NCBI GenBank assembly: GCA_019114945.1 | Contig: DXEN01000072.1 | Span: forward strand, 1-64,000 | DNA from: Candidatus Parabacteroides intestinigallinarum | GTDB lineage: Bacteria; Bacteroidota; Bacteroidia; Bacteroidales; Tannerellaceae | Direction of reading: 5' to 3' | DNA: 64,000 bases | Shown: piece after piece, positions 1 to 64,000 of the stretch | How the letters are laid out: each line of letters begins with the position of its first letter | Numbering within the stretch: the first letter of the stretch is position 1 | Notes under the pieces: generated by a model | Told to the model about the DNA's origin: nothing | The model's input: the letters and a program-made list of their open reading frames with translations, nothing else | The model's database searches: none | Translations under genes and position numbers: made by a program

Positions 1-17
1 ATATTAAATATTCAAGT

Positions 18-809
18 ATGAAAAACGGTATTTTAATGAGAAGTTTAGTCATCGCTTTAGCGATGGCTTTTGGAACATCAACAGTTTCAGCACAAAGTTT
101 TTTTGACAAAGTAAAGAAAGCGGCTTCTACAGTGGTAAACGCTACAACCTCAACAGAAAATTCCGCTGAATCATCAGACGACCAACAACAGTCTGAGGAG
201 GAATTGAAAGGAATGGTCAGTGCGGCGACCCTTCCACTCAATCTGGATGTTGTTAAAGTTTACGCGGAAGATGATAGTGGAAATCGACTTAAAAATGATG
301 ATGGTACGGACAAATACAGCTATCGTTTACGGGGCGATGACGGCAAGTTTTATGACGCTAATGTCGCCAAGAAATATATGGCGGCATCCTGGAAAGCTGG
401 TGGAATGATTTTGGCGAAAGTAGGAGGAGGCGCTGTAGCTGGTGCCGCGGTAAATGCCGGAGTCGCCGCATTGTTAGGTGGTGATGTAAAGAAGGCGGCT
501 ATAACGGGTGCCGCAACGGGTGGCGCCGCTGGATTATTGAAAGTTTTACAAGATGGCGATATCAAGAAAATAAAGGAGAACCGTAGTACATTGAAAGATT
601 TGAAAAAGAAGTTGGCCGAATATCAAAAGAGTTTTACGGAGGAAGGATTGCCTCGTGATGCTTCGGTAGATTTGACTCCATGGGAAGGGTGTGAAGAAAT
701 TGCTATGGTGGATACAGAGTTGATGGAGAAATTGGCAGAAACAGCGAAGAATGCTCCGGATGTAGAAAATGTTGATGATATACTTGCCGGCATAGATGAT
801 GAAGCATAA
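18..809 (+). CDS. secreted protein of unknown function with glycine-rich hydrophobic core
   Basis: I do not recognise this 263-aa protein. Residues 1-25 look like a Sec signal peptide (hydrophobic run ending STVSAQ). A Ser/Thr/Gln/Glu-rich linker follows, then a small domain containing the phrase YSYRLRGDDGKFYDAN. Residues about 128-178 are rich in Gly and Ala (AKVGGGAVAGAAVNAGVAAL), like the glycine-zipper stretches of small envelope proteins that insert in or lie on membranes. The C-terminal third is Lys/Glu-rich and probably helical. A second in-frame Met (residue 7, MRSLVIALAMAFG) would give a more typical signal peptide. It precedes another envelope gene in the same direction, but a long palindrome separates them. 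An envelope location is inferred; function is unknown. Confidence 0.75.
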   Translation: MKNGILMRSLVIALAMAFGTSTVSAQSFFDKVKKAASTVVNATTSTENSAESSDDQQQSEEELKGMVSAATLPLNLDVVKVYAEDDSGNRLKNDDGTDKYSYRLRGDDGKFYDANVAKKYMAASWKAGGMILAKVGGGAVAGAAVNAGVAALLGGDVKKAAITGAATGGAAGLLKVLQDGDIKKIKENRSTLKDLKKKLAEYQKSFTEEGLPRDASVDLTPWEGCEEIAMVDTELMEKLAETAKNAPDVENVDDILAGIDDEA

Positions 810-841
810 TAATTTAACTATATAAGATAATCCAAAATATG

Positions 842-900
842 TAAATTGAACTGTGTTAGTAAAGTTAACTTTATATGCTTTACTGATACAGTTTAATTTA
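842..900. repeat. long imperfect palindrome between two envelope genes
   Basis: Two 23-nt arms (842-864 and 878-900) around a 13-nt loop are complementary except for a three-base internal bulge region and one G-T type mismatch. The outer arm reads TAAATTGAACTGT against ACAGTTTAATTTA and the inner arm AGTAAAG against CTTTACT. The structure is AT-rich and has no T-tract, so it is not a classic terminator. It lies only 16 bp before the start of the next gene and could be a regulator site, a processing hairpin or a remnant insert. Confidence 0.6.
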
Positions 901-916
901 CCTCTTCTTATTTATC

Positions 917-2740
917 ATGAAAACGTTGTTATTTATTGGCAATTTTGGAAGCGGGGAAATCATGCTTATTGCGTTGATTCTTATTATTCCGTTGTTTTTA
1001 ATATTATGGAGTGCCGGGGCCTTTACTACATTCCCTCCAGATCCGCAAACATTAGACACCTCGGAATGGAAGCCGAGAGCAAATAAAATATGGGGTGGAT
1101 TTATACTTTATCTTTTGTCTGGGGCGATTGGTTCCATATTCGAGTTGGCGGATAAAATAAACGACCTTCGTTCGATGCTCTCATCTTTGTCTTCTTCTTC
1201 ATCCGAGGATTTTATGGAAGCATGGTTGAGCAGCAATATAGATATTTTAAGTGGTACGACGGTGGCTAACATTTTGGTCGTTATCGGATTTGTAATCTAT
1301 TACACGGGGCTGAAAAGTTTCGCTGAAATTCAAAAAGATGATTTCACGGCGGAGAACATTTTAAAGATACGCAGAGCGGCGATTTGTGGCGTAATTGCTT
1401 TGCTACTCGGTTATATTCCGTTCATCGGGGGTTTTGGCGGATGGATTTTAAATCTTGTGATGTATTTCATGCTTGCATCCGCATATGGTTATTTGCGATA
1501 TAGCCCGGTATTTAATATTCGGGCGAAAGCGGGAGCTCGCTTGCTTCGTTCGGCAGCCATCATGTATATCATCGGCATGTTTATTCCCATTATCGGAGGA
1601 TTGTTCAGTTTCATGGGGCTTTTAATGACTATCATAGGTTGGGGACGAATACGTAAAGGTGGACCGATCGCGGCAGTTGCATCGGTAGCGACGAATATTA
1701 CATATAACTATTATACGAGTTCAGTGCCGACCGAGACTCTTTCCTCGCCCAATCCTGCTACTCCCACTTCTGGAGAAAGGCCTAAATTTTGTCCGCATTG
1801 TGGAGCGCCTTGTAAAGAATATCAAAGATATTGTCCGAATTGCGGATTCGAGCTTGATAAAAAACCGGAAGAACCGGTTATGCCGATAGTTGAAAAAAAA
1901 GAGCCACCCGCGACAAAAGTAGAACCGGTTAGAACACCGCCTGAGCCTTCAACGGCTGACACTACCTCAAAAGAGGCACCTTCGAAGCAGGAGAAAAATC
2001 AGCGAGACAAAAGTAACAAACAGGCGTTAGTGTTAATCAGTGGAGTAGTGATTTTTCTAATTATAGGACTTTGTGTCTATAATTTTTGGTACAAACCTTA
2101 TGCGACAGATCGAGATGCCCTGCGTTACTACACCTTTACGAATTTGAATCTTCGATCATCTGAAAATGCGGAATTGAAAGATAACATAATAGAGATGCTT
2201 CCTTATGGAACAGAATTAATCACTTACGGAAAAGGATATTCCTGGGCAAGAGTAAAAGCGAACGGCAAGGAAGGGCATGTAGCCGCTCATTTGATTTTGA
2301 GCAAAGAGGATTTTCAGCTATTAGACGGCGTATGGGGTAATGAAGAAGCTAAAAAATGCGTGGGATCCGCTCATTATCGATTGGCGGTAATAGATTATTT
2401 GAAGCGCAATGAGTTTTTTTCTGGCGCAAGGGAGTGGCAAATTTTCTCGAAACCATACGGAAGCGCGCAGAATACGATTGCCTATCCAAACCTGTCACAG
2501 GAGGAAAACGGAGATGGACTGATATTCATAGTGAAAAATAATCGAACAAATGAACGTAAATTGGTGATCTATGGTTTTACTACAACGGAACCTAAATCTC
2601 CAGTATTTAAAACAGACTTTCGTTTAGAAAAAGATTTAAGTATCCAGAAAGCAGTATGTCGTTTAGATAAATATGATAATCTTTGGATTAGGGTGACATT
2701 CAATGATGGAAGCTATAAAACATTTAGAGTTTACATGTGA
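917..2740 (+). CDS. multi-pass membrane protein with zinc ribbon and SH3-like domain
   Basis: This 607-aa protein has about five to six hydrophobic segments in residues 17-245. A zinc ribbon follows at residues 292-314 (FCPHCGAPC then YCPNCGFEL, two CxxC pairs). Next come a Pro/Glu/Lys-rich linker, one more membrane span near residues 370-392, and a bacterial SH3-like domain at about 400-460 (NLNLRSSENAEL, GHVAAHLIL). The last 140 residues are not recognised. The zinc ribbon should be cytoplasmic and the SH3-like part periplasmic, where such domains often bind peptidoglycan. An in-frame ATG at 962 would start directly at the first membrane segment and is a plausible alternative start. Function is unknown; a stress- or envelope-sensing role is only a guess. 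Confidence 0.8.
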   Translation: MKTLLFIGNFGSGEIMLIALILIIPLFLILWSAGAFTTFPPDPQTLDTSEWKPRANKIWGGFILYLLSGAIGSIFELADKINDLRSMLSSLSSSSSEDFMEAWLSSNIDILSGTTVANILVVIGFVIYYTGLKSFAEIQKDDFTAENILKIRRAAICGVIALLLGYIPFIGGFGGWILNLVMYFMLASAYGYLRYSPVFNIRAKAGARLLRSAAIMYIIGMFIPIIGGLFSFMGLLMTIIGWGRIRKGGPIAAVASVATNITYNYYTSSVPTETLSSPNPATPTSGERPKFCPHCGAPCKEYQRYCPNCGFELDKKPEEPVMPIVEKKEPPATKVEPVRTPPEPSTADTTSKEAPSKQEKNQRDKSNKQALVLISGVVIFLIIGLCVYNFWYKPYATDRDALRYYTFTNLNLRSSENAELKDNIIEMLPYGTELITYGKGYSWARVKANGKEGHVAAHLILSKEDFQLLDGVWGNEEAKKCVGSAHYRLAVIDYLKRNEFFSGAREWQIFSKPYGSAQNTIAYPNLSQEENGDGLIFIVKNNRTNERKLVIYGFTTTEPKSPVFKTDFRLEKDLSIQKAVCRLDKYDNLWIRVTFNDGSYKTFRVYM

Positions 2741-2783
2741 ATGAGTAGATGTCTGCCCCAACCAATGCTTTAAGACGCGAAAA

Positions 2784-2871
2784 AGTCACGTAGGTGCGAT
2801 GCCTCACGCACGTATGTTAAAATGCCAACGCACCTATGTGACTTCGCCAACACACCTATGTATCCTTTGGA
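2784..2871. repeat. intergenic tandem array, four 22-bp units
   Basis: Units begin at 2784, 2806, 2828 and 2850, exactly 22 bp apart, and share the core ACGCAC(C/G)TATGTG followed by a variable hexamer and CGCCA. The first unit is inverted relative to the third, so AAGTCACGTAGGTGCG (2783-2798) pairs with 2829-2844 with a single mismatch, giving a strong hairpin that may also end transcription of the upstream gene. A 35-bp stretch (2806-2840) recurs perfectly at 59786-59820. Confidence 0.8.
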
Positions 2872-2973
2872 AAGGATAATTCGCGAAAACCGAGCGAAAC
2901 TATTTTTTTAGCACATATTTATACGCATATTTAAAATAAAATACGTATAATCGCGATAAATATTCAAATACAC

Positions 2974-4794
2974 ATGAAACAGCTAAATTATCCATCCATG
3001 AGATTTCTGAGAATGGCCGGGCTAAGTCTGGCAATGGGTCTCGCGACGCTCGCGAGCGCGCAAGAGACGAGTTACGACGTGCGCCATCTGGCCAACGAGC
3101 AAAACATCGTCTCGCTCAGCGCCTCGAAAAAATACCTCCTCCTACCGGTAGAGGATAACGCGCCCGAGGGGAAAGTGTACATCATCGTAGACAACAATCG
3201 CCAGGGCGAGGAGATCAACATCCGCCTGGCCCGCAAGCAGGTGGATTATTATGTCCCGCTCGACCTCTCCGCGTTCGCCGGGAAAGCGGTCGCGATCGAC
3301 ATCCAGGGAACGCCCTCGTCCGCTATCTGCTGGAAAAAGCTCCAGTTCTCCGATACGTTCGACCTAACCAACCGGGAGAAGTTCCGACCCGTTTACCACC
3401 ATACACCCGCCTACGGCTGGATGAACGACCCGAACGGTATGTTCTACAAGGATGGCGTCTACCATCTGTATTTCCAGCACAACCCGTATGGCTCCACATG
3501 GGGCAATATGACGTGGGGGCACTCTACCAGTAGCGACCTAATCCACTGGAATTTTGAGGGCGACGCCATCCTGCCCGACGCCTGGGGCGCCATCTTCAGC
3601 GGCTCGTGCGTGGTAGACCACGAGAATACGGCGGGCTTCGGAGCGGGAGCCGTGGTGGCCTTCTACACCTCGGCAAAATCGACACCGTGGGGCGGCAGCC
3701 AATCGCAAAGCCTGGCGTATAGCCTCGACAACGGAAAGACATTCATCAAATACGACAAGAACCCCATCCTGACTTCCGACCAACCGGACTTCCGCGACCC
3801 GAAAGTCTTCTGGTACGCGCCGGACAAGCATTGGGTGATGATGCTCGCCGTCGGGCAGGAGATGCAAATCTTCTCCTCCAAGAACCTCAAGGATTGGAAA
3901 TACGAGAGCAGTTTCGGTGCCAAGCAAGGGGCGCACGGAGGCGTGTGGGAATGCCCGGATTTGGTGGAACTGCCCGTAGAGGGGACAAAAGAGAAGAAGT
4001 GGGTACTGATTTGCAACATCAACCCGGGCGGACCCTTCGGCGGTAGCGCGACACAATATTTCGTGGGAACCTTCAACGGGAAACGCTTCGTGAACGAGGC
4101 GCCCACGCAAACCAAATGGATGGATTGGGGCAAGGACAACTACGCCACCGTGACGTGGAACAACGCGCCGGACGGGCGTTGCGTGGCCTTGGGGTGGATG
4201 AGCAACTGGCAATACCAAGCCGTACTGCCCACGTGGCAATACAGAGGGGCGAACACCGTGGCCCGCGATTTTACGCTCTATAAAAAGGACGGGGAATATC
4301 TGCTGAAATCGGCGCCTTCTCCCGAGATGAAACAGGCACGCGGGGAGAAACAAAGCTTCCCGTCGTTCAAGGTGAGCGACACCTACCAAATCAATCAACT
4401 ATTGCCGCGGAACGAGGGAGCTTACGAGATTGAGCTAAGCATCAAGAACGCCGGAGCCTCGCGCGTCATCCTGAACCTCCTCAACGAAAAGGGCGAGCGA
4501 ATCGATATGTATTACGACGTGCCCCGCCAGCAATTCGTGATGGACCGGAGCGAGAGCGGCTTGACCAGTTTCAGCAAAGAGTTCCCCGCCGTAACCGTGG
4601 CTCCCGCCAGCGAGACGGATCGCATCCAACTGCGGTTGTTCATCGACCGGTCGAGCATCGAGGTCTTTGGCGAGGAAGGCGAGTACGTGATGACCAACCG
4701 CATCTTCCCTTCCGCGCCATACAACCAAATGTCGTTCGCCTCGGATCGGGGCAGCTTCACGGTAGAATCGTTGAACGTATATAAAATCAAATAA
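2974..4794 (+). CDS. glycoside hydrolase family 32 fructanase/levanase-type enzyme
   Basis: This enzyme hydrolyses beta-fructosides (sucrose, levan or inulin) by retaining catalysis. A signal peptide spans about residues 1-29 (LATLASAQ), and a Met at residue 9 gives a tidier version of it. A small beta-rich domain is followed by the five-blade propeller with all three family signatures: WMNDPNG (nucleophile Asp152), FRDPK (Asp275) and WECPD (acid/base Glu326). The C-terminal beta-sandwich contains RLFIDRSSIEVFGE, typical of GH32. Length 606 aa is normal for the family. No lipobox is seen, so it is probably periplasmic. The sugar importer starts 3 nt after its stop and the fructokinase follows, so released fructose is imported and phosphorylated. 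Endo or exo action and exact substrate cannot be told from sequence. Confidence 0.95.
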   Translation: MKQLNYPSMRFLRMAGLSLAMGLATLASAQETSYDVRHLANEQNIVSLSASKKYLLLPVEDNAPEGKVYIIVDNNRQGEEINIRLARKQVDYYVPLDLSAFAGKAVAIDIQGTPSSAICWKKLQFSDTFDLTNREKFRPVYHHTPAYGWMNDPNGMFYKDGVYHLYFQHNPYGSTWGNMTWGHSTSSDLIHWNFEGDAILPDAWGAIFSGSCVVDHENTAGFGAGAVVAFYTSAKSTPWGGSQSQSLAYSLDNGKTFIKYDKNPILTSDQPDFRDPKVFWYAPDKHWVMMLAVGQEMQIFSSKNLKDWKYESSFGAKQGAHGGVWECPDLVELPVEGTKEKKWVLICNINPGGPFGGSATQYFVGTFNGKRFVNEAPTQTKWMDWGKDNYATVTWNNAPDGRCVALGWMSNWQYQAVLPTWQYRGANTVARDFTLYKKDGEYLLKSAPSPEMKQARGEKQSFPSFKVSDTYQINQLLPRNEGAYEIELSIKNAGASRVILNLLNEKGERIDMYYDVPRQQFVMDRSESGLTSFSKEFPAVTVAPASETDRIQLRLFIDRSSIEVFGEEGEYVMTNRIFPSAPYNQMSFASDRGSFTVESLNVYKIK

Positions 4795-4797
4795 TCC

Positions 4798-5961
4798 ATG
4801 GAAAAGCAAATGAAGTACGGGCAAATCATCCCGGTCATGTTATGTTTCTTCGCGATGGGATTCGTCGACCTCGTAGGCATCGCCTCCAATTACGTGAAGG
4901 CCGATCTCGGCTTGAGCGACGCCGAGGCGAATATCTTTCCCTCGCTGGTATTCTTCTGGTTCCTGATCTTCTCCGTCCCGACGGGAATCCTGATGAATCG
5001 CATCGGGCGACGCAAGACGGTCTTACTAAGCCTTGTCGTCACCTTCGCCTCGTTGGTGCTCCCTATTTTTGGCGATAGCTACGGGCTGATGCTTGCCTCG
5101 TTCTCGCTCTTAGGTATCGGCAACGCCTTGATGCAAACCTCGCTGAACCCGCTCCTGAGCAATATCATCGCGGGCGACAAGCTGGCGAGCACGCTTACGT
5201 TCGGACAATTCGTGAAAGCTATCGCCTCGTTCCTCGCCCCGTACATCGCCATGTGGGGAGCGATGGAGAGCCTGCCGACCTTCGGCTTGGGCTGGCGGGT
5301 GCTTTTCCCGATTTATATGGCCATCGCCGTGATCGCCATCCTCTGGCTGGGCGCTACAACGATCGAGGAGGAACGGCCGGATAAGGCTTCCGGCTTCGCG
5401 GCTTGCTTCTCGTTGCTGGGAAAACCGTTCATCCTATTATCATTCATCGGCATCATGTGCCATGTAGGTATCGACGTGGGGACAAACACCACCGCCCCGA
5501 AAATCTTGATGGAACGGCTGAACATGCCCTTGGCGGACGCGGGCTTCGCCACGAGCCTCTATTTCATCTTCCGTACGTTGGGCTGCCTGTCCGGCGCGTT
5601 TATCCTGCAAAAAGCCTCGTCGAAATCATTCTTCGCGCTGAGCGTGGCGATGATGCTGGCGGCGATGGTCGGCTTGTTCCTATTCGATAGCAAGACCGCC
5701 ATCTATATCTGCATCGCACTGATCGGCTACGGCAACTCCAACGTATTCTCCATCGTCTTCTCGCAAGCCTTGTTGGCGCTGCCCGACAAGAAAAACGAGG
5801 TATCGGGACTGATGATCATGGGCCTTTTCGGCGGAACGATCTTCCCCTTGGCGATGGGATTGGCCAGCGACGCGATGGGACAAAACGGCGCCGTAGCGGT
5901 CATGGCCTTGGGCGTCCTTTATCTTTTAACGTATACATTTAAAATCAAACGTGAATCATGA
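4798..5961 (+). CDS. MFS sugar importer of the FucP/fructose-glucose type
   Basis: This 387-aa inner-membrane protein with about twelve hydrophobic segments belongs to the major facilitator superfamily. The loop 2-3 signature is visible as GILMNRIGRRKT. The N-terminus (GQIIPVMLCFFAMGFVDLVG) and the internal LMQTSLNPLLSNI resemble the FucP-like sugar:proton symporters of Bacteroidetes. It starts 3 nt after the GH32 gene, and its stop overlaps the start of the fructokinase, so all three are probably one transcript. Transport of fructose, or possibly sucrose or short fructo-oligosaccharides, is inferred from these neighbours. Confidence 0.9.
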   Translation: MEKQMKYGQIIPVMLCFFAMGFVDLVGIASNYVKADLGLSDAEANIFPSLVFFWFLIFSVPTGILMNRIGRRKTVLLSLVVTFASLVLPIFGDSYGLMLASFSLLGIGNALMQTSLNPLLSNIIAGDKLASTLTFGQFVKAIASFLAPYIAMWGAMESLPTFGLGWRVLFPIYMAIAVIAILWLGATTIEEERPDKASGFAACFSLLGKPFILLSFIGIMCHVGIDVGTNTTAPKILMERLNMPLADAGFATSLYFIFRTLGCLSGAFILQKASSKSFFALSVAMMLAAMVGLFLFDSKTAIYICIALIGYGNSNVFSIVFSQALLALPDKKNEVSGLMIMGLFGGTIFPLAMGLASDAMGQNGAVAVMALGVLYLLTYTFKIKRES

Positions 5962-6839
5962 ATAATCACATCATCGTAGGAATGGGCGAGGCACTGTGGG
6001 ACGTGCTGCCCGAAGGAAAGAAAATAGGCGGGGCTCCTGCCAATTTCGCCTATCATATCTCCCAGTTCGGATTGAACAGCCGTGTCGTAAGCGCGGTAGG
6101 AGACGATAAGTTGGGAAACGAGATCTTGGAGAACTTCGCGGAAAAGAAGCTGAACTGCCAGATCGAGAAAGTGCCCTACCCGACCGGCACGGTACAAGTG
6201 ACGTTGGACGAAGCCGGCGTTCCTCGCTACGACATCAAAGAAGGCGTAGCCTGGGACAACATCCCTTTCACGCCGGCATTGGAGCGGTTGGCGAAACAGA
6301 CCCAGGCGGTTTGCTTCGGCTCGCTGGCGCAACGGAGCGTGGTATCGCGCGAGACCATCAACCGCTTTCTCGACACCATGCCCGACGGCGAGGGACAATA
6401 CAAGATATTCGACATCAACCTGCGGCAGAACTTCTACACCAAGGAGATCATCTGCGAGTCGATGCGGAAATGCAACATCCTGAAGATTAACGACGAGGAA
6501 TTGGTTACCATCAGCCGCATGTTTGAATGGCCGGGCATCGACCTGGAAGACAAATGCTGGATTCTGCTGGCGAAGTATGGATTGAAGATGCTGATCCTGA
6601 CCTGTGGCGTAAACGGCAGCTACGTTTTCACGCCGGGCGATATTTCTTTCGTGGATACGCCGAAAGTAGAAGTGGCGGACACCGTGGGCGCGGGCGACTC
6701 GTTTACCGCCTCGTTCGTCGCGGCGATCCTGAAAGGGAAAAGCGTGGCCGACGCGCATCGCTTGGCCGTGAAGGTATCCGCTTTTGTCTGCACGCAGAAT
6801 GGGGCGATGCCGGAATTACCGAAAGAATTCATTCAATAA
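5958..6839 (+). CDS. fructokinase, PfkB/ribokinase family
   Basis: This 293-aa sugar kinase probably makes fructose 6-phosphate from fructose and ATP. The N-terminal PfkB signature GGAPANFAYHISQFG is at about residues 24-38. The C-terminal signature DTVGAGDSFTASF includes the catalytic Asp in GAGD and the anion hole. Its ATGA start overlaps the transporter stop, indicating translational coupling. It closes a minimal hydrolase-importer-kinase route into glycolysis. Other PfkB sugars cannot be excluded from sequence alone, but the GH32 context strongly favours fructose. Confidence 0.92.
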   Translation: MNNHIIVGMGEALWDVLPEGKKIGGAPANFAYHISQFGLNSRVVSAVGDDKLGNEILENFAEKKLNCQIEKVPYPTGTVQVTLDEAGVPRYDIKEGVAWDNIPFTPALERLAKQTQAVCFGSLAQRSVVSRETINRFLDTMPDGEGQYKIFDINLRQNFYTKEIICESMRKCNILKINDEELVTISRMFEWPGIDLEDKCWILLAKYGLKMLILTCGVNGSYVFTPGDISFVDTPKVEVADTVGAGDSFTASFVAAILKGKSVADAHRLAVKVSAFVCTQNGAMPELPKEFIQ

Positions 6840-6862
6840 TATGAAGGACTTTTACCTTATTA

Positions 6863-6898
6863 TTGGGCATGATGACGGCATATGCCGTCCATGCCCAA
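6863..6898 (+). terminator. hairpin after the fructan operon
   Basis: TTGGGCAT (6863-6870) pairs with ATGCCCAA (6891-6898), and inside it GACGGCAT pairs with ATGCCGTC, leaving a small bulge. It begins 24 bp after the fructokinase stop and lies between two convergent genes, so it probably ends transcription. There is only a short A-run after it (CCCAAAA), so factor-independent action is uncertain. Confidence 0.6.
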
Positions 6899-6959
6899 AA
6901 CACGGAGCGAACCATCCACGAATGAGAACACGCCCTCTCCTTCTTTTTCACTCTTTGCC

Positions 6960-7487
6960 TTACTCTACCCAAACCACGTAATCGGGCTTCCGGGGTTTAG
7001 CGACAGGAGCCGCGTCCGAGATGGGGTATCCCAACACGCAATGGCCGATGCCCTCGTAATCGCCCTCGATGCCCCATGCCTCCAGCAGCGATTTCCCCTC
7101 CGGGGAAGCGAACACCTCCTTGGCGCGATGAATCCAGCAACTTCCCAACCCCACGGCATGGGCGGCGTTCAACAGATTACCCATCACGAGCGAGCCGTCA
7201 TACAAATACGTCGGTTTACTCCGATCCGCCAAGACAATCAGCACGACCGGAGCGCCGTAAAAAGGATCCGAATCCGTGCCCAATACCGCGGCGTTCAAGC
7301 GCGACAAGCGATCCCGCGTTTCCTTATTCGTGACCGCCACGATGATAGGCGATTGCCGCCCCATACCCGTCGGGGCATACGTGCCCGCCTCCAATACTTG
7401 CTCTATCAACTCCCGGGCGGGCATCTCGTCCGACTTAAAACCACGCACGCTTCGGCGCGTCTTCAAACATTCTATTACCTTGTTCAT
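6960..7487 (-). CDS. nitroreductase family flavoprotein
   Basis: This is a 175-aa FMN-dependent NAD(P)H oxidoreductase. The FMN phosphate-binding signature RRSVRGFKSDEM is near the N-terminus, followed by APTGMGRQS and the later LGSCWIHRA, all usual in compact nitroreductases. The ORF track extends to a TTG at 7493, but the ATG at 7487 is preferred because GGAGG lies 6 nt upstream. A promoter-like TATTTTTG sits 35 bp upstream. It stands alone, divergent from the menaquinone operon and convergent with the fructan operon. The physiological substrate is unknown; family members reduce nitroaromatics, quinones or flavins. Confidence 0.9.
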   Translation of the reverse strand: MNKVIECLKTRRSVRGFKSDEMPARELIEQVLEAGTYAPTGMGRQSPIIVAVTNKETRDRLSRLNAAVLGTDSDPFYGAPVVLIVLADRSKPTYLYDGSLVMGNLLNAAHAVGLGSCWIHRAKEVFASPEGKSLLEAWGIEGDYEGIGHCVLGYPISDAAPVAKPRKPDYVVWVE

Positions 7488-7493
7488 AAACAA

Positions 7494-7498
7494 CCTCC
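7494..7498 (-). promoter_or_regulatory. ribosome binding site that fixes the nitroreductase start
   Basis: Read on the minus strand, GGAGG is followed by TTGTTT and then ATG at 7487. Strong Shine-Dalgarno sequences are uncommon in Bacteroidales, and this one argues against the longer TTG start at 7493. Confidence 0.6.
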
Positions 7499-7521
7499 TT
7501 TTCCTTCTATGAATAACAGGA

Positions 7522-7529
7522 CAAAAATA
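7522..7529 (-). promoter_or_regulatory. minus-7 promoter element for the nitroreductase
   Basis: On the minus strand TATTTTTG fits the Bacteroidales TAnnTTTG consensus exactly and lies 35 bp before the ATG. It is set back to back with the promoter of the menaquinone operon. Confidence 0.6.
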
Positions 7530-7563
7530 ATATTTTTACCATTCCTATTTCAAGACTTCTTCG

Positions 7564-7571
7564 TATATTTG
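7564..7571 (+). promoter_or_regulatory. minus-7 promoter element of the menaquinone operon
   Basis: TATATTTG is a perfect TAnnTTTG element 25 bp before the ATG of the HAD-MenI fusion. No convincing TTTG minus-33 box is seen. The next genes are coupled or closely spaced, so this is probably the main promoter for the men genes. Confidence 0.65.
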
Positions 7572-7596
7572 TCATTCAAACCAAATTGAAGACGCC

Positions 7597-8829
7597 ATGA
7601 AGTACAAATTATTAGTTTTAGACGTAGACGGGACGTTATTGAATGACGAGAAAGAAATAACGACCCGCACCCAGGCCGCCCTGTTAAAAGCGCAGCAAAT
7701 GGGAGTACATGTCGTATTGGCATCCGGACGCTCGACAAATGGCGTACAGCCATTGGCCGAGGCTTTGGAATTGAATCATTACGGTGGATTTATCATGTCG
7801 TACAACGGCGCGCAAATCATCAACGCGCAGACCGGGGAGTTGCTGTTCGAGAAACGCATCGACCCGGAGATGATTCCCTACATCAATCGGAAAGCGAAAG
7901 AAAATGGCTTCACGATCTTCACGTATCACAAGGATTTCATATTGACCGACAATCCGGACAACCCGCACGTCCGTAAGGAAGCGGAGTTGAACGGAATGCG
8001 AATCATCGGCACGGACAACTTCGTGGAAGCGGTCGATTTCGCTCCTTGCAAATGCATCCTCACCAGCGACGACGAGGAACGACTGATCGGGTTGGAAAAC
8101 CACTGGAAGAAACGTTTGGATGGCGTACTGGAGGCGTTCCGCTCGGAGGATTTCTTCCTGGAGGTGGCTCCCCGGTATATCAACAAAGGAAATACGCTGG
8201 CGGTATTGATGGAGATGCTTCATGTAACGACCGAGGAAGTAATCGCCATCGGCGACGGCGTGGCGGACGTCCCCATGCTCCAGTTGGCCGGACTGAGCAT
8301 CGCGATGGGCAACGCCCGGGATTCCGTCAAGGCTTGTGCCGACGTAACGACCTTACCCAACAACATGGAGGGCGTCGCCGTAGCCATCGAGAAGGCGATT
8401 CTCGCGTCGATCAAGGCGACCGAGATTCCATTGGACCAACTGAACGCACGCGCCAAGCATGCCTTGATGGGCAACTTGGGCATTCAATATACCTATGCCT
8501 CCGAGAACCGCGTGGAGGCGACCATGCCGGTCGACGAGCGGACACGACAACCGTTCGGCATCCTGCACGGAGGCGCCTCGCTCGCCTTGGCGGAAACGGT
8601 GGCGGGACTGGGCTCGATGATCCTGGCCAAGCCCGACGAGATGGTGGTAGGTATGCAAGTAAGCGGTAGCCACGTATCGTCCGCCCACGAAGGCGACACC
8701 GTGCGCGCGGTGGGGACCATCATCCATAAAGGGCGCTCCTCGCACGTATGGAACGTAGATATATTCACCTCGACCGACAAACTGGTCTCGTCGGTACGGG
8801 TCATCAATAGTATTTTGAAAAAGAAATGA
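7597..8829 (+). CDS. HAD phosphatase fused to a MenI-type hotdog thioesterase
   Basis: This 410-aa protein joins two enzymes. Residues 1-270 are a Cof-type (HAD-IIB) phosphatase: motif I DVDGTLLND with the catalytic Asp9/Asp11 pair, and the acidic motif GDGVADVPM at 219-227. After a short linker, residues about 280-410 form a 4HBT hotdog domain with the signature HGGASLALAET (His324, catalytic-type Glu333), as in 1,4-dihydroxy-2-naphthoyl-CoA hydrolases. The gene starts the menaquinone operon and overlaps menF by ATGA, so the thioesterase half fits the MenI step after MenB. The phosphatase substrate is unknown. No internal start or stop suggests two separate proteins. The domain calls are firm; the MenI role is inferred from context. 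Confidence 0.9.
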   Translation: MKYKLLVLDVDGTLLNDEKEITTRTQAALLKAQQMGVHVVLASGRSTNGVQPLAEALELNHYGGFIMSYNGAQIINAQTGELLFEKRIDPEMIPYINRKAKENGFTIFTYHKDFILTDNPDNPHVRKEAELNGMRIIGTDNFVEAVDFAPCKCILTSDDEERLIGLENHWKKRLDGVLEAFRSEDFFLEVAPRYINKGNTLAVLMEMLHVTTEEVIAIGDGVADVPMLQLAGLSIAMGNARDSVKACADVTTLPNNMEGVAVAIEKAILASIKATEIPLDQLNARAKHALMGNLGIQYTYASENRVEATMPVDERTRQPFGILHGGASLALAETVAGLGSMILAKPDEMVVGMQVSGSHVSSAHEGDTVRAVGTIIHKGRSSHVWNVDIFTSTDKLVSSVRVINSILKKK

Positions 8830-9920
8830 TTCAAATAGATTCATACGAAGCAATCGACCATTTCGTCCAGCAAGGGGAAAGTTTCGCTCTTTGGCGCATA
8901 CCGGGAGAGGAACACATCCATTTCCGATCGCGAAAGAGCGCTTCTCCTTGCTTGTTATATGATATAAAAGATTTAAATGAACGGAGCGGTTTCGTAATCG
9001 CTCCGTTTCAAGTGACAAAGGAGCATCCGATCGTGCTGATCGAACCGGAGCAGCCTGAAATTTCATTCGAGGGGAACGCGGATTTCCTTCGAATGAAATT
9101 TGAATTTCCTTCGGAAGAAATGAAATTTTCCTCCGAGGAAAATGAGAAGGAGGAATATGCCCACCGTTTTTCCTTGTTCACCCAACCTTTATTAAAAGGC
9201 GGCCAGGATAAACTTGTATTGTCGCGCCACACGCGGATACAAAGAAAGGCTACTTTCTCGCCCGCTAAAGCATTCCTTTCCGCGGCGAAACGCTATATTC
9301 GCTCCTATGTATATCTCTGCCATACGCCAACGACCGGCACATGGATGGGAAGCACACCGGAGATTTTATTATCCGGCGAGAAGGGCGATTGGCATACGGT
9401 GGCCCTGGCAGGCACCCAAAACCTACGAGCCGGCAACCTACCGAAGAACTGGGATCACAAGAATTGGATGGAGCAACAATTGGTCGCCTCTTACATCCAA
9501 CGGCAATTATCCACGCTGGGCATCGACTCCAAGGAGCAAGGGCCTTACGCGGTACGTGCCGGAGAGGTGGCGCACTTGAAGAGCGATTTCCACTTCTCGT
9601 TGCCCGACGTGCGTAAAATCGGGGATGTCCTGAAGTTGTTGCACCCAACTCCCGCCGTGTGCGGCCTTCCGAAAGAGGAAGCCTACCGCTTCATCCTCGC
9701 GAACGAAGGCTACGACCGAAGCTATTATTCCGGTTTTATCGGCTGGTTGGATCCCAACGGAAAGACCGATCTATACGTCAACCTGCGATGTATGAACATC
9801 TCGCTCACAACGTTCACCCTCTACGCCGGCGGCGGATTGCTCGCCGCCTCGCGGTTAGAGGACGAGTGGCAAGAGACAGAAGATAAACTCGATACGATGA
9901 GAAGACTTATATACATTTGA
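8826..9920 (+). CDS. menF: isochorismate synthase
   Basis: It converts chorismate to isochorismate, the first committed step to menaquinone. The C-terminal chorismate-binding part carries [14 protein letters not shown] and [13 protein letters not shown], with metal-binding acidic residues in HLKSDFHF and the later E-rich EWQETEDKL. At 364 aa it is short, as usual in Bacteroidetes. The N-terminal linker (residues about 78-106) is unusually Glu/Phe/Ser-rich because the DNA there is a 22-bp periodic palindromic array. The gene overlaps the HAD-MenI gene by 4 nt and is followed by menD 11 nt after its stop. Confidence 0.93.
9061..9142. repeat. in-frame 22-bp periodic palindromic array inside menF
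   Basis: Four units start at 9061, 9083, 9105 and 9127, exactly 22 bp apart, with dyad cores such as TTTCCTTCGAATGAAA, TTTCCTTCGGAAGAAA and TTTCCTCCGAGGAAAA. The period is not a multiple of three, so each unit is read in a different frame, yet no stop arises. The second core matches an element upstream of the YgiQ gene (63650-63665) at 14 of 16 bases. Confidence 0.75.
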
Positions 9921-9931
9921 AATTACAAATC

Positions 9932-11605
9932 ATGTACAGCGACAAAAAGAATATACTTCAATTAGCGGCCTTGCTTATCGAGCATGGCGTAAGTAACATC
10001 GTCCTCTGTCCGGGAAGCCGCAACTCGCCTATCGTTCGGACATTGGCCAATCATCCGTTCTTCACCTGCCACTCCGTGACCGACGAACGGAGCGCGGGCT
10101 TCTTCGCCTTGGGATTGGCATTGCACGGAGGCAAACCGGCGGCGATATGCTGCACGTCCGGAACCGCCTTGCTGAACATACACCCGGCGGTAGCGGAGGC
10201 TTTTTACCAGCACGTCCCCTTGGTCGTGATATCCGCCGACCGACCGGAGGCTTGGATCGGGCAGATGGACGGACAAACGCTGCCTCAACCCGGCGTGTTC
10301 GGAACGCTGGTGAAAAAGTCGGTCCAGCTACCGGAGGTCCATACCGAACAAGAGGAATGGTATTGCAACCGCCTCATCAACGAGGCCTTGCTGGAACTGA
10401 ACCATCACGGGAAAGGCCCGGTGCACATCAACGTTCCCCTATCGGAACCGCTCTTCCAATTCACGACACCAGAGCTGCCGAAAGTACGGGTTATCACCCG
10501 CTATCAAGGCCTGAACGTGTACGACCGGAACTACGACGACCTGATCGAACGGCTGAATAAATACAACAAGCGGATGATGATAGCGGGGCAGATGAGCTTG
10601 ATCTACCTCTTCGAGAAAAAAATCTGCAAACTGCTCTACAAGCATTTCGTCTGGTTGAGCGAGCACATCGGGAACCGGATCGTACCCGGTCTACCCATCA
10701 AGAACTTCGACACGATCTTGTATGCCGCGCCCGAGGAGGAACGCGAGAAATTGGCACCAGAGCTCGTAATCACCTACGGTGGCCATATCGTCTCGAAGCG
10801 GCTCAAGGAATTCCTGCGCAAACATCCGCCCAAGGAACATTGGCACGTCTCGCTGGACGGCGAGGTGGCGGATTTGTTCGGGTGCCTGACCACGGTGATT
10901 GAGATGGATCCTTTCGAGTTCCTGGAAAAAATCGCGTATCTATTGGAGAACAAGCAAGTGGAGTACCCGAAAGCCTGGGAATACAAATCCAAGAACATCC
11001 CGGAACCCACGTTCGCCTACTCGGAAATGGCGGCGATCGGGCAATTGATACACGCGCTTCCCGCCGAATCGTCCTTGCACTTGGGAAATAGCTCAACCGT
11101 ACGGTACGCCCAATTGTACGCGATTCCCGATACGGTGGAGGTATGCTGCAACCGCGGGACGAGCGGCATCGAGGGCTCGCTATCGACCGCCCTGGGCTAT
11201 GCCTTCCATTCGGCACGGCTCAACTTCATCGTGCTTGGCGATCTCAGTTTCTTCTACGACATGAACGCTTTATGGCACGAGAACCTTCGCCCGAACCTCC
11301 GTATCCTCTTGCTGAACAACGGAGGAGGCGAGATCTTCCAAGCGATACCGGGATTCGATATGAACGAACGAGAACATCGATACGTGACCGCCACGCATCA
11401 GACATCGGCACGCGGCTGGGCCGAGGAGCGAGGATTCGCCTACACCGCCATCCATAACAGCGAGGAACTGGAAACCGCCTTACCGGATTTCACCCAGACC
11501 GAGCGTCCCACGGAACGTCCGATGCTCGTCGAGGTATTCACCGACAAGAGCGAGGACATCCGATTATTGAAAGAATATTATCACAATTTGAAATTTAAAA
11601 TTTAA
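9932..11605 (+). CDS. menD: 2-succinyl-5-enolpyruvyl-6-hydroxy-3-cyclohexene-1-carboxylate synthase
   Basis: This thiamine-diphosphate enzyme joins isochorismate and 2-oxoglutarate to form SEPHCHC. Seen in the 557-aa product: LCPGSRNSP near the N-terminus, [18 protein letters not shown] in the pyrimidine-binding domain, and the diphosphate/Mg motif [14 protein letters not shown] with NNGGGEIFQ. The ORF track starts at a TTG (9917); the ATG at 9932 (MYSDKKNIL) is preferred because it matches the usual N-terminus. It sits 11 nt after menF and 1 nt before menB. Confidence 0.95.
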
Positions 11606-11606
11606 A

Positions 11607-12422
11607 ATGCGAAACTGGACAACCATTAAGGAATACGAGGATATTCTATTCGATTTCTACAACGGCATCGCACGGATCACCATCAACCGGGAGCGTTACC
11701 GGAACGCGTTCACGCCGACGACAACGACCGAGATGAGCGACGCTTTTTATATCTGCCGGGAGCGCCCGGACATCAATGTAGTCGTATTGACCGGAGCGGG
11801 CGACAAGGCCTTTTGCTCAGGCGGCGATATGCACGTGAAAGGACGTGGCGGCTATGTGGGCAAGGATGGCGTACCCCGCTTGAATGTGCTGGACGTGCAG
11901 AAGCAAATCCGCTCCCTGCCGAAACCGGTCATCGCCGCCGTAAACGGATTCGCGATCGGTGGCGGACACGTGCTGCACGTCGTATGCGATTTGACCATCG
12001 CCTCGGAGAACGCGATCTTCGGGCAGACCGGTCCGCGCGTGGGAAGTTTCGACGCCGGGTTCGGCTCCTCTTATTTGGCACGAATCGTCGGCCAGAAGAA
12101 AGCCCGCGAGATTTGGTTCCTCTGCCGCAAGTATAACGCGCAAGAGGCCTTGGAGATGGGCTTGGTGAACAAGGTCGTCCCCTTGGAGCGGTTGGAGGAC
12201 GAGTACGTGCAATGGGCCGAGGAGATGATGCAGCTCAGTCCGTTGGCGTTGCGCATGATCAAGGCTGGACTGAACGCGGAACTGGACGGCCAGGCCGGCA
12301 TCCAAGAACTGGCGGGCGACGCGACCATGCTTTATTATATGACCGACGAGGCGCAAGAGGGCGGAAAGGCGTTCCTGGAGAAACGTCGCCCGCGCTTCGA
12401 GGATTATCCGAAATTCCCTTAA
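11607..12422 (+). CDS. menB: 1,4-dihydroxy-2-naphthoyl-CoA synthase
   Basis: This crotonase-fold enzyme closes the second ring of menaquinone by intramolecular Claisen condensation of o-succinylbenzoyl-CoA. The 271-aa protein shows FCSGGD and [10 protein letters not shown] (oxyanion hole), then [20 protein letters not shown], the MenB-specific stretch that separates it from other crotonases, and the C-terminal [12 protein letters not shown]. It begins 1 nt after menD and ends 3 nt before menC. Its product would be the substrate of the thioesterase half of the first operon gene. Confidence 0.96.
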
Positions 12423-12425
12423 CCG

Positions 12426-13481
12426 ATGAATGCGCTAAAGGTAGAATATTGGCCCGTATCGCTTCGCTTTAAGCGGCCAGCCAAGACCTCAAGAGGCGCG
12501 TACACGACTCGCCAAATATGGTTCGTGAAAGTCGGTGATGATCATTCGTGGGGAATAGGTGAGTGCGCTCCCCTTCCAGACTTGAGTGTCGAGGCCGGAC
12601 CGGACTACGAACGAATCCTTCGCGCCGCCTGCGAGGAATTGGCGGAAAACGGATGGATCGACGTGGAGAAATTGCGCCCCTATCCCTCCATCCTATTCGG
12701 GCTGGAGACAGCGATGCGACATAGGCAGAGCGATAGCCCTGCCCTGTGGCCGACACTGTTCGCGGACGGAACCCGCGGCATTCAGATAAACGGCTTGGTC
12801 TGGATGGGTGACTATCGTTTTATGCAAGAGCAGATCGAGGAGAAGATCCGAGCCGGCTTCCGGTGCGTTAAGCTAAAGATCGGGGCGATCCACTTCGAGG
12901 AGGAACTGGAGTTGTTGCGAAAAATTCGCGCTCGCTTCTCCGCCCAGGAGATTGAGTTGCGTGTGGACGCGAATGGGGCGTTCTCGCCAGATGAAGCCTT
13001 AGATAAGCTTCATCAGTTGGCCGAGTTGGATCTGCACTCGATCGAGCAACCGATTCGCGCCGGACAGTGGGAAGATATGGCCCGGCTGGTAGAGCGGTCG
13101 CCATTACCCATCGCGCTGGATGAGGAACTGATCGGTTGTTGCCAACGTCAGGAGCGGGAAAGACTGCTGAAGACTATCCGGCCTCACTATCTCGTCTTAA
13201 AGCCTTCCTTACATGGAGGATTCAGTGGCTGTACGGAGTGGATACGCCTTACGGAAAGTATACTGGGCGGCACGCCGAAAGAGCCGAAATGGTGGCTTAC
13301 TTCCGCATTAGAGAGTAATGTTGGCTTGAACGCCATCGCGCAGTTTTGCGCCCATATCACCCTCGACAGTCCATCGCTGCCGCAAGGATTAGGTACAGGC
13401 CAACTGTTCGTTCGTAACGTACCTCCGGAGTTGCATCTCAAAGGAGATACCCTTTGGTTCCACCCACCCGTATATCGATAA
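12426..13481 (+). CDS. menC: o-succinylbenzoate synthase
   Basis: This enolase-superfamily dehydratase converts SHCHC to o-succinylbenzoate. In the 351-aa sequence the expected residues are present: the Lys pair KLK (149 and 151), metal ligands Asp181 (RVDANGAF), Glu207 (SIEQP) and Asp232 (ALDEEL), and Lys259 ([11 protein letters not shown]). It lies between menB and menE with spacers of only 3 and 4 nt. In the operon it acts before menE and menB although it is encoded after menB. Confidence 0.94.
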
Positions 13482-13485
13482 AGAG

Positions 13486-14634
13486 ATGAACGATATCTAT
13501 CTCATGGACCGGAGCCGACAACGGCTGACCTTGGAGGGCGTCGACTATGCGGCACACGACCTCCCCCGCCTCCGGGCGATGGCGGAGGAACGCACGGACG
13601 ATTTCTTACGCGATCTGTGCCTTTTCCTGGAAGATTGGTTCAGCGACGCACCAACCCTTCAAGTACAGACATCCGGCTCCACGGGAACACCCAAACAATT
13701 GTCCGTGCGCAAGGAACAAATGATGAATAGCGCACGCATCACCTGCGAGTTCCTCCGGCTGCGACCGGGCGACACGGCGTTGCTCTGCATGCCGTTGCGT
13801 TATATCGCCGGGAAGATGGTCGTGGTACGTGCCTTGGTAGCGGGACTGAACCTTATTCTCCGCACACCCTCCGGACATCCGTTGGCGACGGACGATGACA
13901 CGCCGATACGGTTTGCCGCCATGATTCCCTTGCAGGTAGACAACTCCCTGCGCATCCCCGCGGAACGGGAACGGTTAGCGCGCATCGACACGCTTATTAT
14001 CGGAGGCGGCTCCATCGACGCTGACTTAGAACGTGAGCTACGAGAAATGCCCCACGCGATTTACTCCACCTACGGCATGACCGAGACGCTATCGCACATC
14101 GCACTACGTCGCCTGAACGGTCCGGAAGCGTCTCCATTCTATCACCCTTTTCCCACGGTCAAGCTCTCCTTGTCCCTGGAAGGCACGCTGGTAATCGACG
14201 CCCCCTTGGTGTGCGACGAGCGGTTGGTAACCAACGACATCGCCCACATCCGGCCGGACGGCAGCTTCCGCATCATCGGGCGCAAGGACAACGTCATCAA
14301 TACCGGAGGCGTCAAGGTGCAAATCGAGGAGGTCGAGGAACGGCTGCGCCCGCATCTGCCCACGCCGTTCGCCATCACCGCCATATCCGACCGGAAGTTT
14401 GGCGAGGCGGTCACCTTATTGGTCGCCGCCTCTTTATCAAAGGCAGAGAAGCATCTTCTCTTGAGCGGACGGAATCTTCCCCAGTTATTAGAGGAACTGC
14501 TGCCCAAATACCAACGGCCGAAACATATATTATATGTAAAGGCGATTCCCCAAACCGGAAGCGGCAAGACCGACCGTGCCGCCTGCCGGACGTTAGCGAA
14601 AGAATGTATCACTAAAAACAATACAGACGTATGA
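13486..14634 (+). CDS. menE: o-succinylbenzoate-CoA ligase
   Basis: This ANL-superfamily adenylating enzyme makes o-succinylbenzoyl-CoA from OSB, ATP and CoA. The P-loop-like motif TSGSTGTPK is at residues 62-70, STYGMTET near 190, and IGRKDNVINTGGVKVQ in the hinge and C-terminal lid. The catalytic Lys is in QTGSGKTDRAACR close to the end. At 382 aa it is shorter than the Bacillus/E. coli enzymes, as is common in Bacteroidetes. Its stop overlaps the next gene's ATG. The operon has no recognisable menH, menA or methyltransferase, which must be elsewhere or, for menH, may be absent. Confidence 0.94.
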   Translation: MNDIYLMDRSRQRLTLEGVDYAAHDLPRLRAMAEERTDDFLRDLCLFLEDWFSDAPTLQVQTSGSTGTPKQLSVRKEQMMNSARITCEFLRLRPGDTALLCMPLRYIAGKMVVVRALVAGLNLILRTPSGHPLATDDDTPIRFAAMIPLQVDNSLRIPAERERLARIDTLIIGGGSIDADLERELREMPHAIYSTYGMTETLSHIALRRLNGPEASPFYHPFPTVKLSLSLEGTLVIDAPLVCDERLVTNDIAHIRPDGSFRIIGRKDNVINTGGVKVQIEEVEERLRPHLPTPFAITAISDRKFGEAVTLLVAASLSKAEKHLLLSGRNLPQLLEELLPKYQRPKHILYVKAIPQTGSGKTDRAACRTLAKECITKNNTDV

Positions 14635-16550
14635 AAAGAATCTTAGCAATAACAGCGTTCTCCCTGTTAACGCTCTTTCCGGTTTACGGAGAGGACGCTT
14701 ACGCGGGCTACGACCGCGTGACCTTGCTGGATAGCACCGCCGTGACGGTACAACCCTCCGGTTCGGGCGCTTTCATCCTCCACAAGGCATTTCGGGTACA
14801 GACACCGAAAGGAGCCGTGAACAGCCGGGTCATCAAATACGACTACGATCCCTTGACGGCGCACGCGGAATTCCGCTACGCCACGATCTACCGGGCGAAC
14901 GGCGACGTAATCAACCTCGATGTCACCGAGGCACGCGATTACGCAGCCCCGGCACGGGCCATCTATTGGGGCGCCCGACAAATCATGCTGGAAGTGGGTC
15001 GCCTGCAACCGGGCGATATCGTGGAGTACGAGATCGCCAAGAAGGGTTTCACCTACGCCCTGCTGACGGCGGGTGATGACGAGGAACGGTTCATCCCACC
15101 AATGCGCGGGCAGTTCTATGACATCGTACCTTTCTGGACGACGGAACCCACGATGCGCAAGGTATACCAAGTGTCCATGCCCATGGAGAAGGAATTGCAA
15201 TTCCAATTCTATCAAGGCGAGTGCGCCTCCTCCATGCGCTACGAGGAAGGACGGAAGGTGTACACCTTCACCGCCACCGATATCCGACCCTTCGAGCGGG
15301 AACCCAACATGGTCGACCTGTTCGACGCCGCTCCGAAACTGATGATGTCCAGCACGCCCCGTTGGCAGGATAAATCGCTTTGGTTCCACAAGGTAAACGA
15401 GGATTACGGAAGCTTCGATCCCATTCCGGAAGCCCAGAAGAAAGTAGACGAGCTCATTCAGGGGAAAAAGACCGAGATGGAGAAAATCGCCGTGCTGACG
15501 CACTGGGTGGCCGACAACATCCGCTACTCCGGCATTTCCATGGGCAAAGGCGAGGGTTATACGCTTCACAACCTGAAAATGAATTACACGGATCGTTGCG
15601 GTGTATGTAAGGATATAGCCGGCACACTTATCGCCTTCCTGCGCATGGCGGGTTTCGAGGCGTATCCGGCGATGACCATGGCGGGAAGCCGGGTAGAAAG
15701 TATTCCGGCGGATCACTTCAATCATTGCGTAGCGGTAGTGAAGCTATCGAACGGCACTTATATGCCATTAGACCCCACGTGGGTGCCTTTCTGCCGGGAA
15801 CTATGGAGCAGCGCGGAGCAGCAACAGAACTACCTGCCGGGCGTCCCCGAGGGCTCCGACCTGTGCCTGACACCGCTCTCCGCACCGGAGAACCACTACG
15901 TACGCATCCATGCCGACAACCACATCAACGAGCGGGGCACGCTGCGCGGACGGTTCACCATCACCGCCGAGGGACAATCGGACAGCAACATCCGTCGTAT
16001 CTTCACCACCGGCTGGCAATCCGACTGGAAGAACAGTTTAGAGAAGCAGCTGCTCGCCGTCTCGCCCAAAGCCAAGCTCCTGCGTGTAGACTACGGAAAG
16101 AATCCCAAGGACTACCAAGCGGCACCCATTCGGATCACCTTCTCGTACGAGATTCCCGGCTACGCGATTATCGCCGGCGACCGTATGCTGCTCAAGCCCT
16201 TGGTGATGAACAATCTGTATAATCAAGTGAAGAGTTTCCTGCGGATCGATACCGATTTAGAGACACGTCAATACGGATTCAAGGACGGCTGCTCGCGACT
16301 GGTGGAACAGGAGGAAACCATCCGAGTCCCGAAAGGATACACTTTGATAAACACGCCAAGGAATGACAACTGGCGCAGCCAAGCCGCGGACTTCGAAGGT
16401 TCTCTGTCGCAAGGGAAACAGCAAGAAATCGTCTTGCGCCAACGCTTAGCGTTGAAGAAACGGGTCTACGACGCCATGGATTGGGAAGGATTCCGCACGG
16501 CGATCAATGCCTACAAAAGTTATGGAGAATATATAATGATTAAACGATAA
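14631..16550 (+). CDS. secreted DUF3857 and transglutaminase-core protein
   Basis: This 639-aa exported protein has a signal peptide at residues 1-20. Its N-terminal DUF3857-type beta domain contains VNSRVIKYDYDPLTAHAEF. The middle is a transglutaminase-like (papain-fold) domain with an apparently complete triad: Cys326 in RCGVCKD, His in DHFNHCVAV and Asp in MPLDPTW. The C-terminal half is another beta-rich region. It overlaps menE by ATGA, so it is probably co-transcribed with the men genes, though no link to quinone synthesis is known. The following gene is a shorter relative. Function is not established; crosslinking or peptide cleavage in the periplasm is conceivable. Confidence 0.88.
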   Translation: MKRILAITAFSLLTLFPVYGEDAYAGYDRVTLLDSTAVTVQPSGSGAFILHKAFRVQTPKGAVNSRVIKYDYDPLTAHAEFRYATIYRANGDVINLDVTEARDYAAPARAIYWGARQIMLEVGRLQPGDIVEYEIAKKGFTYALLTAGDDEERFIPPMRGQFYDIVPFWTTEPTMRKVYQVSMPMEKELQFQFYQGECASSMRYEEGRKVYTFTATDIRPFEREPNMVDLFDAAPKLMMSSTPRWQDKSLWFHKVNEDYGSFDPIPEAQKKVDELIQGKKTEMEKIAVLTHWVADNIRYSGISMGKGEGYTLHNLKMNYTDRCGVCKDIAGTLIAFLRMAGFEAYPAMTMAGSRVESIPADHFNHCVAVVKLSNGTYMPLDPTWVPFCRELWSSAEQQQNYLPGVPEGSDLCLTPLSAPENHYVRIHADNHINERGTLRGRFTITAEGQSDSNIRRIFTTGWQSDWKNSLEKQLLAVSPKAKLLRVDYGKNPKDYQAAPIRITFSYEIPGYAIIAGDRMLLKPLVMNNLYNQVKSFLRIDTDLETRQYGFKDGCSRLVEQEETIRVPKGYTLINTPRNDNWRSQAADFEGSLSQGKQQEIVLRQRLALKKRVYDAMDWEGFRTAINAYKSYGEYIMIKR

Positions 16551-16555
16551 GAACC

Positions 16556-18145
16556 ATGAATAAAATAATATATCCCATCCAATTGATACTCTGCTTGCTG
16601 TTGGTGGCGACCACGTTGTCGGCCGCACCCGAGGCGGAGTATCGGAAACTCTCGAAAACCTGGACCGTCAACGCGGATGGCAGTCAGGAATACCATCACT
16701 CGATGGAGTTGACGCTTTTTACCCATACGGCGATGAACAACACGTATGGCGAGAGCTTCATCGTTTATAACCCCGATTACCAAACAGTCGTCATCCATTC
16801 CGCCTACACGACACAGAAGGACGGCTCGGTTATCAAGACACCGGACAACGCCTTCGTGGAAGTCCTTCCCCGCTTCGCCGCCGACGCTCCCGCTTACAAC
16901 GGGTTGAAAGAGTTGGTTGTCGTGCATACCGGATTGGAGCTGGGTGCGACTATCCACCTGGACTACTCCATCCTGACAAAGCCGGGATATTACCCGGCTT
17001 TGGATATCAACGAGACGCTGCAAGAGACCTCGCCCGTGAAGGAATACCAAATAGCCATCTACGCTCCCGCCGATAAACCCCTCACTTGGCAGTTGTATGG
17101 AAGCCAAGCCAAGGCTACCGAAAGCCAGGAAGCGGACCAGTGCGTCATTCGATGGACGCTGCGCGACGTACCCGCCTCCTCCCGCGAGGCTTTCCTGCCC
17201 CAGAATCACGACGGCGTGCCCCGCCTCGTCGCATCCGGCTACGCCTCCCAGCAAGAGGCATTATCCACATTAGCGAAACGTTTCCAAGCCTCCGTAAGTT
17301 ACGAGAGCGAGACCTTCGGGCCGTACCTCGTGGAATCGCTCAACGACGCTGACGCCAAAGTAAGAACGTTGCAAACGCATGTCGTAGAGAACATGGGATA
17401 TACCGCGATCCCGCTCTCATACACTGGCTACAACATCCGTGACGTGGACCTGGCGCTCCGTAGCGCTTACGGCACCTTGGCGGAGAAGACGCAACTATTG
17501 AACGTCCTGCTGAACGCCGCCGGCATCCCGGCGGAAGTAGTGGTTGTTTATCCCGGCAACTTGCATACGGACGCCTGTGGCCTGAGTGCCATCAAGGACC
17601 TCGCTATCAAAGCGACCGTGAACGGACAAGACAGATTTCTCTCCGCGGTCAGCCTCACTCCTTCGCCCATCACACGGCGGGGAGATTTAGACAAAGTATT
17701 CACCTTAGACGGAACCCAGGTAGCCGTCAACGCGGAACCGACTGTCGTTCGGGAAGAAATTGCCATCTCGCAAATCGACACATTCGGAATTTGTACGCTA
17801 CCTAACGCATCGAAGGGAATCGACACATGGGGCATGGCGACCTTGAATAGCAAACGCCAAAACCGATTTGAGCTACCCGCCTTGTTAAAAGAAGAAATCG
17901 TCTATACGGTCACACCGGGAAAAGGAATGCGATTAGAAACCTCTACGCAAGAGCGCCGCGTAGAAAAAACTTTCGGGAAAGTTGTCCGCGCGATCGTTCC
18001 GAAGGGTGACGCGATCGAAGTGATACGTTCCATCGAATTGAATCAACTGCAATACACGCCGGAGGAATATGACGACTTACGCGCACTCATCAACGAATGG
18101 ACCGACCCTAACAACCGGGTATTGCTATTTTCCACGGACAGATAA
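16556..18145 (+). CDS. secreted DUF3857 protein with degenerate transglutaminase core
   Basis: This 529-aa protein has a signal peptide (residues 1-23, VATTLSAAPE) and an N-terminal DUF3857 domain like its upstream neighbour (FTHTAMNNTYGESFIVYNP). In the region that should carry the catalytic Cys it reads AYGTLAEKTQLLNVLLNAAG, where the neighbour has RCGVCKD, so the nucleophile seems lost. It starts 5 nt after the upstream gene. The pair may form a complex in which this member is a non-enzymatic partner; that is inference. It ends before a convergent hairpin array. Confidence 0.85.
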   Translation: MNKIIYPIQLILCLLLVATTLSAAPEAEYRKLSKTWTVNADGSQEYHHSMELTLFTHTAMNNTYGESFIVYNPDYQTVVIHSAYTTQKDGSVIKTPDNAFVEVLPRFAADAPAYNGLKELVVVHTGLELGATIHLDYSILTKPGYYPALDINETLQETSPVKEYQIAIYAPADKPLTWQLYGSQAKATESQEADQCVIRWTLRDVPASSREAFLPQNHDGVPRLVASGYASQQEALSTLAKRFQASVSYESETFGPYLVESLNDADAKVRTLQTHVVENMGYTAIPLSYTGYNIRDVDLALRSAYGTLAEKTQLLNVLLNAAGIPAEVVVVYPGNLHTDACGLSAIKDLAIKATVNGQDRFLSAVSLTPSPITRRGDLDKVFTLDGTQVAVNAEPTVVREEIAISQIDTFGICTLPNASKGIDTWGMATLNSKRQNRFELPALLKEEIVYTVTPGKGMRLETSTQERRVEKTFGKVVRAIVPKGDAIEVIRSIELNQLQYTPEEYDDLRALINEWTDPNNRVLLFSTDR

Positions 18146-18162
18146 CCCGCCCCTATAAAAGC

Positions 18163-18211
18163 GACCTCACGATGGGCATTCTTAGGTACTCATGATGCCC
18201 ATCGTGAGGTC
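18163..18211. terminator. bidirectional hairpin between convergent genes
   Basis: A perfect 17-bp stem pairs GACCTCACGATGGGCAT (18163-18179) with 18195-18211 around a 15-nt loop. It lies between the ends of the DUF3857 gene and the DUF4301 gene. A short T-run follows on the plus strand (CTTT). It is part of a 23-bp periodic array. Confidence 0.65.
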
Positions 18212-18246
18212 TTTAGAATGGGCATCGTCAACACCTAACAATGCCC
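18163..18246. repeat. intergenic array with 23-bp period and alternating orientation
   Basis: The core (A/G)ATGGGCAT or its complement starts at 18171, 18194, 18217 and 18240, exactly 23 bp apart, alternating GGGC, GCCC, GGGC, GCCC. Adjacent inverted units build the large hairpin annotated separately. No gene is seen in this 132-bp gap. Confidence 0.7.
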
Positions 18247-18277
18247 GATATAATTGACTCCGGACTTGCCCAAGTCA

Positions 18278-19798
18278 TTATTGATGCTCCGCCCTCAAGA
18301 GGTCGTTAACGGTCTTGACCGGGTTGAAGGTCTCGATAGGCACCTCGACGAAGACAGTGTTCCAATCGCTCATAGCGCCGTTCCACAAGCCAGGCAACTC
18401 CAATGCCTTCAAATCGCGACCATCCTTGCTCTTTTGCGAGATGAAGCCCGTGTTCTTGTCCACGTAATCCGGCAAATTATATTTCTCGCCCTTGTGGTTC
18501 TTCACGGCGCATACCAAATCCACCGGATTGAAATGCGTTCCTTTCTCGAACATCGCTTTCTTCGCCGGATCGCTCATATCGATCTGCGAGCTCTCCAACA
18601 CTTGTGGCGAGATAGTGCCGTCCGGATTGACAGCGAGGAACGGACCGCCGCCCGGCTCACCCACGTTCTTCACCATACCACATACACGAAGCGGACGCGC
18701 CAACTTGTTCTTGATATATAAAATTAGCTCGGCATCCTCCAGCAACTTCGTGTCCGGGTTCTTGATGCACAGCTCATCTTGCAAGAAGTGGATCATCTCC
18801 TCCACCTCGGCGTGCGTATACTTACCACTCTCTATCAGGTTGAGGTATTTAAAAATCTTCTCCTGCAAGGAAACCAGCACGCCGGCGATCACCTTCTTAT
18901 AAATAACCGTGGCACACTTGAAGCTATCGGGCACCACGTTGTCGATATTCTTGATAAATATCACGTCGGCATCCACGTCGTTCAGGTTCTCGATCAAGGC
19001 ACCATGGCCACCCGGACGGAACAACAATTTACCATTCTTGTCGCGGAAAGGAGTGTTGTCCATCGCCGCGGCGATCGTATCGGTACTAGGCTTCTGCACA
19101 CTGAAGGAAATATCGTACTTCACGGAGAATTTCTCCTCATACTCCTTGCGTTTCTCAGCCACGAGACTCTCGAACAACGCTTGATGCTCCGGTGATACGG
19201 TGAAATGAATATTCACGTCGCCTACGTTGTTCTTCGCATACATGGCACCCTCCGCCAAATGCTCCTCCATCGCCGTACGAGACCCGCCGGGATATTTGTG
19301 GAACAAAAGCAAGCCCTTCGGAAGCTGGCCGTAATTCAATCCTTTCGCCTCCAAGAGGTTCGCCACGATCTCCTTATACTCGCCACAGGCCTTCAGGGCA
19401 GGAATATCTTTCGCCGTATTCTCCACGCACTTGTCGTTCAAGGCTTTGTAAAAAGCGAATTTCTCGATCTCGTTGAAGAATTTCTTCTCGAAATCGGTCA
19501 TCGGCTCTTGGTAGTCGGCGGAAAGGAAAGCGAACAAGTTCTTGAACATACGGCTGGCCGCACCCGACGCCGGCACGAATTTCAAGATCTTCTTGTTTTT
19601 CGCCAAATAAGCGTCCCACGCATCCATATAAGAGGCTTGTTCTTCCTTCGACACCACTTTGATGCCTTTTTCTACCGAGGCGGACGCCGCTATTTCCAAA
19701 TAGGGGAAACCTTTCACGAAGCAAGCTAATTGCTCCTCAATTTGTTTTTCGCTGATTCCTTTGGCTTTCAGCTGTTCTAAATCGTTCGCGTTTAACAT
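18278..19798 (-). CDS. DUF4301 family protein
   Basis: This 506-aa cytoplasmic protein without signal peptide belongs to a family conserved in Bacteroidetes and of unknown function. KFVPASGAASRMFKNL near residue 75 resembles the Gly-rich nucleotide-binding loop of sugar nucleotidyltransferases. FRPGGHGALIENL and VIFIKNIDNVVPD resemble the loops of UDP-sugar pyrophosphorylases, so a nucleotidyltransferase-like fold is a reasonable inference. It is transcribed alone from a promoter at 19865-19872 and converges on the DUF3857 operon. Confidence 0.88.
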   Translation of the reverse strand: MLNANDLEQLKAKGISEKQIEEQLACFVKGFPYLEIAASASVEKGIKVVSKEEQASYMDAWDAYLAKNKKILKFVPASGAASRMFKNLFAFLSADYQEPMTDFEKKFFNEIEKFAFYKALNDKCVENTAKDIPALKACGEYKEIVANLLEAKGLNYGQLPKGLLLFHKYPGGSRTAMEEHLAEGAMYAKNNVGDVNIHFTVSPEHQALFESLVAEKRKEYEEKFSVKYDISFSVQKPSTDTIAAAMDNTPFRDKNGKLLFRPGGHGALIENLNDVDADVIFIKNIDNVVPDSFKCATVIYKKVIAGVLVSLQEKIFKYLNLIESGKYTHAEVEEMIHFLQDELCIKNPDTKLLEDAELILYIKNKLARPLRVCGMVKNVGEPGGGPFLAVNPDGTISPQVLESSQIDMSDPAKKAMFEKGTHFNPVDLVCAVKNHKGEKYNLPDYVDKNTGFISQKSKDGRDLKALELPGLWNGAMSDWNTVFVEVPIETFNPVKTVNDLLRAEHQ

Positions 19799-19864
19799 AG
19801 TACGTTATTTAATTGTGAATAAAAATCTACCGACGGCGCATGGCCTCTTGGCATACGCACTGCG

Positions 19865-19872
19865 CAAATGTA
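19865..19872 (-). promoter_or_regulatory. minus-7 promoter element for the DUF4301 gene
   Basis: On the minus strand TACATTTG matches TAnnTTTG and lies 66 bp before the ATG at 19798. The opposite strand carries only a weaker TATTTTTA (19916-19923) that could serve the ppGpp synthetase gene. Confidence 0.5.
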
Positions 19873-19954
19873 TAAAATTACCGGAAGATATACATCCTAA
19901 TTCCCCATAAAAAAGTATTTTTACGGCATGTTTCACAACAAGGGACTATTAGGA

Positions 19955-22189
19955 ATGGACAAGGAAGAATTAAAAACGGACTTTTTCACACCCGAGGAGA
20001 AGAAAATCTTTTCAACGAAATACAAGCTCCTGCTGAGCGACCTTTATTGCTGCTTAGAGAAAGAGGACTTGCGAAAGATGAAAGCATTGATACGGCGAAT
20101 CGCCACGACCGATTGTTACGGCAGGGATAAGAACGGTATCAACATCCTGCTGCGCAACATCGACACGGCGCTTATCGTCACTCGCGAGATCGGACTGAAA
20201 CGGGTGTCGGTCATCGCTATCCTGCTGTACCGGCCGGTATGGAAGGGAGCGATCGCGCACGAGGAAGTGGAACAAGCTTTCGGCGCGGAGGTGGCGTTAA
20301 TGATCGACCGTCTGATTAAGACCTCCGAACTATACGCCCGAAGCACGGCGGTGAATTCCGAGAATTTCCACCACCTGCTCTTCTCGTTCGCCGAGGACGT
20401 GCGCGTAATCCTGATTATGATAGCCGACCGTCTCTGCCTGATGCGACTCGGTAAGCGCCTTGCCGAGGACGACCGTGTACGCCTCGCCACGGAAGCCGCT
20501 TACTTATACGCCCCCCTCGCCCATCGACTGGGGCTATATAAGATAAAGAGCGAGTTAGAGGATTTATCGCTGAAATACACCGACCGGAAGCAATACGACT
20601 TCATCAAGCAAAAGCTAAACGAGACGAAACGCTCGCGCGACGCTTACATCGCCGAGTTTATCGCCCCGATCAAGCAAAAGCTGAACGAAGCGGGCTTTTC
20701 GTTCGATATCAAGGGACGAACCAAATCCATCCACTCCATCAACAATAAGTTAAAAAAGCAGCAAGTGGAATTCGAGGGCATCTACGACTTGTTCGCCATC
20801 CGGATCATCCTCGACACGCCTTTGGAGCGGGAGCGCTCGGAATGCTGGCAGGTCTACTCCATCATTACCGATATGTACCAGCCTAATCCCAAACGCATGA
20901 AGGACTGGATATCCATTCCTAAGAGCAATGGCTACGAGAGCTTGCACATCACCGTGATGGGGCCGAAGAACAAGTGGGTGGAAGTACAGATACGCACAAG
21001 ACGGATGGACGAGATAGCCGAACGGGGCCTCGCCGCCCACTGGAAATATAAGGGCGTGAAAGCGGAAAGCGGCCTCGACGAGTTCATGAACAACGTACGC
21101 GCCGCCTTGGAAACGAAAGGGAGCAACCCGCTCGACCTCATGCAAGATTTCAAGATGGACTTGTACAAGGACGAGATTTACGTGTTCACGCCAACCGGTG
21201 AACTGATCAAGCTGGCGAAAGGTGCCACGGTGCTCGATTTCGCTTTCGCCATCCATACGAAACTAGGTTGCACATGCGTCTCAGCGAAAGTAAACGGCAA
21301 GAACGTACCCATCAAGCACGTGCTGGGCAACGGCGATACGGTGGAAGTCATTACGTCCTCACAACAAAGCCCGAAACGGGACTGGCTGGGTTTTGTCGTC
21401 ACCTCGAAAGCGCGCGTGAAAATCAAGCAGGCACTGAAAGAGGAAACCGTGAAAGCGGTAGAGTTCGCCAAGGAGATGCTGCAACGGCGCTTCAAGAACC
21501 GGAAGATTGAGCCGGACGAGGCGACAATGATGCGTTACATCAAGAAGAAAGGTTTCAAGACCGTGACCGACTTCTATATCGAAATCGCCGAGGAACGGCT
21601 GGATCCGAACGAGGTAATCGATGAATATATAGAGACCATACGCAAGGAGACCGAGCCAAACGACCGTGCGGAGGCACGCAGCGCCGAGGAATACAGCGCG
21701 ACAACCCCCATCGAGGAACGCTCGACCGACAAGGACGTATTGGTGATCGACAAGAACCTGACCGGCATCGAATATAAATTGGCCAAGTGCTGCAACCCGA
21801 TCTATGGTGACGAGGTATTCGGTTTCGTCTCCACACGAGGCATCAAGATCCATCGCATGGACTGCCCGAACGCGCAAGAAATGATTAGCCGGTTCGGCTA
21901 CCGTATCGTGCGAGCGAAATGGAGCGGGAAAGGCGAGACTGGCTATATCGTGACGCTACGGGTTATCGGACGGGACGATATCGCCATCGTGACAAACATC
22001 ACTTCCGTCATAGGCAAGGAATCGAGCGTCACGCTGCGTTCGCTAAATATCGACTCGGTGGACGGACTCTTCCAAGGGAACTTCACCGTCTCGGTAAAAG
22101 ACACCGGCTCGCTCACCGCACTGACCAAGAAGATCCGTGCGGTAAGCGGCGTAAAAAGCGTAGAGCGGCTGAACACGGGCATGGCATAA
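19955..22189 (+). CDS. relA: RelA-type (p)ppGpp synthetase with degenerate hydrolase domain
   Basis: This 744-aa RelA/SpoT homologue makes the stringent-response alarmone. The N-terminal HD region is present but lacks the HD pair: LLYRPVWKG stands where LLHDVVED is expected, so hydrolysis is unlikely. The synthetase domain is intact (GRTKSIHSINNKL, SNGYESLHITVMGP, VEVQIRTRRMDEIAERG). A TGS domain (IYVFTPTGELIKL), a Cys-rich conserved segment (AKCCNPIYGDEVFGFV) and a C-terminal ACT domain follow. The ATG at 19955 is preferred over 19928 because AGGA precedes it and a weak promoter element lies at 19916-19923. Bacteroidetes often carry a second, bifunctional Rel elsewhere. Confidence 0.92.
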   Translation: MDKEELKTDFFTPEEKKIFSTKYKLLLSDLYCCLEKEDLRKMKALIRRIATTDCYGRDKNGINILLRNIDTALIVTREIGLKRVSVIAILLYRPVWKGAIAHEEVEQAFGAEVALMIDRLIKTSELYARSTAVNSENFHHLLFSFAEDVRVILIMIADRLCLMRLGKRLAEDDRVRLATEAAYLYAPLAHRLGLYKIKSELEDLSLKYTDRKQYDFIKQKLNETKRSRDAYIAEFIAPIKQKLNEAGFSFDIKGRTKSIHSINNKLKKQQVEFEGIYDLFAIRIILDTPLERERSECWQVYSIITDMYQPNPKRMKDWISIPKSNGYESLHITVMGPKNKWVEVQIRTRRMDEIAERGLAAHWKYKGVKAESGLDEFMNNVRAALETKGSNPLDLMQDFKMDLYKDEIYVFTPTGELIKLAKGATVLDFAFAIHTKLGCTCVSAKVNGKNVPIKHVLGNGDTVEVITSSQQSPKRDWLGFVVTSKARVKIKQALKEETVKAVEFAKEMLQRRFKNRKIEPDEATMMRYIKKKGFKTVTDFYIEIAEERLDPNEVIDEYIETIRKETEPNDRAEARSAEEYSATTPIEERSTDKDVLVIDKNLTGIEYKLAKCCNPIYGDEVFGFVSTRGIKIHRMDCPNAQEMISRFGYRIVRAKWSGKGETGYIVTLRVIGRDDIAIVTNITSVIGKESSVTLRSLNIDSVDGLFQGNFTVSVKDTGSLTALTKKIRAVSGVKSVERLNTGMA

Positions 22190-22198
22190 AGCGGAATC

Positions 22199-23629
22199 CT
22201 ATTCTACCGGCTTCAACCCCATCCGCCCGGCCTGTTCGAGCATGAACAGCCGGGCGGCCTCATACTCGTTCGGGATTACGCCATCCAAGATAGCGTTCTT
22301 AATCGCCTCCTTCAGCACGCCCACGGGTCGCGAGGGCGGCAGAGCGAACGTCGCCATAATCTCCTCGCCCGACACGGGTGGTTGGAAATTGCGCACCCGG
22401 TCTTTCTCCTCGATATCGGCCAGCTTCTCGCGTACCTTCCGGTAATTCTCCAAGAAACGACGCACCTTCTCCGGCCTCTTGCTCGTGATATCAGCCTCGC
22501 AAAGTTTCATCAAATCATCGATATCATCCCCGGCATCGAACAGAAGCCGACGGATAGCCGAGTCGGTCACCTCCTCGTCCGACAAGGCAATCGGACGCAT
22601 ATGTAGGCTCACCATCTTTTGCACATATTTCATCTTCTCGTTCATCGGGAGCTTCATCTTTCGGAAAATCCCAGGAACCATCTTCTCCCCTACGAAATTA
22701 TGATTATGGAACGTCCACCCCAAACGAGGATCGAACCGTTTAGTGACAGGTTTGGCGATATCGTGGAACAAAGCGCTCCAGCGCAACCACAAATTGTCGG
22801 TCGTCCGGCTCAGCCGATCCAATACCATCAGCGTATGAGCGAAATTGTCCTTATGGCCGATGCCCTCCTTGGTCTCCACTCCTTTCAAAGCGCACAACTC
22901 CGGAAAGATCAGCTCAAGCAAACCGCACTTATCGAGCAAATCAAAGCCGATCGAAGGTTTGGGCGACATGATAATCTTATTCAACTCATCTACGATCCGC
23001 TCCTTGGAGATGATCGAGATCCGTTCCCGGTTGCGCACGATCGCATCGAACGTCGTCGGCGCGATGAAGAAACCTAACTGGGTAGCGAAGCGAATCGCCC
23101 GCATCATCCGCAACGGATCGTCGCTGAAGGTAATATCAGGATCCAAGGGCGTCCGGATCGTTAAATCCTCCAAATCATCCAGCCCTCCGAAAGGATCGAC
23201 CAACTCGCCATATCGCTCTCGGTTCAAGCAAAGCGCCAAAGCGTTGATCGTGAAATCGCGGCGATTTTGGTCGTCCTCCAACGTCCCATCCTCTACAATA
23301 GGCTTGCGGCTATCGTGGCTATACGATTCCTTGCGAGCCCCGACAAACTCCAATTCCAAATCGCCGGCTTTCACCTGTGCCGTACCAAAATTCTTGAATA
23401 CGGAAAGATGCGCCCCTTTCCCCAATTTCCTGGCGACCGACTTAGCTAATTCGATACCGCTCCCCACCGCCACTACATCGATATCCTTCGACGAACGGTT
23501 CAAGAACAAATCTCGCACATAGCCACCTATCACATACGCTTCCACGCCCAACTCGTCCGCCGCCTCCGATATAATCCGGAAATGTTTAGCGGAAATATGC
23601 ACCAATATCTCTTCCTCGCTTATATACAT
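22199..23629 (-). CDS. CCA-adding tRNA nucleotidyltransferase with HD domain
   Basis: This 476-aa class II nucleotidyltransferase would add or repair the 3-prime CCA of tRNA. It has YVIGGYVRDLFLNR followed by DIDVVAVG (metal-binding DxD type), then RRDFTINALALCL and the helical neck. A C-terminal HD phosphohydrolase-like domain (HKDNFAHTLMVLDRL, WSALFHDIAKP) may trim 2-prime,3-prime-cyclic ends. A poly(A) polymerase is the main alternative, but these features together are usual in the CCA enzymes of Bacteroidetes. It converges on relA with only 9 nt between them. Confidence 0.9.
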   Translation of the reverse strand: MYISEEEILVHISAKHFRIISEAADELGVEAYVIGGYVRDLFLNRSSKDIDVVAVGSGIELAKSVARKLGKGAHLSVFKNFGTAQVKAGDLELEFVGARKESYSHDSRKPIVEDGTLEDDQNRRDFTINALALCLNRERYGELVDPFGGLDDLEDLTIRTPLDPDITFSDDPLRMMRAIRFATQLGFFIAPTTFDAIVRNRERISIISKERIVDELNKIIMSPKPSIGFDLLDKCGLLELIFPELCALKGVETKEGIGHKDNFAHTLMVLDRLSRTTDNLWLRWSALFHDIAKPVTKRFDPRLGWTFHNHNFVGEKMVPGIFRKMKLPMNEKMKYVQKMVSLHMRPIALSDEEVTDSAIRRLLFDAGDDIDDLMKLCEADITSKRPEKVRRFLENYRKVREKLADIEEKDRVRNFQPPVSGEEIMATFALPPSRPVGVLKEAIKNAILDGVIPNEYEAARLFMLEQAGRMGLKPVE

Positions 23630-23658
23630 GAATGCTATATTAACCGTAATAAAAACGC

Positions 23659-23666
23659 GAAGGTAA
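23659..23666 (-). promoter_or_regulatory. minus-7 promoter element for the CCA enzyme
   Basis: On the minus strand TACCTTCG matches TAnnTTTG in seven of eight positions and lies about 30 bp before the ATG at 23629. Confidence 0.5.
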
Positions 23667-23786
23667 CAATCTTTTCACAATTCATGGCAATGAACGTGAA
23701 TACACCGCGCGCTTGAAAATCCCGAAAAAATAAACGCGTTCGCATCACCCTTCGGGATGACTATTGCGTAAAATATCAAATATTCT

Positions 23787-23794
23787 TACCTTTA
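23787..23794 (+). promoter_or_regulatory. possible minus-7 promoter element for the helicase gene
   Basis: TACCTTTA is a near match to TAnnTTTG, 22 bp before the helicase ATG. The rest of the 187-bp divergent gap (23630-23816) holds an 8-bp inverted repeat (ATCCCGAA at 23719 and TTCGGGAT at 23751) and no gene. Confidence 0.4.
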
Positions 23795-23816
23795 CCCCCA
23801 ATTTGAATAGGACAAA

Positions 23817-25043
23817 ATGAGATTTGATGAATTAGATTTGGAAGATGCCGTATTGGATGGACTTTACGACATGAATTTCGAGGAGACGACACCGATCCAA
23901 GAAAAAACAATTCCCTTGATATTGGAGGGTAAAGATATTATTGGCTGCGCGCAAACCGGCACGGGAAAGACGGCCGCGTACGTGTTACCTGTAATCAGCG
24001 AGCTAAGCCGGGGCGATTTTCCGACAGACGCCGTCAACGCCGTGATTATGGCACCAACGCGCGAGTTGGCGCAACAAATCGACCAACAGATACAGGGATT
24101 CACCTACTATATTCCCTCTATCTCGGCGGTAGCTGTTTATGGCGGGACCGATGGCATCACGTGGGAGCAACAAAGAAGAGGCTTGGAGCTGGGCGCCGAT
24201 ATCGTGATCGCTACTCCGGGGCGTCTGCTATCGCATATCAAACTGGGGACGGTAGATCTCTCACGGGTATCTTTTTTCATTCTGGATGAAGCCGACCGCA
24301 TGCTGGATATGGGCTTTTTCGACGATATCATGCAAGTTTATAAACAACTTCCCCCCACGTGCCAAACGATCATGTTCTCGGCGACAATGCCGCCCAAGAT
24401 CCAGACCTTGGCAAAGTCCATCCTTAAGGATCCGGTAGAGGTGAAGATCGCGATTTCCCGCCCTCCCGAATCAATCATGCAAACCGCCTACATCTGTTAC
24501 GACCCGCAGAAGATCAAGATCCTGCAAGATCTTTTCACGCAAGCCCCGCCGCGGCGCGTCATCATCTTCTCTTCCTCGAAAATGAAAGTGAAGGAGCTAA
24601 CTTCTACCTTGAAGAAAAAGAAGTTCAACGTGGCGGCCATGCATTCCGATTTGGAGCAATCGCAACGGGAAGAGGTGATGAAAGCATTCAAGAACGGCCA
24701 TATCGACATTCTCGTGGCGACGGACGTAGTAGCGCGTGGCATCGACATCAACGACATCAGGCTTGTCGTCAATTTCGACATTCCACACGATCCGGAGGAT
24801 TACGTACACCGCATCGGCCGAACGGCCCGCGGCACGAATGGCGAAGGCTTGGCGATCACGTTCGTCGCGCCCAACGAGCAACCCCGATTCCAGAAACTGG
24901 AGGAATTCCTGGAGAAAGAGATCTACAAGATTCCGATAGATCCGAAATTCGGCGAGGTGCCCGCCTACGAGCCATCGAAATATCGCACTGTTATAAAAAA
25001 GCAAGGCCGCACCCTACGTCGGCCCAAGAGAAAACAAGCATGA
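23817..25043 (+). CDS. DEAD-box RNA helicase, RhlE type
   Basis: This 408-aa ATP-dependent RNA helicase contains the standard motifs in order: Q motif (TTPIQEKTIPLIL), Walker A AQTGTGKTAAY, PTRELAQQ, TPGRLL, Walker B LDEADRMLDMGF, SAT, and in the second RecA domain VATDVVARGID and HRIGRTARG. The C-terminus is a short basic tail (KKQGRTLRRPKRKQA) typical of RhlE-like proteins and likely to bind RNA. Its stop overlaps the next gene by 4 nt (ATGA). A role in ribosome assembly or RNA turnover is inferred from the family. Confidence 0.93.
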   Translation: MRFDELDLEDAVLDGLYDMNFEETTPIQEKTIPLILEGKDIIGCAQTGTGKTAAYVLPVISELSRGDFPTDAVNAVIMAPTRELAQQIDQQIQGFTYYIPSISAVAVYGGTDGITWEQQRRGLELGADIVIATPGRLLSHIKLGTVDLSRVSFFILDEADRMLDMGFFDDIMQVYKQLPPTCQTIMFSATMPPKIQTLAKSILKDPVEVKIAISRPPESIMQTAYICYDPQKIKILQDLFTQAPPRRVIIFSSSKMKVKELTSTLKKKKFNVAAMHSDLEQSQREEVMKAFKNGHIDILVATDVVARGIDINDIRLVVNFDIPHDPEDYVHRIGRTARGTNGEGLAITFVAPNEQPRFQKLEEFLEKEIYKIPIDPKFGEVPAYEPSKYRTVIKKQGRTLRRPKRKQA

Positions 25044-27166
25044 CAATACAAGAAATCAACATAGCGTATAACCGGATTGTCGGTTCGTTGGACAGCAAGG
25101 AACTGAAAAACGCGTTCGATTACCTGCAAAGCTTGATTGCCGGTACGCAAGAGTATGCGTTCCAGGATGCGGTGGACAAATTGCGGGATACCTATAAATA
25201 TATGCTACGCTATCGGATAGAGGGCGTGAAAGACCCGATGCAGGAATCTATCTACAACAATCTGCTCGCCTCGACTTATGAGCTGACCGACGAGGTAAGG
25301 CACAAAGCGCTGGCCGTTGTCTCGCCCCTCACCTACTACAGCCACAAGCGTATGGCCCCGAAAGAAAGTTTCGAGGCCATGCACCAAGCGCTGCGGCATG
25401 CCACCGACGAGGCGGTGCTTGTCCGGCTGTTCGAGAAAGTATGGACCTCCGGCCTGCTGAAGCCGGAGGAGACCGCCGCCATTCAGGCGATTCTGGAAGA
25501 CAGCGAGCTACACTACACCGTCGGTTGCCAAGTCGTTTCCGCCCTGCTGTTGGGGTCGCGAATCGCTTTCGATAAGGAGAAACTATCGCTACTATTCGAC
25601 GCCGCCGGGAGCGACAACCCGGAAATCCGCTGCCGGGCTTTGATTGGCATCCTTCTGACTCTCTATACCTACCGGAGGCGTATGGAGGCGTATCCACGGA
25701 TAGCGAACCGGCTGGCCGCTTTGGCGGAAACAACGCCAGATCTTACGAAATCAATCCGCACGATTATCCTGCGCTTCATCCTCGCCCGCGAGACGGAAAA
25801 GATAGCAGGCAAACTGCAAGAGGAGATCATCCAAGAGATCATAAAGTCCGGCCCGAAGTTCGGCAAGGAGATTACCCCCGATCTATTGGGAGGCGAGATG
25901 AACCCGGAATGGCAAGAGAAACTCGCGAACAGCTCGCTCGGAAAAAAGATGATCGAGTTCAGCGAGTTGCAACTGGAAGGCGCCGACGTGATGCACTCTA
26001 CTTTCACGCACCTGAAGCATTTCCCTTTCTTCCGCGAGTTGAGCAACTGGTTCATGCCCTTTACGGCGAGTCATTCCGTCTTCGGAAACGCGACAGAAAA
26101 CCCCGCAGAACAGAAGATGCTAAGTTCGATGGCGGAGGCACCTTTTATGTGCAACTCAGACAAATATTCCCTTTTTCTCGGCATGAGGATGCTACCGGAG
26201 CAAGCCCGCCAGCTCATGACGGGGCAACTTGGCGGACAAGCCTCGGAGATGATCCGGCAAACCCAGGAGGAACTGCCGGGACAACGAGACAAAATGGATA
26301 TAATCGCAATGCAATACATACAGGATTTGTATCGTTTCTTCAAGCTCCACCCCCGGCATCTGGATTTCGAGGATATATTCACGCTCACGCTTGATTTCCA
26401 TAACCTGCCCATCATTCGTCCCTACATCGACGATAAAGAGAGCCTGACGACGATCGCCGAGTTCTATCTTCGGAAGCGATATTTCCCGGAGGCGCTGACG
26501 CTTTTCAGCCAATTATCGGAAGCCGACCAAGAGAACGACACGCTCTACCAGAAAATAGGTTATTGCAAACAAATGAGCGGCGACATACAAGGAGCCCTAA
26601 ACGCTTATCTACGCGCCGACCTTCTCCAGCCGGACAGTAAATGGGTAATCCGGCGAATCGCCGGTTGCTACCGCACCTTGAAACAGCCGGAGAAGGCATT
26701 GGGCTATTATCGGCGTTGCGAGGCCATGAACCCCGACGACCTCTCCATACAACTCTCTATCGGCCATTGCCAATTAGAGTTAAAGGAATACAATGAGGCC
26801 CTTAAGTATTACTTCAAGGTAGACTATTTAGACCCGGCGAATATGAAAGCGTGGCGACCGATCGCCTGGTGCTCTTTCCTTGTCGGGAAGTACGACCAAG
26901 CCCGCGGTTATTACAAGAAAATCATCGACAATCAACCAAACACGCAAGACTTCTTGAACGCCGGGCACACGGAATGGGCCTTGCAACACGTCAAGGAGGC
27001 GCTGGCGCTCTACCGGAAAGCGGTAGAGAAAGAATCGGGCGATTTCCAGAAGTTCCGGGAATTGTTCGACCAGGATATTCCCGACTTGCTTGTCGCCGGC
27101 ATCGAGGAAGCGGAAATCCCGCTCATGCTGGACCAGCTCCGGTATACGATAGATGGTACGTTTTGA
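25040..27166 (+). CDS. large TPR-repeat protein of unknown function
   Basis: This 708-aa cytoplasmic protein has no signal peptide. The first 450 residues are helical and not recognised (IAYNRIVGSLDSKELKNAF, EITPDLLGGEMNPEWQ). Residues about 480-680 are tetratricopeptide repeats (YFPEALTLFSQL, GDIQGALNAYLRADLLQPDS, KYDQARGYYKKIIDNQP). It is translationally coupled to the helicase upstream, suggesting a role in RNA or ribosome metabolism, for example as a scaffold. That is inference only. Confidence 0.85.
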   Translation: MTIQEINIAYNRIVGSLDSKELKNAFDYLQSLIAGTQEYAFQDAVDKLRDTYKYMLRYRIEGVKDPMQESIYNNLLASTYELTDEVRHKALAVVSPLTYYSHKRMAPKESFEAMHQALRHATDEAVLVRLFEKVWTSGLLKPEETAAIQAILEDSELHYTVGCQVVSALLLGSRIAFDKEKLSLLFDAAGSDNPEIRCRALIGILLTLYTYRRRMEAYPRIANRLAALAETTPDLTKSIRTIILRFILARETEKIAGKLQEEIIQEIIKSGPKFGKEITPDLLGGEMNPEWQEKLANSSLGKKMIEFSELQLEGADVMHSTFTHLKHFPFFRELSNWFMPFTASHSVFGNATENPAEQKMLSSMAEAPFMCNSDKYSLFLGMRMLPEQARQLMTGQLGGQASEMIRQTQEELPGQRDKMDIIAMQYIQDLYRFFKLHPRHLDFEDIFTLTLDFHNLPIIRPYIDDKESLTTIAEFYLRKRYFPEALTLFSQLSEADQENDTLYQKIGYCKQMSGDIQGALNAYLRADLLQPDSKWVIRRIAGCYRTLKQPEKALGYYRRCEAMNPDDLSIQLSIGHCQLELKEYNEALKYYFKVDYLDPANMKAWRPIAWCSFLVGKYDQARGYYKKIIDNQPNTQDFLNAGHTEWALQHVKEALALYRKAVEKESGDFQKFRELFDQDIPDLLVAGIEEAEIPLMLDQLRYTIDGTF

Positions 27167-27189
27167 GCCGGAATAAACAAACGAACACT

Positions 27190-28515
27190 ATGATCGATCA
27201 AACTATATTCAAGGATAAGAAAGCGGTCTATTATACATTAGGCTGCAAACTGAATTTCGCGGAAACCTCCACGATCGGCAAGTTATTGGCCGGCTTAGGT
27301 GTCCGTAAGGCACGTCCCGGCGAGCAAGCGGATATCTGCGTCATCAATACCTGCTCCGTGACCGAGTTGGCCGACAAGAAAGGCCGTCAGGCGATTCGCC
27401 GGATCGGGAAACGGCATCCCGGAGCGTTTATCGTGGCGACCGGTTGCTACGCGCAATTGAAGCCGGAAGAGGTGTCGCTTGTCGAGGGCGTTGATCTCGT
27501 ATTAGGCGCTGAGCAAAAGCTATGGCTTCCGCGTTACATCGAACGGTTGGAGAAACGACCGGGAGCGGGAACCATCGTGACGACACCCAGCCGGGAGATC
27601 CGTGCCTTCTCGTCTTCTTGCTCCGCCGACGATCGCACACGCCACTTCCTGAAAGTGCAAGACGGATGCGACTACTTCTGTTCCTACTGCACGATCCCCT
27701 TCGCGCGCGGCCGGAGCCGCAACGGCTCGATCGCCGAGATGGTGGAGCAAGCACGCGAGGTGGCCCGGCAAGGCGGGAAGGAGATTGTATTGACCGGCGT
27801 AAATATAGGCGATTTCGGGAAAAGCACGAACGAGACCTTTATCGACCTGATCCGGGCCTTGGACGAGGTAGAAGGCATCGTCCGGTATCGCATCTCCTCC
27901 ATCGAGCCGAACCTGATCACGGACGAGGCGATCGACTTCGTGGCCAACAGCCGACGCTTCGCCCCGCATTTCCACATCCCGCTGCAAAGCGGCTCCGACG
28001 CCGTGCTCAAACTGATGCGACGCCGTTACGACACGGCGCTCTTCCGGCATAAGATCGAGAAAATAAAGGCTCTCATGCCACACGCTTTCATCGGCGTGGA
28101 TGTTATCGTGGGCACACGGGGCGAGACCGACGTCTACTTCGAGGAAACGCGCCAATTCATCGAAAGTTTAGACATCAGCCAACTGCATGTATTCAGTTAC
28201 TCCGAGCGTCCCGGTACGCAAGCGCTGAAAATTGACTACGTGGTCGATCCGCAGGTCAAGCACACGCGCAGTCAATGCTTGCTGGAGCTCTCCGACCGGA
28301 AGCTGCATGATTTCTACGAGGCGCATATCGGACAAAAGGCAAACGTATTGTTCGAGCAAACAAGGAAAGGCGGAAAGATGCACGGCTTCACGGAAAATTA
28401 TATCAAGGTAGAGATTCCGTACGACACGGCGTTAGTAAACGAGACCCGCATCGTCGCCTTAACGGGCTGGAACAACGACCGCACGGCGCTTACCGCTGAT
28501 TTATTAATCCCTTAA
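27190..28515 (+). CDS. mtaB: tRNA t6A37 methylthiotransferase, MtaB type
   Basis: This 441-aa radical SAM methylthiotransferase converts t6A37 to ms2t6A in ANN-decoding tRNAs. The N-terminal UPF0004 domain has its three cluster cysteines in TLGCKLNFAE, NTCSV and TGCYAQ. The radical SAM motif is CDYFCSYCTIPFARGRSR (CxxxCxxC), and HIPLQSGSD is also present. The C-terminal TRAM region is at about 380-440. The ORF track runs upstream to 26851 through the TPR gene; the ATG at 27190 gives the normal family length. LGCKLN rather than LGCQMN favours MtaB over RimO or MiaB. Confidence 0.9.
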   Translation: MIDQTIFKDKKAVYYTLGCKLNFAETSTIGKLLAGLGVRKARPGEQADICVINTCSVTELADKKGRQAIRRIGKRHPGAFIVATGCYAQLKPEEVSLVEGVDLVLGAEQKLWLPRYIERLEKRPGAGTIVTTPSREIRAFSSSCSADDRTRHFLKVQDGCDYFCSYCTIPFARGRSRNGSIAEMVEQAREVARQGGKEIVLTGVNIGDFGKSTNETFIDLIRALDEVEGIVRYRISSIEPNLITDEAIDFVANSRRFAPHFHIPLQSGSDAVLKLMRRRYDTALFRHKIEKIKALMPHAFIGVDVIVGTRGETDVYFEETRQFIESLDISQLHVFSYSERPGTQALKIDYVVDPQVKHTRSQCLLELSDRKLHDFYEAHIGQKANVLFEQTRKGGKMHGFTENYIKVEIPYDTALVNETRIVALTGWNNDRTALTADLLIP

Positions 28516-28527
28516 GTCCATATCCGT

Positions 28528-29418
28528 ATGTGGAATAAGATTCAATACGCTCTCCTGTACGCTTGGGTGAAGACGCACGCCCTCTTGCCCATGCCCTTGC
28601 TCTACGTTCTGTCCGATATTCTCTACGTGATTATCTATCGGATCGTACGCTACCGGGTAGCCGTCGCACGGCGCAACCTTAGCGCCTCCTTCCCGGAAAA
28701 ATCCACGAAAGAGCTACGCCTGCTGGAACGGCGGTTCTACCATCATTTCTCCGATTATATCGTAGAGACTATCAAACTGGCGCATATCTCCCAAAAGGAG
28801 GTTTTGCGCCGGGCGCATGTAGAGAACCCGGAACTCGTAGACCAGCTGATGGAAAAAGGGCATCCTTGCGTGATCTTACTAATGGGACATTATGGGAATT
28901 GGGAATGGTACTCCGCCTCTACACCAATTTTCAAAGACGCACGCATCTATCAAATTTATCGGCCATTAAAAAATTTAGCGGTCGATCGGCTTTTTATCCA
29001 ATTGCGCACTCATTTCGGCTCGTTCGGTATCAAGAAGAACGACACGATACGCGACATCATTCAACTAAAGAAAGACAAGACACGCTGCGTGGTCATTTTC
29101 TTGGCGGACCAGACGCCGAGCAAGGCGAATCTGCACTACTGGACTGATTTCCTCCATCAAGATACGGCGATACTAACCGGTCCCGAGCGGATCGCCAAGA
29201 AACTCGACCTACCGGTCGTATTCCTCGATGTACGGAAAAAGAAACGGGGATTCTATACATTACGCATGGAGCTCATCGCGGAAAACCCGCGGACAACCCC
29301 GGAGAACGATATTACCGAGCGTTATGCCCGGCTGATGGAAAAAAGCATCCTGCGCGACCCGGCCTATTGGCTATGGACGCACAAACGTTGGAAATACAAA
29401 CACGAGCAAGAACAATGA
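28528..29418 (+). CDS. LpxL/HtrB-like lipid A acyltransferase
   Basis: This 296-aa membrane-associated acyltransferase has a hydrophobic N-terminal segment (LLYVLSDILYVIIYRIV). The HX4E catalytic motif is visible as HYGNWEW, followed by YQIYRPLKN and FLADQTPS, as in late lipid A acyltransferases. It would add a secondary acyl chain to lipid A; other lysophospholipid acceptors are possible. It is 12 nt downstream of mtaB and overlaps the glycosyltransferase by ATGA, so the pair may act on the cell surface together. Confidence 0.88.
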   Translation: MWNKIQYALLYAWVKTHALLPMPLLYVLSDILYVIIYRIVRYRVAVARRNLSASFPEKSTKELRLLERRFYHHFSDYIVETIKLAHISQKEVLRRAHVENPELVDQLMEKGHPCVILLMGHYGNWEWYSASTPIFKDARIYQIYRPLKNLAVDRLFIQLRTHFGSFGIKKNDTIRDIIQLKKDKTRCVVIFLADQTPSKANLHYWTDFLHQDTAILTGPERIAKKLDLPVVFLDVRKKKRGFYTLRMELIAENPRTTPENDITERYARLMEKSILRDPAYWLWTHKRWKYKHEQEQ

Positions 29419-30443
29419 ATAAAAGAGTGGCCATCATCATCCTCAATTGGAACGGGCGGGAGTTGTTGAAGCGGTTCCTCCCCTCTGTCGTATCCCATTC
29501 GCCGGAGTGGGCGGAAGTCATCGTAGCGGATAATGGCTCTACCGACGATTCCATCGACCTGTTGCGGACGGAGTTTCCTTCCGTCCGTTTGATTCTTCTT
29601 GATCGAAACTACGGATTCGCCGAAGGATACAACCGGACGATCGCTCAAATCGATCACGAGTATTGCGTGCTGCTGAATAGCGATATAGAAGTGACACCCG
29701 GCTGGATGGAAGCGCCGGTGAGGCTTCTCGATAGCGATCCCGCCCTCGCGGGGGCGCAACCGAAAATCCGCTCTTGGCGCGACAAGAGATATTTCGAGTA
29801 CGCGGGAGCCGCCGGTGGCTACATGGATTTGTATGGCTATCCTTTCTGCCGCGGGCGCGTCTTCCACGTCGTGGAGGAAGACGAGGGGCAATACGATACC
29901 CCCGCCGACATCTTATGGGCTACGGGCGCATGCCTCTTCATCCGGACCACCGTCTACAAGGAAGCAGGAGGGCTGGACGCGGGATTTTTCGCCCATCAAG
30001 AAGAAATCGACCTCTGCTGGCGCCTGCGCTCCCGGGGCTATCGGCTGGTTTGCGTGCCTCAATCCGTCGTCTATCACGTAGGCGGGGCGACGCTCGATGC
30101 CGAGAATCCCCGCAAGACGTTCCTGAACTTCCGCAACAACCTCTTGATGCTTTATAAGAACTTGCCGGAGGCGGATTTGAGGCATGTCATGCGCGTCCGC
30201 TTTTGGCTGGATTACCTTGCCGCCACCCAGTTCCTCCTGACCGGCCACCCCAAGAACGCTTGGGCCGTCTACAAGGCACGCAAGGCTTATCGCACGCTCA
30301 AACCTACATACACCCCGCTACGGGAGCAAAACATGCGGGAAGCCACCGGAAGCCCGATTCCGGAACTTATGCGCCACAGCCTTCTCGTTGCGTTCTATCT
30401 GAAAGGGAAGAAAACGTTTCAAGCCTTGCGCGCCCGTCCGTAA
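29415..30443 (+). CDS. family 2 glycosyltransferase
   Basis: This 342-aa inverting GT-A glycosyltransferase has AIIILNWNGRELL at the start, VADNGSTDDSIDLL (nucleotide-binding Asp) and NSDIEVTPGW (DxD-like metal site). HQEEIDLCWRLRSRGY and YHVGGATL are typical of the rhamnosyl-transferase-like subgroup. A hydrophobic segment near residue 275 (FWLDYLAATQFLLTG) suggests membrane attachment. The ATG at 29415 overlaps the acyltransferase stop; the longer ORF to 29367 is not needed. Acceptor and sugar cannot be assigned. Confidence 0.9.
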   Translation: MNKRVAIIILNWNGRELLKRFLPSVVSHSPEWAEVIVADNGSTDDSIDLLRTEFPSVRLILLDRNYGFAEGYNRTIAQIDHEYCVLLNSDIEVTPGWMEAPVRLLDSDPALAGAQPKIRSWRDKRYFEYAGAAGGYMDLYGYPFCRGRVFHVVEEDEGQYDTPADILWATGACLFIRTTVYKEAGGLDAGFFAHQEEIDLCWRLRSRGYRLVCVPQSVVYHVGGATLDAENPRKTFLNFRNNLLMLYKNLPEADLRHVMRVRFWLDYLAATQFLLTGHPKNAWAVYKARKAYRTLKPTYTPLREQNMREATGSPIPELMRHSLLVAFYLKGKKTFQALRARP

Positions 30444-30470
30444 ATCCAAGTTCTTCGCGGTATCGGGGCG

Positions 30471-30830
30471 CTAAAAGGCCTCTTTCAAACGGACGGAGGC
30501 GCTATGGACATCCCCGCCAAAAGGAGGATTCAGCTTCGATAGTGTCAAGTCTACTTCCGTAATCGTCGGGAAGTTCTCTTTCAAGGCCCGCGTGATACGT
30601 CCCGCCACGTGCTCCAGCAGCTTGGACGGAATGTCCATTTCCCGCTTCACGGTGGCATACACGGCGGCATAGTTAATCGTGTCTTCCAAGTCATCGCTTC
30701 GCACGGCCCCTTCTAAAGGAGCGGTGAGCGTCAAGTCGACGACAAAAGTGTTCCCCACGCGCGTCTCTTGCGGCGCGACACCATGATAGGCGTAGAATTT
30801 CATCGCCCGTAATATAATCTGTGTTGTCAT
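30471..30830 (-). CDS. folB: dihydroneopterin aldolase
   Basis: This 119-aa enzyme of folate synthesis cleaves 7,8-dihydroneopterin to 6-hydroxymethyl-dihydropterin and glycolaldehyde. The family residues are present: YAYHGVAPQE with the active-site Glu near residue 22, LLEHVAGRI, and the catalytic-type Lys in LSKLNPPFGG. Length is normal. It converges on the glycosyltransferase gene and is divergent from the bactofilin gene. A weak promoter-like TACATTTA lies at 30849-30856 on the minus strand. The folC gene of the same pathway is at 59.9 kb. Confidence 0.93.
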   Translation of the reverse strand: MTTQIILRAMKFYAYHGVAPQETRVGNTFVVDLTLTAPLEGAVRSDDLEDTINYAAVYATVKREMDIPSKLLEHVAGRITRALKENFPTITEVDLTLSKLNPPFGGDVHSASVRLKEAF

Positions 30831-30889
30831 AAACGCTTAATTTATCTGTAAATGTATGGAAAGTAAACCGCTCCGCCAAAAATTAACCG

Positions 30890-30897
30890 TATATTTG
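30890..30897 (+). promoter_or_regulatory. minus-7 promoter element of the bactofilin gene
   Basis: TATATTTG is a perfect TAnnTTTG element. It lies inside the ORF-track extension of the bactofilin gene (30856), so transcription probably starts downstream of that ATG and the real start is at 30922 or 30925. Confidence 0.6.
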
Positions 30898-30921
30898 TCC
30901 AACAAGACAAAAAAGCGAGAG

Positions 30922-31290
30922 ATGATGGGCATCAAACAAAGAGAAGAACACACGGGCGGCGGATTACACAACGCGCTGGCGATAGGGACTACCATTAAAG
31001 GAAATATCATCACAGAGACGGACTTCCGTTTGGACGGCAAGGTGGAGGGCGATATCACGTGCCACGGAAAGATCGTGATCGGCCCGAAAGGACAGGTGAC
31101 GGGAAACGTCGTCTCCGAGAATGCCGAGATTCTCGGTAAGATTAACGGATCGCTCCAAGTAAACGGCAAGCTGGTCTTGAAAGCGACGGCCATCATTCAA
31201 GGAGACATCACCACGCAGTCGCTGGAGATCGAGCCCAATGCCCAATTCAACGGCACCTGCACGATGAGTCTCCCGGAAAAGAAAGCCTGA
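30922..31290 (+). CDS. bactofilin-family polymer-forming protein
   Basis: This 122-aa cytoskeletal protein consists mainly of a right-handed beta-helix with short repeated turns (GNIITETDFRLDGKVEGDI, GKIVIGPKGQVTGNVVSENA, GKINGSLQVNGKLVLKATA). A short polar N-terminal tail precedes it. Bactofilins self-assemble without nucleotide and anchor cell-wall or shape factors at the membrane. The start at 30922 follows GCGAGAG and lies downstream of the promoter element, so the first 22 codons of the listed ORF are probably untranslated. It converges on the adhesin gene, 20 nt away. Confidence 0.9.
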   Translation: MMGIKQREEHTGGGLHNALAIGTTIKGNIITETDFRLDGKVEGDITCHGKIVIGPKGQVTGNVVSENAEILGKINGSLQVNGKLVLKATAIIQGDITTQSLEIEPNAQFNGTCTMSLPEKKA

Positions 31291-31310
31291 CCGGGGAGGG
31301 GCGTCCCCCC

Positions 31311-34300
31311 TTACCGCACCCGCATCTTCACGTTGCGGATTATGCCCTCGGCATCCTCGGCGTAAATCATATAAAGAGCGTTACCCGGCACCACGAGGCG
31401 ATAGACCGATTGGTTCGCCAGCGATTGCCGTGCCACCAACGCACCATTCACGCCATACACACATACCGTACGCAACGGGCTGCCCGTCGTAGTCACCACG
31501 ATCTCGCCCGGGCGAATTGAATAAATCTCGATGTCGTTGCCCGGACGGATGCTTTCCGTACCCGTCGGCACGCCGCCTATCAAATAATAACGTCCATAAT
31601 CATTCGTAGCGACCCGCAGCTCCGTGCTTTCCCGCAAGGCGGTCGCCTGGCCGGTACGCGCGTCGTAGAGCGTCAGGCCGCTGAACGCCCCGGTTCCCTC
31701 GAAGCGCAAGGTCACTTCCTCGTCCCGTGCGCCATACACACCCAACGGTACCCGCTCGCAAGCCGTCCGCGTGTTGATAGAGGTCGCCATCGTGCCCGCC
31801 ACGGTATAGACCATCGGCACGTCGCCCAAGTTGGAGTCGAGGAACAACTCCGCGTCCTCGCCCGACCGGTAATCGTCCGATGCCATGCCACTATAAGCCA
31901 CCGCCGCCCGGCTGATACGGCCGTCTTGGGTTGTGGCGGTAATTAGGAGGGCTTGACCGGAAGCCGTTCCCGCGTCTGCCGACGTTCCGCCAAGGGCTTG
32001 CATATCGTGGGTAAAAGTAATCGTAGTACCATTCGCTCCATCCTTCTTTTTGACGAAGAAAGAACGCAACGGGGGAATCAAAGAGTTTTCGTCCGCGTTC
32101 GTCCAAGTCGTATTCTCGTCATCCGGATCGGTAACGACTACATTCTGCACACCGTCTTCAGCCACATACCAATATTTATTCTCTAAGATACCATTCTCAT
32201 TCTCTGCGCCATTTCTTTTAAAGAACGCTTTCATATTCAAATGCGCCATAAAAGGATTGCCGACCAAGTAATACCCGTCATTCGCCGACTCAGACAATTC
32301 GACTGTAATTTCATCATGCTGAACTTTTCCACTATATGAAATATCTGTTTCCGTCCGATGATAAATCGTATCCGACTTCAACCGACCGGAAACATCATTC
32401 CCGTTCTCATCTGTACGACTAATTAGAGTGGGATTACTTCCTGATGTACTTCCTTTCTTATAATACGAATAACTTACATCCGCCTTCGGCAAACGGAACA
32501 ACGCCTGTTGTGCATCCAAATCCAGCACCTTCAGCGAGAAGCCCGTACCCGGATCGTAGTTTTCCGTTACATCGTTATACAGACTGCTCCAGTTGCCGGA
32601 GATGGCTACGCTCTTAGGATTCGAAGCGTCGTCTGTATACAGATTGACCTCGGTCGTGCTGTTCTCCCATCCCCGCTGGTAAACGGAAGGATGGAAGCGA
32701 CTATATCCATTATTCGCTTCAAAGTGAATCGGTTGGAAATACTCCGTCGCCTGTCTGCCGGAAGTGGGCGCGTAGAAATCTCCCGCCACCACGCCTTGCA
32801 ACGGCGAGGCGAGCAAGTGCCAACGGTCACCGTCCAACTCATAATCGACCCACGCCTTATTATAAAGCAAATACTCGGCGTACAGCATCTCCGCCCCCGG
32901 CTCGAAATGAATCTCATCGCAAAGAGCGACGCGGTAACGTTCGGTCTTCAACATCCCGACATAATCCGTATTGGATTGCCCCGTATGTTTATAAGCCATC
33001 ATGTCATATTGGATATTCGGCGTTGGCTCTCCTATATGCCCCGGACGGTCTATTTCCCAACCGCCTTGAGACGCGGTCGTAGTATAACCGGCCGGATATA
33101 ATTCAATCTTGCTATCCTGAGGCATCGTAATTTTTGAAAATAGCATGGGGACATAACCACCATGTACATTCGCTTCCGCATATCCCATATCCGCATTTTC
33201 CTTATAATCCGAATCATTTTCTTTATGCAAATCCTTTTTATCCGAACGCATCCAATAACTATCATTGTTCCAGTTATCGACCGCCGTTCCTTTCCATGTC
33301 AAATATTCCGGTACAATCTTAAGCGTAATGGGAATCGAAGCATAACAAGCGGAACTAATCTCCGTGCCCGGAATATATTCTTGGGCATACATATTAAATG
33401 TATATTCATATCCTTCACGAGGTTTAAAACTAAATGTCCCTTGTTCCGTTTCTGTTGTTAAGTCATAATCAAACTTAACGGTGGCAACCGCTTTCATCCG
33501 ATTCGTTGGATCCATCTTTATACTTTCTAAACTTCCTATAGGCAAATCCGTTCGAGAGAAATCCGAACCAATAAACTTCTTTAACTCCGGATCGTTCGTA
33601 TTCACCAAATATATCCGAGTTAAATCCACTCCAGCGTACTGTCCTTGATTTTCATGTGTACGTATAATTTCCAAACCCGTCGCGTTGTCGTCCACATAAT
33701 TCGTTATACGCAGATCTATCAGCAAGTTCTCTTCTTCCGTAATCTGGCGATAGCCAATCCGGACAGCGGCCTCGTAGTTCTCCGGATAACCCATATACCA
33801 AAATCCAGTATGTACATGAGGAGATTCCTCACTGGTTTCCAAGGTTAAAGGAAGATAGCTCCAACAAATTTGCGTATCCTCTACCGGTCTTCCATTGATA
33901 TCCGTCACGGTAGTCTGTATCGGACGGAGAACCATATTTAATCCACTCACTAATAAAGTCACATTTAAATCTTGCTTATGCAACACTAACGATGGGTTTA
34001 AACCGCCCTCTACAATCGGTATCGTTGATTCCGCTTTTAATAAAGCTATCATATTTTCCGTTAACTCTCCCTCAGGTCGCACATCATCCGTGATTTGTTC
34101 GATATCCCGATACGCCTCTATATCCCGCAACGCGCTCAAGGCCTCATCCAAAGAAACTCCATACGTTGGATCTTCCCGTAAATATTCATCCACCGAGCCA
34201 AAGAACCAATCAAAGTAAATTGGCGTAGTCACCGGTGTTCCCTCTTCCGTTCCATCCTTAATCGTCAATTGAGCGGTAAAATTGAATACCTGCCCGACAC

Positions 34301-37300
34301 AGAACTCGGTTTGAGGCCTCAGAATCTCACCATTCATCTTTATCAAAGTAGCCGCCGTAACCCCGAAATCTGTCGATATAGCGCAAGGATTCGCCTCGCT
34401 CGCGATTTGGAAGGGTTCATCTTCACCCAAGGCGATCGCCAAGTAATAACGACGGGTAGGAATCAATCCGGATGACCACAAATCGACCGCCAAGGAAGGA
34501 GAACCCTCATTGTCGAATCGATAAAACTTCTTATTATTACTTCCCGGCGCACTCGTATTATACAGATCGTTACTCTCATACTTCGATTCATACGATAGTT
34601 GGCCTTCCGTTAACTCCACCGAACCCGTTTCTTCCCATAAGAAAGGCACTAAATTATTCGTTATAGCCTCCAGAGAGCTCGTGTTTTCTCGAATCGCCGC
34701 GTCATATCCCAATTTATCCACGAAACAGAACCGCAATGTCTGCGCGGCTCCCCCGGTTCTCGACTGTAAGCGATCCCAATCCAATACCATACGCAACGAA
34801 GTCAACTCTCCTATACAACTCGGATCTAATTGTTCCACCTCTGCCTCAACCCTCGCCATATAAATCTTGACATCATCGATATAGACATCTCCACCATCCG
34901 TCGAGGCGCTATTATTATCCACTTGCAAGATATAACCTCCATTAAAATCTCGTGCCTGCTCATTGATAAAAGAGAAATAAACCTGAAACCACTGATTAGT
35001 ATTAGCGCCACATCCCGGGATGGCGTCACTTAACAAATAAGAAGTACGAATCTGTCCCGTCGAGTAGCGATAAATAGGCGTATATGTAGTCTCACCCGTT
35101 CCGTCTTTTGTCACTCCCATAATCGTAAATAACATACCCGCGTCATTATTATTGCTTCCGCCCGCACTTTTTACCCAAGCCGACACGAATAATTCCGAAC
35201 CTACGCAAAGTTCCTCTTGAAAAGGTATTCGCGCGATTGTTCCCGGACGATCGGACACGTCTATATACATATGATAGGTGCTCGCTTCTTTTCCCAATTC
35301 CGATGGAGGATTATCGTCACAACCATCCCACTTTTCTTCAACCTCTACGTATTCTTTTAAAATGCCATAATAACCCCACAAGGGGTATTCATGCTGTCCC
35401 TTATAGGCTTTATCGTCATCAGTAGATCCATCATAAAACGCGTAACTACTGGATGTCCAATCCAAGGGGAAAGGATAATAATTCTCTTTCCCATATTGAT
35501 CGGCCACATCATCCGAATAATCCCAAGTTAAGGATGTCAATAACTGATAATTCTCCCTCAAATAATCGGGTGTGCGATAGGCAAAATTCCAATATTTTCC
35601 ATCGACCTTGTTCTTATCCTCAATATCCGCTACTTGTTGTTGCGACAGCATTTGTGTCCCTTTCAAAAAGTTCAGATTATACTTAGCGATATTATAAGTC
35701 GTACCACCTACCTTCTTAGTCACCAAAATCGTCGCCTTCGAATCACCATTACCATTCCCATCCACGTACCACGTGCCATCCGCACGACTATTTGGATACC
35801 GGAATTGGATAACTCTATCCTCATCGGAAACAGTTGCATTTTGTAATGTGATACCCGCCCCATTAGTTCCAAGCGTCACATCAAGCTGTTTGGTATCATC
35901 AGATATGTCAGGGATCGCATACGAGCCGGCGTTTTTCGACAAGGCGACCAAATCCAACGTATGGTTTGATACACGAGTATAAGGAAACGTTATATCATAT
36001 TCCTCCAAATAGTTTCCATTCGCGGTGCCTCCTTGATACGCGGGAGTTGTCAATTGGTTGTACCATTTCCAATGGTCTGACGTAGTCGTGCGGTCATCCA
36101 CACCTACGATATAAAACAAAACCCGATGCGACAAGGTAGGTTCATATATTTCTCCATCTGAATTACTACTCGGATAAAAAGTAGAAGAGCCGGACGTGGA
36201 AATATCAAAATCCTTCGTATAATCCGTATAACATGACACATCGCAAGCTACGATATAATAATCATTAGACGCTTGATTCGTCAAACCAAACCAATTCGTA
36301 AACTGATCATTCGTAGGATAATAAAAATTCATCTCTACCGCCGAGTTCGTATACAAATAACTTCCATTCAATGTCGCGACAGGATTTCCCACATATCCAT
36401 TCGCGAAACGATATACCGTTGGATCTATAGTTTGCCAACCATTCGATGTTGTTTTAACAGAGTAAGATTCTAACGGGGTCAATAAGTCCCAAACCTCATT
36501 GGGTCCAGTATTCCTCGTTCGAAACGTTTTATCGGTCCGGAAACTATACCAACGCTGGTAAGAGGCTACGCTCGACAATGCCTCCGATGTCTGTATATCC
36601 GGCAAGGTCAATCGGATAGAAGAACCTTTATGCATATAAATCGTGTCGATATATGTATGCGCCGCTTGAATCTCCAACTCATTATCCAGATTAATCGGAT
36701 ACATAGATTGTGAACCCTCTTCTCCTGTTCCCAAGAAAGTATCCATCGCCTTGGCAGCCTCACTCAAATTCAAACTTTCTTGCAAATCATACCACTTCGC
36801 GGGTTTGTGACGGATAATGGGTTCCGCTTCTTCTTGAAAAGCAATAGACGTGATGCGGGTATTCCTATATCTTTGTGCCTCAATACTTAATTGAATATAG
36901 CGTTGCGCCGCACCTGTCAAAGGAATGGTTACAGATGTTGAATTGTTGCTAATAGTACCACTGTTACCTATTTGAGTAAAATTTCCTGTGTTATTATTAT
37001 TTGTAGACACAGTCACTCTACTTGCTGAATAATAATTTGTTGTAGTATTTCCCCACCAATCTGTGGATGTAGTAGTAGCAAAACTTATCACTATCTGCCC
37101 TATTCTATTAGAAACTCCTGCATCTATTGTAATCGTACCAGTCTCATCTGTATTTATCTCCGCATAATTATCTGAGATTGTATCAAATATCCTATTTCCA
37201 TTTGAAACGTTTGAAAAAGTAGCATCACTTGCTGAAATTGATACATTTTGCCATACCGGTTCATACCTATCCCCCGTCACGGCTTGCCCCCAAACGTTCG

Positions 37301-37382
37301 CTCCTCCCGCCAGTGCCAGCAGGAGGGCGAGGGCGTATTTATATAGCTCATGTGTCGCTCTCATATCGCTTATCCCTTTCAT
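31311..37382 (-). CDS. giant secreted adhesin-like protein (2023 aa)
   Basis: A signal peptide lies at about residues 7-32 (LLLALAGGANVWGQ); a Met at residue 7 is an alternative start. Residues about 40-190 form a Ser/Thr/Asn-rich beta domain (NGNRIFDTISDNYAEI) resembling carbohydrate-binding jelly rolls. Several later stretches look like beta-sandwich modules (YIDDVKIYMARVEAEVE). The last 80 residues (VCVYGVNGALVARQSL, ending in basic NVKMRVR) resemble type IX secretion sorting domains, so surface export is likely if that system exists here. It is the last gene of the fimbrial locus and may be a tip or surface adhesin. The middle of the gene looks richer in A and T than its ends. Confidence 0.82.
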   Translation of the reverse strand: MKGISDMRATHELYKYALALLLALAGGANVWGQAVTGDRYEPVWQNVSISASDATFSNVSNGNRIFDTISDNYAEINTDETGTITIDAGVSNRIGQIVISFATTTSTDWWGNTTTNYYSASRVTVSTNNNNTGNFTQIGNSGTISNNSTSVTIPLTGAAQRYIQLSIEAQRYRNTRITSIAFQEEAEPIIRHKPAKWYDLQESLNLSEAAKAMDTFLGTGEEGSQSMYPINLDNELEIQAAHTYIDTIYMHKGSSIRLTLPDIQTSEALSSVASYQRWYSFRTDKTFRTRNTGPNEVWDLLTPLESYSVKTTSNGWQTIDPTVYRFANGYVGNPVATLNGSYLYTNSAVEMNFYYPTNDQFTNWFGLTNQASNDYYIVACDVSCYTDYTKDFDISTSGSSTFYPSSNSDGEIYEPTLSHRVLFYIVGVDDRTTTSDHWKWYNQLTTPAYQGGTANGNYLEEYDITFPYTRVSNHTLDLVALSKNAGSYAIPDISDDTKQLDVTLGTNGAGITLQNATVSDEDRVIQFRYPNSRADGTWYVDGNGNGDSKATILVTKKVGGTTYNIAKYNLNFLKGTQMLSQQQVADIEDKNKVDGKYWNFAYRTPDYLRENYQLLTSLTWDYSDDVADQYGKENYYPFPLDWTSSSYAFYDGSTDDDKAYKGQHEYPLWGYYGILKEYVEVEEKWDGCDDNPPSELGKEASTYHMYIDVSDRPGTIARIPFQEELCVGSELFVSAWVKSAGGSNNNDAGMLFTIMGVTKDGTGETTYTPIYRYSTGQIRTSYLLSDAIPGCGANTNQWFQVYFSFINEQARDFNGGYILQVDNNSASTDGGDVYIDDVKIYMARVEAEVEQLDPSCIGELTSLRMVLDWDRLQSRTGGAAQTLRFCFVDKLGYDAAIRENTSSLEAITNNLVPFLWEETGSVELTEGQLSYESKYESNDLYNTSAPGSNNKKFYRFDNEGSPSLAVDLWSSGLIPTRRYYLAIALGEDEPFQIASEANPCAISTDFGVTAATLIKMNGEILRPQTEFCVGQVFNFTAQLTIKDGTEEGTPVTTPIYFDWFFGSVDEYLREDPTYGVSLDEALSALRDIEAYRDIEQITDDVRPEGELTENMIALLKAESTIPIVEGGLNPSLVLHKQDLNVTLLVSGLNMVLRPIQTTVTDINGRPVEDTQICWSYLPLTLETSEESPHVHTGFWYMGYPENYEAAVRIGYRQITEEENLLIDLRITNYVDDNATGLEIIRTHENQGQYAGVDLTRIYLVNTNDPELKKFIGSDFSRTDLPIGSLESIKMDPTNRMKAVATVKFDYDLTTETEQGTFSFKPREGYEYTFNMYAQEYIPGTEISSACYASIPITLKIVPEYLTWKGTAVDNWNNDSYWMRSDKKDLHKENDSDYKENADMGYAEANVHGGYVPMLFSKITMPQDSKIELYPAGYTTTASQGGWEIDRPGHIGEPTPNIQYDMMAYKHTGQSNTDYVGMLKTERYRVALCDEIHFEPGAEMLYAEYLLYNKAWVDYELDGDRWHLLASPLQGVVAGDFYAPTSGRQATEYFQPIHFEANNGYSRFHPSVYQRGWENSTTEVNLYTDDASNPKSVAISGNWSSLYNDVTENYDPGTGFSLKVLDLDAQQALFRLPKADVSYSYYKKGSTSGSNPTLISRTDENGNDVSGRLKSDTIYHRTETDISYSGKVQHDEITVELSESANDGYYLVGNPFMAHLNMKAFFKRNGAENENGILENKYWYVAEDGVQNVVVTDPDDENTTWTNADENSLIPPLRSFFVKKKDGANGTTITFTHDMQALGGTSADAGTASGQALLITATTQDGRISRAAVAYSGMASDDYRSGEDAELFLDSNLGDVPMVYTVAGTMATSINTRTACERVPLGVYGARDEEVTLRFEGTGAFSGLTLYDARTGQATALRESTELRVATNDYGRYYLIGGVPTGTESIRPGNDIEIYSIRPGEIVVTTTGSPLRTVCVYGVNGALVARQSLANQSVYRLVVPGNALYMIYAEDAEGIIRNVKMRVR

Positions 37383-37432
37383 TTCCTTTTATTTTAAAAC
37401 AAAGAATATCCTAACCATTACGGTCTCATCGC

Positions 37433-37480
37433 GTTCCCCCGCGAGGGAACCGACCACACGACCGCCCCGCCCACCGGGCG
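37433..37480. terminator. two small GC-rich hairpins upstream of the adhesin gene
   Basis: GTTCCC (37433-37438) pairs with GGGAAC (37445-37450), and CGCCC (37468-37472) pairs with GGGCG (37476-37480). They lie between the broken small module and the adhesin and could weaken read-through. No perfect TAnnTTTG promoter for the adhesin is found in 37383-37514. Confidence 0.35.
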
Positions 37481-37514
37481 AGTGAAGGAATAATGTATGA
37501 CGCTTGAAAAGGAT

Positions 37515-37785
37515 TTAATCGATAAGATAGAGATCGTTCTTCACCAAATCGTAAAAGGCGGATACCAACTCCCGCGTCCGGGGGTTCGCTTTATGAAGAT
37601 AAATAGAAACATACAGCGTATAATCTTCCGTAAAAACAGAGGCCTCGTACATCCGAGAAAGCAGGATGGTAGTTCGAGAAATCTATAAAATAAGCATGAT
37701 AAACAATCCCATCCCTTGTCTTAAAAGAATAGCTCCATACGTCATTCTCCGTCAGGTCATAAGGGAGTGGCGAACTTGATTTCAC
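37515..37785 (-). pseudogene. frameshifted small gene resembling DUF6169-type proteins
   Basis: Reading from a GTG at 37785, the protein starts well (YDLTENDVWSYSFKTRDG, VYHAYFID) but then runs into a poor frame. Switching one base into the +1 frame near 37650-37680 restores a sensible C-terminus (MYEASVFTEDYTLYVSIYLH, KANPRTRELVSAFYDL) ending at TAA 37515-37517. The pattern of an Asp-Gly-Ile/Val-x-Tyr N-terminal strand and an SIxLHKxNP C-terminus resembles the small DUF6169-like proteins of Bacteroidales. It overlaps the 49-aa gene upstream. A sequencing error cannot be ruled out. Confidence 0.55.
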
Positions 37786-37906
37786 GTTCTTTCGCTATTT
37801 TAGAAATGTCCTCACCTTTTCGTATGCATTCCCGAATCGCCCGTTTATCCTCCAACACCTTTTGAAAAATAGATTGGGTCTCTTGTTTTCTCTTTTTATC
37901 CAACAT
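37757..37906 (-). CDS. 49-aa charged protein, partner of the broken gene
   Basis: This gene is too short for the ORF track. The product starts MLDKKRKQETQSIF and continues EDKRAIRECIRKGEDISKIA, ending with KFATPL. It is rich in Lys, Glu and Arg and probably one long helix. Very short Lys-rich proteins of this style often sit just upstream of DUF6169-like genes in Bacteroidales, and here the two overlap by 29 nt. A regulator or antitoxin-like role is only a guess. The downstream partner is frameshifted, so the module may be dead. Confidence 0.55.
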   Translation of the reverse strand: MLDKKRKQETQSIFQKVLEDKRAIRECIRKGEDISKIAKEREIKFATPL

Positions 37907-38025
37907 AAGGTTTCTAGTTTTCGTACGTCCGCGAAGATACGATTAATCCCGATAGCCAACAATCCTATCCGCTAAAAATCCTTTTCAAAGAGCGCTTTCC
38001 TCCCTCGCCTTAGCCGGGAAGTATG

Positions 38026-39450
38026 TCATTTCCTTTTTACCAACACGACCGGCTCGTACCACCGCGGGGCGGCGAGCCATTCGACAGCCCGCGTCTGATA
38101 TTCCGCCCCTTGGTCTTGCAAGGGGACGGTCGTAATTTGAAGCGTTCCGGTTACACGATTCGGTTGTGCCACCGTAAAATTCAATGTGGCGATTTGTCCC
38201 GGAAGCGCCGTCATATGTCCGGTCAGAGGTATTGCCGTCTCGCTATCCAACCCGATGAACGAACCCGAAGCTTCTTGAACCAACCACCAAGTCCAACTCA
38301 TTACGTCATTCGTTACACCCGCTTGTGTCCGGAATAATCCTTCGATTGAGAACGTACATCCTTCGGGCAGGTTGATGGCATAGTTCTCCGTCAATGTCGG
38401 GTCGGTCAAGTTGACCTTCACCGGATAGCCGCCAATCGGCGCTACATACGCCGTGATGGTCAGTTCCAAATTCACATCCGATAAATTCAACGCCACCGGC
38501 AACACCCGATTGCGAAGAATATCTTTGGTTGTCGTCAATCGTCCTTCGTATTCAACACCGTCAATCGTCAACGTCAATACATACTCGCCTCCGATTGTTT
38601 CATTGACATAAAACTCCGGAATAGTATACGAGCTATCATTAGCAAGCGTGAAATCCAACTCCGGATCCTCATACGTCCAAGCCTCCTCCCCTGCCGGGTT
38701 ATTGACCGTCTCTTGCTTGAACAAAGATGCCGATGAGGCAAATCCGCTCATCTTCAATCCAGAAACCTTAACTTCCGCTCCTTGCCGATTCGTCAGCGTA
38801 GCCCGCACTTTCGCCACCATGCGCACCAACGAGAGGGTCACGCGCTGCCCGTCTGTCGTCAAGTCCACTTCCTGACGGACGCTCATCGGGATATATTGTT
38901 CATTGTCTATATCCACCGTCTCCGCCGGATTCTGAATCACGAAAGATTGAATATCATCCGTCCACGGTTCGCCTTCATTCAATCCGGACAAATAATCATT
39001 CATTTTCTGACTGTCTGTTGTCTCGGCATTCCCCATATTGGCGAAAGCATACATCGTCTTTGTGCCCGGCATGAGGTCTACCGTTGTCGTATATTGGGGC
39101 AGGTTGCCAATCGCCGCTTGCCCTTGTTGCTCCGCGGTCAGGTCCTCGCTTTGAGGTGTCACGGTGATATGCCGCTCGATGACATTTTGGGCATTCACGA
39201 TAAAGAGATGAAGCGTATGGATGAACTCGCCTTCTACCGCGTTCTCGTCACCATGCATCGCTTTCGTCTCCGCGGTCTCCGCCGCACCGATGCGGATGGT
39301 CACGGCTTCCAGTTCCTCCACTTGCCCGGGACGCTCCTCCTCGCCCGGATCCTCCCGCTCGCCCGCTATCTCCTTCGTACACGCCATCAACGCGACACAC
39401 GCGAGCAGGCAACCCAGCCACCGAAATATATATCTATCCAAACTTCTCAT
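38026..39450 (-). CDS. Mfa/FimA-like fimbrial lipoprotein, putative tip or accessory subunit
   Basis: This 474-aa lipoprotein has the lipobox VALMAC at about residue 24. The mature N-terminus is acidic (EDPGEEERPGQVEEL), and a possible maturation site lies in ETKAMHGD. The pattern TLHLFIVNAQNVIERHITV, then PGTKTMYAFANMG and SLVRMVAKVRATLTN matches the FimA/Mfa-like two-domain transthyretin fold. The C-terminus ends with basic VLVKRK. It starts 4 nt after the preceding fimbrial gene and is probably co-translated. The exact position in the fimbria (tip or adaptor) is inferred from its downstream location. Confidence 0.8.
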   Translation of the reverse strand: MRSLDRYIFRWLGCLLACVALMACTKEIAGEREDPGEEERPGQVEELEAVTIRIGAAETAETKAMHGDENAVEGEFIHTLHLFIVNAQNVIERHITVTPQSEDLTAEQQGQAAIGNLPQYTTTVDLMPGTKTMYAFANMGNAETTDSQKMNDYLSGLNEGEPWTDDIQSFVIQNPAETVDIDNEQYIPMSVRQEVDLTTDGQRVTLSLVRMVAKVRATLTNRQGAEVKVSGLKMSGFASSASLFKQETVNNPAGEEAWTYEDPELDFTLANDSSYTIPEFYVNETIGGEYVLTLTIDGVEYEGRLTTTKDILRNRVLPVALNLSDVNLELTITAYVAPIGGYPVKVNLTDPTLTENYAINLPEGCTFSIEGLFRTQAGVTNDVMSWTWWLVQEASGSFIGLDSETAIPLTGHMTALPGQIATLNFTVAQPNRVTGTLQITTVPLQDQGAEYQTRAVEWLAAPRWYEPVVLVKRK

Positions 39451-39454
39451 ATCC

Positions 39455-41218
39455 TTACGCTCCCCCTTCCTTTACCGGCTCCAAGTCGACACTCTCACGC
39501 GGCGCCAGTTGCCAATCTTCCACCAAGACGTTTATGTTTACGGTCCGCTCACCCGGAATATCATTACCCGGTGTCGATACGCTCTTTATATCCAGCTTAT
39601 ACACGTTGTTGCGCACGATGGCATACTCCATCACGCCTCCGGTATTGTCCCTTCCGCTGACTAAATCATTTTCCGGCTTTTGGTCGTTGGCGTGCTTAAT
39701 CCAATACGTATAATAACAGATACCCTTCTTATAGGTAGACAGCCCGCTCATCTCATGCAGGATGCGGCGGGTCGTCCCAGCGGCGGCATCGTTCACGTCC
39801 ACCTGCGCTTTATCATTCTCTAACTTATAAGAACACGTCTGTTCCAGATAATACGCCCATCGCAAGGTCCGCATATCCTCAGCGCTAATCGCATCCATTT
39901 TGCCGTTCGAGACCTGCCGCAAATACGCCCGGTAGCCTACGGGGTCGTCCGCCAATTTCAGAATGATATTCGCCCGTAAATCTTCCCATGTTTTGACATC
40001 GTGCCAACCATCATTGATAATCGTCCAGCTACTTTCAAATTTCGCTTCCATCATCATTTCCAATGTAGGATAAACCACCCCGTCCCACTCGAAGAAGGTA
40101 TCGCCCTCCGTCATTTCATCGGGTGTATAAACCGCCCGGAATACGATACCGGTCGTACGGTCGCGCTGACCGGTCTGGTTCACGTTCTCTTTCGGATAGC
40201 CTACGCACAAATAATTCTCTTCCAAGTCGTCAACCAAGGAACCTTCCACGAATAAAGTTTCCCACGCCAAATCGTCATAACCGATATTCGGGAAATACGT
40301 AGCGGGGGTAAAGTCAGCCTCCACTTTCTCCGCCTTCGCATCGATTACGTAATTGGAAGCCGCGTTCGTTGTCGCGTCGGTTGTCTCCAAGCCTAAATAT
40401 TCCACTTTGGTACTTCCCCACCTATCGGCTACCCTCTTCAGCAGCCAGCTCTCAGCGTCGTCTTTCAAGGTATTCACCAACATCGCACCGGTAATCTTAG
40501 CGGTGCCGATGGGTTCGCTGCCCTCCGTCCCTACCTCGTATAAGTCTTCCGCCCGATAATCCACCCGGGCTGTCACGCGCTCCACGTCAATCTGCGTCGT
40601 GGCGGGATTGGTCTCGCTATTGCTGGAGGTGACGCACAAAGGAAAGGTCTCGTCGTCCGCCGATGCCATCAGGAAGTTGGTATAGGTCGTCCCGTTCACA
40701 TTATATAGTTTCGTTACCGTCTCTTGCTGTAAAGCGCCCAAGGTCGTAATATTCTCGCCGAAGTCTTCGCCTCCGTTCACCACCGCCAAGACGTGATAGT
40801 TATGGCTCACCAGCAACTGCTCCACCGGCACGGTCCTTGTCGTGGCGTACGTCTGACCAGTCGTATAATTAATACTATCCCTTCCAAAATACTGGCGGAT
40901 GACCTCTGTGTCCGCCGCGGAGTTCACGCCGTTGTCATCGGCATCATCGGTCGCCTCATAAAAAAACAACGTTATATCGTTCACCTCATTCTCTTCGCTC
41001 TGCCCCGGCTCGCGGCCATCGCCACCCTCGCCGCCGGTCGGGTTGGCGCGGGTGGAAGGGGTCATCGCGGTGGAGAGGGCGATCGACACGTAGGCGTACG
41101 GCACGCCCTCGGGTGTATAGAGCTGGCAATCCATATCATCGTCGTGGATTAGCTCGCACCCCGGCAGCCCCAGCGCCACGAGCAGCATATATATATAATA
41201 TGTATAGAGCCTTCTCAT
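39455..41218 (-). CDS. Mfa1-like fimbrial lipoprotein subunit
   Basis: This 587-aa lipoprotein has the lipobox LGLPGC near residue 21. Its N-terminal pattern CELIHDDDMDC resembles the opening of the neighbouring Mfa2-like protein, and STRANPT looks like an Arg-specific maturation site of the kind that exposes the donor strand in FimA-type pilins. EVNDITLFFYE, LLVSHNYHVLAVVN and RVTARVDYRAEDLYE are typical of Mfa-like subunits. The C-terminus (NNVYKLDIKSVSTPG, VNINVLVEDWQ) is the usual final strand. It lies 12 nt downstream of the Mfa2-like gene. Confidence 0.82.
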   Translation of the reverse strand: MRRLYTYYIYMLLVALGLPGCELIHDDDMDCQLYTPEGVPYAYVSIALSTAMTPSTRANPTGGEGGDGREPGQSEENEVNDITLFFYEATDDADDNGVNSAADTEVIRQYFGRDSINYTTGQTYATTRTVPVEQLLVSHNYHVLAVVNGGEDFGENITTLGALQQETVTKLYNVNGTTYTNFLMASADDETFPLCVTSSNSETNPATTQIDVERVTARVDYRAEDLYEVGTEGSEPIGTAKITGAMLVNTLKDDAESWLLKRVADRWGSTKVEYLGLETTDATTNAASNYVIDAKAEKVEADFTPATYFPNIGYDDLAWETLFVEGSLVDDLEENYLCVGYPKENVNQTGQRDRTTGIVFRAVYTPDEMTEGDTFFEWDGVVYPTLEMMMEAKFESSWTIINDGWHDVKTWEDLRANIILKLADDPVGYRAYLRQVSNGKMDAISAEDMRTLRWAYYLEQTCSYKLENDKAQVDVNDAAAGTTRRILHEMSGLSTYKKGICYYTYWIKHANDQKPENDLVSGRDNTGGVMEYAIVRNNVYKLDIKSVSTPGNDIPGERTVNINVLVEDWQLAPRESVDLEPVKEGGA

Positions 41219-41230
41219 CCCCGTCGCACG

Positions 41231-42298
41231 TTACAATCCGATTGTCTCATACTGGATGCGTCTCGCCCACGAGAGGGCGCTTATCTCCACGTTCACGTAC
41301 TCCCACGTGTCGCCCCGCAGGAAGAAGACCAACTGGAACTCGTGCCCGCGGTCGAGGAACTCCTGTGGCGAGTAGCGGTAGATGTCCGCCGCCGTGCGCA
41401 GGCGGCTCAGGATGTCGGGCAGGTCGACACGCGCCACCTCCACGCCGGTACGCCGGTTGGTGATGGACAGGATGGCGTCGTCCTCCGCCCGGTCGTGATA
41501 GATGAGCCGCGACGTCATGAAGTCGGCGTGCGCCATGCGGCCCACCCCGGTCGCGCCCTCCACGGGCCGGTCGTCGGTGTTACGTGTGGCGTAAGGCGTA
41601 TAGACCAGCGTATCGGCGTCGGTGGACTCGTCGACCGAGTTGTCCCACAACAGGTGGGCGTTACGCGCGTAGATACGGAAATCGTAATCGTCCACGTCGA
41701 TCCGCGTCGGGTCGTCGATCTCGCGGAGCGTGACGCTAATCTCCTTCGTGTTCCGCGTGAGCGACACCGTGTCGCGCGTGATCCGGTCGAGCACCACTTC
41801 CACGGGCTCGGTACGCATGCCGTGCCAGAGCGTATCGAGCGGCATGCCGCCGTGGGTCACGTAGCCCGCCGCGTCGTACTCCAACGTGTGCGTCACGGCG
41901 GAAAGGCTGTCGCCCGCCGCGGGCTCGGTACGGATAAACGCGGCGCCATCATCCAAGGAAAAAGTAGTTAACTCGTCGTAATCGCACTGGAAGGCGGAGA
42001 CCAGGTATTGGTAACGTCCGGGCGGCAGGTCGAAATGCATCTCGTAGCCATCGGCCGCCAGCGCGTCGCCGTGTTCCGACCGCGACGTCAGGAACGAGCC
42101 GTTCTCGTCGAACAAGTAGACCGTCACGTCGCCCACGTGGTCGGCGAACATATCCGCCCGCTGCAAATTATAATCGTACTCGAACGTCAGGCGCAACCCG
42201 CTGGGGCATGGCTCCAAATCGTCGTGTATATACTCGCACGAGGCCATCGCCGCGAGGGCCAGGAGCGCCCAACATGCTATGCTACTTTGTCTGTTCAT
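41231..42298 (-). CDS. Mfa2/FimB-family fimbrial anchor lipoprotein
   Basis: This 355-aa lipoprotein has the lipobox LAAMASC (residue 21) directly followed by EYIHDDLEPCPSGLRL, the hallmark start of FimB/Mfa2 proteins, which anchor and limit the length of Mfa fimbriae in the outer membrane. VGDVTVYLFDENGSFL and LPPGRYQYLVSAFQ are strands of the first transthyretin-like domain. It would normally follow the major-subunit gene directly, but two toxin-antitoxin cassettes and their repeats (about 2 kb) now lie in between. Confidence 0.88.
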   Translation of the reverse strand: MNRQSSIACWALLALAAMASCEYIHDDLEPCPSGLRLTFEYDYNLQRADMFADHVGDVTVYLFDENGSFLTSRSEHGDALAADGYEMHFDLPPGRYQYLVSAFQCDYDELTTFSLDDGAAFIRTEPAAGDSLSAVTHTLEYDAAGYVTHGGMPLDTLWHGMRTEPVEVVLDRITRDTVSLTRNTKEISVTLREIDDPTRIDVDDYDFRIYARNAHLLWDNSVDESTDADTLVYTPYATRNTDDRPVEGATGVGRMAHADFMTSRLIYHDRAEDDAILSITNRRTGVEVARVDLPDILSRLRTAADIYRYSPQEFLDRGHEFQLVFFLRGDTWEYVNVEISALSWARRIQYETIGL

Positions 42299-42360
42299 CT
42301 ATCACTGTCTTTTACTACATATCTTCCGTAGCCCTTCGACAGATAGGAACAACGATTCAA

Positions 42361-42422
42361 TTGACAATGGACAATTAAATTGACAATGGACAATGGACGA
42401 TTGACAATTAGCCTTGGCCTCT
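42361..42422. repeat. 62-bp direct repeat, copy 1
   Basis: This is an AT-rich block of overlapping TTGACAAT(G/T)G motifs ending in GCCTTGGCCTCT. It is identical to 43107-43168 and 44084-44145. It lies between the Mfa2-like gene and the first toxin gene and is followed by an oppositely oriented AATTGTCAATT stretch at 42439-42470. Confidence 0.9.
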
Positions 42423-42450
42423 GCCGTTTCCCGCTAATAATTGTCAATTG

Positions 42451-42765
42451 TCAATCGTTAATTATCAATTGGTTCGGGTCACGGCGAGTGTCCCAGAAGT
42501 CCACCCCATAGACAATCCTATTGGCTTCATCCACTCGATAAATCAATTTAAAATGAGGCTGTATGCATAAAGAACGATACTCGTATCGCCTATCCTTCAA
42601 CAAGAGTTCCAGCGGAGCCATATAAGGAAATAGCTCTAACAAACTCGCGGTCTGTATAACATTCTTATAAAAACGTCTTGCCACATTCGTGCCAAACTCC
42701 CGCTCCGCATAAAGCATATTCTCTTTCAAGGCGCGCTTCACTTTCTCGGTTAGAAAAAGCTTCAT
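42451..42765 (-). CDS. RelE/ParE-family toxin, cassette 1
   Basis: This 104-aa toxin (start MKLFLTEKVKRALKEN) has the family fold signature RRFYKNVIQTASLLELFPY, YEYRSLCIQPHFKLIYRVDE and the final VDFWDTRRDPNQL. RelE/ParE toxins cleave mRNA on ribosomes or poison gyrase. The ORF track starts at 42816, but the ATG at 42765 overlaps the antitoxin stop as ATGA, so the pair is coupled. The last codons (IIND) come from the AATTG repeat beyond the gene. The 40 bp covering the end of the gene are identical to those of cassette 2. Confidence 0.85.
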   Translation of the reverse strand: MKLFLTEKVKRALKENMLYAEREFGTNVARRFYKNVIQTASLLELFPYMAPLELLLKDRRYEYRSLCIQPHFKLIYRVDEANRIVYGVDFWDTRRDPNQLIIND

Positions 42766-43052
42766 GATACCAGCCATGGGAAATCTCGTTCTAATTCTTG
42801 CTTCAAGTCTTCCCAAGCTATCACCTTACCGGCGGCGATATCAGCCTCAGCTACTAAAATACGAGCCTCTAATTCCTCTTGTGTATAAGGAATGGGATAA
42901 GCCGTGAAATCCTTCGCGTGACTTTCATCAGCGATCCTCCTCCATCGCTTATACTCGTCAGAATAAATAGGAAGTGCCGCCTTCGGCGTACGCTCGTAGG
43001 CTACCTCGGGTTCGCTGAGGCGGTTGTCGGTCTTGTTGTCGTCTGCTTCCAT
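42762..43052 (-). CDS. putative antitoxin, cassette 1
   Basis: This is a 96-aa acidic protein. Its first 25 residues (including NRLSEPEVAYERTPKA) are almost identical to those of the second antitoxin, while the remainder (YPIPYTQEELEARILVAEAD, AWEDLKQELERDFPWLVS) is different. The C-terminal helix with WEDLKQELE is what would wrap the toxin. No classical DNA-binding domain is recognised. Antitoxin function is inferred from order, overlap and the RelE/ParE partner. Confidence 0.78.
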   Translation of the reverse strand: MEADDNKTDNRLSEPEVAYERTPKAALPIYSDEYKRWRRIADESHAKDFTAYPIPYTQEELEARILVAEADIAAGKVIAWEDLKQELERDFPWLVS

Positions 43053-43074
43053 CGCGATTGTTATTTGGTATGCG

Positions 43075-43082
43075 CGAAGATA
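43075..43082 (-). promoter_or_regulatory. minus-7 promoter element, cassette 1
   Basis: On the minus strand TATCTTCG matches TAnnTTTG at seven of eight positions, 22 bp before the antitoxin ATG. The upstream part of the promoter is formed by the TTGACAATT repeat. Confidence 0.5.
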
Positions 43083-43106
43083 ACGTTTCTAATTGACAAT
43101 TGATAA

Positions 43107-43168
43107 TTGACAATGGACAATTAAATTGACAATGGACAATGGACGATTGACAATTAGCCTTGGCCTCT
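43107..43168. repeat. 62-bp direct repeat, copy 2
   Basis: This is identical to copies 1 and 3. Here it continues into a 190-bp duplicated block (42979-43168) that also covers the promoter and the first 25 antitoxin codons of cassette 1. Confidence 0.9.
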
Positions 43169-43204
43169 ACCGTTTCCCGCTAATAATTAGTGGATGTGTC
43201 TAAT

Positions 43205-43314
43205 CGCGGAAAAGCACACAGATGACACAGATCGAACGGATGAACGCAGATCGTTTTTATTGATTTATAATTAAATAAATCCGTGCAAATCCGCGCCCTC
43301 CGCGTCTGCGTGCC
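43205..43314. repeat. gene-less dispersed-repeat remnant between the two cassettes
   Basis: The segment holds GCACACAGATGACACAGATC at one end and an imperfect inverted counterpart (CCGCGTCTGCGTGCC) at the other, with an AT-rich centre. I recall this style of sequence as the flank of GxxExxY-protein genes in Bacteroidetes and other phyla, but no such gene is present here. The 312-bp gap 43053-43364 contains only this, the copy-2 repeat and an AATTGTCAATT stretch. Confidence 0.5.
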
Positions 43315-43364
43315 AATACTTGATTTTGACATACCTTCTTTTCCCCGCGAATAATTGTCAATTG

Positions 43365-43691
43365 TTAATCGTCAATTGTCAATTTAGTCGTCAATTGGTT
43401 CGGGTCACGGCGAGTGTCCCAGAAGTCCACCACGTGAAGCTCCACCCGCGGTTCGTCAACGAAATAGATTAACTTGAAATGAGGGCGGACCCGTAATGAC
43501 CGGTAACGGTACTTCTTTCCACTAAGAAAGCTCTCTTCCGAGCCCAAATATGGAAAATCAATAAGATACCTCACATCCGAAAGAACCCCCTCATAGAAAC
43601 GCGAAGCCACTCGCTCTCCAAATCGCATTTTACACCATTGATAGTTTAAGCGTATCCGCTTTCGCGCCTCCGCATGTATCACTAACCGCAT
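43365..43691 (-). CDS. RelE/ParE-family toxin, cassette 2
   Basis: This 108-aa toxin (start MRLVIHAEARKRIRLN) is homologous to the cassette 1 toxin but diverged in the core (YQWCKMRFGERVASRFYEGV against RFYKNVIQTA). It shares YRYRSLRVRPHFKLIYFVDE and the identical VDFWDTRRDPNQL. The last residues TTKLTIDD are read from the AATTG repeat. The listed ORF begins at 43751; the ATG at 43691 overlaps the antitoxin end by 10 nt and gives the normal family length. Confidence 0.85.
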   Translation of the reverse strand: MRLVIHAEARKRIRLNYQWCKMRFGERVASRFYEGVLSDVRYLIDFPYLGSEESFLSGKKYRYRSLRVRPHFKLIYFVDEPRVELHVVDFWDTRRDPNQLTTKLTIDD

Positions 43692-44029
43692 GGATAACGA
43701 TGTTTTAACTCCGGAAACTCCTTTTCCATCTCCTCTTGAAACTTCTCCCAAGTAATCCCGGAATCGCGCCCGGCATCAATCTCCCCTTGAATCCATTCAA
43801 TCCGTTGCCGCGCCTCACGCTTTGTCAAAGGCCTTGGATGCTCTAAGGTATCCAAGCGCTCCCGCAAATCCGGCATCTCCGCATAAAAACACGGATGCTC
43901 TCTACGAATAATATCCATCATCTCGTTCACCGTCTTACGGGAGTGAGACACGCTTGCCTTCGGCGTACGCTCGTAGGCTACCTCGGGCTCGCTGAGGCGG
44001 TTGTCGGTCTTGTTGTCGTCTGATTCCAT
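43682..44029 (-). CDS. putative antitoxin, cassette 2
   Basis: This 115-aa protein has the same N-terminal 25 residues as antitoxin 1 (one change visible) and then a different body (KTVNEMMDIIRREHPCFYAE, REARQRIEWIQGEIDAG, GITWEKFQEEMEKEFPEL). Both antitoxins end in a similar WExxxxExEkeFP helix. It precedes its toxin with a 10-nt overlap. Constant N-terminus and variable body suggest that the cores have been exchanged by recombination. Confidence 0.78.
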   Translation of the reverse strand: MESDDNKTDNRLSEPEVAYERTPKASVSHSRKTVNEMMDIIRREHPCFYAEMPDLRERLDTLEHPRPLTKREARQRIEWIQGEIDAGRDSGITWEKFQEEMEKEFPELKHRYPCG

Positions 44030-44051
44030 CGCGATTGTTGTTTGGTATGCG

Positions 44052-44059
44052 CGAAGATA
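44052..44059 (-). promoter_or_regulatory. minus-7 promoter element, cassette 2
   Basis: On the minus strand TATCTTCG lies 22 bp before the antitoxin ATG, at the same place as in cassette 1, inside the duplicated 190-bp block. Confidence 0.5.
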
Positions 44060-44083
44060 ATATTTCTAATTGACAATTGATAA

Positions 44084-44145
44084 TTGACAATGGACAATTA
44101 AATTGACAATGGACAATGGACGATTGACAATTAGCCTTGGCCTCT
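44084..44145. repeat. 62-bp direct repeat, copy 3
   Basis: This is identical to copies 1 and 2. It is followed by an inverted AATTGTCAATT stretch (44162-44193) that is not followed by a cassette but by the end of the Mfa1-like gene region. Confidence 0.9.
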
Positions 44146-44253
44146 ATGTTTCCTCGCGAATAATTGTCAATTGTCAATTCTCAATTGTCAATTGGTTCGT
44201 TGTTCCAATCTGTCAAAGAGCGTCGTCCGTTCCCCTTGGGGGTCCGGCTGAGT

Positions 44254-44284
44254 TCCCCCGCCGCCGGCGAAGGCCTGCGGGGGA
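44254..44284 (-). terminator. hairpin after the Mfa1-like gene
   Basis: TCCCCCGC (44254-44261) pairs with GCGGGGGA (44277-44284), and a second small hairpin (TCCCCTTGGGGG) lies beyond it. It begins 30 bp after the Mfa1-like stop. Such a structure would reduce read-through into the cassettes and the Mfa2-like gene. No T-tract is seen. Confidence 0.5.
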
Positions 44285-44313
44285 TATTTATTCGCATAGG
44301 GCTCGCCTATGTC

Positions 44314-46128
44314 TTACAGCTCTACGTCTTGCGTACGTTTAGCCCAAGCGAGGATACGAATCTCTGCCTTTACGTAACCCGTTTCCTCGTCATCCGGCGT
44401 ATCCGGCGTATCCGGGATTTCCGGCTCGCCCGGGCTGGTTATCTTCGTAATATGCAACTCGTACCAGTTGTTGCGAACCACGCCGTAACGTCCCAGATGT
44501 TTCTCTTCCGTATAATTATACGGATCGCCATCGGTAGCCTCAGTCCAAGGAGTATAGTCATCCCCGAAGTGCTCGATGCGGCTTACGTGATAGAACACTT
44601 GCGCGTCCTTATAATACTTCACGGAACCAAACTCGCTTAAGATGGTTTGCAGATTGGCAGCGTCATCCTGAGCATCCATACCTAACAGCGTAGCCAAGCC
44701 TTCCACCGTATCGTAAGTACCGCCGTTCACTCCCGCCGCCGGTTTCCAGCCATCAGCCAAGAAAGAAGGAGACCCGCCAATCTTATCATTTACCTGCTTA
44801 ATAAAATTAGCTATTGTATAAGTATGGCCAGGCTCATCCTTACCCATAACGAAGAAGCTCGGATCCTCCGCGTCCACGTTCGAGTTCGTCGACGCTCCCT
44901 CAGCACCAGTTTCTTGCGTGAAAAAATACTGTCCAGTCAACACGATGCGAGTGGTCTGCGCCTCCTTCATATTGGCGGCATCGAAGGTGTTCTCGAAGCA
45001 ATAAAGGGGGTTGTCGCTGCCTATCTTCTTCTCCCACTCGATATCAGAGGCGGAAGTCACATCGGCGATGTAATTGAACTCTTGACTGTAGCGGGTATCT
45101 GTCGGCGTGTTGGGATTCGCCGTTCCATAGTTCGACCCATCATAGTTGCCATCCACAGACCAATAGATACGATACGGCTCCGTGTCTGCCACGAAGCGGC
45201 TATTCCCACCTCCTGAATTGATATTTGGATTATAATGACCGAACCACGTGCTATACGGCGTTACATCGTGCAGCAGCTTGGTAGACTTGTTCGTTACGTC
45301 CAGCGTCCAGCCTTCCAGCACGGCGTATCCCGAATAACCCTGCGGCAGGCCGGTTATATCCTTCCGAAGCTCACCGTTCTCCTCAGCATCAAATCCCGTC
45401 AGCGTCACTTTCGCCATGACGCGCTCCAAGTGAATCACCGTAGCGGAGTTCTGATTGGCTTCCGCCTCGGTCTCGTAAATCGTTATCGGCTGCAAAATCT
45501 CTACCTTCGCGCTATTGTCCGAGCTGATAACCGCCTTGGTAGCCAACGGGGCGTTGAGCATCGTGAAGCCATCGTTACCCGTATAATCAGCGATATCTTG
45601 ATCCTCCAGCTTCGTACGCAAGTCCGCCAACTTCAGGGCAGTAGTCCCTTCAGCATCATACGTCGTACCAGCGATTGTCAACGAATGCGTATTGTTGTTC
45701 ATGGATATGACATTGCTATGCCCGTTCAATATCACCAAGGCGTAAACCGGGTTCGTATTGTTCTTTAACAGCGGGGCTTGCGCCGTCAGGGTCTGCGTCG
45801 CCGTAATAGCGTCAGTATGAGTCTCATCTTGATTCCAAGTTCCCGGCAGGTTATAAGCGCCCACGAAAACAGCGTTCTCCTCGCTCACGCCACTGAAGTA
45901 GGCTATGATTCCGCTCTTTACCGTCCACTCGCTATCCAAGCCGTCATCGAAACTATCGTTCGCGGCGCGCGTACCCGTGGTAGAAGGCAAAGAAATCGTC
46001 ACCTTCGCGTACCCTGTCGCGCCTTCCACCACGTTAGGGCCATCCTGCCCGCCTTCCAGGTCGTCGCTACAGCCGGCGAGGAGCATACCTGCCGCCAGCA
46101 TACTGAATACATAAAATCTCTTTTTCAT
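44314..46128 (-). CDS. Mfa1-family major fimbrial subunit
   Basis: This 604-aa lipoprotein has the lipobox LLAGC at residue 20 (followed by SDDLEGG). TGTRAAND near residue 55 looks like the Arg maturation site that frees the N-terminal strand for donor-strand exchange. KVTISLPS, SGIIAYFSG and VIHLERVMAKVTLTGF fit the first Mfa-like domain. The C-terminus (NNWYELHITKITSPGEPEIP, VKAEIRILAWAKRTQDVEL) is the standard final strand. It is the first pilin gene after the DUF3868 gene and is therefore the likely shaft subunit. Confidence 0.88.
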   Translation of the reverse strand: MKKRFYVFSMLAAGMLLAGCSDDLEGGQDGPNVVEGATGYAKVTISLPSTTGTRAANDSFDDGLDSEWTVKSGIIAYFSGVSEENAVFVGAYNLPGTWNQDETHTDAITATQTLTAQAPLLKNNTNPVYALVILNGHSNVISMNNNTHSLTIAGTTYDAEGTTALKLADLRTKLEDQDIADYTGNDGFTMLNAPLATKAVISSDNSAKVEILQPITIYETEAEANQNSATVIHLERVMAKVTLTGFDAEENGELRKDITGLPQGYSGYAVLEGWTLDVTNKSTKLLHDVTPYSTWFGHYNPNINSGGGNSRFVADTEPYRIYWSVDGNYDGSNYGTANPNTPTDTRYSQEFNYIADVTSASDIEWEKKIGSDNPLYCFENTFDAANMKEAQTTRIVLTGQYFFTQETGAEGASTNSNVDAEDPSFFVMGKDEPGHTYTIANFIKQVNDKIGGSPSFLADGWKPAAGVNGGTYDTVEGLATLLGMDAQDDAANLQTILSEFGSVKYYKDAQVFYHVSRIEHFGDDYTPWTEATDGDPYNYTEEKHLGRYGVVRNNWYELHITKITSPGEPEIPDTPDTPDDEETGYVKAEIRILAWAKRTQDVEL

Positions 46129-46204
46129 TGTTCACTCGTTTTTTATATATTAATTACTCATATTACCCTATATCGCTTTCCATTCTCTATGGTAATCGCT
46201 GCCG

Positions 46205-46411
46205 CCTTCCGAGGTTAGCGGCATACCCTTTCCGAGGTTAGCGGCTATCCCCTTCCGAGGTTAGCGGCTATCCTCCTCCGAGGTTAGCGGCTATCCTCGT
46301 ACCAGGTTAGCGGCTATCCTCGTACGAGGTCAGCGGCAGACCTTGGAGGAGGTTAGCGGCAGACCTTGGAAGAGGTTAGCGGCAAGCCTTGGAGGAGGAT
46401 AGCGGCAAGCC
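46205..46411. repeat. minisatellite, nine 23-bp units, in the fimbrial operon
   Basis: The core GAGGTTAGCGGC recurs at 46211, 46234, 46257, 46280, 46303, 46326, 46349, 46372 and 46395, always 23 bp apart. Variants change in order along the array: CTATCC in early units, then CAGACC, then CAAGCC, as expected from stepwise duplication. It fills most of the gap between the DUF3868 stop and the Mfa1-like start. Confidence 0.95.
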
Positions 46412-46416
46412 TCGGC

Positions 46417-47856
46417 TCACCGTCGCTCCTTGGCGCGCTTGCGGGCGATTTGCTCCAAGTTGTCGCTCGCCGCGGCGCCCACGCGCGGGTCGTCCGTCAG
46501 CGGCCGCAGGAGCGCCTCGGCGCGGTCGAGGTCGCCCTCACGCATCACTAACGCCGCCTCGGCGAGGCTCCGCTCCGGGCAATCGGCGGCTTTCGCCAAG
46601 TAGGCGCGCGCCTTGTCGAGCTGGCCCGCCCCGATGGCGGTGACCGCCGCGTTGAGGTTCGACACGGGGTCGTCCGGATACATGCGCACGGCTATCTCGA
46701 ACACCTCGTTGAAGCGCTCGCTACCCGGCTCCATGGTGTTCGCCACGCGGAAGAGCTCGTTGAGGCTCAGCTGCGCCGGGTCGGTGAACGCCAGCTCGGC
46801 GGCCTCCTCGACGGTAAAGTTGCGTATCGTGTAATCCACCTCGTAGTCGGAATGCCGCAAGGCGGGATAAATCTCGTTCAGCAGGCGGCGGTACGAAGCG
46901 CCCCCGTTGAGGCTCTTCAGCCGCCACTCGCGGGCGTCCCAGTCCGCCGGCTCCGGGGCGCGGATGATAGCGAGCAGCTCGTCCTTGTCGGCGAGGTCGC
47001 TCGCCTCCACGGCACGCTCCAGTCCCGCCCAATCCTCGGGCTCGGAGGTCACGTCCCAGCGGGCGCCCTCCAAGGGGTATAGCTTCCGCACGTACTCCAT
47101 CAGCGCGCGGGCCCTGCCCTCGGCGAGGCGGGCGTTGGCGGCGTAAGCGCCCTCGGGCGACGCGTAGCCGCGGATAGTCACCGCCGTGATGGTGGCGAAG
47201 CGGTTGGCGCGTACCTCGTCGATGGTGGCGCGTATCTTCGCCAGCTCGGCGGGGTTGTCGCGGTAGTCGGGATGTATCTCCACGCGGTTGACGGGGAAAT
47301 CGAGGAACGCGCTGCCCGCCAATGAGCGCGCCTTCACCGCCTCCGCCTCGGGGGTGACGTAAAGCGCGCGGGGCTCGAGGGTGACGGGCCGCAAGTCGAG
47401 CGCGAAGAGGGGCGAGCGCTCGCTGCTGAGCGACTCCCAGCCACAGCCGCAGTCGTCCATCACGAGCGACACCCGGGCGCTCTCCATCCAATCGGCGTAG
47501 GGCACGCGCGCGGTGTAGTCTATCCGGCGCGGCTCGCCCTTATGCACGCGGTACACGTATTCCGCGGGCGGGTCGGCCACGGGTCGCTCCAAGCGCTCGT
47601 ACAGGATGTGGCGCGTCTTGCCGTTGAGCACGATCGCGGGCAGCGCCCGCGCGCTATCGCCCGCCTCGACCATCGGGACGCACACCACGGAATGGTCTTT
47701 CGGAATATCCATGCCGCCGATATCGACGCGCATCGAGATAACCAGCTCGTCGCCCACGCGTTCCGCCAAGCGGTCGGTGACGACGAAAGTCGCCTCCCGC
47801 GCCGGCGCCATCCCCGCGAGGCTACCTATATATAAGATAAACAACCATTTTCTCAT
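46417..47856 (-). CDS. DUF3868 and OmpA-like fimbrial accessory protein
   Basis: This 479-aa exported protein has a signal peptide at residues 1-19. The N-terminal DUF3868 domain (VVTDRLAERVGDELVISMRV) is followed by an OmpA-like peptidoglycan-associated region (ITAVTIRGYASPEGAYAANA, LAEGRARALMEYVRKLYP). The C-terminal TPR-like helices include TIRNFTVEEAAELAFTDPAQ. DUF3868 proteins commonly pair with DUF3575 proteins upstream of Mfa-type pilins, where they probably tie the fimbrial outer-membrane components to the cell wall. The coding sequence looks more G+C-rich than the adjoining pilin genes. Confidence 0.86.
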   Translation of the reverse strand: MRKWLFILYIGSLAGMAPAREATFVVTDRLAERVGDELVISMRVDIGGMDIPKDHSVVCVPMVEAGDSARALPAIVLNGKTRHILYERLERPVADPPAEYVYRVHKGEPRRIDYTARVPYADWMESARVSLVMDDCGCGWESLSSERSPLFALDLRPVTLEPRALYVTPEAEAVKARSLAGSAFLDFPVNRVEIHPDYRDNPAELAKIRATIDEVRANRFATITAVTIRGYASPEGAYAANARLAEGRARALMEYVRKLYPLEGARWDVTSEPEDWAGLERAVEASDLADKDELLAIIRAPEPADWDAREWRLKSLNGGASYRRLLNEIYPALRHSDYEVDYTIRNFTVEEAAELAFTDPAQLSLNELFRVANTMEPGSERFNEVFEIAVRMYPDDPVSNLNAAVTAIGAGQLDKARAYLAKAADCPERSLAEAALVMREGDLDRAEALLRPLTDDPRVGAAASDNLEQIARKRAKERR

Positions 47857-47876
47857 AACTCATTCCTCCCCCGTTT

Positions 47877-48473
47877 TTAGAATAGATAAATCGCGCTGAC
47901 GGCCGCTTGCGTAGGCCCGAAGTAGTGCTTGCGCGTGTTCTCGATACGCGTGCCGCAATTCTCGCACGGATACTTGTCCGACTCCAAGTAGAGATAGCCC
48001 ACGCCGATAGTCGCCTCGATGTTCCAATGCTTGCCCACTACCCAGTTGTAGCCGTAGCTGACGCCCACGCCGGCGCCCCAGCCCTGGTGGCGCTCGTCGG
48101 CGGTTCCCAACCAGCTGATATCGGATACGTTATATATAAGGTAAGGGACGTGCACGCCCAGGAAATGACCGTAAAAAGTCTCGCAGAACCAATAACGCAG
48201 CTCCGGATGCACCCGGAAATGCTTGATAGACTTGCCGTAGCTCCCGTCGTCCTCCTTGCCGGTGAAGGGATTGAGACCCACCTCGGCCTCGAGCGACCAC
48301 CGCGGGGCGAGGCGGAATTCCACGCCTAAGTTGGGCGTCGCCGTCGCCCAATAGAGGGCGTTCGTCTTCAGCGCCACCGCCGGAGGCCTTCCATCCCCAC
48401 CCAAGGGCGACCTGGCGCTGGCCCACCCAATCAACGAGCTAATACACAATCCGATTATGAAAAGCTTTCTCAT
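47877..48473 (-). CDS. DUF3575 outer-membrane beta-barrel protein
   Basis: This 198-aa protein has a signal peptide (residues 1-20) and the DUF3575 opening AVALKTNALYWATATPNLGV, alternating strands (VEFRLAPRWSLEAEVGLNPF, HFRVHPELRYWF) and a terminal aromatic residue (SAIYLF) as in small outer-membrane barrels. Two CxxC-like cysteines (CENCG) lie near the end. It is the first gene of the fimbrial locus, 20 nt upstream of DUF3868, and is preceded by a leader of about 250 nt. Confidence 0.88.
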   Translation of the reverse strand: MRKLFIIGLCISSLIGWASARSPLGGDGRPPAVALKTNALYWATATPNLGVEFRLAPRWSLEAEVGLNPFTGKEDDGSYGKSIKHFRVHPELRYWFCETFYGHFLGVHVPYLIYNVSDISWLGTADERHQGWGAGVGVSYGYNWVVGKHWNIEATIGVGYLYLESDKYPCENCGTRIENTRKHYFGPTQAAVSAIYLF

Positions 48474-48536
48474 ACACCACTATCCTATTGTTTTCCATTT
48501 CCATAGATTTCTTTTGACGTGAGAACCGGGGGGATA

Positions 48537-48670
48537 TACCCTATATATCCATCCCATTCCACCTCGATTGTCGTCTGACGCGTCCGGATAAGATACCCTA
48601 TTCCATTTTCCATCTCTCCGGAGCCAACTACCCTATAAAGCTCTCTTCCGCGACCGAACCCATACCCTAT
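48537..48670 (-). promoter_or_regulatory. four ATAGGGTA octamers in the fimbrial leader
   Basis: On the minus strand ATAGGGTA occurs at 48663-48670, 48629-48636, 48594-48601 and 48537-48544, all in the same direction; three are followed by T. A fifth copy lies at 46164-46171, 36 bp before the Mfa1-like ATG. They may bind a regulator as DNA or as leader RNA. Confidence 0.5.
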
Positions 48671-48707
48671 TAATTCCAAGGATCCGGCGAATCATTGATA
48701 CAAATAA

Positions 48708-48730
48708 GGCGTTTTCGTTCAGAAAACGCC
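48708..48730 (-). terminator. terminator of dapA overlapping the fimbrial start site
   Basis: On the minus strand GGCGTTTTC, a 5-nt loop and GAAAACGCC form a perfect 9-bp stem followed by TTATTTG. This would end dapA transcripts. A transcript started at the fimbrial promoter would begin inside the first arm and so escape the hairpin. Confidence 0.65.
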
Positions 48731-48731
48731 A

Positions 48732-48762
48732 CAAATATATAGAATTCCATTCGCTTAGCAAC
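48732..48762 (-). promoter_or_regulatory. promoter of the fimbrial operon
   Basis: On the minus strand GTTG (48759-48762), 19 bp, then TATATTTG (48732-48739) match the Bacteroidales TTTG-N19-21-TAnnTTTG promoter with one substitution. This is the best-spaced promoter in the window. A G9 tract begins 5 bp further upstream. Confidence 0.7.
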
Positions 48763-48767
48763 GTCCG

Positions 48768-48776
48768 CCCCCCCCC
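48768..48776. repeat. nine-base homopolymer tract (C on plus, G on minus)
   Basis: A run of nine C lies 34 bp after the dapA stop and just upstream of the minus-33 box of the fimbrial promoter. Such tracts are prone to slippage and could modulate promoter activity. Confidence 0.8.
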
Positions 48777-48810
48777 GTTAACATAAATTAATATGCGGGA
48801 GGAACGTTCC

Positions 48811-49704
48811 TCAGCACTTGATGCTCAGCTGCCGGAGCACCTCGCGTATCTTCTCGTAGGTAACGATACGCGTGGGCACCAATGGCAAGCGCAGCTTATT
48901 CTCGATGAAGCCCATCATGCTCAGCATACTTTTCACGCCCGCCGGGTTGCCATCGACGAAGAGCAGGCTGAACAACTCCGTAAAACTGTGGTGGATGGCG
49001 CGTGCGTTGTCGTAATCGCCCGCTAACGCCAGGCGGACCATACGGCTGAACTCGCGCGGGAAAGCGTTTCCGATAACCGATATCACGCCGATCGCCCCCA
49101 ACGTAACGAGCGGAAAAGTAATGCCATCGTCGCCGGAGATGACATTGAACCGCGCCGGTTTATGCTTGATAATATCGTCCATCTGGGTGATATTGCCGGA
49201 AGCCTCTTTCACGGCGATCACGTTGTCGAACTCACGGGCGATGCGCAGGGTCGTCTCCGCCGTCATGTTCACGCCCGTCCGCCCGGGCACGTTATACAGC
49301 ACGAGCGGCAGCCGCGTCGCCTCGGCGATCGCCTTGTAATGTTGGTAGATACCCTCCTGCGAAGGCTTATTATAATAAGGTACGACCGACAGGATCGCGT
49401 CGATTCCCTCGAAATCGTCGGTCCGCAGCTTCTCGACCACCGCGCGGGTGCAATTACCGCTCACGCCCAGGACGATGGGCACACGCCCCCGGACGCGGGT
49501 CACCACGAAGTGGGTAATGTTCTTCTTCTCCTCCTCGGTCAGCGTAGGCGTCTCCGCCGTCGTGCCCAAGACAACCAAATAATCCGTTCCATTCTGTACC
49601 TGGTAATCCACGAGGCGACCCAACGCCTCGTAGTCCACACTCTCATCTTCCTTGAACGGGGTGATCAGCGCCACGCCCATTCCTCTTAAATTTATATTTG
49701 CCAT
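48811..49704 (-). CDS. dapA: 4-hydroxy-tetrahydrodipicolinate synthase
   Basis: This 297-aa aldolase condenses pyruvate with aspartate semialdehyde at the start of lysine and diaminopimelate synthesis. GTTAETPTL binds pyruvate, YNVPGRTG carries Tyr137 of the proton relay, and AVKEASGN carries the Schiff-base Lys166. Length is normal. It has its own promoter and terminator and lies at the end of the ligA cluster. The sequence fits dapA better than nanA or other class I aldolases. Confidence 0.95.
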   Translation of the reverse strand: MANINLRGMGVALITPFKEDESVDYEALGRLVDYQVQNGTDYLVVLGTTAETPTLTEEEKKNITHFVVTRVRGRVPIVLGVSGNCTRAVVEKLRTDDFEGIDAILSVVPYYNKPSQEGIYQHYKAIAEATRLPLVLYNVPGRTGVNMTAETTLRIAREFDNVIAVKEASGNITQMDDIIKHKPARFNVISGDDGITFPLVTLGAIGVISVIGNAFPREFSRMVRLALAGDYDNARAIHHSFTELFSLLFVDGNPAGVKSMLSMMGFIENKLRLPLVPTRIVTYEKIREVLRQLSIKC

Positions 49705-49737
49705 AGGGAAAGCCCTTCTAATTTGTTATTCTTCCCG

Positions 49738-49745
49738 CGAAAATA
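49738..49745 (-). promoter_or_regulatory. minus-7 promoter element for dapA
   Basis: On the minus strand TATTTTCG matches TAnnTTTG at seven of eight positions, 33 bp before the dapA ATG. Confidence 0.5.
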
Positions 49746-49756
49746 AAGAAATTCTA

Positions 49757-50266
49757 TCATTTAGCGCGGATGGAACGCAAATAAAATAACAACTGACCGA
49801 ACAAATCGGCGATCGCGTCGCGCTCCGTAGCGACCAGCCCCACATCGTATCCCTTCTGCCCGGGAAGCAGCAATCCCGCCTTGAAAGGACATGAATGCCG
49901 CATGGCGATATACCGCGTCGCGTAACAAGCCGCCGGCGCGGCGTCGATCAATAGATCCGCCTTCACGGCATCGACACGCGCGAGCAGACGCTCCGAGGGG
50001 AATCCCCAAAGGTTCAAATCCGCCCGGGATACCGGGATAATGGAATCGTCCCCCGCGATAGCACCTCCCTCGCGGGGCGCGTACACGCAAAACACGACCT
50101 CCTTCCGCTCCGGCTCCAGTATCCGCCGGATCGTATCCAAATCCCGGCCATCGCACAGAACCAGCAACGAGCGGGCCTTTTCCCACGATACCGCCCGCCG
50201 CGAACGTCCCGCGGAACGCCCCGCCAACGCCTCTATTTTCCGCCTGATAAAAAAACTCGTGACCAT
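49757..50266 (-). CDS. DUF6913 family protein
   Basis: This is a 169-aa cytoplasmic protein of a family I know only from Bacteroidales. A basic N-terminus (FIRRKIEALAGRSAGRSRRA) is followed by an alpha/beta region (SLLVLCDGRDLDTIRRIL, DLNLWGFPSERLLARVD, ADLLIDAAPAACYATRYIA) without catalytic motifs that I recognise. It begins 5 nt downstream of ligA and precedes dapA. Function unknown. Confidence 0.8.
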   Translation of the reverse strand: MVTSFFIRRKIEALAGRSAGRSRRAVSWEKARSLLVLCDGRDLDTIRRILEPERKEVVFCVYAPREGGAIAGDDSIIPVSRADLNLWGFPSERLLARVDAVKADLLIDAAPAACYATRYIAMRHSCPFKAGLLLPGQKGYDVGLVATERDAIADLFGQLLFYLRSIRAK

Positions 50267-50271
50267 ACGAT

Positions 50272-52275
<2,004 letters not shown>

Positions 52276-52286
52276 TCACTACGGTA

Positions 52287-53267
52287 TTAATAGATTAACG
52301 CCACGTTGTCGATCCAGAAAGTATTCCCCGGCGAGCCGATGTAAGCGCCCCCGTGGCTGGAGGTGAATTGCAGCACCATGTGCGTCGGCGTCTCGCCCGG
52401 CTCGGCCCAGCCTATCTCCCGGATGGGGACGCTCTCGCCCCGGCTGTTCGTCGTGTAGCGCTCCTCCACCTGGATGCGCATGTACGAGCGGTATTCCGGC
52501 CGGCCCGTTATATCGCCATACAGGATGGGGTACGTAGCCGCGTTCACCCAGCCGTCGGTCGACCGCGTATAGCGTTGCACCATCGTGCCCACGCGCTTGG
52601 AATAGACATTCCCGTCCTTGTCCTCCCAGCGTTTCTGCAACAGCAGGATGACCGCCAGCGAGTCCTGCCCGGGCACCATGCTCTTCCGGCTGAAGCCCGT
52701 GCTGCGCACGCGGTTCTTCTCCGGGGCCGCCTTTACCTTGTAATCGAAGCGGATCGCCTTCGGCCGTCTCGTGAACTCGACGCCGGAGCAAAGCATCGCC
52801 TGCGGGTTCCTCGTGCCCCGTATCGGCTCGTGAATCTCGCCCAGGAAGAAAGAACCGGCGGCGATGACCTCGATATCCACGATGCCCAGCACCCGCACGC
52901 TCTCGTAGCGCGTCTCCAGCCGGGCGCACATGCCATCGCCCCGCCGCTCCGGGAAGACGGAGGTGTTTGTCTTCACGATACCGGCCACCTTCGCCATCAC
53001 GTTGGAGGTGCGCCACGGCGACCCTCCCTTGTTCTCGAAGGCGATGTTGCCCACGATCGTGTCCGACGGTCCCGGCTCGTAGAGCCATTTCGTCTGCCCG
53101 CCGATGATGCCGGACTCGTGTATCTCGCGGACCACCCAATGGTCCATGTCGCCATACGGGAAGGGCACCACGCGCTCCGGCTCCTCGCCCTTGGCGAACA
53201 GGCTTATGAGGGGCATGAGCGCCATCATCATCCACAGCCCTACGCCGTGTCTAAACATTCGTTTCAT
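52287..53267 (-). CDS. secreted PCMD-domain protein
   Basis: This 326-aa exported protein has a signal peptide at residues 1-25 (MMALMPLISLFAKG). The body fits the putative carbohydrate metabolism domain family: it opens with PFPYGDMDHWVVREI, has IVGNIAFENKGGSPWRTSNV early on and closes with SPGNTFWIDNVALIY. These are beta-jelly-roll proteins found near polysaccharide or mucin loci. There is no glycan locus here; its neighbour is ligA. No promoter of the usual type is evident upstream. Function unknown. Confidence 0.8.
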   Translation of the reverse strand: MKRMFRHGVGLWMMMALMPLISLFAKGEEPERVVPFPYGDMDHWVVREIHESGIIGGQTKWLYEPGPSDTIVGNIAFENKGGSPWRTSNVMAKVAGIVKTNTSVFPERRGDGMCARLETRYESVRVLGIVDIEVIAAGSFFLGEIHEPIRGTRNPQAMLCSGVEFTRRPKAIRFDYKVKAAPEKNRVRSTGFSRKSMVPGQDSLAVILLLQKRWEDKDGNVYSKRVGTMVQRYTRSTDGWVNAATYPILYGDITGRPEYRSYMRIQVEERYTTNSRGESVPIREIGWAEPGETPTHMVLQFTSSHGGAYIGSPGNTFWIDNVALIY

Positions 53268-53345
53268 AATTCTCTGTTCTACTTACCTTTATTTTATATC
53301 TATCCATATCTTACCGGAAATCCCGGCGCTTTCCCGGCCGCGCCG

Positions 53346-53460
53346 CCTTCATCCGCCCGGATGTATCACCTTCATCCGCTCGGATGTATCGCCTTCATTC
53401 GCTCGACCGCGTCGGTGTCACATTAGAGACCGCGTCGGTGTCACATTAGAGACCGCACCG
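53346..53460. repeat. two adjoining 23-bp tandem arrays
   Basis: Units with the dyad CATCCGCCCGGATG start at 53346, 53369 and (partial) 53392; then a different unit GACCGCGTCGGTGTCACATT starts at 53405, 53428 and (partial) 53451. Both have exactly 23-bp period. The second array stops at the stop codon of the sulfotransferase gene (53461). The 193-bp gap holds nothing else. Confidence 0.9.
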
Positions 53461-54564
53461 TCAGAGACTGTATCCCCATTCCTTCAGGGCCATGCCCCAA
53501 TTCTCCTCTACGACGCGCACCGTGCGGTCCTCGTACTTATACTGGTTCTTCTTGTAGCCCTTCTTCTTGCCCAGATACGCCTCGATGGCCGCCCTCGCCT
53601 CGGGGAAGCCGGGCAGGTCCAGCGCCTGGTAAATGTGCTCCGTCAGCGCGAAGGCGTCTTTCTCGAAATCCTCGAACCTCACCTCTATCAGGTTCCCTTC
53701 CGGAATCAGGTGTTTCTCCTCCTCGTACTTGTAGAAGAGACGTTTATACGCCTCCACGTAGTTCGCCTCGATTTGCTCGTCGGTGATGTCCTGCAAACGC
53801 AACGGCTGGATGGTATGCGTAAAGAAATTGCGGGTACTCTCGAACACGGTGTAGGGATTCCGCTTCAGGTAGATGAATTTCGCGTTCGGGAACATCTCCA
53901 GCAGCGTACGCACACGCCCCGTGTGCGGGGGGTTCTTACTCAGGTACTGCGTGCCGCCCGTGTTCCACAACGAGACCTTGATCAGGCGCGTGAAAGTGTC
54001 CTTGAACACTTGCCGCTCCGCTTCCGTGATGCCATCGAACAACAAATAGCGGTCGCGATACTCCGCCCAGTGCTTCGGGAAGAACCAAAAGTTATAATAA
54101 GTATAGGGCATCATGTTCGACAGGGCGAACTCTTCCTCCTGCGGCAGGTCGACTTTCAGCTCCATGTTGTCCGCCGGGCGCTTGTCCGGCATCAGGAACG
54201 CCATGTTCTTCTTGAAGAAAGGCTGCCCCCACAGCATCAGATGCGGGAAGACGGTCTGATAAGTAGTCGTGTACCCAAAATGCTTGTCGCAAGCGAACAC
54301 GTTGTGCACGAAAGTCGTCCCGCTCCGCCAATGCCCCAGGATAAAGAGCGGGTCCATCTCCAACGGCTTATCCGCCAGCTTCCGGTAACGCCGATCCTCG
54401 AGCGGTTTCAACGCGCTCAGCAGCCGGCAGACCGCTTTCGTCAAATAATACTTTCCCTTGAACCCCTTATCGATCTCCTGCCCGGCCGTCAGTCTCTTAA
54501 AGGTGTCCCAATCCGCCCCTACCAAGGTATTGATCGGCAGCTTGTCGAACTCTATCAATCCCAT
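53461..54564 (-). CDS. PAPS-dependent sulfotransferase
   Basis: This 367-aa cytoplasmic enzyme transfers sulfate from PAPS to a hydroxyl acceptor. The 5-prime-phosphosulfate loop GHWRSGTTF is at residues 77-85, and the 3-prime-phosphate site is in YLKRNPYTVFESTRNFF. It lies 6 nt downstream of cysN in an operon that supplies PAPS. The same arrangement of cysC, cysD, cysN and a sulfotransferase is known from Bacteroides thetaiotaomicron (BT_0416 locus), where the enzyme sulfonates cholesterol and other steroids. The acceptor here is inferred from that. No PAPS reductase is present, so PAPS is not obviously used for sulfur assimilation. Confidence 0.9.
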   Translation of the reverse strand: MGLIEFDKLPINTLVGADWDTFKRLTAGQEIDKGFKGKYYLTKAVCRLLSALKPLEDRRYRKLADKPLEMDPLFILGHWRSGTTFVHNVFACDKHFGYTTTYQTVFPHLMLWGQPFFKKNMAFLMPDKRPADNMELKVDLPQEEEFALSNMMPYTYYNFWFFPKHWAEYRDRYLLFDGITEAERQVFKDTFTRLIKVSLWNTGGTQYLSKNPPHTGRVRTLLEMFPNAKFIYLKRNPYTVFESTRNFFTHTIQPLRLQDITDEQIEANYVEAYKRLFYKYEEEKHLIPEGNLIEVRFEDFEKDAFALTEHIYQALDLPGFPEARAAIEAYLGKKKGYKKNQYKYEDRTVRVVEENWGMALKEWGYSL

Positions 54565-54570
54565 ATCGCC

Positions 54571-56043
54571 TTACTTTTTATCCGTAATACATTCCACGGG
54601 CAAACCCAGTCGCCCTAACTCCTCGCACACCTTGCGCACCGCCTCGTAATGCTCCTCGCCGATGCCTAACTCCGGAAGGTTCAACACCGCCAGGGCGTCC
54701 GTCGTCACCATATCCTTCACGTCCACCCGGTCGATAATCATCCCCACCGCGGAGGTATTATTCGTGATGGGGTCGATCAAGATAAACGCCCCCGTCTGCT
54801 TATTCTTCAGATACGGGTCGAAAAACAACTCCTCGCCCGTCGTGAATACCACCCGGCCGATCTCGTTCAGTTCCAGATGGTCCGCGTCCGAGTGCTCCAT
54901 CGTATTCACGTTCACCTTATAGCGGACGCTATCCACCCGGGTACGCGTCGTATGCGTGGTCTGCTTGATATAGAACTGCTTGTTCACGTCCATCGGCTCC
55001 TCGTCCATCCACACCAGCATGGCCTCGAAATTCCGGTCGCGGATAGGCAGGTTATCCGGATGCACCAGCATCTCGCCCCGCGAGATATCAATCTCGTCCT
55101 CCAAGGTAATCGTGACGCACCGCGGCGGGAAAGCGTACTCCAGCTCGCCGTCGTAGGTGACGATGCTCTTCACCTTCGAAGTCTTCCCGGAAGGCAGAGC
55201 CATCACCGTGTCGCCCTTGCGCACCACGCCGCTCGCCACCTTGCCGCAGAAACCCCGGAAATCCAGGTTCGGGCGCAGCACGTATTGCACCGGATAGCGG
55301 AAATCCTCGTAATTGCGGTCCAAGTCGATGGGCACGTTCTCCAGGAAATCCAGCAAGGACGGTCCCTCGTACCAAGGCGTGCGCTCGCTCTTCTCCACCA
55401 CGTTGTCGCCATCCAAGGCCGACAAGGGGATGCACGTAATATCCGGAATACCCAGCGGCTCCACGAAACGCTTATAATCCGACACGATCTTATCGAAAAC
55501 AGCCTTGTCGAAGTCTACCAGATCCATCTTATTCACCGCCAACACCACGTGCTTGATGCCCAGCAACGACACCAAATAGGTGTGCCGACGCGTCTGCGTA
55601 ATCACGCCCAAGCGGGCATCCACCAGGATAATCGCCAAGTTGGCGGTCGAGCCGCCCGTAATCATGTTGCGCGTATACTGCTCGTGCCCCGGCGTGTCGG
55701 CGATGATGAACTTCCGGTTGTTCGTACTGAAATAGCGATAAGCCACGTCGATGGTAATGCCCTGCTCGCGCTCCGCTTTCAGGCCATCCAGCAACAAGGC
55801 GTAGTCGATATGCTCGCCGGCGTTGCCCACCCGCTTGCTATCCCGCTCCAAGGCATCCAGCTGGTCCTCGTAGATCTTCTTGCTATCGAACAACAAACGG
55901 CCGATCAGCGTCGACTTTCCATCGTCCACCGAACCGGCGGTCAGGAACCGCAGCAAGTCCTTTTGCTCGTCTTTATCCAGAAATTCCTTAATTGACAATT
56001 GACGATTGACAATTGACAATGAATTATTTTCTTCCTTAACCAT
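54571..56043 (-). CDS. cysN: sulfate adenylyltransferase GTPase subunit
   Basis: This 490-aa EF-Tu-like GTPase drives APS formation by CysD. The P-loop GSVDDGKST is at residues 37-45, DTPGHEQY and NKMDLVDF follow, and two beta-barrel domains form the C-terminal half. The true family start is around [10 protein letters not shown] (residue 18); the preceding [12 protein letters not shown] is translation of an inverted repeat belonging to the inserted element. The ATG at 56043 lies inside the end of the four-helix-bundle gene (AATGGTTAA). No fused CysC domain. Confidence 0.93.
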
Positions 56044-56464
56044 TTATATTCAATTTACTAGTTCTTACAATAGATATCAATATCCTGACAACGGCTCGAC
56101 AATCCTGTACAATCGAATCAAATTTCATCTGAGAAATATAATCCGTCCTACGCAAAAGAAGAATCCAATATTCTGTCTCGTTCGCTTCTTTCAAGGCGAT
56201 ACTTAACTTATTGATAAAGTCCGCCCTCGATTGAGCATGCTCGCTTTCCCTTACCAAGGCACCTATAGCGGTACCGCTCCTTAAAAGTTGCTTGGACAAT
56301 ACGAACTCTTTCCGTTCACGCAACAATTTAAAAAGGTTCACGATCCGTATCGCGAAAGCGAACGATTTATCTTTCACCACATTCTCCTTTTTCATAGTCT
56401 GATATTATTTGGTTTACAAATGATTAATTGTTAATTGTCAATTGTCAATTCTCCATTGTCAATT
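55990..56464. mobile_element. putative insert: four-helix-bundle gene flanked by inverted TTGACAATT repeats
   Basis: The left repeat (55990-56025) and right repeat (56422-56464) are inverted copies of each other with few mismatches (shared AATTGACAATTGAC-type sequence). They enclose a single gene and lie exactly between cysD (stop 56468) and cysN. The repeats belong to the same family as those around the toxin-antitoxin cassettes. No transposase is encoded, so mobility is inferred from structure and position. Confidence 0.55.
56036..56395 (-). CDS. four-helix-bundle protein (S23/intervening-sequence family)
   Basis: This is a 119-aa all-helical protein. [60 protein letters not shown] and the final helix ending [10 protein letters not shown] are the pattern of the 23S rRNA intervening-sequence (S23) family, which also resembles the Avd accessory protein of diversity-generating retroelements. 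Function is unknown; basic surfaces suggest nucleic-acid binding. It interrupts the cys operon and overlaps the cysN start by 8 nt. The flanking inverted repeats suggest it was inserted as a unit. Confidence 0.88.
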
Positions 56465-56467
56465 CAT

Positions 56468-57376
56468 TTAAAAATATCCTTCCCGTTTCTTCTGCTCCAT
56501 GCTGGCATCTTGGTCGAAATCGATCACCCGCGTAGTACGCTCGCTCTTCGTGGTCGTCATCATCTCCTCCACGATCTTCTCGATCGTATCCGCCTCGCTC
56601 TCCACGGCGCCCGTCAAGGGCCAGCACCCCAAGGTACGGAAGCGCACCTTCCGCATCCGTATCTTATCCCGGTATTGCTCCGGCAAACGATCGTCGTCCG
56701 CCATGATCAAGTTGCCATCGATCTCCACGATAGGCCGCTCCTTCGCGAAATACAGGGGGACGATCGGGATATTCTCCAAGCGGATGTACTGCCAAACGTC
56801 CAGTTCCGTCCAGTTCGAGAGCGGGAAGACCCGAATGCTCTCCCCTTTATGGATACGGGCATTATAGATATCCCACAACTCCGGACGCTGGTTCTTCGGA
56901 TCCCACTGATGGAACTTATCGCGGAACGAGAAAATACGCTCCTTCGCCCGGCTCTTCTCCTCGTCGCGCCGCGCGCCACCAAAAGCCGCGTCGAACTTAT
57001 ATTTATCCAAGGCGTGCAACAAAGCCTGCGTCTTCATCAAATCGGTATGTACCTTACTGCCATGCGTAAATGGTCCCACACCGGCCTTGAACGCTTCCAT
57101 ATTCGACTCCACGATCAGGTTCCAGCCATATTTCCTCGCGTACTCATCGCGGAACTGAATCATCTCCTTGAACTTCCATTTCGAATCGATGTGCATCAAC
57201 GGGAAAGGGACTTTCCCCGGGGCGAAGGCTTTCTCGGCCAAACGGACCATCACGGAAGAATCTTTCCCGATCGAATAAAGCATCACAGGATTCTCGAACT
57301 CGGCGGCCACCTCACGGATGATGTGGATGGACTCGGCCTCCAACTCCTGCAAATGACTTAACTTATAATTCGGCAT
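56468..57376 (-). CDS. cysD: sulfate adenylyltransferase catalytic subunit
   Basis: This 302-aa ATP sulfurylase small subunit makes APS from sulfate and ATP. The PP-loop variant SIGKDSSVM is at residues 35-43, followed by [37 protein letters not shown] and [15 protein letters not shown], and the end [20 protein letters not shown]. It lies 10 nt downstream of cysC. Its stop is 3 nt from the inverted repeat of the inserted element that now separates it from its partner cysN. Confidence 0.96.
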
Positions 57377-57386
57377 AATCTTCGTT

Positions 57387-57995
57387 TTATTTTTTAATGG
57401 TTACTTTCGGTATAATTAAATCCAGCAATAGAGCCACGGATCGCTCTACGCTCAAACGGGACGTATCCAGCGCCAAGTCCGGACAGGCGGGAACCTCGAA
57501 CGGAGCGGATATACCGGTGAAATTCCGGATCTCTCCCTTCCGCGCCTTGGCATACAATCCCTTTACATCGCGCCGCTCGCACTCCTCCAACGGCGTACTC
57601 ACGTAAATCTCCAAGAAATCATCCTTGCCTATGATAGAGGCCGCCATCCTTCGCGACTCGTCGCTCGGGCTGATAAACGCGGCGAGCGTGATAATACCCG
57701 TATCGACAAACAGCTTGCCCACCTCGGCGATGCGCCGTATATTCTCCACGCGGTCCTCCGGCGAGAAGCCCAGGTTATTATTGATCCCACCGCGGATGTT
57801 ATCCCCATCCAAGATGCGGCACAACAAGCCCCGCCGGTGCAACTCCCGTTCCAAAGCGATCGCGATCGTGCTTTTTCCCGAGCCACTCAAACCCGTGAAC
57901 CAGACCATCAACCCTCGCTGCCCCAGCAGCGTCTCCTTGTCCGAACGACCAAGCATCCGGTCGAAAATAGGATAAATATGATTCGTTTCCTCCAT
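57387..57995 (-). CDS. cysC: adenylylsulfate kinase
   Basis: This 202-aa kinase phosphorylates APS to PAPS. The P-loop GLSGSGKST is at residues 35-43, and [40 protein letters not shown] and [11 protein letters not shown] are the usual substrate-binding stretches. It is a stand-alone protein, not fused to CysN. It is 12 nt downstream of the permease and supplies PAPS to the sulfotransferase at the end of the operon. Confidence 0.96.
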
Positions 57996-58007
57996 ATACG
58001 AAATAAA

Positions 58008-59570
58008 TTAATGAATCTCGAACGGCCACAATAACGGAATGAGGAATATCGAGATAAGAAAAACAATAATATTCAACGGCAATCCCACCCGGACAAAGTC
58101 CGTGAATTTATAATTACCAATACCTTGCACGATCAAGTTCGTCTGATAGCCGATTGGCGTGGTAAAGCCAGCCGAGGCGGCGATACAAATGACGATAAAG
58201 AATGGAGTGGGATCGATACCCAATTGGTTCGCGATAGAGAGCGCCAACGGAAACGCCAACGCCGCCGCCGCGTTGTTCGTTATCAATTCGGTGATGACAT
58301 TTGTCACGATATACAAAATCGCCAACAACACATAGGGGCCGTAGTTGTGGCTCAACCCGATGATATAATCGGCGATCAAATCCGCCATCCCCGAGTTGGT
58401 CATCGCCTTGCTAATCGCGAAGGCGCAAGCGATCGTGATCAAGATATCCCACGAGATAAACTTCGTGTATTTCCGGGCGGGGAATATATTACACCAGGCC
58501 ATCACGATCGTTGTCACCGTAGCGAAGAAAAACATATCCATCTGGATATTCGGAAAGGCCTCTCGCGTAACGGGCAACTCACCGATGGTAGCGCCCACGA
58601 TCATCAACACAAGCAACACCAAGGTCAGTACACGTTTCTTTTTATTGGAACGCGAGGGCGTATCTTTCCCATTCGCGATCATCAAGAAGAAAGAGGATTC
58701 TCCCCACGTAGCGACGAACGAGTCGTCCGCCATCACCACCAATGTATCGCCTTCCGCCAATGGCACTCTCTCGATACTCCGTGTGATCTGCGCGCCATTT
58801 CGCTTAATCTCTTTCACCTCCGCCCCATAATGGCGCTTAAAATCGAAGTCCTTCAAAGTCTTGTTAATTCCGGGAAAACGCGCGCCCAGCACCACTTCCA
58901 CCGGATGATACCGCTCGTCCGTCTCCACCTCCTCTTCCGTAGCATCCGCGTCTTTCCGTTCCTCCGGCAGCAGGCGCTTCGAGGCCAGGAACAAATAAAT
59001 AATACCCGCCAAGGCCACCGGCACACCAATCCAACTCAGCTCGAACATGCTCAACCCCTCATAACCGGCCTCTATCATCATACCATGGACAACCAAGTTC
59101 GTCGAGGTACCGATCAGCGTGCAAAGCCCCCCCAAGATAGTAACATACGACAAGGGAATCAAGAATTTAGTGGCAGGCAGATTGACCGATTTCGCCCAGC
59201 GCTTGATAATCGGGGCAAAAATCACCACTACGGGTGTATTGTTCAAGAAAGCGGAAATAAACGCGATTGAGGGAAGGATACGCGACTGCGCCTTGAACAC
59301 CGTCGTTTTTCCTTGTGGAAGGATTCGATTGATAATCTGTGTTAACGCCCCCGATTGCCGTACGCCCTCGCTCACCAAGAAAAGCAAGGCTACCGTAATC
59401 ATCCCCTTATTGCTGAATCCCTCCAACATCTCTTTCGGGGAAATAATGCCCGCGCACAGAAAAAGGGCTGTCACGGTAAACAGCACCATCCCCGGGCGCA
59501 TCTTATCCCAAATCAAGGCGAGCAGCATGCCAACCAAGGTCAGCAGCACAAACCATATTTCAAAACTCAT
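58008..59570 (-). CDS. SLC13/DASS-family anion permease with TrkA-C domain
   Basis: This 520-aa membrane protein has two halves of hydrophobic segments. Each half has its DASS-type hairpin motif: FLNNTPVVVIFAPI with GTSTNLVV in the first and TNNAAAALAFPLAL with TPIGYQTNLIVQG in the second. Between them lies one soluble RCK-C/TrkA-C domain (residues about 215-295, VVLGARFPGINKTLKDFDFK). As the first gene of the sulfate-activation operon it most likely imports sulfate. It has its own promoter element at 59630-59637. Confidence 0.9.
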   Translation of the reverse strand: MSFEIWFVLLTLVGMLLALIWDKMRPGMVLFTVTALFLCAGIISPKEMLEGFSNKGMITVALLFLVSEGVRQSGALTQIINRILPQGKTTVFKAQSRILPSIAFISAFLNNTPVVVIFAPIIKRWAKSVNLPATKFLIPLSYVTILGGLCTLIGTSTNLVVHGMMIEAGYEGLSMFELSWIGVPVALAGIIYLFLASKRLLPEERKDADATEEEVETDERYHPVEVVLGARFPGINKTLKDFDFKRHYGAEVKEIKRNGAQITRSIERVPLAEGDTLVVMADDSFVATWGESSFFLMIANGKDTPSRSNKKKRVLTLVLLVLMIVGATIGELPVTREAFPNIQMDMFFFATVTTIVMAWCNIFPARKYTKFISWDILITIACAFAISKAMTNSGMADLIADYIIGLSHNYGPYVLLAILYIVTNVITELITNNAAAALAFPLALSIANQLGIDPTPFFIVICIAASAGFTTPIGYQTNLIVQGIGNYKFTDFVRVGLPLNIIVFLISIFLIPLLWPFEIH

Positions 59571-59629
59571 GTACTTCCTTTATTTTTTATCCGATAGAAA
59601 ACGAGCCGCCATCTATCTCCATTAAGGCG

Positions 59630-59637
59630 CAAAAATA
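59630..59637 (-). promoter_or_regulatory. minus-7 promoter element of the sulfate/sulfotransferase operon
   Basis: On the minus strand TATTTTTG is a perfect TAnnTTTG, 59 bp before the permease ATG. No clear minus-33 box is seen. Confidence 0.55.
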
Positions 59638-59763
59638 CGGAAAATATCGTGTAGCCCTCTTCCACATAACCAATTTTTAGAATTATAAGATATATGGACC
59701 AATTATTATCCTGTTTCCGATTTTCATCCTTCAGGTATTAGGCTTATCCCCCTTTCTCCAGTC

Positions 59764-59851
59764 CGGAACCTATGTGCTCCGGCCAACGCACGTATGTTAA
59801 AATGCCAACGCACCTATGTGTATTCGCCAACGCACGTATGTGCCCTCGACT
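59764..59851. repeat. intergenic tandem array, four 22-bp units, related to the array at 2.8 kb
   Basis: Units start at 59764, 59786, 59808 and 59830. The consensus is ACGCAC(C/G)TATGTG, a variable stretch, then CGCCA. Positions 59786-59820 are identical over 35 bp to 2806-2840, and similarity continues for another 20 bp with few changes. Confidence 0.9.
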
Positions 59852-59897
59852 TTTCACCTAAGCGTGTATAGCTATCGCGTAGAATAATAAATTTAAC

Positions 59898-59905
59898 TAC
59901 ATTCG
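59898..59905 (+). promoter_or_regulatory. minus-7 promoter element for folC
   Basis: TACATTCG matches TAnnTTTG at seven of eight positions and lies 21 bp before the folC ATG. Confidence 0.5.
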
Positions 59906-59926
59906 CGGTATCAAACGAGACATGGA

Positions 59927-61237
59927 ATGACATACGAGGAAACGCTTCAATATTTATATACCAGCACGCCGGTATTCCAGCACAACGGGCCTTCGGCCTA
60001 CAAACCCGGGTTAGGCACCACCATCGCGATCGATAATCATTTGGGCAACCCACATAAGGCGTATAAAAGCGTCCATGTAGGCGGAACGAACGGCAAAGGC
60101 TCGGTCAGCCACCTCCTGGCGGCGATTTTGCGGCAATCCGGTTTACGGGTCGGGCTTTACACCTCGCCTCACTTGGTGGATTTCCGGGAGCGTATCCGGG
60201 TGAACGGGGAAAAGATACCGCGGACATACGTGGTGGATTTCGTAGAGCGGAACCGCTTTTTCCTCGAATCGCTCCATCCCTCTTTCTTCGAGGTGGTCAC
60301 TGGCATGGCGCTCGCTTACTTCCGGGACGAGCAGGTAGACTACGCGGTAATCGAGGTCGGGCTGGGCGGACGCCTGGATTGCACCAACATCATCACGCCT
60401 ACCTTGAGTATCGTCACGAATATCAGCCTGGACCATACCCAATTCCTGGGTGATACGGTAGAGAAAATAGCGGCAGAAAAAGCGGGAATCATCAAGCGTG
60501 GTGTCCCCTTCCTCCTGGGCGAGGCCGATACGCTTTCCGTTCTCGACGTGTTCAAGCGGACGGCCGAGCGAGAGGGCGCACCCTTTTATTACGCCCGGGA
60601 AATGGGATTGGTGAAAAAGGATGGATGCCGATTGACCGCGGACGGGAAATGGCTCATTCCCTCCGAGGAATATGGCGAGATAACGGACGAACTGGGCGGA
60701 GAGGCGCAGGCGAACAACGCGGTCACCGTATTATCGGCGCTTCACCTGCTCCGTACCAAGGCGGGCGTGGCTATCCCCCTGGAAGCCGTTCATGAGGGAT
60801 TCGGGCATGTAACAGCACTTACGGGACTAATGGGCCGCTGGCAAACCTTACGCGCCAACCCGACCGTGATTTGCGACACGGGCCACAACGAGGGAGGCTG
60901 GCGGCATATCGCCGAGCACCTGCGACTCTTACGCCCGCGTTATAAACGGCTTCATCTTATAGTCGGGATGGTAAGCGACAAGGACATCGATAGCGTCCTC
61001 GCCCTGATGCCGACCGACGCCGATTATTATTTCACGCAAGCCTCCGTAAAACGGGCGATGCCCGCGGAACGATTCGCCGAAAAGGCCGCGGGGCACGGGC
61101 TGCACGGCACGACGTATGGCACGGTGCGAGAGGCCGTAGAACAAGCCTTACGGCACGCGGGAGCGGACGACTTGGTCTTTATCGGCGGGAGCACGTTTGT
61201 CGTGGCGGACGCGCTTCCCTTGTTTAATGGACAATGA
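59927..61237 (+). CDS. folC: folylpolyglutamate synthase / dihydrofolate synthase
   Basis: This 436-aa Mur-ligase-like enzyme adds glutamate to dihydropteroate and folates. The ATP P-loop GGTNGKGSVSH is at residues 52-62. YTSPHLVDFRERIRVNG, VEVGLGGRLDCTN and LDHTQFLGDTVEKIAAEKAG are family signatures, and RWQTLRANPTVICDTGHNEG opens the C-terminal domain. Its stop overlaps an upstream ATG of the next gene. Whether it does one or both reactions cannot be told from sequence. Confidence 0.95.
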   Translation: MTYEETLQYLYTSTPVFQHNGPSAYKPGLGTTIAIDNHLGNPHKAYKSVHVGGTNGKGSVSHLLAAILRQSGLRVGLYTSPHLVDFRERIRVNGEKIPRTYVVDFVERNRFFLESLHPSFFEVVTGMALAYFRDEQVDYAVIEVGLGGRLDCTNIITPTLSIVTNISLDHTQFLGDTVEKIAAEKAGIIKRGVPFLLGEADTLSVLDVFKRTAEREGAPFYYAREMGLVKKDGCRLTADGKWLIPSEEYGEITDELGGEAQANNAVTVLSALHLLRTKAGVAIPLEAVHEGFGHVTALTGLMGRWQTLRANPTVICDTGHNEGGWRHIAEHLRLLRPRYKRLHLIVGMVSDKDIDSVLALMPTDADYYFTQASVKRAMPAERFAEKAAGHGLHGTTYGTVREAVEQALRHAGADDLVFIGGSTFVVADALPLFNGQ

Positions 61238-61260
61238 CGAATTTAAAATCTGAAATAATC

Positions 61261-62643
61261 ATGACAGAAAGACTTCATCAAAAACTGAGCGACTCGAAAG
61301 TCGCACGTTGGAGCGTATTGGCCCTCGCCGCGTTCACGATGCTTTGCGGATACATCCTCACGGATGTGATGGCTCCGCTCAAACCCATGCTGGAGGAGCG
61401 ACTCTTTTGGAATAGTACGGAATATGGTTTCTTCACGAGCGCCTATGGGTGGTTCAACGTATTCCTTTTCATGCTGATTATCGGCGGAATCATCTTGGAC
61501 AAGATGGGCGTACGCTTCACGGGCGTAAGCTCTTGCCTGTTGATGATTATCGGATGTACCATTAAGTATTACGCGATCTCGTCCGACTCGATGGACGGCG
61601 AGCTTTTCGGCTGGAAAACGCAAGTGATGGTAGCGGCCATCGGATATGCGATCTTCGGCGTAGGTGTCGAGACCGCGGGTATCACGGTATCGAAAATCAT
61701 CGTCCGCTGGTTCAAAGGAAAAGAGATGGCGCTCGCCATGGGGCTGGAGATGGCCACCGCCCGCTTGGGAACGGCCTTGGCTTTGTCCGTGACAGTGCCC
61801 GTAGCCCACTATTTCGATAGCCTATCCGCTCCTATCTTATTCTGCCTCTGCATGCTATGCATCGGATTGATCGCGTTCCTCGTCTTCTGCGTGATGGACC
61901 GTAAGCTGGACGCTTCCGTCGATCCGGAAGAGCGAAAGGAGGAAGAGCAAGAAGAGCCTTTCCGCCTGAAAGACATCCTGCTCATCGTCAAGAGCAAAGG
62001 TTTCTGGCTAATCGCCTTGCTCTGCGTGTTGTTCTATTCGGCCGTATTCCCCTTCCTGAAGTACGCGACCGACCTGATGGTGAATAAATACGATGTAGAT
62101 CCGGGACTCGCGGGAAATATCCCGGCCATCTTGCCTTTCGGCACGATCTTGCTGACGCCGTTCTTCGGAAACCTGTACGACCGCAAAGGAAAAGGCGCCA
62201 CGATCATGATCTACGGGGCGATCATGCTGATTGGCGTACACCTGTTGTTCGCCTTGCCTATCCTGAACCAATGGTGGTTCGCTACCATCGTGATGGTGGT
62301 ATTGGGCATCGCCTTCTCGCTGGTGCCCTCGGCGATGTGGCCCTCCGTGCCTAAAATCATACCGGAGAAGCAGTTAGGAACCGCCTATGCGTTGATTTTC
62401 TGGGTGCAAAATATCGGACTGAGCATGGTTCCCCTATTGATTGGCTGGATCCTAGACACGTATTGCAAGGTGGATAACGGCACCGGCAAACCGGCCTACG
62501 ATTATACGCTCCCGATGACCGTCTTCATGTGCTTCGGCGTCTTGGCGCTGATTATCGCGCTCTTGCTGAAACGGGAAGACCGCGTCAAGGGATATGGCTT
62601 GGAATTGCCCAATATTCAATCAAATACAGAGAACGAGCGATGA
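61261..62643 (+). CDS. MFS transporter, unknown substrate
   Basis: This 460-aa protein has twelve hydrophobic segments in two groups split by a charged loop (EERKEEEQEEPFRLKD). The MFS pattern appears as GGIILDKMGVRFTG after helix 2 and GNLYDRKGKG in the second half. It resembles the MFSD1-like or nitrate/oxalate-antiporter-like MFS groups, but I cannot name a substrate. The ORF reaches back to an ATG at 61234 overlapping the folC stop; the ATG at 61261 (MTERLHQKL) is at least as likely. It overlaps ispE by ATGA. Confidence 0.88.
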   Translation: MTERLHQKLSDSKVARWSVLALAAFTMLCGYILTDVMAPLKPMLEERLFWNSTEYGFFTSAYGWFNVFLFMLIIGGIILDKMGVRFTGVSSCLLMIIGCTIKYYAISSDSMDGELFGWKTQVMVAAIGYAIFGVGVETAGITVSKIIVRWFKGKEMALAMGLEMATARLGTALALSVTVPVAHYFDSLSAPILFCLCMLCIGLIAFLVFCVMDRKLDASVDPEERKEEEQEEPFRLKDILLIVKSKGFWLIALLCVLFYSAVFPFLKYATDLMVNKYDVDPGLAGNIPAILPFGTILLTPFFGNLYDRKGKGATIMIYGAIMLIGVHLLFALPILNQWWFATIVMVVLGIAFSLVPSAMWPSVPKIIPEKQLGTAYALIFWVQNIGLSMVPLLIGWILDTYCKVDNGTGKPAYDYTLPMTVFMCFGVLALIIALLLKREDRVKGYGLELPNIQSNTENER

Positions 62644-63452
62644 TTTGTTTCCCGAACGCGAAAATCAACTTAGGGCTGAACGTGGTAAGCAAGCGCACGG
62701 ACGGCTACCATAATATCGAGACCATCTTTTATCCGATACCGGTAAAAGACGCGCTGGAGGTCGCGCCCGCCTCCCAACCCCTCTTTACGCAAAGCGGCAT
62801 TCCCATCGACGCACCGGAGGAGAAAAACCTCGTGATACGGGCGTTGAACGCCTTGAAGGCACGCCACGCAATTCCGCCACTCGAGATACACTTGCTGAAA
62901 GCGATCCCTTTCGGGGCGGGATTGGGCGGAGGCTCGTCGGACGCGGCCTTCCTATTGAAGATGGTCAACGAGCTTTGCGGCCTCCGATTATCCTTGGACG
63001 AATTAGAGGCATTAGCGGCGACGATCGGGGCGGATTGCCCCTTCTTCGTCCGCGATACGCCCGTATTCGCCACGGGCACGGGCAACGTGTTCGAGCCCAT
63101 CGAACTATCGCTGAAAGGTTATCACTTATGCTTGGTGAAGCCGGATATAGCGGTATCCACGCCCGAGGCCTACGCGAGGGTGACACCTGCCACGCCGAAA
63201 ATCTCTCTGAAAGAAATCATCAAACGCCCGCTCGCCGAATGGCGCGACGTGATGATAAACGATTTCGAGCGGAGCGTATTCCCCTCGCGTCCGGAGATCG
63301 GGCACATCAAGGAGGCATTGTACGGGGAAGGAGCGATCTACGCCGCCATGTCCGGCTCCGGCTCGTCGGTGTTCGGATTGTTCGACGCACCCACGCGCCT
63401 CAAGGAGAAAGCCCTTTTCCCGGATTGCTTCGTGTGGGAAGGAGCATTATAA
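62640..63452 (+). CDS. ispE: 4-diphosphocytidyl-2-C-methyl-D-erythritol kinase
   Basis: This 270-aa GHMP kinase of the MEP isoprenoid pathway phosphorylates CDP-ME. It has PNAKINLGLNV at the N-terminus, the ATP-binding GAGLGGGSSDAA at residues 92-103, CPFFV with the neighbouring catalytic Asp, and the C-terminal AAMSGSGSSVFGLF. The ORF track starts at 62529 within the transporter; the ATG at 62640, overlapping its stop, gives the family length. Isoprenoids from this pathway would also supply the menaquinone side chain. Confidence 0.96.
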   Translation: MICFPNAKINLGLNVVSKRTDGYHNIETIFYPIPVKDALEVAPASQPLFTQSGIPIDAPEEKNLVIRALNALKARHAIPPLEIHLLKAIPFGAGLGGGSSDAAFLLKMVNELCGLRLSLDELEALAATIGADCPFFVRDTPVFATGTGNVFEPIELSLKGYHLCLVKPDIAVSTPEAYARVTPATPKISLKEIIKRPLAEWRDVMINDFERSVFPSRPEIGHIKEALYGEGAIYAAMSGSGSSVFGLFDAPTRLKEKALFPDCFVWEGAL

Positions 63453-63460
63453 CAACGTGA

Positions 63461-63509
63461 CTCCCACCGCCTGGGAGCAAGACTACCAAAGCTTGGGATT
63501 TATTTGGTA
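63461..63509 (+). terminator. two small hairpins after ispE
   Basis: CTCCCA (63461-63466) pairs with TGGGAG (63472-63477), and TACCAAA (63484-63490) pairs with TTTGGTA (63503-63509), followed by AAAA. They lie within 60 bp of the ispE stop and may end or stabilise the transcript. There is no T-tract. Confidence 0.4.
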
Positions 63510-63604
63510 AAACGGGAGCATTAATGATAAGCGGAAATATCCAGATGTTGCGGGCACTTCGGCAGACATTCGCCGCAGGCGAACGCTTTTCATAATGTTT
63601 CCCG

Positions 63605-63665
63605 ATACATTCGGAAAAGATTTCCATTTCTTTCGAAAGAAAGTCAAGTTTCCTCCGAAAGAAAA
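63605..63665. repeat. short palindromic array upstream of the YgiQ gene
   Basis: Dyad cores start at 63605 (degenerate), 63627 (TTTCTTTCGAAAGAAA, perfect 16-bp palindrome) and 63650 (TTTCCTCCGAAAGAAA), 22 and 23 bp apart. The last resembles the units inside menF. It directly abuts the promoter element of the next gene. Confidence 0.65.
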
Positions 63666-63670
63666 AATAG

Positions 63671-63678
63671 TATCTTCG
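63671..63678 (+). promoter_or_regulatory. minus-7 promoter element very close to the YgiQ start
   Basis: TATCTTCG matches TAnnTTTG at seven of eight positions and ends only 4 bp before the ATG at 63683. Transcription would then start at or just inside the start codon, suggesting a leaderless mRNA. Confidence 0.5.
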
Positions 63679-63682
63679 CGCT

Positions 63683-64000
63683 ATGAGAACTTACAAATTA
63701 AACGATTGGTTGCCTACGACCAAGAAAGAGGTCGAGGCGCGTGGGTGGGATTATCTGGACGTCATCCTTTTCTCGGGCGACGCTTACGTGGATCACCCCT
63801 CGTTCGGGGCGGCCGTGGTCGGACGAGTATTAGAAGCGGAAGGCTTGCGGGTCGCCATCGTCCCCCAGCCGGATTGGCGGGGCGATTACCGCGATTTCAA
63901 GAAACTGGGTACGCCCAGGCTCTTCTTCGGGGTCACGGCGGGCGCGATGGATTCGATGGTCAACCATTATACGGCCAACAAACGCTTGCGTAGCGACGAC
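63683..64000 (+). CDS. YgiQ-family radical SAM protein, N-terminal part
   Basis: The gene runs off the window; 106 codons are visible. The product begins [20 protein letters not shown] and includes [39 protein letters not shown] and RLRSDD, which match the conserved N-terminal UPF0313/YgiQ domain. The radical SAM cysteines lie beyond the window. The start is fixed by the conserved N-terminus although it is only 4 bp after a promoter-like element. The biochemical function of YgiQ is unknown. Confidence 0.92.

What the first reader, a model, noticed from the sequence alone, without database searches (positions are those of the whole stretch)
42451..44145. Two tandem toxin-antitoxin cassettes with constant ends and variable cores
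The block 42979-43168 (repeat, promoter, first 25 antitoxin codons) equals 43956-44145 with 5 substitutions in 190 bp and no gaps. At the other end, 42466-42505 equals 43392-43431 over all 40 bp (toxin C-terminus). Between them the antitoxin bodies and toxin N-termini are clearly different. Conserved borders around diverged cores look like a cassette system in which homologous recombination swaps toxin-antitoxin cores while keeping promoter and end regions. The constant antitoxin N-terminus may be a shared docking or degradation segment.
Basis: partly seen in the sequence, partly recalled or inferred. Interest (0 to 1): 0.8.

Follow-up and report, generated by a model that had tools for sequence, protein, structure and literature searches.

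The report
Toxin-antitoxin array with swapped cores
Between two pilus genes of a gut bacterium (genus Parabacteroides) sit two neighbouring poison-antidote gene pairs whose front ends are nearly identical while their middles are old and different, and two related species carry other such arrays at the same spot, which suggests that recombination keeps the ends uniform while the specificity parts diverge and are reshuffled.

Summary
The genes are two ParE-type toxin-antitoxin pairs, encoded on the minus strand, in a Parabacteroides genome. They lie between a major fimbrilin gene and its Mfa2/FimB-like anchor gene. The same interval holds other arrays in two of 38 other genomes of the genus: four antitoxins and two toxins in one, and one intact antitoxin plus decayed cassettes in the other. 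It holds none at three further fimbrial loci. Within a genome the antitoxin 5' ends are 96-100% identical (85% in the decayed array). Between genomes they are only 59-70% identical. Cores behave the other way: antitoxin 2 is closer to one core in each other species (55% and 51%) than to its neighbour (38%). One cassette is a mosaic, and cassette order differs. This contradicts a simple recent tandem duplication and supports recombination that keeps ends uniform around older, reshuffled cores. Import of cores from other strains is not shown. The palindromic repeat in the block is a genome-wide intergenic element, not a cassette border. The constant N-terminus is predicted disordered. Function was not tested.

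The parts
43682..44029 (-). Antitoxin A2 (115 aa); codons 1-25 constant, remainder variable core
   Evidence: ORF; no Pfam or NCBIfam family above cut-off; core closest to G037_A4 43/78 and G028_A1 35/69
43365..43691 (-). Toxin T2 (108 aa), ParE family, overlaps the end of A2
   Evidence: Pfam ParE_toxin 4.3e-6; predicted beta-alpha-alpha-beta-beta-beta-alpha fold, pLDDT 83.9; Foldseek to PaaA2-ParE2 5czf TM 0.87 (target-normalised) and other ParDE complexes
42762..43052 (-). Antitoxin A1 (96 aa); codons 1-25 nearly identical to A2 (one amino-acid difference), core different
   Evidence: ORF; 5' end 72/75 bp identical to A2, core 18/47 aa
42451..42765 (-). Toxin T1 (104 aa), ParE family, overlaps the end of A1
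   Evidence: Pfam ParE_toxin 5.3e-7
42979..43168 (.). Constant 5' block of cassette 1: half repeat, leader, first 25 antitoxin codons
   Evidence: 185/190 identical to 43956-44145
43956..44145 (.). Constant 5' block of cassette 2
   Evidence: 185/190 identical to 42979-43168
42465..42505 (-). Constant 3' end of toxin T1 (VDFWDTRRDPNQL)
   Evidence: 41-bp exact match to 43391-43431
43391..43431 (-). Constant 3' end of toxin T2
   Evidence: 41-bp exact match to 42465-42505
42359..42442 (.). Palindromic AATTGACAATTG repeat after T1 (member of a genome-wide intergenic family)
   Evidence: 83/84 identical to 43105-43188; family at some 60 other places in the genome; 42345-42480 folds at -40 kcal/mol
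43105..43188 (.). Palindromic repeat between T2 and A1; its other arm (43352-43397) is split off by about 150 bp of other sequence
   Evidence: repeat scan, pair I3
44082..44165 (.). Palindromic repeat before A2
   Evidence: 78/84 identical to 43105-43188; 44060-44200 folds at -44 kcal/mol
44196..44221 (-). Left arm of the inverted repeat that brackets the whole array (TTTGACAGATTGGAACAACGAA)
   Evidence: only two places in the genome within 3 mismatches, these two
42331..42356 (+). Right arm of the bracketing inverted repeat
   Evidence: arms in G037 and G028 pair with each other but have a different sequence
44314..46128 (-). Major fimbrilin-like gene upstream of the array (604 aa)
   Evidence: ORF; same position and similar proteins in G037 and G028
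41231..42298 (-). Mfa2/FimB-like fimbrial anchor gene downstream of the array (355 aa)
   Evidence: ORF; six homologous loci in the genus, three with arrays, three without

Best explanation
This is an array of ParE-type type II toxin-antitoxin cassettes at a variable site inside a fimbrial operon. Homologous recombination between the cassettes keeps the leader plus the antitoxin N-terminus, and to a lesser degree the toxin C-terminus, uniform within one genome. The cores (antitoxin toxin-binding part plus toxin body) are older paralogues that are kept, reordered, recombined or lost. Shown here: the identities, their genome-private nature, shared core types in three species, a mosaic cassette, orphan antitoxins, decayed cassettes and empty sites. 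Inferred: that RecA-type gene conversion or unequal crossing over is the mechanism. Inferred: that each antitoxin neutralises its own toxin through the variable C-terminal part, that orphan antitoxins still neutralise toxins of relatives, and that the constant leader and disordered N-terminus serve shared expression or turnover.
For: 5' ends 96-100% identical at DNA level within G000 and within G037 (85% in G028), but 59-70% between genomes, while core DNA is 53-69% in all comparisons. Core A2 matches G037_A4 (43/78 aa) and G028_A1 (35/69) better than its neighbour A1 (18/47); toxin T2 matches G037_T4 (37/78) best. Exact-match tracts at the toxin 3' end are 41 bp within G000 and 23 bp within G037, against 14 bp between genomes. 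Tract ends differ between pairs (sequence). The G028 cassette follows G037 cassette 4 for most of the antitoxin and then cassette 3 for the antitoxin C-terminus and first part of the toxin, max-descent p = 0.0017. A G028 second cassette keeps both constant ends but has lost its core. Core types alpha and beta are in opposite order in G037 and G028. Empty sites. Two further tandem toxin-antitoxin pairs elsewhere in the genus also share leader plus N-terminus (G038 135/154 bp, G009). Toxin family.
Against: Only three genomes carry the array, at least two of them metagenome assemblies, and no strain series was available. The mosaic p-value is for one triplet chosen after looking. The 40-bp 3' match lies in a motif (DFWDTRRDP) that protein constraint already conserves across species. 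Neither toxicity nor neutralisation was tested.
Confidence: 0.7

Rival explanations
1. Core import: incoming DNA from relatives' arrays recombines at the constant leader/N-terminus and at the conserved toxin C-terminus or beyond, replacing or adding a core and leaving older antitoxins as orphans, as proposed for type VI secretion immunity arrays in Vibrio cholerae.
For: Shared core types across species in different order, orphan antitoxins A1 and A2 in G037, mosaic G028 cassette; the published model uses conserved upstream anchors and leaves old immunity genes behind (PMC5361080).
Against: The constant ends are private to each genome at 59-70% between species, so between-species import would need recombination across strongly diverged ends. 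No donor locus was found in plasmids, phages or viral contigs. Strain-level data are missing.
Confidence: 0.4
2. Ordinary recent tandem duplication of one cassette followed by fast divergence of the cores under diversifying selection.
For: Tandem arrangement, and the nearly identical repeats around the cassettes fit a duplication.
Against: Cores of A2 and T2 are closer to genes of other species than to A1 and T1, although the 5' ends are 96% identical. Core DNA identity is at background level while the flanking noncoding DNA is 97% identical.
Confidence: 0.08
3. Selection, not recombination: the antitoxin N-terminus and leader must match one shared operator or partner in the cell, so all copies in a genome are held the same.
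For: An EPxxxY motif recurs in antitoxin N-termini at other loci, and leader plus N-terminus are kept together in tandem pairs elsewhere in the genus.
Against: Identity extends over synonymous and noncoding positions (67-69 of 69 bp in four G037 copies). In G037 the exact identity begins at or just before the start codon (sequence), so the leader is not shared there. Selection may add to recombination but does not by itself give DNA identity.
Confidence: 0.15
4. Integron-like cassette array in which the palindromic repeats act as recombination sites.
For: Each cassette lies between palindromic repeats.
Against: The repeat is a genome-wide intergenic element also found after unrelated genes, it is absent between the G037 cassettes, and no protein in the genome passes the integron integrase cut-off.
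Confidence: 0.03

Closest known systems
ParDE and PaaA2-ParE2 type II toxin-antitoxin systems
   Same: Antitoxin gene before and overlapping a ParE-fold toxin; sequence and fold matches to ParE. As for PaaA2, no DNA-binding domain was detected in the antitoxin; PaaA2 is reported to lack DNA-binding motifs (PMC8630535).
   Different: Antitoxin matches no described family; several cassettes in tandem with homogenised 5' ends, orphan antitoxins, and no separate regulator gene between the fimbrial genes.
Type VI secretion effector-immunity arrays of Vibrio cholerae (sequential displacement model)
   Same: Constant upstream anchor, variable downstream specificity parts, arrays with orphan immunity genes, mosaic structure (PMC5361080).
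   Different: Here intracellular toxin-antitoxin pairs without a secretion cluster; every unit keeps its own copy of the constant 5' end.
Modular, partner-swapping antitoxins (Panacea domain and the NetFlax network)
   Same: Antitoxins as linear modules in which neutralising parts are exchanged (PMC10440598).
   Different: There swapping is over deep evolutionary time between unrelated families; here near-identical DNA ends around diverged cores inside one array.

Membership tests
Type II ParDE-like toxin-antitoxin system | Toxin of the ParE/RelE fold family | tested here: met
   Pfam PF05016 above cut-off for T1 and T2; predicted fold matches ParE complexes with TM 0.8-0.87 normalised by target
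Type II ParDE-like toxin-antitoxin system | Small antitoxin gene directly upstream and co-oriented or overlapping | tested here: met
   A1/T1 overlap by 4 bp, A2/T2 by 10 bp
Type II ParDE-like toxin-antitoxin system | Antitoxin with ribbon-helix-helix DNA-binding N-terminus (ParD) | tested here: not met
   No Pfam or NCBIfam match; residues 1-29 predicted disordered, pLDDT below 50 (shallow alignment). It is therefore filed as ParE-type with an undescribed antitoxin, not as ParDE proper
Type II ParDE-like toxin-antitoxin system | Toxin inhibits growth and is neutralised by its antitoxin | not testable with these tools
   Needs expression assays
Effector-immunity style displacement array | Orphan immunity genes next to complete pairs at one locus, differing between genomes | tested here: met
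   G037: antitoxins A1 and A2 without toxins, then two pairs; G028: one antitoxin with decayed toxin and a core-less remnant
Effector-immunity style displacement array | Orphan genes most similar to intact pairs in other strains of the species | not testable with these tools
   Only one genome per species could be searched
Integron cassette array | Integron integrase | tested here: not met
   No match over the TIGR02249 cut-off; weak matches are general tyrosine recombinases, as in all control genomes
Integron cassette array | Cassette-specific palindromic recombination site between units | tested here: not met
   The repeat is genome-wide and intergenic and absent between the G037 cassettes

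The most novel reading that the evidence does not exclude
A locus-bound, diversity-generating toxin-antitoxin array: cassettes enter and leave a site between two fimbrial genes, bracketed by an inverted repeat whose two arms change together from species to species. Recombination through the shared leader and N-terminus exchanges toxin specificities between strains, and orphan antitoxins are retained as protection against toxins of relatives.
Probability: 0.25. Interest if true: 0.75.

Novelty: new variant of a known kind. Interest (0 to 1): 0.55.

Why it matters
Partner swapping between toxins and antitoxins is well documented over deep time, but how it happens in DNA is rarely visible. Here the ends are kept uniform while the specificity parts are old and shared across species, so the process can be caught and tested directly in strains. 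If core exchange is confirmed, it would link simple intracellular toxin-antitoxin genes to the array logic known from contact-dependent and type VI weapons. It would also give a ready set of matched and mismatched pairs for specificity assays.

Tried and rejected
Searches of plasmids (A2), phages (T2) and viral contigs (A2) for relatives gave nothing useful. The order-wide profile search found array-type antitoxins only in the own genome at E <= 1e-8 (an even sample of 393 genomes that did not include G028 or G037 among those listed). Rfam gave no match in the region. The palindromic repeat as a cassette recombination site was rejected because it is genome-wide and follows unrelated genes, including a second fimbrial operon. 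An integron was rejected. The bracketing inverted repeat as a genome-wide mobile element was rejected because only these two arms occur in the genome. Literature searches for concerted evolution, gene conversion or arrays of type II toxin-antitoxin genes found no prior description; the library is open-access papers only. The profile of all eight antitoxins was too diverse for a named-genome scan, so the fimbrial anchor protein was used instead.

Full report
Observation. The two blocks are as described: 42979-43168 and 43956-44145 differ at 5 of 190 positions without gaps, and 42466-42505 equals 43392-43431 over 40 bp, 41 with one flanking base. At offset 977, identity drops from about 29/30 to about 10/30 within one or two 30-bp windows at each edge. 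The own genome (2.98 Mb, 95 contigs) holds no other copy of the antitoxin part of the block. About half of the block is a palindromic AATTGACAATTG repeat found at some 60 other places, so only the leader and the first 25 antitoxin codons are specific.

What the genes are. All four ORFs run on the minus strand. Both toxins match Pfam ParE_toxin above its cut-off. A profile of the toxins finds ParE chains in the PDB. The model of T2 (pLDDT 83.9) has the beta-alpha-alpha-beta-beta-beta-alpha order of this fold and matches ParE complexes, with PaaA2-ParE2 (5czf) at TM 0.87 normalised by the target. The antitoxins match no curated family. The model of A2 has residues 1-29 below pLDDT 50 and helices afterwards. 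The alignment behind it is shallow, so this is only suggestive of a disordered constant end and a helical variable core.

Place. The array lies between a major fimbrilin-like gene (44314-46128) and an Mfa2/FimB-like anchor gene (41231-42298). In the genus, six loci carry a close relative of that anchor protein. Three carry arrays (the window, G037 contig 39, G028 contig 25). Three are empty: G026, which appears to be the same record as L082; G014; and a second locus of G037. Names come from matching contigs: G037 corresponds to an uncultured Parabacteroides, isolate T19_L4 bin.154, and G028 to isolate BRZ_ER bin5. Fimbrial gene names rest on recall of the characteristic lipoprotein sequence and gene order, not on a family search.

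Relatives. G037 has four antitoxin genes, all beginning METKDENNKVSEPELAYGQRRKT; the first two lack a toxin and the last two have one. G028 has one antitoxin beginning MDEEKNNRLGEPEMVYERR followed by a toxin gene with a premature stop. After that comes a remnant that keeps the constant start and the toxin's last codons but has lost the core. The remnant's short core stretch resembles that of the first G037 antitoxin (11 of 15 residues). A profile of the array-type antitoxins finds no further genome in 393 sampled from the order at E <= 1e-8.

Ends against cores. The first 22-25 codons are 96% identical at DNA level between A1 and A2, 97-100% among the four G037 copies and 85% in G028, but only 59-70% between genomes. 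Core DNA is 53-69% everywhere. At protein level core A2 is closest to G037_A4 (43/78) and G028_A1 (35/69), and clearly less like A1 (18/47). T2 is closest to G037_T4 (37/78), and T1 to the decayed G028 toxin (37/71). So the ends group by genome and the cores group by type across genomes. A recent duplication with fast divergence does not predict this. Exact tracts beyond chance end at different places in different pairs: about codon 25 in the window, 23 for most G037 pairs and 36 for G037 A3/A4. That fits repeated homologous recombination better than a fixed-site mechanism; this step is inference.

Mosaic and order. At sites that distinguish G037 cassettes 3 and 4, the G028 antitoxin matches cassette 4 up to its last part. 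It then matches cassette 3 in the antitoxin C-terminus and the first part of the toxin (max-descent p = 0.0017). This is one triplet, chosen after inspection. It suggests that the antitoxin C-terminus travels with its toxin. The two core types shared by G037 and G028 are in opposite order in the two arrays.

Wider pattern. Of 72 loci fetched around ParE-type toxins in the genus, seven non-array antitoxins have an EPxxxY motif near the N-terminus; many others begin with an unrelated MTxMEL-type segment. Two further tandem pairs, in G038 and G009, share leader plus N-terminus around different cores. In G038 it is 135 of 154 bp from -71 to +83. Keeping leader and N-terminus together is therefore not unique to the fimbrial site.

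Unexplained. In all three arrays the outer borders form an inverted repeat of about 20-35 bp whose arms pair within a genome but differ between genomes. In the own genome these two arms are the only places within three mismatches. It could be a relic of insertion, an RNA stem or an inversion site; nothing here decides.

Judgement. Best explanation: an array of ParE-type cassettes whose ends are homogenised by recombination while older cores are kept, reordered and lost (0.7). Active exchange of cores between strains is plausible but not shown (0.4, overlapping with the first). Simple duplication is unlikely (0.08). As a system it is a new variant of a known kind: type II toxin-antitoxin genes organised like effector-immunity arrays (PMC5361080). 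No prior description was found in the open-access library. At least two of the three array genomes are metagenome assemblies, so assembly error cannot be excluded for the decayed copies.

Noticed in passing
window 42331-42356 and 44196-44221; L045 and L049 at the array borders: An inverted repeat brackets the whole array in three species; its arms match each other within a species but differ between species.
   Followed up: partly
window 42359-42442, 43105-43188, 44082-44165 and about 60 other places in the genome: A palindromic AATTGACAATTG repeat family sits in intergenic regions and folds into long hairpins; it matches no Rfam family.
   Followed up: partly
window about 43190-43340: A roughly 150-bp stretch (CACAGATGACACAGATCG... 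to CCGCGTCTGCG) splits the palindromic repeat between T2 and A1 and looks like an inserted repeat; a similar motif (GCGGATGACACGGATTT) precedes both antitoxin starts in G028.
   Followed up: no
L129 (G038), antitoxins 3203-3433(-) and 2480-2824(-): Another tandem toxin-antitoxin pair with shared leader and N-terminus (135/154 bp) and different cores, next to a mobile-element-like region.
   Followed up: partly
L045 (G037) 5938-6150: The first orphan antitoxin runs at its C-terminus into a GC-rich palindromic repeat (CCCCCTCTGCCCTGAAGGGCATCTCCCCC), which may have removed its toxin.
   Followed up: no
L203 (G000 contig 10, 29500-38686): A second fimbrial operon of the same genome has the palindromic repeat, but no toxin-antitoxin genes, between its fimbrilin and anchor genes.
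   Followed up: partly

Follow-up and report, generated by a model that had tools for sequence, protein, structure and literature searches.

We predict that an Mfa/FimA-type fimbrial operon in Candidatus Parabacteroides intestinigallinarum has a promoter that is, on balance, probably switched through poly-G slippage. The promoter region sits between dapA and the DUF3575/DUF3868/fimbrillin/Mfa2 operon in the window (the whole stretch of 64,000 nucleotides that was analyzed), and its sequence points to a switch in which fimbrial expression rises or falls as a G is gained or lost at random. The best reading, by analogy, is a slippage-controlled promoter like the fim box and C-stretch promoters of Bordetella.

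Organization of the fimbrial promoter and operon

The relevant features, all on the minus strand, are given in the order in which they are transcribed.

48811 to 49704, minus strand: dapA (dihydrodipicolinate synthase), the upstream gene (PF00701, E 9e-81)
48787 to 48793, minus strand: TATTAAT, a second, imperfect half-site that lies 10 bp upstream of TGTTAAC
48777 to 48784, minus strand: conserved box ATGTTAAC, abutting the G tract on its 5′ side
48768 to 48776, minus strand: G9 homopolymer, the proposed slippage site
48759 to 48762, minus strand: GTTG, which partly matches the Bacteroides −33 box (TTTG) and stands in the same place as TTTG in sites L155 and L156
48732 to 48739, minus strand: TATATTTG, the −7 box (TAnnTTTG)
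48708 to 48730, minus strand: terminator-like hairpin with a perfect 9-bp stem, which overlaps the predicted start (~48728)
48537 to 48670, minus strand: 5′ leader, in which ATAGGGTA occurs four times (48537-48544, 48594-48601, 48629-48636 and 48663-48670)
47877 to 48473, minus strand: DUF3575 protein, the first gene of the operon (PF12099, E 2e-68)
46417 to 47856, minus strand: DUF3868 protein (PF12984, E 1e-8)
44314 to 46128, minus strand: fimbrillin, the major subunit (PF15495, E 3e-26)
41231 to 42298, minus strand: Mfa2-type fimbrial anchor (PF08842, E 5e-51)

The order of PF12099, PF12984, PF15495 and PF08842 identifies the operon as Mfa/FimA-type. Read directly from the sequence, CGGAC (48767-48763) separates G9 from GTTG and a 19-bp spacer (48758-48740) separates GTTG from TATATTTG. 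The element order given by a first-pass annotation (G9, 5 bp, GTTG, 19 bp, TATATTTG, hairpin) is thus correct at every position; its description of the promoter overlooked the TGTTAAC box. Bacteroides promoters have the consensus TAnnTTTG at −7 and a TTTG-like −33 box ~19-20 bp upstream. By this general consensus the window has a −33/−7 promoter, with TATATTTG, the 19-bp spacer and GTTG, which is a weak −33 box that matches TTTG only in part. G9, a homopolymer of at least 8 nucleotides in the promoter of a surface-structure gene, lies directly upstream of these boxes. The distance from tract to −7 box is 28 bp in the window, in paralog C27 and in L156, and 29 bp in L155. The order in L155 and L156 (box, tract, TAAAA, TTTG, 19-20 bp, TAnnTTTG) aligns with that in the window (box, G9, CGGAC, GTTG, 19 bp, TATATTTG).

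In the proposed mechanism, the TGTTAAC box and its weaker copy 10 bp upstream are directly 5′ of G9, which lies between them and the −33 (GTTG) and −7 (TATATTTG) core. Replication slippage would add or remove G, and each G would shift the box and its putative binder by ~36 degrees and 3.4 Angstrom relative to RNA polymerase. The altered box position may raise or lower transcription, as with the Bordetella fim C-stretch, and the −33 to −7 spacing would be constant. Because the tract is upstream of the −33 box, length changes spare the core spacing and would act through box position. The start site, any variation in tract length at this locus, its transcriptional effect and a protein bound to the box are all inferences.

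The hairpin is formed by GGCGTTTTC-TGAAC-GAAAACGCC, followed by TTATTTGT, in which the T-run 3′ of the stem is interrupted. Its minimum free energy is −13.3 kcal/mol (z −4.4), equalled by 0 of 200 shuffles, and it is the strongest of three sites found by a terminator scan of the region, a count close to the 2.0 obtained in shuffles. The first-pass annotation held that read-through from dapA would meet a full terminator and transcripts starting here would not. Folding makes this plausible: read-through RNA has the full stem at −13.3 kcal/mol, versus −4.7 or −0.8 kcal/mol for RNAs starting GUUUU or UUUUC, with the start placed from the −7 box. The hairpin would end dapA transcripts, and RNAs that start inside its first arm could not form the outer G-C pairs and would thereby avoid termination. 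Folding found no comparable hairpin at the two sister poly-G promoters, so we reject a conserved terminator-over-start design; the overlap is probably local, and the hairpin is best taken as a dapA terminator set close against the promoter.

The window has five copies of ATAGGGTA (0.94 expected), all inside leaders of the fimbrial operon; the fifth copy (46164-46171, minus strand) is ~36 nt before the fimbrillin start. The leader of paralog C27 has four copies of ATAGGG, a motif present once or not at all in most invertible-type sisters. Between the DUF3868 and fimbrillin genes is a tandem array of a 23-bp unit (46205-46414, minus strand, 8.6 copies), predicted to form a single, very long hairpin (length 257 nt, energy −128.8 kcal/mol, z −7.4) that possibly sets the subunit ratio. 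Fimbrillin and the Mfa2 anchor are separated by two small gene pairs that resemble each other (42451-44029, minus strand); one of the pairs includes a ParE-like toxin (PF05016).

The box and tract in Bacteroidales and phages

Long G runs are rare in this genome. Relative to random sequence with the G+C of the window, there are 3 G/C runs of at least 9 in 2.98 Mb (~28 expected) and 6 distinct runs of at least 8 (~105 expected). Two of the three tracts of at least G9 precede DUF3575 fimbrial genes (the window and C27), and three of the six of at least G8 are at fimbrial or Mfa2-like genes. The third fimbrial-like case, the C18 tract, is at the 5′ end of a lipoprotein gene whose match to Mfa2 is marginal (21.5 bits, cut-off 21.2).

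Another Parabacteroides species (G014) has an orthologous operon, with DUF3575 77-79% identical and ATGTTAAC-G9 ~230 bp upstream of the start codon. Its leader and that of the window have a single long run in common, the 17-bp ATGTTAACGGGGGGGGG, and are otherwise unalignable; the longest run in shuffled leader pairs never exceeded 12 bp. The −7 box of the ortholog is 22 bp past the tract, versus 28 bp in the window. In paralog C27 the element reads AATGTTAAATGAGAG9. In the window the upstream half-site (TATTAAT) is a poor match. The tract is G9 in the assemblies of all three fimbrial sites, with no length variation among them. The genome-wide rarity, the recurrence of the half-sites and the run shared with G014 rule out an ordinary chance run.

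We searched 84,980 species genomes for TGTTAACG7N{0,6}TAAA and found 39 stretches, 35 of them labelled Bacteroidota; the variable gap is G in nearly all of those 35. Among 37 independent sites (TTAAC/T-G≥8), 25 have a second TGTTAAC (at least 5/7 match) exactly 10 bp upstream, compared with 0.7 in shuffles (maximum 5), and no other upstream offset occurs more than twice. This spacing was absent from the search pattern. TAAA follows the tract at 28 of the 37, for most of which it was built into the pattern. Exact TGTTAACG8 has 3 matches in 393 genomes of the order (control 2). Since it is rare and near control level, we base the claim on the longer pattern together with the 10-bp phasing. A survey of 93 tracts of at least G9 in the genus (five added knowingly) found most without the box, so only a subset carries it, most often among the longest tracts.

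The sites are before or at the start of genes for SusC-like receptors and lipoproteins, and also in a NeuD-like/ATP-grasp capsule gene, HsdS-like genes and a phage reverse transcriptase (phrog_1423, E 4e-42). These are surface or phage-defence types; the SusC, HsdS, NeuD and ATP-grasp identities were read from translations rather than profile matches. The capsule gene with the same box has G10 in P. faecis and G13 in P. goldsteinii, both open. Box and tract are found in promoters, at start codons and within genes, in either strand orientation, and ATGTTAAC provides the ATG in L141 and L158. Reading frames differ (MLTGGGK in L138, MLINVNGGGK in L139 and, from the opposite strand, PPPLTF in L061), which indicates that the box is conserved as DNA, not protein.

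In L061 (G014:C87, another species), a DUF4988 lipoprotein gene comes after dapA and carries the same box with C8 on its coding strand, out of frame with the upstream ATG. Two promoter-like stretches in an Oscillospiraceae MAG (L146 and L159) read TTGACT-TGTTAAC-G12/13-TAAAAT, with poly-G inside a sigma-70 spacer.

The presence of the box inside coding sequence, a setting that does not suit a role in promoter binding, counts against a promoter switch, and the box may therefore also, or instead, affect tract mutability. Box and tract could form a hypermutable cassette in which tandem TGTTAAC raises slippage, or marks the tract for a host factor, wherever it is placed (promoter, start codon or mid-gene) and which phages also use; fimbrial expression here would still be altered. 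The variety of placements, orientations and frames speaks for this. So does the distribution of the tandem repeat without poly-G, which is not enriched: 39 genus genomes gave 2 matches, both adjoining poly-G; a Bacteroidia class sample gave 8 genomes (~10 for the reversed control), with poly-G adjoining 0 of 8 sites; and in viruses G≥4 follows 0 of 81 sites. These control-level frequencies also led us to reject a free-standing tandem-TGTTAAC regulon. However, many poly-G tracts in the genus have no box, distant phage reverse transcriptase genes retain poly-G with TGTGAAAC or TGTGAATC in place of the box, and no factor is known. We consider the cassette possible but rather unlikely, and favour the operator reading for the window promoter while keeping both. 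With similar reserve, we tentatively suggest that Bacteroidales and their phages might share a dedicated switch: two 10-bp-phased TGTTAAC, G8-18 and TAAA, with a trans-acting factor that would mark the tract or raise slippage, placed regardless of strand and frame at promoters and within genes for surface structures, for restriction systems and for reverse transcriptases of phages.

Comparable tracts vary in length in nature, as shown by phage reverse transcriptase genes, which are separate from the window locus: genes that are 96-98% identical have G9 (open), G8 or G10 (both out of frame). In this family (L287-L302) the tract is ~420 codons in, 10 of 15 tract-bearing copies are out of frame at the first tract, and L299 has two tracts (G16 and G14) around a 37-bp insert. 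As a test of the reverse transcriptase as the element's source, we looked for a second TGTTAAC-poly-G copy on these phage contigs and found none.

The tract could also be a normal, stable promoter component, or present by accident, without phase variation. The reading of G9 at all three fimbrial sites, with no length variation seen at the window locus, would agree with this, but runs of at least G9 are about ten times rarer than chance and yet are kept at fimbrial promoters, in common with the G014 ortholog, and comparable tracts vary in the phage genes. A stable tract appears improbable. The earlier proposal of the homopolymer as a phase-variation candidate is partly supported overall; the observations include no length variation at the window locus, and the fimbrial tracts are all G9.

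Candidate invertible promoters at sister operons

For Bacteroidales, most descriptions of phase variation concern DNA inversion. In a survey of 35 related DUF3575 operons (at least 55% identity), 16 have upstream inverted repeats of 18-56 bp, 109-465 bp apart, several of them with a tyrosine recombinase motif; a narrower test found such repeats in 0 of 45 shuffled upstream regions. One is paralog C10 of the same genome (L272), an invertible-promoter candidate by its sequence, with 31-bp repeats (28 matches) 403 bp apart and a recombinase motif upstream. A G/C run of at least 7 is absent within 500 bp in all 16, inverted repeats of the sister type are absent from the poly-G promoters, and no sister operon has both devices.

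The window operon has no inverted repeat of the sister level and no recombinase within 1.5 kb. A promoter on an invertible segment with the G tract in one arm (GTTAACGGGGGGG and CCCCCCGGTT, the latter at 48524-48533) is extremely improbable and was rejected: a 10-bp, 90% inverted pair is present, 236 nt apart, and repeats of the invertible-promoter type are usual at sister operons, but these arms are short, G-rich and below the 18-56 bp of the sisters, the recombinase is absent, and GTTAACGGGGG occurs once only in the genome.

Known switches and significance

The proposed slippage-controlled promoter resembles several known systems. In Bordetella pertussis fim2, fim3 and fimX, a fim box adjoins a C-stretch whose length is reported to alter transcription (PMC1891110). 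Both are fimbrial promoters with a homopolymer next to a conserved upstream box, although phylum, sigma factor and fimbria differ, and the box in the window is a 10-bp-phased TGTTAAC repeat that is also found in coding genes and phages. In Treponema pallidum, promoter poly-G of 7-11 is reported to control transcription of the surface-protein tpr genes, with 8 or fewer permissive for tprE, tprG and tprJ (PMC7864442). The tprL tract ends ~4 nt before the start site, whereas that of the window is upstream of the −33 box and has a conserved flanking box. Repeat length at Neisseria meningitidis nadA changes the spacing of NadR sites to the core promoter (PMC2791445), a change like that proposed here between upstream regulator sites and core promoter, but the repeat is different and the repressor known, whereas the binder of the window box is putative. 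Invertible promoters are the usual switch class of the order (PMC8748976) and have repeats like those upstream of the 16 related DUF3575 operons; they work by site-specific recombination of inverted repeats, whereas the window operon has neither repeats of this type nor a recombinase. A literature search, chiefly of freely accessible papers, found no account of a poly-G switch in this order.

Should the poly-G promoter function in the proposed way, a single fimbrial operon family would use two unrelated kinds of switch, in some cases within the same genome. It would then become testable, as a general question, whether selection acts on flanking sequence to tune how fast a contingency tract mutates, and Bacteroidales would have a slippage phasome that can be searched for by its recognisable DNA box.
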